A DNA stretch of 8,193 bases, taken from the NCBI GenBank assembly GCA_025453925.1, contig JALOPK010000140.1, positions 1-8,193 on the forward strand, read 5' to 3'. This document shows positions 1 through 8,193 of the stretch, piece by piece. Every line of letters begins with the position of its first letter. Position 1 is the stretch's first letter. Source of the stretch: Candidatus Eiseniibacteriota bacterium. GTDB taxonomy: Bacteria > JAFGKV01. The translations under genes and the position numbers were made by a program. The notes below the pieces were generated by a model. That model did not search any database. It was given only the letters and a program-made list of their open reading frames with translations, and was not told the DNA's origin.

Positions 1-271
1 GCGCGGTGGCGTTGTGCGGAAGAGCTCAATGAAACGGGTTCGTCGTTCGCGAAGGAGTGGATGCGAAAGGGAGGGCACCGGAGAACTCGCTTTCGGATAG
101 AGAGATCAAAATCGTCAGCTGACACGCGAAGGAGCGCCCGCGAGGCTACAACGTCAAGGCCGTCCGCCTGCTCCGGTCAGTCCTCGGCCTCCGCAGACGT
201 AGCGCCGGAGATTGTGACGGATACCTTCATCGCCATTCTGGTCGTCGAAGGCTCAGCTCGGGAGGGACATC
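1..271. other. Leader upstream of glnA, no confident gene
   Basis: No convincing gene is seen here. One plus-strand frame is open from base 1 to a stop at 286-288 inside glnA, but its composition (Arg/Ser-rich, mixed codon use) and its overlap with the glnA start argue against coding. A perfect 10-bp palindrome, GTCAGCTGAC, lies at 114-123. It could be an operator but matches no nitrogen-regulator site I recognise. No clear -35/-10 pair was found. Confidence 0.5.
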
Positions 272-1612
272 ATGGAACACCACAGTAGCGACATAGCCCG
301 GGCGGAGGAGACAATTCGTGCCGCCCGGGTTCGGTTCGTCAATCTCCAGTTCACCGACATCATGGGCATCGTGAAGACGGTCGGTATGCCCATAGACCAG
401 TGGCATAACGTACTGGAACACGGCATGTGGTTCGATGGATCCTCCATTGAGGGGTTCGCACGGATCGCAGAGAGCGACATGCTCCTGCATCCCGACCTGG
501 CGACCTTTGCCGTAATGCCTTGGGAGACCGACTTCCCCACGGCCCGGGTGATCTGCGATGTCTACACCCCTCGCGGGGAGCCCTTCGAAGGTGACCCGCG
601 GCATGTGCTCCGGAGGGCGCTGCGCTGCGCCTGGGACATGGGCTACGAGTACTACACGGGGCCCGAGATGGAGTTCTTTCTGTTCAAGCCTCATCCGGGC
701 GGATCCCTCCTTCCCCTGACACCCAACGACGAGGCGAGCTACTTCGATGTGAGCACCGATCAGGCGCATCCCGTTCGCCGACAGATGGTGGGGACCCTGG
801 AGTCGTTCGGCATCACCGTTGAAGCGTTGCACCATGAGGTTGCGACCGGCCAGCACGAGATCGACTTCAAGTATGACCGCGCGCTGCGCACCGCTGACAA
901 TGCAGTCACGCTCCGCGTCGTGGTGAAAGCGGTGGCCCAGCGCAACGGTCTCTATGCCACATTCATGCCCAAGCCCATCGCCCGCATCAACGGGAGCGGG
1001 ATGCACACCCACCAGAGCCTGTGGCGGGAGGGAATCAACGTCTTCGCCGACCCGGCAAAAGACTATGGGTTGAGCGATCTATCCCTCCATTTCATTGCGG
1101 GGCAACTCGCTCACGCCCGGGGGATGAGCGCGATTCTGGCACCCCTGGTGAACAGCTACAAGCGGCTCGTACCCGGGTATGAAGCGCCGGTCTACCTGAG
1201 CTGGGCACGGATAAACAGGTCGGCGCTCATACGGGTACCGCAGGTCAGCCCGGGCCGTGTCGGCACCGCAACCAGAATCGAGCTGCGATGCCCCGACCCC
1301 GCGGCCAACCCCTATCTTGCTTTTGCTGCCATGCTCATGGCGGGGCTCGACGGAATACGGCGCCAGCTCCCGGCCCCGCCTCCCACCGAGGAGGACGTGT
1401 ACCACCTCGATGCGGCCAAGAAGGATCTCCTCACCGCACTTCCCGGCTCTCTGGGAGAAGCCGTAGACGAGATGGCCGGTGATCCGCTCATGCGGGAGAC
1501 GTTGGGCGAGCATCTCTTCGAGAGATTCCTGAGCGCCAAGCGGCAAGCCTGGGATGAGTACCGTCTTGCCGTCAGCCAGTGGGAGCTGGAGCGGTATCTG
1601 CCGGTGTACTGA
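272..1612 (+). CDS. glnA: Type I glutamine synthetase, short (alpha-like) class
   Basis: Catalyses ATP-dependent condensation of glutamate and ammonia to glutamine, the cytosolic entry point of nitrogen assimilation; type I enzymes are dodecamers. The 446-residue length matches the short class (Bacillus-type, about 444). Visible landmarks are the ammonia-site loop DGSS at 55-58, metal ligands E132, E134, E189, E196, H245 and E337, the NGSGMHTH glutamate loop at 240-247, the flap with E304 in VPGYEAP, and substrate/ATP arginines R298, R316 and R335. These fall almost exactly on Bacillus subtilis numbering. R64 in the SSIEGFAR segment corresponds to the arginine (R62 in B. subtilis) linked to glutamine feedback inhibition. 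The adenylylation-type tyrosine loop of the long class is not seen. The start is supported by GGAGGG at 261-266, five bases upstream. No glnB, amtB or regulator gene lies beside it, and the downstream operon converges on it, so it looks monocistronic on its 3' side. Confidence 0.97.
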   Translation: MEHHSSDIARAEETIRAARVRFVNLQFTDIMGIVKTVGMPIDQWHNVLEHGMWFDGSSIEGFARIAESDMLLHPDLATFAVMPWETDFPTARVICDVYTPRGEPFEGDPRHVLRRALRCAWDMGYEYYTGPEMEFFLFKPHPGGSLLPLTPNDEASYFDVSTDQAHPVRRQMVGTLESFGITVEALHHEVATGQHEIDFKYDRALRTADNAVTLRVVVKAVAQRNGLYATFMPKPIARINGSGMHTHQSLWREGINVFADPAKDYGLSDLSLHFIAGQLAHARGMSAILAPLVNSYKRLVPGYEAPVYLSWARINRSALIRVPQVSPGRVGTATRIELRCPDPAANPYLAFAAMLMAGLDGIRRQLPAPPPTEEDVYHLDAAKKDLLTALPGSLGEAVDEMAGDPLMRETLGEHLFERFLSAKRQAWDEYRLAVSQWELERYLPVY

Positions 1613-1739
1613 TGCCAACGTCGTTCATCGACCCGAAGCAGAGGCGTCTGCCCGCACCGGGCCGGGCCCGGCCTACTTTGGTCCGCTCCCCGCAGGGTGC
1701 CGGACGGGTCCTGCCGCGGTCCGCACGGGAACCCCTCGC
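1613..1739. other. Convergent intergenic spacer with GC-rich palindrome
   Basis: This 127-bp spacer lies between the 3' ends of glnA and the minus-strand repeat-protein gene, so it must hold the transcription ends of both. A perfect 14-bp palindrome, GGCCGGGCCCGGCC, lies at 1660-1673, and an imperfect hairpin can be drawn around 1691-1716. Neither has a T-tract on either strand. A bidirectional terminator role is plausible from position only. Confidence 0.3.
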
Positions 1740-3620
1740 TCACTCAACCTGCGAAACGGAGATAGCGGTTCGCAGGCGGCCATAGATCTCCGCCTTCACC
1801 CTCTCTCTCGCGATCTGTTCCTCCCGCTGGTCGTAGGTGACGCCGGCGGAACGAGGATACCCATAGGCTTCCGGATAGAGGAACTTGCCCCGTGGGCAGA
1901 ACTTGCTGGCTGGGCCCTTAGCTTCTTCGACCGGCCTGCCGAGCTGATGTATCACGGGATCGTCTCGCTCCGCCAGCACTTCCCAGAACACGGAACGGCC
2001 CGGCGCGCCATAGACCGTGAAGCGCCTGAAATCGGAATCCCATTCTCCCCCCACCGGGAAAGGGTGACCGACGGGGGTGAGGTGGATCGAGGCGCCATCC
2101 TCCTTCGCGAGCGCGGGGAAATAGGGCGGCAAGTCGACGCCAGCCTGTCCCGCCGCATCCAAGGCGGTTCGCCCCCGATAGATGAGCAGGTTCTCGGGTG
2201 ACTCTACGAAGTTGTGCCGGAGGAGCCGGTTCTCCGGATCGAGGGGATGGTCAATGACGAACGAGCCTGAGCCCTTCGCGAGCACTCCGGTCACGTTGAC
2301 ATCCCCATCGAACCATCCCGCCCAGTCGGTCACGACGTTTGGCATGTTTCCGTAGACGCCCCAGTTGTATCTCCCCAGCGATCCCCACGCGCCTCCGGTG
2401 CCGCTCACGCCATACGCGCCGTCGAGCGGGGTGCCCAGCGACCCCGCGCATCCACTGTTTGAATGGTATCCGCCGACACCCTCAATACCGGTCCCCTGTC
2501 CATAGGTCCCGGCCGCGCCAACGCTGGTGCCCACCACGCCGAACGCGCTGCCGCTGTAGCCGACGACTCCCGAGTTGCCCCCTGAACCACTCACGCCGAC
2601 GCCGGTGGATGTCTCTCCCACGACGGCGGACGAAGAGCCGCCCAGATAGCCGGTGTGTCCGCTGCTGTTCGATGCCCTGATGACCCCGTCCGATGATCCG
2701 GTGAGTTCGAGAGGGTTGTGCAGGCTGAGGGTCACATCCCCCTGGTCCCCGCCGCCCCAGAGACCATCACCGGCCCATACCGCCGTGATGTCGCCGCCGG
2801 CACCACCACCCGCGGATGAGATCGTGATGGCATTGGCGCCGTCATCGGGCGTGATGGTGATGTTGGCACCCGCGATGAGTTCGACGTCACCGCCGTCGTT
2901 CGAGACACCTGAGATGCTGGACACGACGTCGGGGAAGATCTTGGGTGTGGTTGCGGCGTCATCTGCCATGTCCTGCGTATGCACCGCCCCGTCCAGGATC
3001 TTGGCCGAACTCACGGCGCCCTCGGCCAGATCGGCCGTGGCGACCGCACCGTCTTGAATCTTCGCGCCCGTCACTGCATCCGGGGCGAGAGACGGATCCG
3101 GGTAATCCCCGGTCAGATCGCCGCCCGCCGGTCCGCCCGGAGGGGATGCCGGAATTGCGGTCACGGGGAATCTCCCTGCCTGGTCGAGCACGAGCAGTGC
3201 ACCTGGGGTTGGTTCCGGGAATGCATCATACCCGTCAACCTTGTCGGCGCATGCCGTCCGGAAGCTGTACGGTACCGACGTCAGGAAGATCCGCGGCTGC
3301 TGTGGGGGATTCGCGCCCACCTGAACCTCAATGAAACGGGGGGCATCGAAGCCTGTGTCGAGCGGTGTCGTTTCACCCAGCATCGCCTTGAACAGCCCAT
3401 TCACCACGGGCACCTGGGGGTGCGGTTCCACCCACAGCGCCGTGCCATTGGATTCGGTGTCGAAGAGGCGGAATGTCAACTGGTAGAACCCGTCCTCGAC
3501 CGGCGATCCGGACGCGTCTGTCAGGTAGCCTTGGTACGAGATGAGCGGGGGCACCTGTCCCCGACTCTGGGCGCAGAGACCAGTCAACATGAGCACCGCG
3601 AGCATACGGGTTGCGGTCAT
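1740..3620 (-). CDS. Exported Gly-rich repeat surface protein (long protein A)
   Basis: A 626-residue protein with a signal peptide (about 1-21, hydrophobic core LAVLMLTGLCA), so probably exported to the envelope or cell surface. In order: an N-terminal module at about 22-130 with ISYQGYLTDASGSPVEDG and a TSVPYSF end; five 10-residue repeats at 181-230 of the form GAVxxAKIxD; a Gly-rich neck at 271-317 (GGDITAVWAGDGLWGGGDQG); GVVG-headed 10-residue units at about 342-390; and a C-terminal domain from about 449 starting GSGSFVIDHPLDPENRLLRH. This last domain resembles one seen at the C-terminus of large surface proteins of environmental bacteria. The tail (590-626) is charged and probably helical. 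It is second in an operon: AAGGAGGAA (3628-3636 region) abuts the stop of the upstream gene, nine bases before this ATG. It shares its N-terminal module and neck with the 4578 gene but not its C-terminal domain. Enzymatic function is not evident. A structural or adhesive fibre is inferred. Confidence 0.9.
   Translation of the reverse strand: MTATRMLAVLMLTGLCAQSRGQVPPLISYQGYLTDASGSPVEDGFYQLTFRLFDTESNGTALWVEPHPQVPVVNGLFKAMLGETTPLDTGFDAPRFIEVQVGANPPQQPRIFLTSVPYSFRTACADKVDGYDAFPEPTPGALLVLDQAGRFPVTAIPASPPGGPAGGDLTGDYPDPSLAPDAVTGAKIQDGAVATADLAEGAVSSAKILDGAVHTQDMADDAATTPKIFPDVVSSISGVSNDGGDVELIAGANITITPDDGANAITISSAGGGAGGDITAVWAGDGLWGGGDQGDVTLSLHNPLELTGSSDGVIRASNSSGHTGYLGGSSSAVVGETSTGVGVSGSGGNSGVVGYSGSAFGVVGTSVGAAGTYGQGTGIEGVGGYHSNSGCAGSLGTPLDGAYGVSGTGGAWGSLGRYNWGVYGNMPNVVTDWAGWFDGDVNVTGVLAKGSGSFVIDHPLDPENRLLRHNFVESPENLLIYRGRTALDAAGQAGVDLPPYFPALAKEDGASIHLTPVGHPFPVGGEWDSDFRRFTVYGAPGRSVFWEVLAERDDPVIHQLGRPVEEAKGPASKFCPRGKFLYPEAYGYPRSAGVTYDQREEQIARERVKAEIYGRLRTAISVSQVE
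2451..2570 (-). repeat. GVVG-headed 10-residue repeats in long protein A
   Basis: Residues 351-390 read as four ten-residue units: GVVGYSGSAF, GVVGTSVGAA, GTYGQGTGIE and GVGGYHSNSG. Less regular units lie on both sides (from about 333 to about 423, for example GVSGSGGNS and NWGVYG). The GVxG head is the same one that starts each half of the 26-residue repeat in the plus-strand paralogues. Confidence 0.7.
2931..3080 (-). repeat. Five 10-residue GAVxxAKIxD repeats in long protein A
   Basis: Residues 181-230 of the minus-strand repeat protein form five units of exactly ten residues: DAVTGAKIQD, GAVATADLAE, GAVSSAKILD, GAVHTQDMAD and DAATTPKIFP. The period is 30 bp. The units alternate small residues (A-V) with a K/D-I/L position, a pattern familiar from fibre or stalk segments of secreted bacterial proteins. 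This is protein-level repetition with diverged DNA, so not a recent slippage product. Confidence 0.85.
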
Positions 3621-3629
3621 CGGGCGGTT

Positions 3630-3635
3630 CCTCCT
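3630..3635 (-). promoter_or_regulatory. Intercistronic ribosome binding site for long protein A
   Basis: AGGAGG on the minus strand directly follows the TGA stop of the upstream gene (3638-3636) and lies about nine bases before the ATG at 3620. The stop and the Shine-Dalgarno are contiguous, which supports co-transcription and possibly translational coupling of the two genes. Confidence 0.8.
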
Positions 3636-4193
3636 TCAGCGAATGAGCAGAATGGCGTGATTGATCTCATGGACCGGGCGACCCATCGCAGCGGCGCTCA
3701 ACCTCGCCACGTAGACGCCGCTCCCCACCGACCGGCCGGCGAGATCACGACCGTCCCAGCGCGAGGCGTACAGACCCGGAGCGGCGAGGCCGTTCTCCAA
3801 GGGGCAGACGAGGCGGCCCTGCACGTCATAGACCTTAAGGGCGAGGTGACACGACCTCGGCACGGCGTACAAGAGCGTGGTCCACTCGGAAAACGGGTTC
3901 GGGCAGTTGGCATCCAATCGGAAGCTGGCGGGGAGCACGGGGAACGAGTCAGGGACACGCGATGGGCCTTCAAGTGCCGGATTCCAGAATCCCGCCAGGA
4001 TTCTGTAGGGAGACCCCGCCTGAAGCCCGACGATGACCTGACCGACGGTCGCCGCTACGAAGTGAGCAGGTGACGACGAAGTCATCACTCCCCCGGAGGC
4101 CATGGCATCCCAAGAAACCCTCTGTGCCGAAACGGGTGAACCAACCGCACACAAGAGAACGAGTACGCATGCCGGGAGACGCGGGAATGGCAT
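3636..4193 (-). CDS. Small exported protein with FlgD-Ig-like / T9SS type A-like C-terminal domain (short protein A)
   Basis: A 185-residue protein. The longer reading from 4244 is disfavoured: AAAGGAGG at 4199-4206 sits five bases before the ATG at 4193, and this start puts a clean signal peptide (about 1-23, core ACVLVLLCAVGSPVSA) at the N-terminus. Residues 34-71 form a module with GGVMTSSS, GQVIVGL and ending AGFW. Residues 92-185 match the FlgD-like Ig / type IX sorting-domain style: NCPNPFSEWTT at 96-106, a VYDVQGRLV strand at 121-129, WDGRD at 146-150, SGVYVARL at 158-165, and ILLIR at the exact C-terminus. Known cargo of this type is exported across the outer membrane with the C-terminal domain as signal; no secretion machinery is in the window. 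It is first in an operon, 15 nt from the long protein A gene, and is a paralogue of the 6415-6969 gene. Function beyond export is unknown. Confidence 0.88.
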   Translation of the reverse strand: MPFPRLPACVLVLLCAVGSPVSAQRVSWDAMASGGVMTSSSPAHFVAATVGQVIVGLQAGSPYRILAGFWNPALEGPSRVPDSFPVLPASFRLDANCPNPFSEWTTLLYAVPRSCHLALKVYDVQGRLVCPLENGLAAPGLYASRWDGRDLAGRSVGSGVYVARLSAAAMGRPVHEINHAILLIR

Positions 4194-4198
4194 TCTGC

Positions 4199-4206
4199 CC
4201 TCCTTT
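4199..4206 (-). promoter_or_regulatory. Ribosome binding site fixing the start of short protein A
   Basis: On the minus strand this reads AAAGGAGG, five bases before the ATG at 4193-4191. It decides the start against the upstream in-frame ATG at 4244, which would place 17 residues in front of the signal peptide. Confidence 0.85.
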
Positions 4207-4547
4207 CGGCCGCCGACGGGCACTGGGGCGGTCGACGCGGTCAAAGCGGCGCCGAGAAAGCGTCAGGCGACTGAACGGATCACAAGGTGCGAGTACATGA
4301 CGAGGTGCACGCGATCTCAAGTCGGGTACCATCACTGCTCACGGCCACAATCTACCGATGAACGTGACGGAAGGCGAGCCCACGCACGCGCTGGCGTTGC
4401 GAGGTGTCTTCACCAAACTGGAGTGGGGCGTATCTGCGTATCGGCGAGACGCGGACCACGGCAGCGATCACGACCCGCGCCGGCTGTGTGTCTCGAGAAA
4501 TGTTGCCCCCTGACCGGCGTCATGCAAGCTTGTGTCCGTGCTGAGGC

Positions 4548-4559
4548 ATGGCATGCCAT
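4548..4559. promoter_or_regulatory. Perfect 12-bp palindrome in the leader of long protein B
   Basis: ATGGCATGCCAT is perfectly self-complementary and ends 18 bases before the start codon at 4578, just upstream of the Shine-Dalgarno (4565-4573). It could be an operator. It also contains an in-frame ATG (4548) that is the longest-ORF start but lacks a ribosome binding site of its own. No regulator family is assigned. Confidence 0.35.
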
Positions 4560-4577
4560 CGTGAGAGGAGGAGTCTG

Positions 4578-6434
4578 ATGCGATTGAGTCTCGTTCTGGT
4601 GCTTCTGCTGGCGCTGCCGTGCGCGGCCCAGATCCCGCAGCATATCAGCTATCAGGGTCTGCTGACTGATGCGGCGGGGCAGCCCGTTCCCGATGGCGCG
4701 TACGATCTCACGTTCCGGATCTACGATGCGGAGTCGGGCGGAACGCCCCTCTGGTCCGAACCTCACACCGCAGTGCCGGTTCAGGCCGGCATTTTCGATG
4801 TCTCCTTGGGAGAGATCATACCTCTCAACCTTACCTTCAACGCCCCGCATTGGATGGGTGTTACCCATGCCGCGAATCCTGAACTGTCTCCGCGCATTCC
4901 GTTGACCTCGGTGCCCTATGCCTACAATGCCCGGCTGCTGAACGGCTCGGCGCAGGTGGTAAACACCTTGGAGGGCCTCACGGGGGCGGTCGATCTTCAG
5001 GCAGGCTCCAATGTCGGCATCGACGTGACGGGCAGCACGATCACCATCTCCGCCACGGGTGGTGGCGGCGGCGGTGACATCACGGCAGTCATCGCAGGGC
5101 AAGGGCTCGCCGGCGGCGGGACGGCCGGGGATGTGACCCTTTCGGCTGCCGTGCCGTTCGAGCTCTCCGGCACGGCGAACGGAATCATCCGGGCAACGCG
5201 AACCGGTGTCAGCCAGTCTCTCCTCGCCACCGATCAGCAAGGGGTGTACGGCGTCACGTCCCACAGCGCAGGCGAGGGTGTGCAGGGCATCGCCTCGGCG
5301 ACCTCCGGCTATGCGGTCGGTGTGTGGGGCGAGACCGGCAGTGATGGAGGCGACGGCGTCAGGGGTGAAGCCACCGCGACCACTGGATTCGCTTACGGGG
5401 TAACGGGAATCACCTCGTCGGATCATGGGCGCGGGGTCTTTGGGACTGCCACTTCTACGGCCGGGTCTACAAGCGGGGTGTACGGGATCTCCCATTCAAC
5501 CGATGGTGCGGGCGTCCGGGGACTGGCGGATGCCACCTCCGGGCTTGCCAACGGAGGGGATTTCGAGTCGCAATCGGTCCACGGATCGGGTGTGTTCGCC
5601 TGTAACGATCTCCTGAGTGGCACGGGGTCCGGCGTGTGGTCGCGCAGCATGTCCCCCGATGGCGTGGGTGTTCTGGGCTTTGGTATCGCCACATCGGGTG
5701 ACGCCTTGGGCATCTTGGGCCTGAGCGCGTCGTCCGCCGGCTCCGCTATCCGGGGTGAAGCGTTTACATCGTCAGGCGTGACCAATGGCGTATGGGGCGT
5801 CAGTGCAAGTTCAACCGCCGGTGCTGGCGTCTGGGGTCAGGCCCCCGCCACCACGGGCAACAGCTTTGGCGTATTCGGATCGTGCATATCGGCGAGCGCC
5901 TTCGGCGTATTCGCGTCTGGCGATCTGGGCGCCTCGGGCACCAAGAGCGCCGTGGTGAGGACCTCCCAGGGGCCGACACGACTCTATTGCCAGGAGAGCA
6001 CCGAGTGCTGGTTCGAGGACTTCGGGTTCGGGCGGCTATCCAACGGGAGCACGCACATAGAGCTGGATCCGTTGTTCCTCGAGACGGTGACCGTGGATGG
6101 GGCCAATCCGCTGCATGTGTTCATCCAGCTCAGGGATGCATGCGCCGGGGTGTACGTGAAGACCGGGCTCACCGGCTTCGATGTGATCGAGCTGACCGGT
6201 GGGACATCGGATGCCGAGTTCTCGTACCGCGTCGTGGCCAAGCGCCGAGGCGAGGAGGGTCGCCGGCTCGACTTCTGCCCCGCGGGATTCGCCGATCCTC
6301 GCCTCTATCCGGAATCGGAGTCGGCCCGCCTGCGCGCAGAGGTGAGAGACCGGTCCGACCTGGCAAAGAAGTACGATGGCGTGGAACACACGCGGGTCGC
6401 CAGGGGAGGGACCCGTGAACACGACATTGAGTAG
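4578..6434 (+). CDS. Exported 26-residue-repeat surface protein (long protein B)
   Basis: A 618-residue protein. The ATG at 4578 is preferred over 4548 because GAGGAGGAG (4565-4573) precedes it and the signal peptide MRLSLVLVLLLALPCAAQ then begins at residue 1. In order: an N-terminal module at 19-120 with ISYQGLLTDAAGQPVPDG and TSVPYAY; a Gly-rich neck at 161-205 (GGDITAVIAGQGLAGGGT); about eight tandem 26-residue repeats at 232-440; and a C-terminal domain at about 452-556 starting GTKSAVVRTSQG, with CWFEDFG (477-483), IELDPLF (494-500), CAGVYV (522-527) and FSYRVVAKRRG (548-558). A domain like this recurs at the C-terminus of large extracellular proteins of environmental bacteria; its function is unknown to me. 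The tail has DFCPAG (565-570) and LYPES (576-580), echoing long protein A. It is the first gene of an operon with the 6415 gene and resembles the 7283 gene. No catalytic motif is seen. A surface-fibre or adhesive role is inferred. Confidence 0.92.
   Translation: MRLSLVLVLLLALPCAAQIPQHISYQGLLTDAAGQPVPDGAYDLTFRIYDAESGGTPLWSEPHTAVPVQAGIFDVSLGEIIPLNLTFNAPHWMGVTHAANPELSPRIPLTSVPYAYNARLLNGSAQVVNTLEGLTGAVDLQAGSNVGIDVTGSTITISATGGGGGGDITAVIAGQGLAGGGTAGDVTLSAAVPFELSGTANGIIRATRTGVSQSLLATDQQGVYGVTSHSAGEGVQGIASATSGYAVGVWGETGSDGGDGVRGEATATTGFAYGVTGITSSDHGRGVFGTATSTAGSTSGVYGISHSTDGAGVRGLADATSGLANGGDFESQSVHGSGVFACNDLLSGTGSGVWSRSMSPDGVGVLGFGIATSGDALGILGLSASSAGSAIRGEAFTSSGVTNGVWGVSASSTAGAGVWGQAPATTGNSFGVFGSCISASAFGVFASGDLGASGTKSAVVRTSQGPTRLYCQESTECWFEDFGFGRLSNGSTHIELDPLFLETVTVDGANPLHVFIQLRDACAGVYVKTGLTGFDVIELTGGTSDAEFSYRVVAKRRGEEGRRLDFCPAGFADPRLYPESESARLRAEVRDRSDLAKKYDGVEHTRVARGGTREHDIE
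5271..5897 (+). repeat. Eight tandem 26-residue (78-bp) repeats in long protein B
   Basis: Residues 232-440 divide into units beginning at 232, 258, 284, 310, 336, 362, 388 and 415: six of exactly 26 residues, one of 27, and a last degenerate one. Conserved positions are G1, G3, V4, G6, A8, A10-T11, S/T12, G13, G17, V18, G20 and S24. A more diverged unit (206-231) precedes them. Each unit has two GVxG-headed halves of about 14 and 12 residues. The DNA copies have diverged, so the repeat is old and kept by selection at protein level. Confidence 0.9.
6403..6410 (+). promoter_or_regulatory. Ribosome binding site inside the long protein B gene, fixing the GTG start
   Basis: GGGGAGGG lies within the last codons of the upstream gene, four bases before the GTG at 6415. 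It supports the GTG start and translational linkage of the overlapping pair. Confidence 0.7.
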
Positions 6435-6969
6435 CAGGTTGCGACGGAGTCCTCCCGTGCGTGCCGCATGTGTGCACGCCGTTATCGCCTGTCTGGCCAT
6501 CGCTGTCGCCCATGGACAGGTTGCCGGTGTCCGTGGTGTCATCGGCAGTGGAGGGCCGTCCATGAGCGGATCGGGAGTACAGCTCAAAGGAACGCTTGGG
6601 CAGCCCGCGCCGGGTCAGACCCTCGGCGCCGCGCTGGTGTGCTCCGGCGGTTTCTGGTACACGATCGGCGCGGGAGGACAGGGCATCGATGACGCGGTCC
6701 TCCCTTCCTGGTACGAACTCTCGCGCGGCCATCCGAATCCGTTTTCGAGCACGACCACGCTGGAGTACGCCTTGCCTGCGGCGTCTCATGTGTCGCTCGC
6801 GGTGTTTGACGCCCAAGGACGGCTGCTGAAACGGTTGATCCACGGGCAGCAGGCGGCCGGAACATACGCCGTGACACTCCACGCCGGGGGTCTCGCACCG
6901 GGCGTCTACGTCTGCAGGCTCGATACTGGCGGATTCCAGGCGACCAGACTGATGGTCCTGATACGGTAG
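6415..6969 (+). CDS. Small exported protein with FlgD-Ig-like / T9SS type A-like C-terminal domain (short protein B)
   Basis: A 184-residue protein, with the GTG at 6415 chosen as start. GGGGAGGG at 6403-6410 sits four bases before it, and translation from there gives an arginine-containing n-region and a hydrophobic core (AACVHAVIACLAIAVA, residues 17-32) with a likely cut near AHG-Q. The ATG at 6376 would add 13 residues and has no comparable ribosome binding site. Residues 46-84 repeat the module of short protein A (SGGPSMSGSG, GTLGQPAPG, GGFW). Residues 102-184 form the sorting-type domain: GHPNPFSSTTT (105-115), AVFDAQGRLL (129-138), PGVYVCRL (162-169), ending LMVLIR. Unlike its paralogue it lacks WDGRD before the last strands. 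The gene overlaps the end of long protein B by 20 nt, indicating one mRNA. Its 3' end is followed within ten bases by a strong hairpin. Function beyond likely surface export is unknown. Confidence 0.88.
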   Translation: MNTTLSSRLRRSPPVRAACVHAVIACLAIAVAHGQVAGVRGVIGSGGPSMSGSGVQLKGTLGQPAPGQTLGAALVCSGGFWYTIGAGGQGIDDAVLPSWYELSRGHPNPFSSTTTLEYALPAASHVSLAVFDAQGRLLKRLIHGQQAAGTYAVTLHAGGLAPGVYVCRLDTGGFQATRLMVLIR

Positions 6970-6976
6970 CCGGGTA

Positions 6977-7008
6977 GCCCGGGAGGGCCATGGGCGCCCC
7001 TCCCGGGC
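6977..7008 (+). terminator. Strong hairpin terminator after the plus-strand operon
   Basis: GCCCGGGAGGG (6977-6987) and CCCTCCCGGGC (6998-7008) form a perfect 11-bp stem around a 10-base loop, beginning seven bases after the stop of short protein B. The position fits an operon end. There is no T-run afterwards, so if it terminates transcription it is not a canonical intrinsic terminator; it may instead stabilise the 3' end. Confidence 0.65.
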
Positions 7009-7023
7009 GGTATCACGAAACCG

Positions 7024-7085
7024 TGGGGGCGCCCCCAGCCGGACACCCCGTGGCGGAGGTCGCCCCCGTGCAGGGGCGGTCCGGC
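7024..7085 (+). ncRNA. Possible structured RNA: palindrome plus three-way junction
   Basis: The 14-base palindrome (7024-7037) is directly followed by P1 GCCGGAC (7038-7044) pairing with GTCCGGC (7079-7085). Inside P1, with no unpaired linker, are P2 at 7045-7060 (ACCCCG, loop TGG, CGG-A-GGT with one bulged A) and P3 at 7061-7078 (CGCCCC, loop CGTGCA, GGGGCG). I do not recognise a known riboswitch or RNA family. High G+C makes chance pairing likely, so this is a candidate only. Confidence 0.3.
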
Positions 7086-7190
7086 GAGGCCGACTCCATA
7101 GCCCCTGGCCAACCTGAGGGCGGGTGGTCTGCTTCTCACCACTACCGGCTTGATCTCCGGGCGCCCATGCGCTTCTTTGTGAAAGTCCGA

Positions 7191-7207
7191 CCTGGCATTG
7201 TGCCAGG
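7191..7207. promoter_or_regulatory. Perfect 7-bp inverted repeat upstream of long protein C
   Basis: CCTGGCA and TGCCAGG flank a three-base TTG spacer, 76 to 92 bases before the start codon at 7283. The spacing and symmetry suit a dimeric regulator operator. It is not a sigma-54 promoter, because the GG and GC elements are not at the required separation. Confidence 0.35.
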
Positions 7208-7282
7208 CACGGTTGTCACGCCGCTGGCTTTGGACAGTTCATGTCAATGGCGGCGGATGTCCTGTTTCCAGGAGGGCTTCCG

Positions 7283-8193
7283 ATGAGGGGTGTTTCGGCT
7301 GGATCGAGATGTGCCGCGGTGCTCGTGCTGATGCTGGGAATCCCTGGTGCCGCAGTTGCCGAGATCCCACAGGTGATCAGCTACCAGGGGAAGGTGACGG
7401 ACGCCGGCGGCGCGCCGGTGGCCGATGGCACGTACACGATGTGGTTCCGGATCTACGACGCGGTCTCCGGGGGGAATCTGGTGTGGGACAGTGGGGCACA
7501 GTCGGTAGCCCTCACCGGCGGCATCTTCAGCGTTCTGCTGGGCGAGAGCCCGATGCCGGCCCTGACCCTGGACTTCTCGCAGGACTACTGGCTGGGGGTC
7601 GTCTTTTCAGGCACCAGCCAAACCCCCCGCCAGCGACTTGCGTCGGTCGGCTATGCGTACATGGCGAGCGGATTGGTGCCGGGCACCTTGGTGAGCGGGC
7701 CGGTCATCAGCGGCACGATTTCCGCACTCAAAGTGCAGAACACTGCCACATCGGGGGTCACCTATGGGCTCTTCGCCGAGAGCGCGTCACCCACGGGAAG
7801 GGCGATCGTGGGGGAAGCGACGGCCACATCGGGATCCTGCTACGGGGTCGAGGGAGGCAGCTACTCCACGGCAGGCGCAGGGATGTCAGGATGGGCCTCG
7901 GCGACCACCGGTCTGACGTACGGAGTTCAGGGATGGGCCGGTTCGAGCGTCGGGACGGGTGTGTACGGTTGGGCCAGCCGGACGAGCGGCTCCACCACGG
8001 GCGTCTGGGGCAAAGTCGAGTCGCCGAATGGCAGGGCGGTCTTCGGGGAGGCCACGGCAACGTACGGGGATTGCTACGGCGGCCGATTCCAGACCGCGAG
8101 CACGTACGGGTACGGCGTGCTGGGGTGGGCGTCCTCCACCACCGGATCGACCTTCGGGGGCAGATTCGAAACCCCCAGCAGCTCCGGCCGCGC
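7283..8193 (+). CDS. Exported 26-residue-repeat surface protein, 3' truncated by window (long protein C)
   Basis: Open to the last base; 303 residues are visible and the C-terminus is missing. GGAGGG (7271-7276) lies six bases before the ATG. The signal peptide is about 1-26 (core CAAVLVLMLGIPGAAVA). Residues 27-131 are the same N-terminal module as in the two other long proteins (EIPQVISYQGKVTDAGGAPV, WFRIYDAVSGG, GIFSVLLGE, SVGYAYMA). It lacks the Gly-rich GGDITAV neck and passes directly, from about residue 146, into tandem 26-residue repeats. Cysteines occur at equivalent positions in two repeats (C186 and C264, each in an S/D-C-Y-G context). It probably starts a new transcription unit after the hairpin-rich spacer. 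A surface-fibre role is inferred. By analogy with the two complete cassettes, a small sorting-domain partner gene may follow beyond the window. Confidence 0.92.
   Translation, partial: MRGVSAGSRCAAVLVLMLGIPGAAVAEIPQVISYQGKVTDAGGAPVADGTYTMWFRIYDAVSGGNLVWDSGAQSVALTGGIFSVLLGESPMPALTLDFSQDYWLGVVFSGTSQTPRQRLASVGYAYMASGLVPGTLVSGPVISGTISALKVQNTATSGVTYGLFAESASPTGRAIVGEATATSGSCYGVEGGSYSTAGAGMSGWASATTGLTYGVQGWAGSSVGTGVYGWASRTSGSTTGVWGKVESPNGRAVFGEATATYGDCYGGRFQTASTYGYGVLGWASSTTGSTFGGRFETPSSSGR
7718..8193 (+). repeat. Tandem 26-residue (78-bp) repeats in long protein C
   Basis: Units begin at residues 146 (degenerate), 172, 198, 224, 250 and 276, and the next G-R begins at 302 as the window ends. Each of these six units is exactly 26 residues, with no indels. 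Conserved positions equal those in long protein B: G1, V4, G6, A8, T11, S/T12, G13, G17, V18 and S24. Some units replace the second GVxG with GGRF. The array continues past the window. Confidence 0.9.

Follow-up and report, generated by a model that had tools for sequence, protein, structure and literature searches.

Putative MAT-superfamily surface fibres of Candidatus Fermentibacteria carry a 26-residue double-GVxG repeat and recur beside a GQ...GFW companion gene

The window analysed here, a stretch of 8,193 nucleotides, is one entire contig (C142) of a 3.9 Mb genome (G000, 82% complete) whose closest named relative is the Candidatus Fermentibacteria isolate Zod_Metabat.355. It carries genes for the candidate fibre proteins A, B and C and for two small companion proteins, sA and sB, with the following features:

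272-1612: glutamine synthetase gene, neighbour of the fibres in the window
1740-3620, minus strand: protein A, candidate fibre of 626 aa (N-domain, linker, glycine-rich shaft and its own tip)
3636-4244, minus strand: companion sA, upstream of A (GQ...GFW module and FlgD-like C-terminus)
4548-6434 (ORF), plus strand: protein B, candidate fibre of 628 aa (apparent signal peptide, N-domain, shaft and phage-like tip)
4620..4931, plus strand: N-domain of B, MAT_N-like (NF053851, profile and hhalign matches)
5241..5952, plus strand: shaft of B, about residues 232-468, nine units of 26 or 27 residues, the ninth degenerate, each GVxG(12)+GVxG(14)
5910..6350, plus strand: tip domain of B (phrog_6616 tail protein match)
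6376-6969, plus strand: companion sB, after B (GQ...GFW module, then T9SS type A sorting domain)
7241->8193, plus strand: protein C, incomplete, cut by the contig end (apparent signal peptide, and N-domain at 7352-7666)
from 7766, plus strand: shaft of C, five 26-residue units and then a partial sixth

The true start of B is probably Met11 (position 4578), which is nearly invariant in the 14 paralogues compared.

The shaft of B is built, from residue 232, of seven 26-residue units, one of 27 residues and a degenerate ninth, and that of C of five 26-residue units starting at residue 176 and followed by a partial one. A preliminary description of the sequence had reported 26-residue tandem units in both proteins with a single 27-residue exception, and the analysis confirmed it: the segment concerned (5271-5897, residues 242-450 of B) corresponds to 7 x 26 + 27 = 209 residues, and self-identity at lag 26 was 75 in B against a shuffled mean of 25.2, and 50 in C against 13.5 in shuffles (z 11.1 in each), with lags 25 and 27 at or below chance. 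Lags 12 and 14 are raised as well (z about 3-5), in agreement with the proposed division of the unit into two GVxG-headed halves of 14 and 12 residues. The consensus is approximately GVYGESxSxxGRGVYGxAxATSGTTY, about 18% of units beginning with GGxF in place of GVxG. The conserved G, V, A and S/T positions first listed for B and C also held when 721 overlapping instances of the unit were compared: G1 (96%), V2 (72%), G4 (75%), S8 (91%), G11 (96%), G13 (84%), V14 (85%), G16 (88%), A18 (72%), A20 (68%), S/T22 (71%) and G23 (92%), position 1 of the earlier numbering being position 11 here. Because these windows were chosen partly on the G and V positions, it is S8, A18, A20 and S/T22 that represent independent positions. 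The commonest spacings between consecutive GVxG motifs are 14, 12 or 26 residues both in the paralogues of the same genome (68, 66 and 28 cases) and in those of a second genome of the genus, G001 (155, 145 and 62 cases), and the spacing is therefore a property of the family. No tandem repeat was found in the DNA of the window, so the repeat must be an old one, at the protein level; a DNA tandem repeat or an assembly artefact was rejected as its source on this ground and because the unit is conserved in the second genome. The 10-residue GVVG units of A had been read as a shorter form of the same building block, a view that was not upheld, since neither a 10- nor a 26-residue period is significant in A (z 1.1 and 1.4, respectively). 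Some tip-sharing relatives do have shafts of the GVxG type, their periods being about 10, 15 and 30. A Pfam search of A, B and C returned no family for the repeat unit at E<1, a PDB sequence search gave chance matches only, to a pilin (E 0.36), and the literature on the GVYG unit and on Fermentibacter adhesins yielded nothing useful. The earlier statement that no named family exists thus stands for the repeat unit and fails for the whole proteins, which profile comparisons place in the MAT superfamily.

The N-terminal domains of A, B and C score 25.6, 33.9 (E 2.4e-8) and 21.0 bits, respectively, against the NF053851 model (Bdello_MAT_N), all under its cut-off of 60, and the three proteins are accordingly superfamily relatives and not members of the Bdellovibrio subfamily. 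The N-domain of B matches the A5 profile with an E value of 5e-41, and the hhalign comparison of the family N-domain profile with 30 MAT N-domains gave a probability of 99.1 (E 8.7e-19) over 101 columns; these 30 domains come from over-cut-off proteins of the order of genome G270, taken as Bdellovibrionales from the family model. A direct hhalign comparison of the N-domain with one divergent MAT protein (L197) gave no match, although the family profile did match, and NF053851 scores form a continuous grade across 46 genomes. Judged by these profiles, A, B and C are relatives within the known MAT superfamily, and the 26-residue shaft of B and C is a new variant. In Bdellovibrio, MAT proteins have been shown experimentally to form trimers, to be displayed at the surface and to bind prey glycans (PMC10769870). 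The proteins described here resemble those of Bdellovibrio bacteriovorus (PMC10769870; NF053851) in having a signal peptide (apparent here), a homologous N-domain, a shaft that is long, rich in beta structure and equipped with phage-fibre elements, tips that vary, and tens of paralogues per genome. They differ in their N-domain, an all-beta domain in the model (pLDDT 72-87), which spans about 107 positions in contrast to the beta-rich domain of about 130 aa that directly follows the signal peptide in the MAT superfamily and which scores under the subfamily cut-off, and in a shaft made of 26-residue double-GVxG units, the 12/14 GVxG unit being absent from the sequence parts compared in MAT proteins of the Bdellovibrio order. 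At least 16 copies (ORFs with the N-domain) are present in the same genome as the window and at least 31 in the same-genus genome, and in the order of G270 several genomes belonging to a single genus have 17-23 over-cut-off MAT proteins each. Fibre ORFs often end at contig ends (in G000, contigs C50, C442, C461, C184, C355, C376, C276, C249 and C165); the assembly therefore probably breaks on the fibre family, and the copy numbers are rough. No Pfam match to the YadA anchor barrel of trimeric autotransporter adhesins was found in A or B, and the C-terminus of C is missing. Altogether, B and C are likely to be secreted trimeric surface fibres of the MAT superfamily, with an N-domain anchor, a 26-residue-unit shaft and a ligand-binding tip of phage type.

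The tip of B matches the phrog_6616 tail protein (E 8e-11) and is 30-38% identical to tail proteins of Lactobacillus, Lactococcus, Enterococcus and other phages, and its model has weak fold matches (VIA-align) to the phage AP22 fibre (4mtm, Z 6.9) and the R2 pyocin fibre (6cl6, Z 6.6). The tip of A (residues 446-519) matches phrog_17490, of unknown function, and its linker (residues 178-236), which has a GDL(T/S)GxYPxPS motif also seen in a MAT shaft, matches the tail-fibre family phrog_892. Such matches to phage tail PHROGs and tail proteins might indicate a remnant or domesticated tail fibre, encoded by a prophage or a tailocin-like particle, but this origin is very improbable: the fibres have apparent signal peptides, the window is without tail genes and has a glutamine synthetase gene as a neighbour, the copies are scattered over many contigs, and the tip was found on only two viral contigs in the scan made here. 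The phrog_6616 proteins of Gram-positive siphophages, which share a homologous tip domain, are annotated phage tail proteins; the match to them spans the tip only and not the N-domain. Together, apparent signal peptides, MAT N-domain homology and phage-fibre tips support the initial idea of surface proteins with a structural repeat. At least four tip types exist in the family, that of B in most paralogues, a different one in A and at least two more, the clustering having used the last 200 residues, so that shaft sequence can merge clusters. Paralogue tips are diverged (mean identity 0.58), and the 28 paralogues with both ends show no correlation between N-domain identity and tip identity (Mantel r 0.02, p 0.43), as would be expected if modules were exchanged. 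Elsewhere, at locus L088, a protein very similar to A occurs with a companion in the same order. The repeats might alternatively form a passive spacer or coat, that is, a surface layer or matrix fibre without a specific ligand in which the tip is a folding cap. The B-type tip, present in most paralogues and with no binding site identified, could indeed be a trimerisation cap; this is nevertheless unlikely, as the many paralogues with diverged tips of at least four types fit diversified recognition better.

The geometry of the shaft, for which the preliminary description had suggested perhaps a beta-solenoid or an intertwined fibre, has been approached through structure models. In the full-length B monomer (14-sequence alignment), the N-domain reaches pLDDT of about 72-87 and the tip about 80, and the shaft stays at 50-65; strands resembling a beta-helix appear there at low confidence every 26 residues (245, 271, 297, 323, 349 and 375). 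Monomer shaft models are poor in general (mean pLDDT about 55), and Foldseek returned no match for the full-length B model at E<=0.001. VIA-align with the low-confidence model retrieved beta-helix tailspikes with Z up to 13, but with an rmsd of 11.6, and this was given little weight. The regular strands, and the alignment of the modelled shaft to beta-helices of tailspikes and pectate lyases (4ru4, Z 9.9, rmsd 4.6 over 266), would fit a monomeric beta-solenoid adhesin, in which a single chain winds into a right-handed beta-helix, one coil per 26-residue unit, and no trimer is needed. This explanation is regarded as rather unlikely given the low pLDDT of the shaft, the result for the seven-unit shaft modelled alone (49 aligned relatives), which has no secondary structure, unusual for a self-sufficient solenoid, and the N-domain and tip relatives (MAT and phage fibres), which belong to trimers. 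It is because both ends are homologous to trimeric fibres that a trimeric beta-helical shaft is inferred, and within the trimer a triple-stranded beta-helix is slightly favoured over side-by-side single-chain helices. The triple-stranded beta-helix of phage T4 gp5, with its VxGxxxxx repeat (PMC4576200), is alike by analogy only, in its short V-x-G heads, fixed spacing and trimeric shaft; its period is of 8 residues in contrast to 12+14 here, and no sequence homology has been shown.

The seven-unit shaft profile detected the repeat (E<=1e-15) in 4 of 386 genomes domain-wide, three of them Fermentibacteria and one other, and a scan of the collection for proteins with the tip found clear 26-residue shafts in Syntrophaceae (L129), Desulfobacterales (L135), Terriglobales (L133) and Acidobacteriaceae (L153). 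Other shaft periods in the same scan were 15/30/45 in Zixibacteria and about 10 in Rhodocyclaceae and Paraburkholderia; the loci with these GVxG-type shafts are L116, L130, L134, L136 and L154 for Zixibacteria and L164, L166 and L172 for the proteobacterial ones. Since shaft periods differ among related proteins, the shaft behaves as an interchangeable module, and its length between both end domains ranges in paralogues from about 7 to 32 unit-lengths. In the UBP14 genome G005 (L098, 5208-7889, minus strand), an N-domain and a tip of the kind described here flank a shaft containing a collagen-like GPTGPTGATG stretch.

Another feature of the locus is the small secreted companion encoded beside the fibres. 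A 42-residue module (...GG...Y....T.GQ...G.S.G..Y....GFW), for which Pfam holds no family, is common to sA and sB. The sorting domain of sB scores 34.9 bits against TIGR04183, above the cut-off of 23, and the same genome encodes the T9SS protein SprA, as shown by a SprA_N match over the cut-off. In sA, the type A sorting domain scores 18.3 bits, under that cut-off, and the FlgD-like C-terminus 26.5 bits against PF13860, just under its cut-off of 27; a scan of four other Fermentibacteria companions gave no match to the type A sorting domain. What follows the module differs, with a T9SS-type tail in sB, L064, L091 and L142, a dockerin in L134 and neither in the others, and with tails so varied a role as T9SS anchor cannot hold for the companion in general. 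In three Fermentibacteria genomes the companion profile found 24 modules, of which 19 lie directly beside a same-strand fibre gene, a figure inflated because the 19 modules that seeded the profile were picked by adjacency. In other genomes, contributing few if any seeds, at least 24 of the 46 companion modules are within 1 kb of a fibre gene. Of the 32 genomes with a companion, 30 carry the N-domain, which is present in 69 of all 386 genomes (Fisher p 2.7e-23, kinship ignored). Companions beside MAT-type fibre genes also occur in several phyla, at L124, L128, L134, L142, L160 and L091. This pairing of many copies with a GQ...GFW protein is a further difference from the MAT proteins of Bdellovibrio, as the module was not found in nine genomes of that order, in a search that had no positive control.

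Some companions, in other phyla and in one case in Fermentibacteria (L091, 18.1 bits), match the N-terminal third (about 80 positions) of NF058579 (CPR_pilus_PamT), far under its cut-off of 240. Matches with E 2e-7 to 3e-4 are in L124 (4534-5103), L134 (5973-6572), L142 (4405-4932) and G060:C1:2617-2868; a search of the whole genomes G000-G002 gave no match at E 0.001, and nothing useful was found in the literature on PamT or on the T9SS of Fermentibacter. A link between these fibres and CPR pili is possible, as a lead to follow. According to the authors who described MAT proteins, the MAT N-domain is assumed to need a surface partner (PMC10769870). The companion could conceivably be a partner dedicated to MAT-type fibres, presenting or anchoring them by binding their conserved N-domain and itself routed to the surface by a T9SS tail, a dockerin or fused domains, a proposal considered doubtful at present. 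If true, the companion would be the surface element presumed to be bound by the MAT N-domain, at least outside Bdellovibrio.

In the model proposed for B and C, trimerisation, shaft geometry, surface display and ligand binding are inferred. The conserved N-terminal domain would keep the fibre at the cell surface, and the 26-residue GVxG units would form a rigid beta-helical shaft setting the length of the fibre, the 12- and 14-residue halves perhaps making one shaft face each. The C-terminal tip, of phage tail-fibre type, would bind a surface glycan or other ligand, and the small co-encoded GQ...GFW protein might, more speculatively, assist in the presentation or assembly of some of them. Under such a reading, a family of fibres whose experimental evidence comes from a bacterial predator would extend to a phylum known only from uncultured members, with copy numbers per genome that are as high or higher, and the recurrent neighbour gene would offer a specific candidate for the surface partner presumed for the MAT N-domain. 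Finally, large sets of exchangeable fibres suggest that Fermentibacteria may recognise many surfaces, perhaps including other cells.
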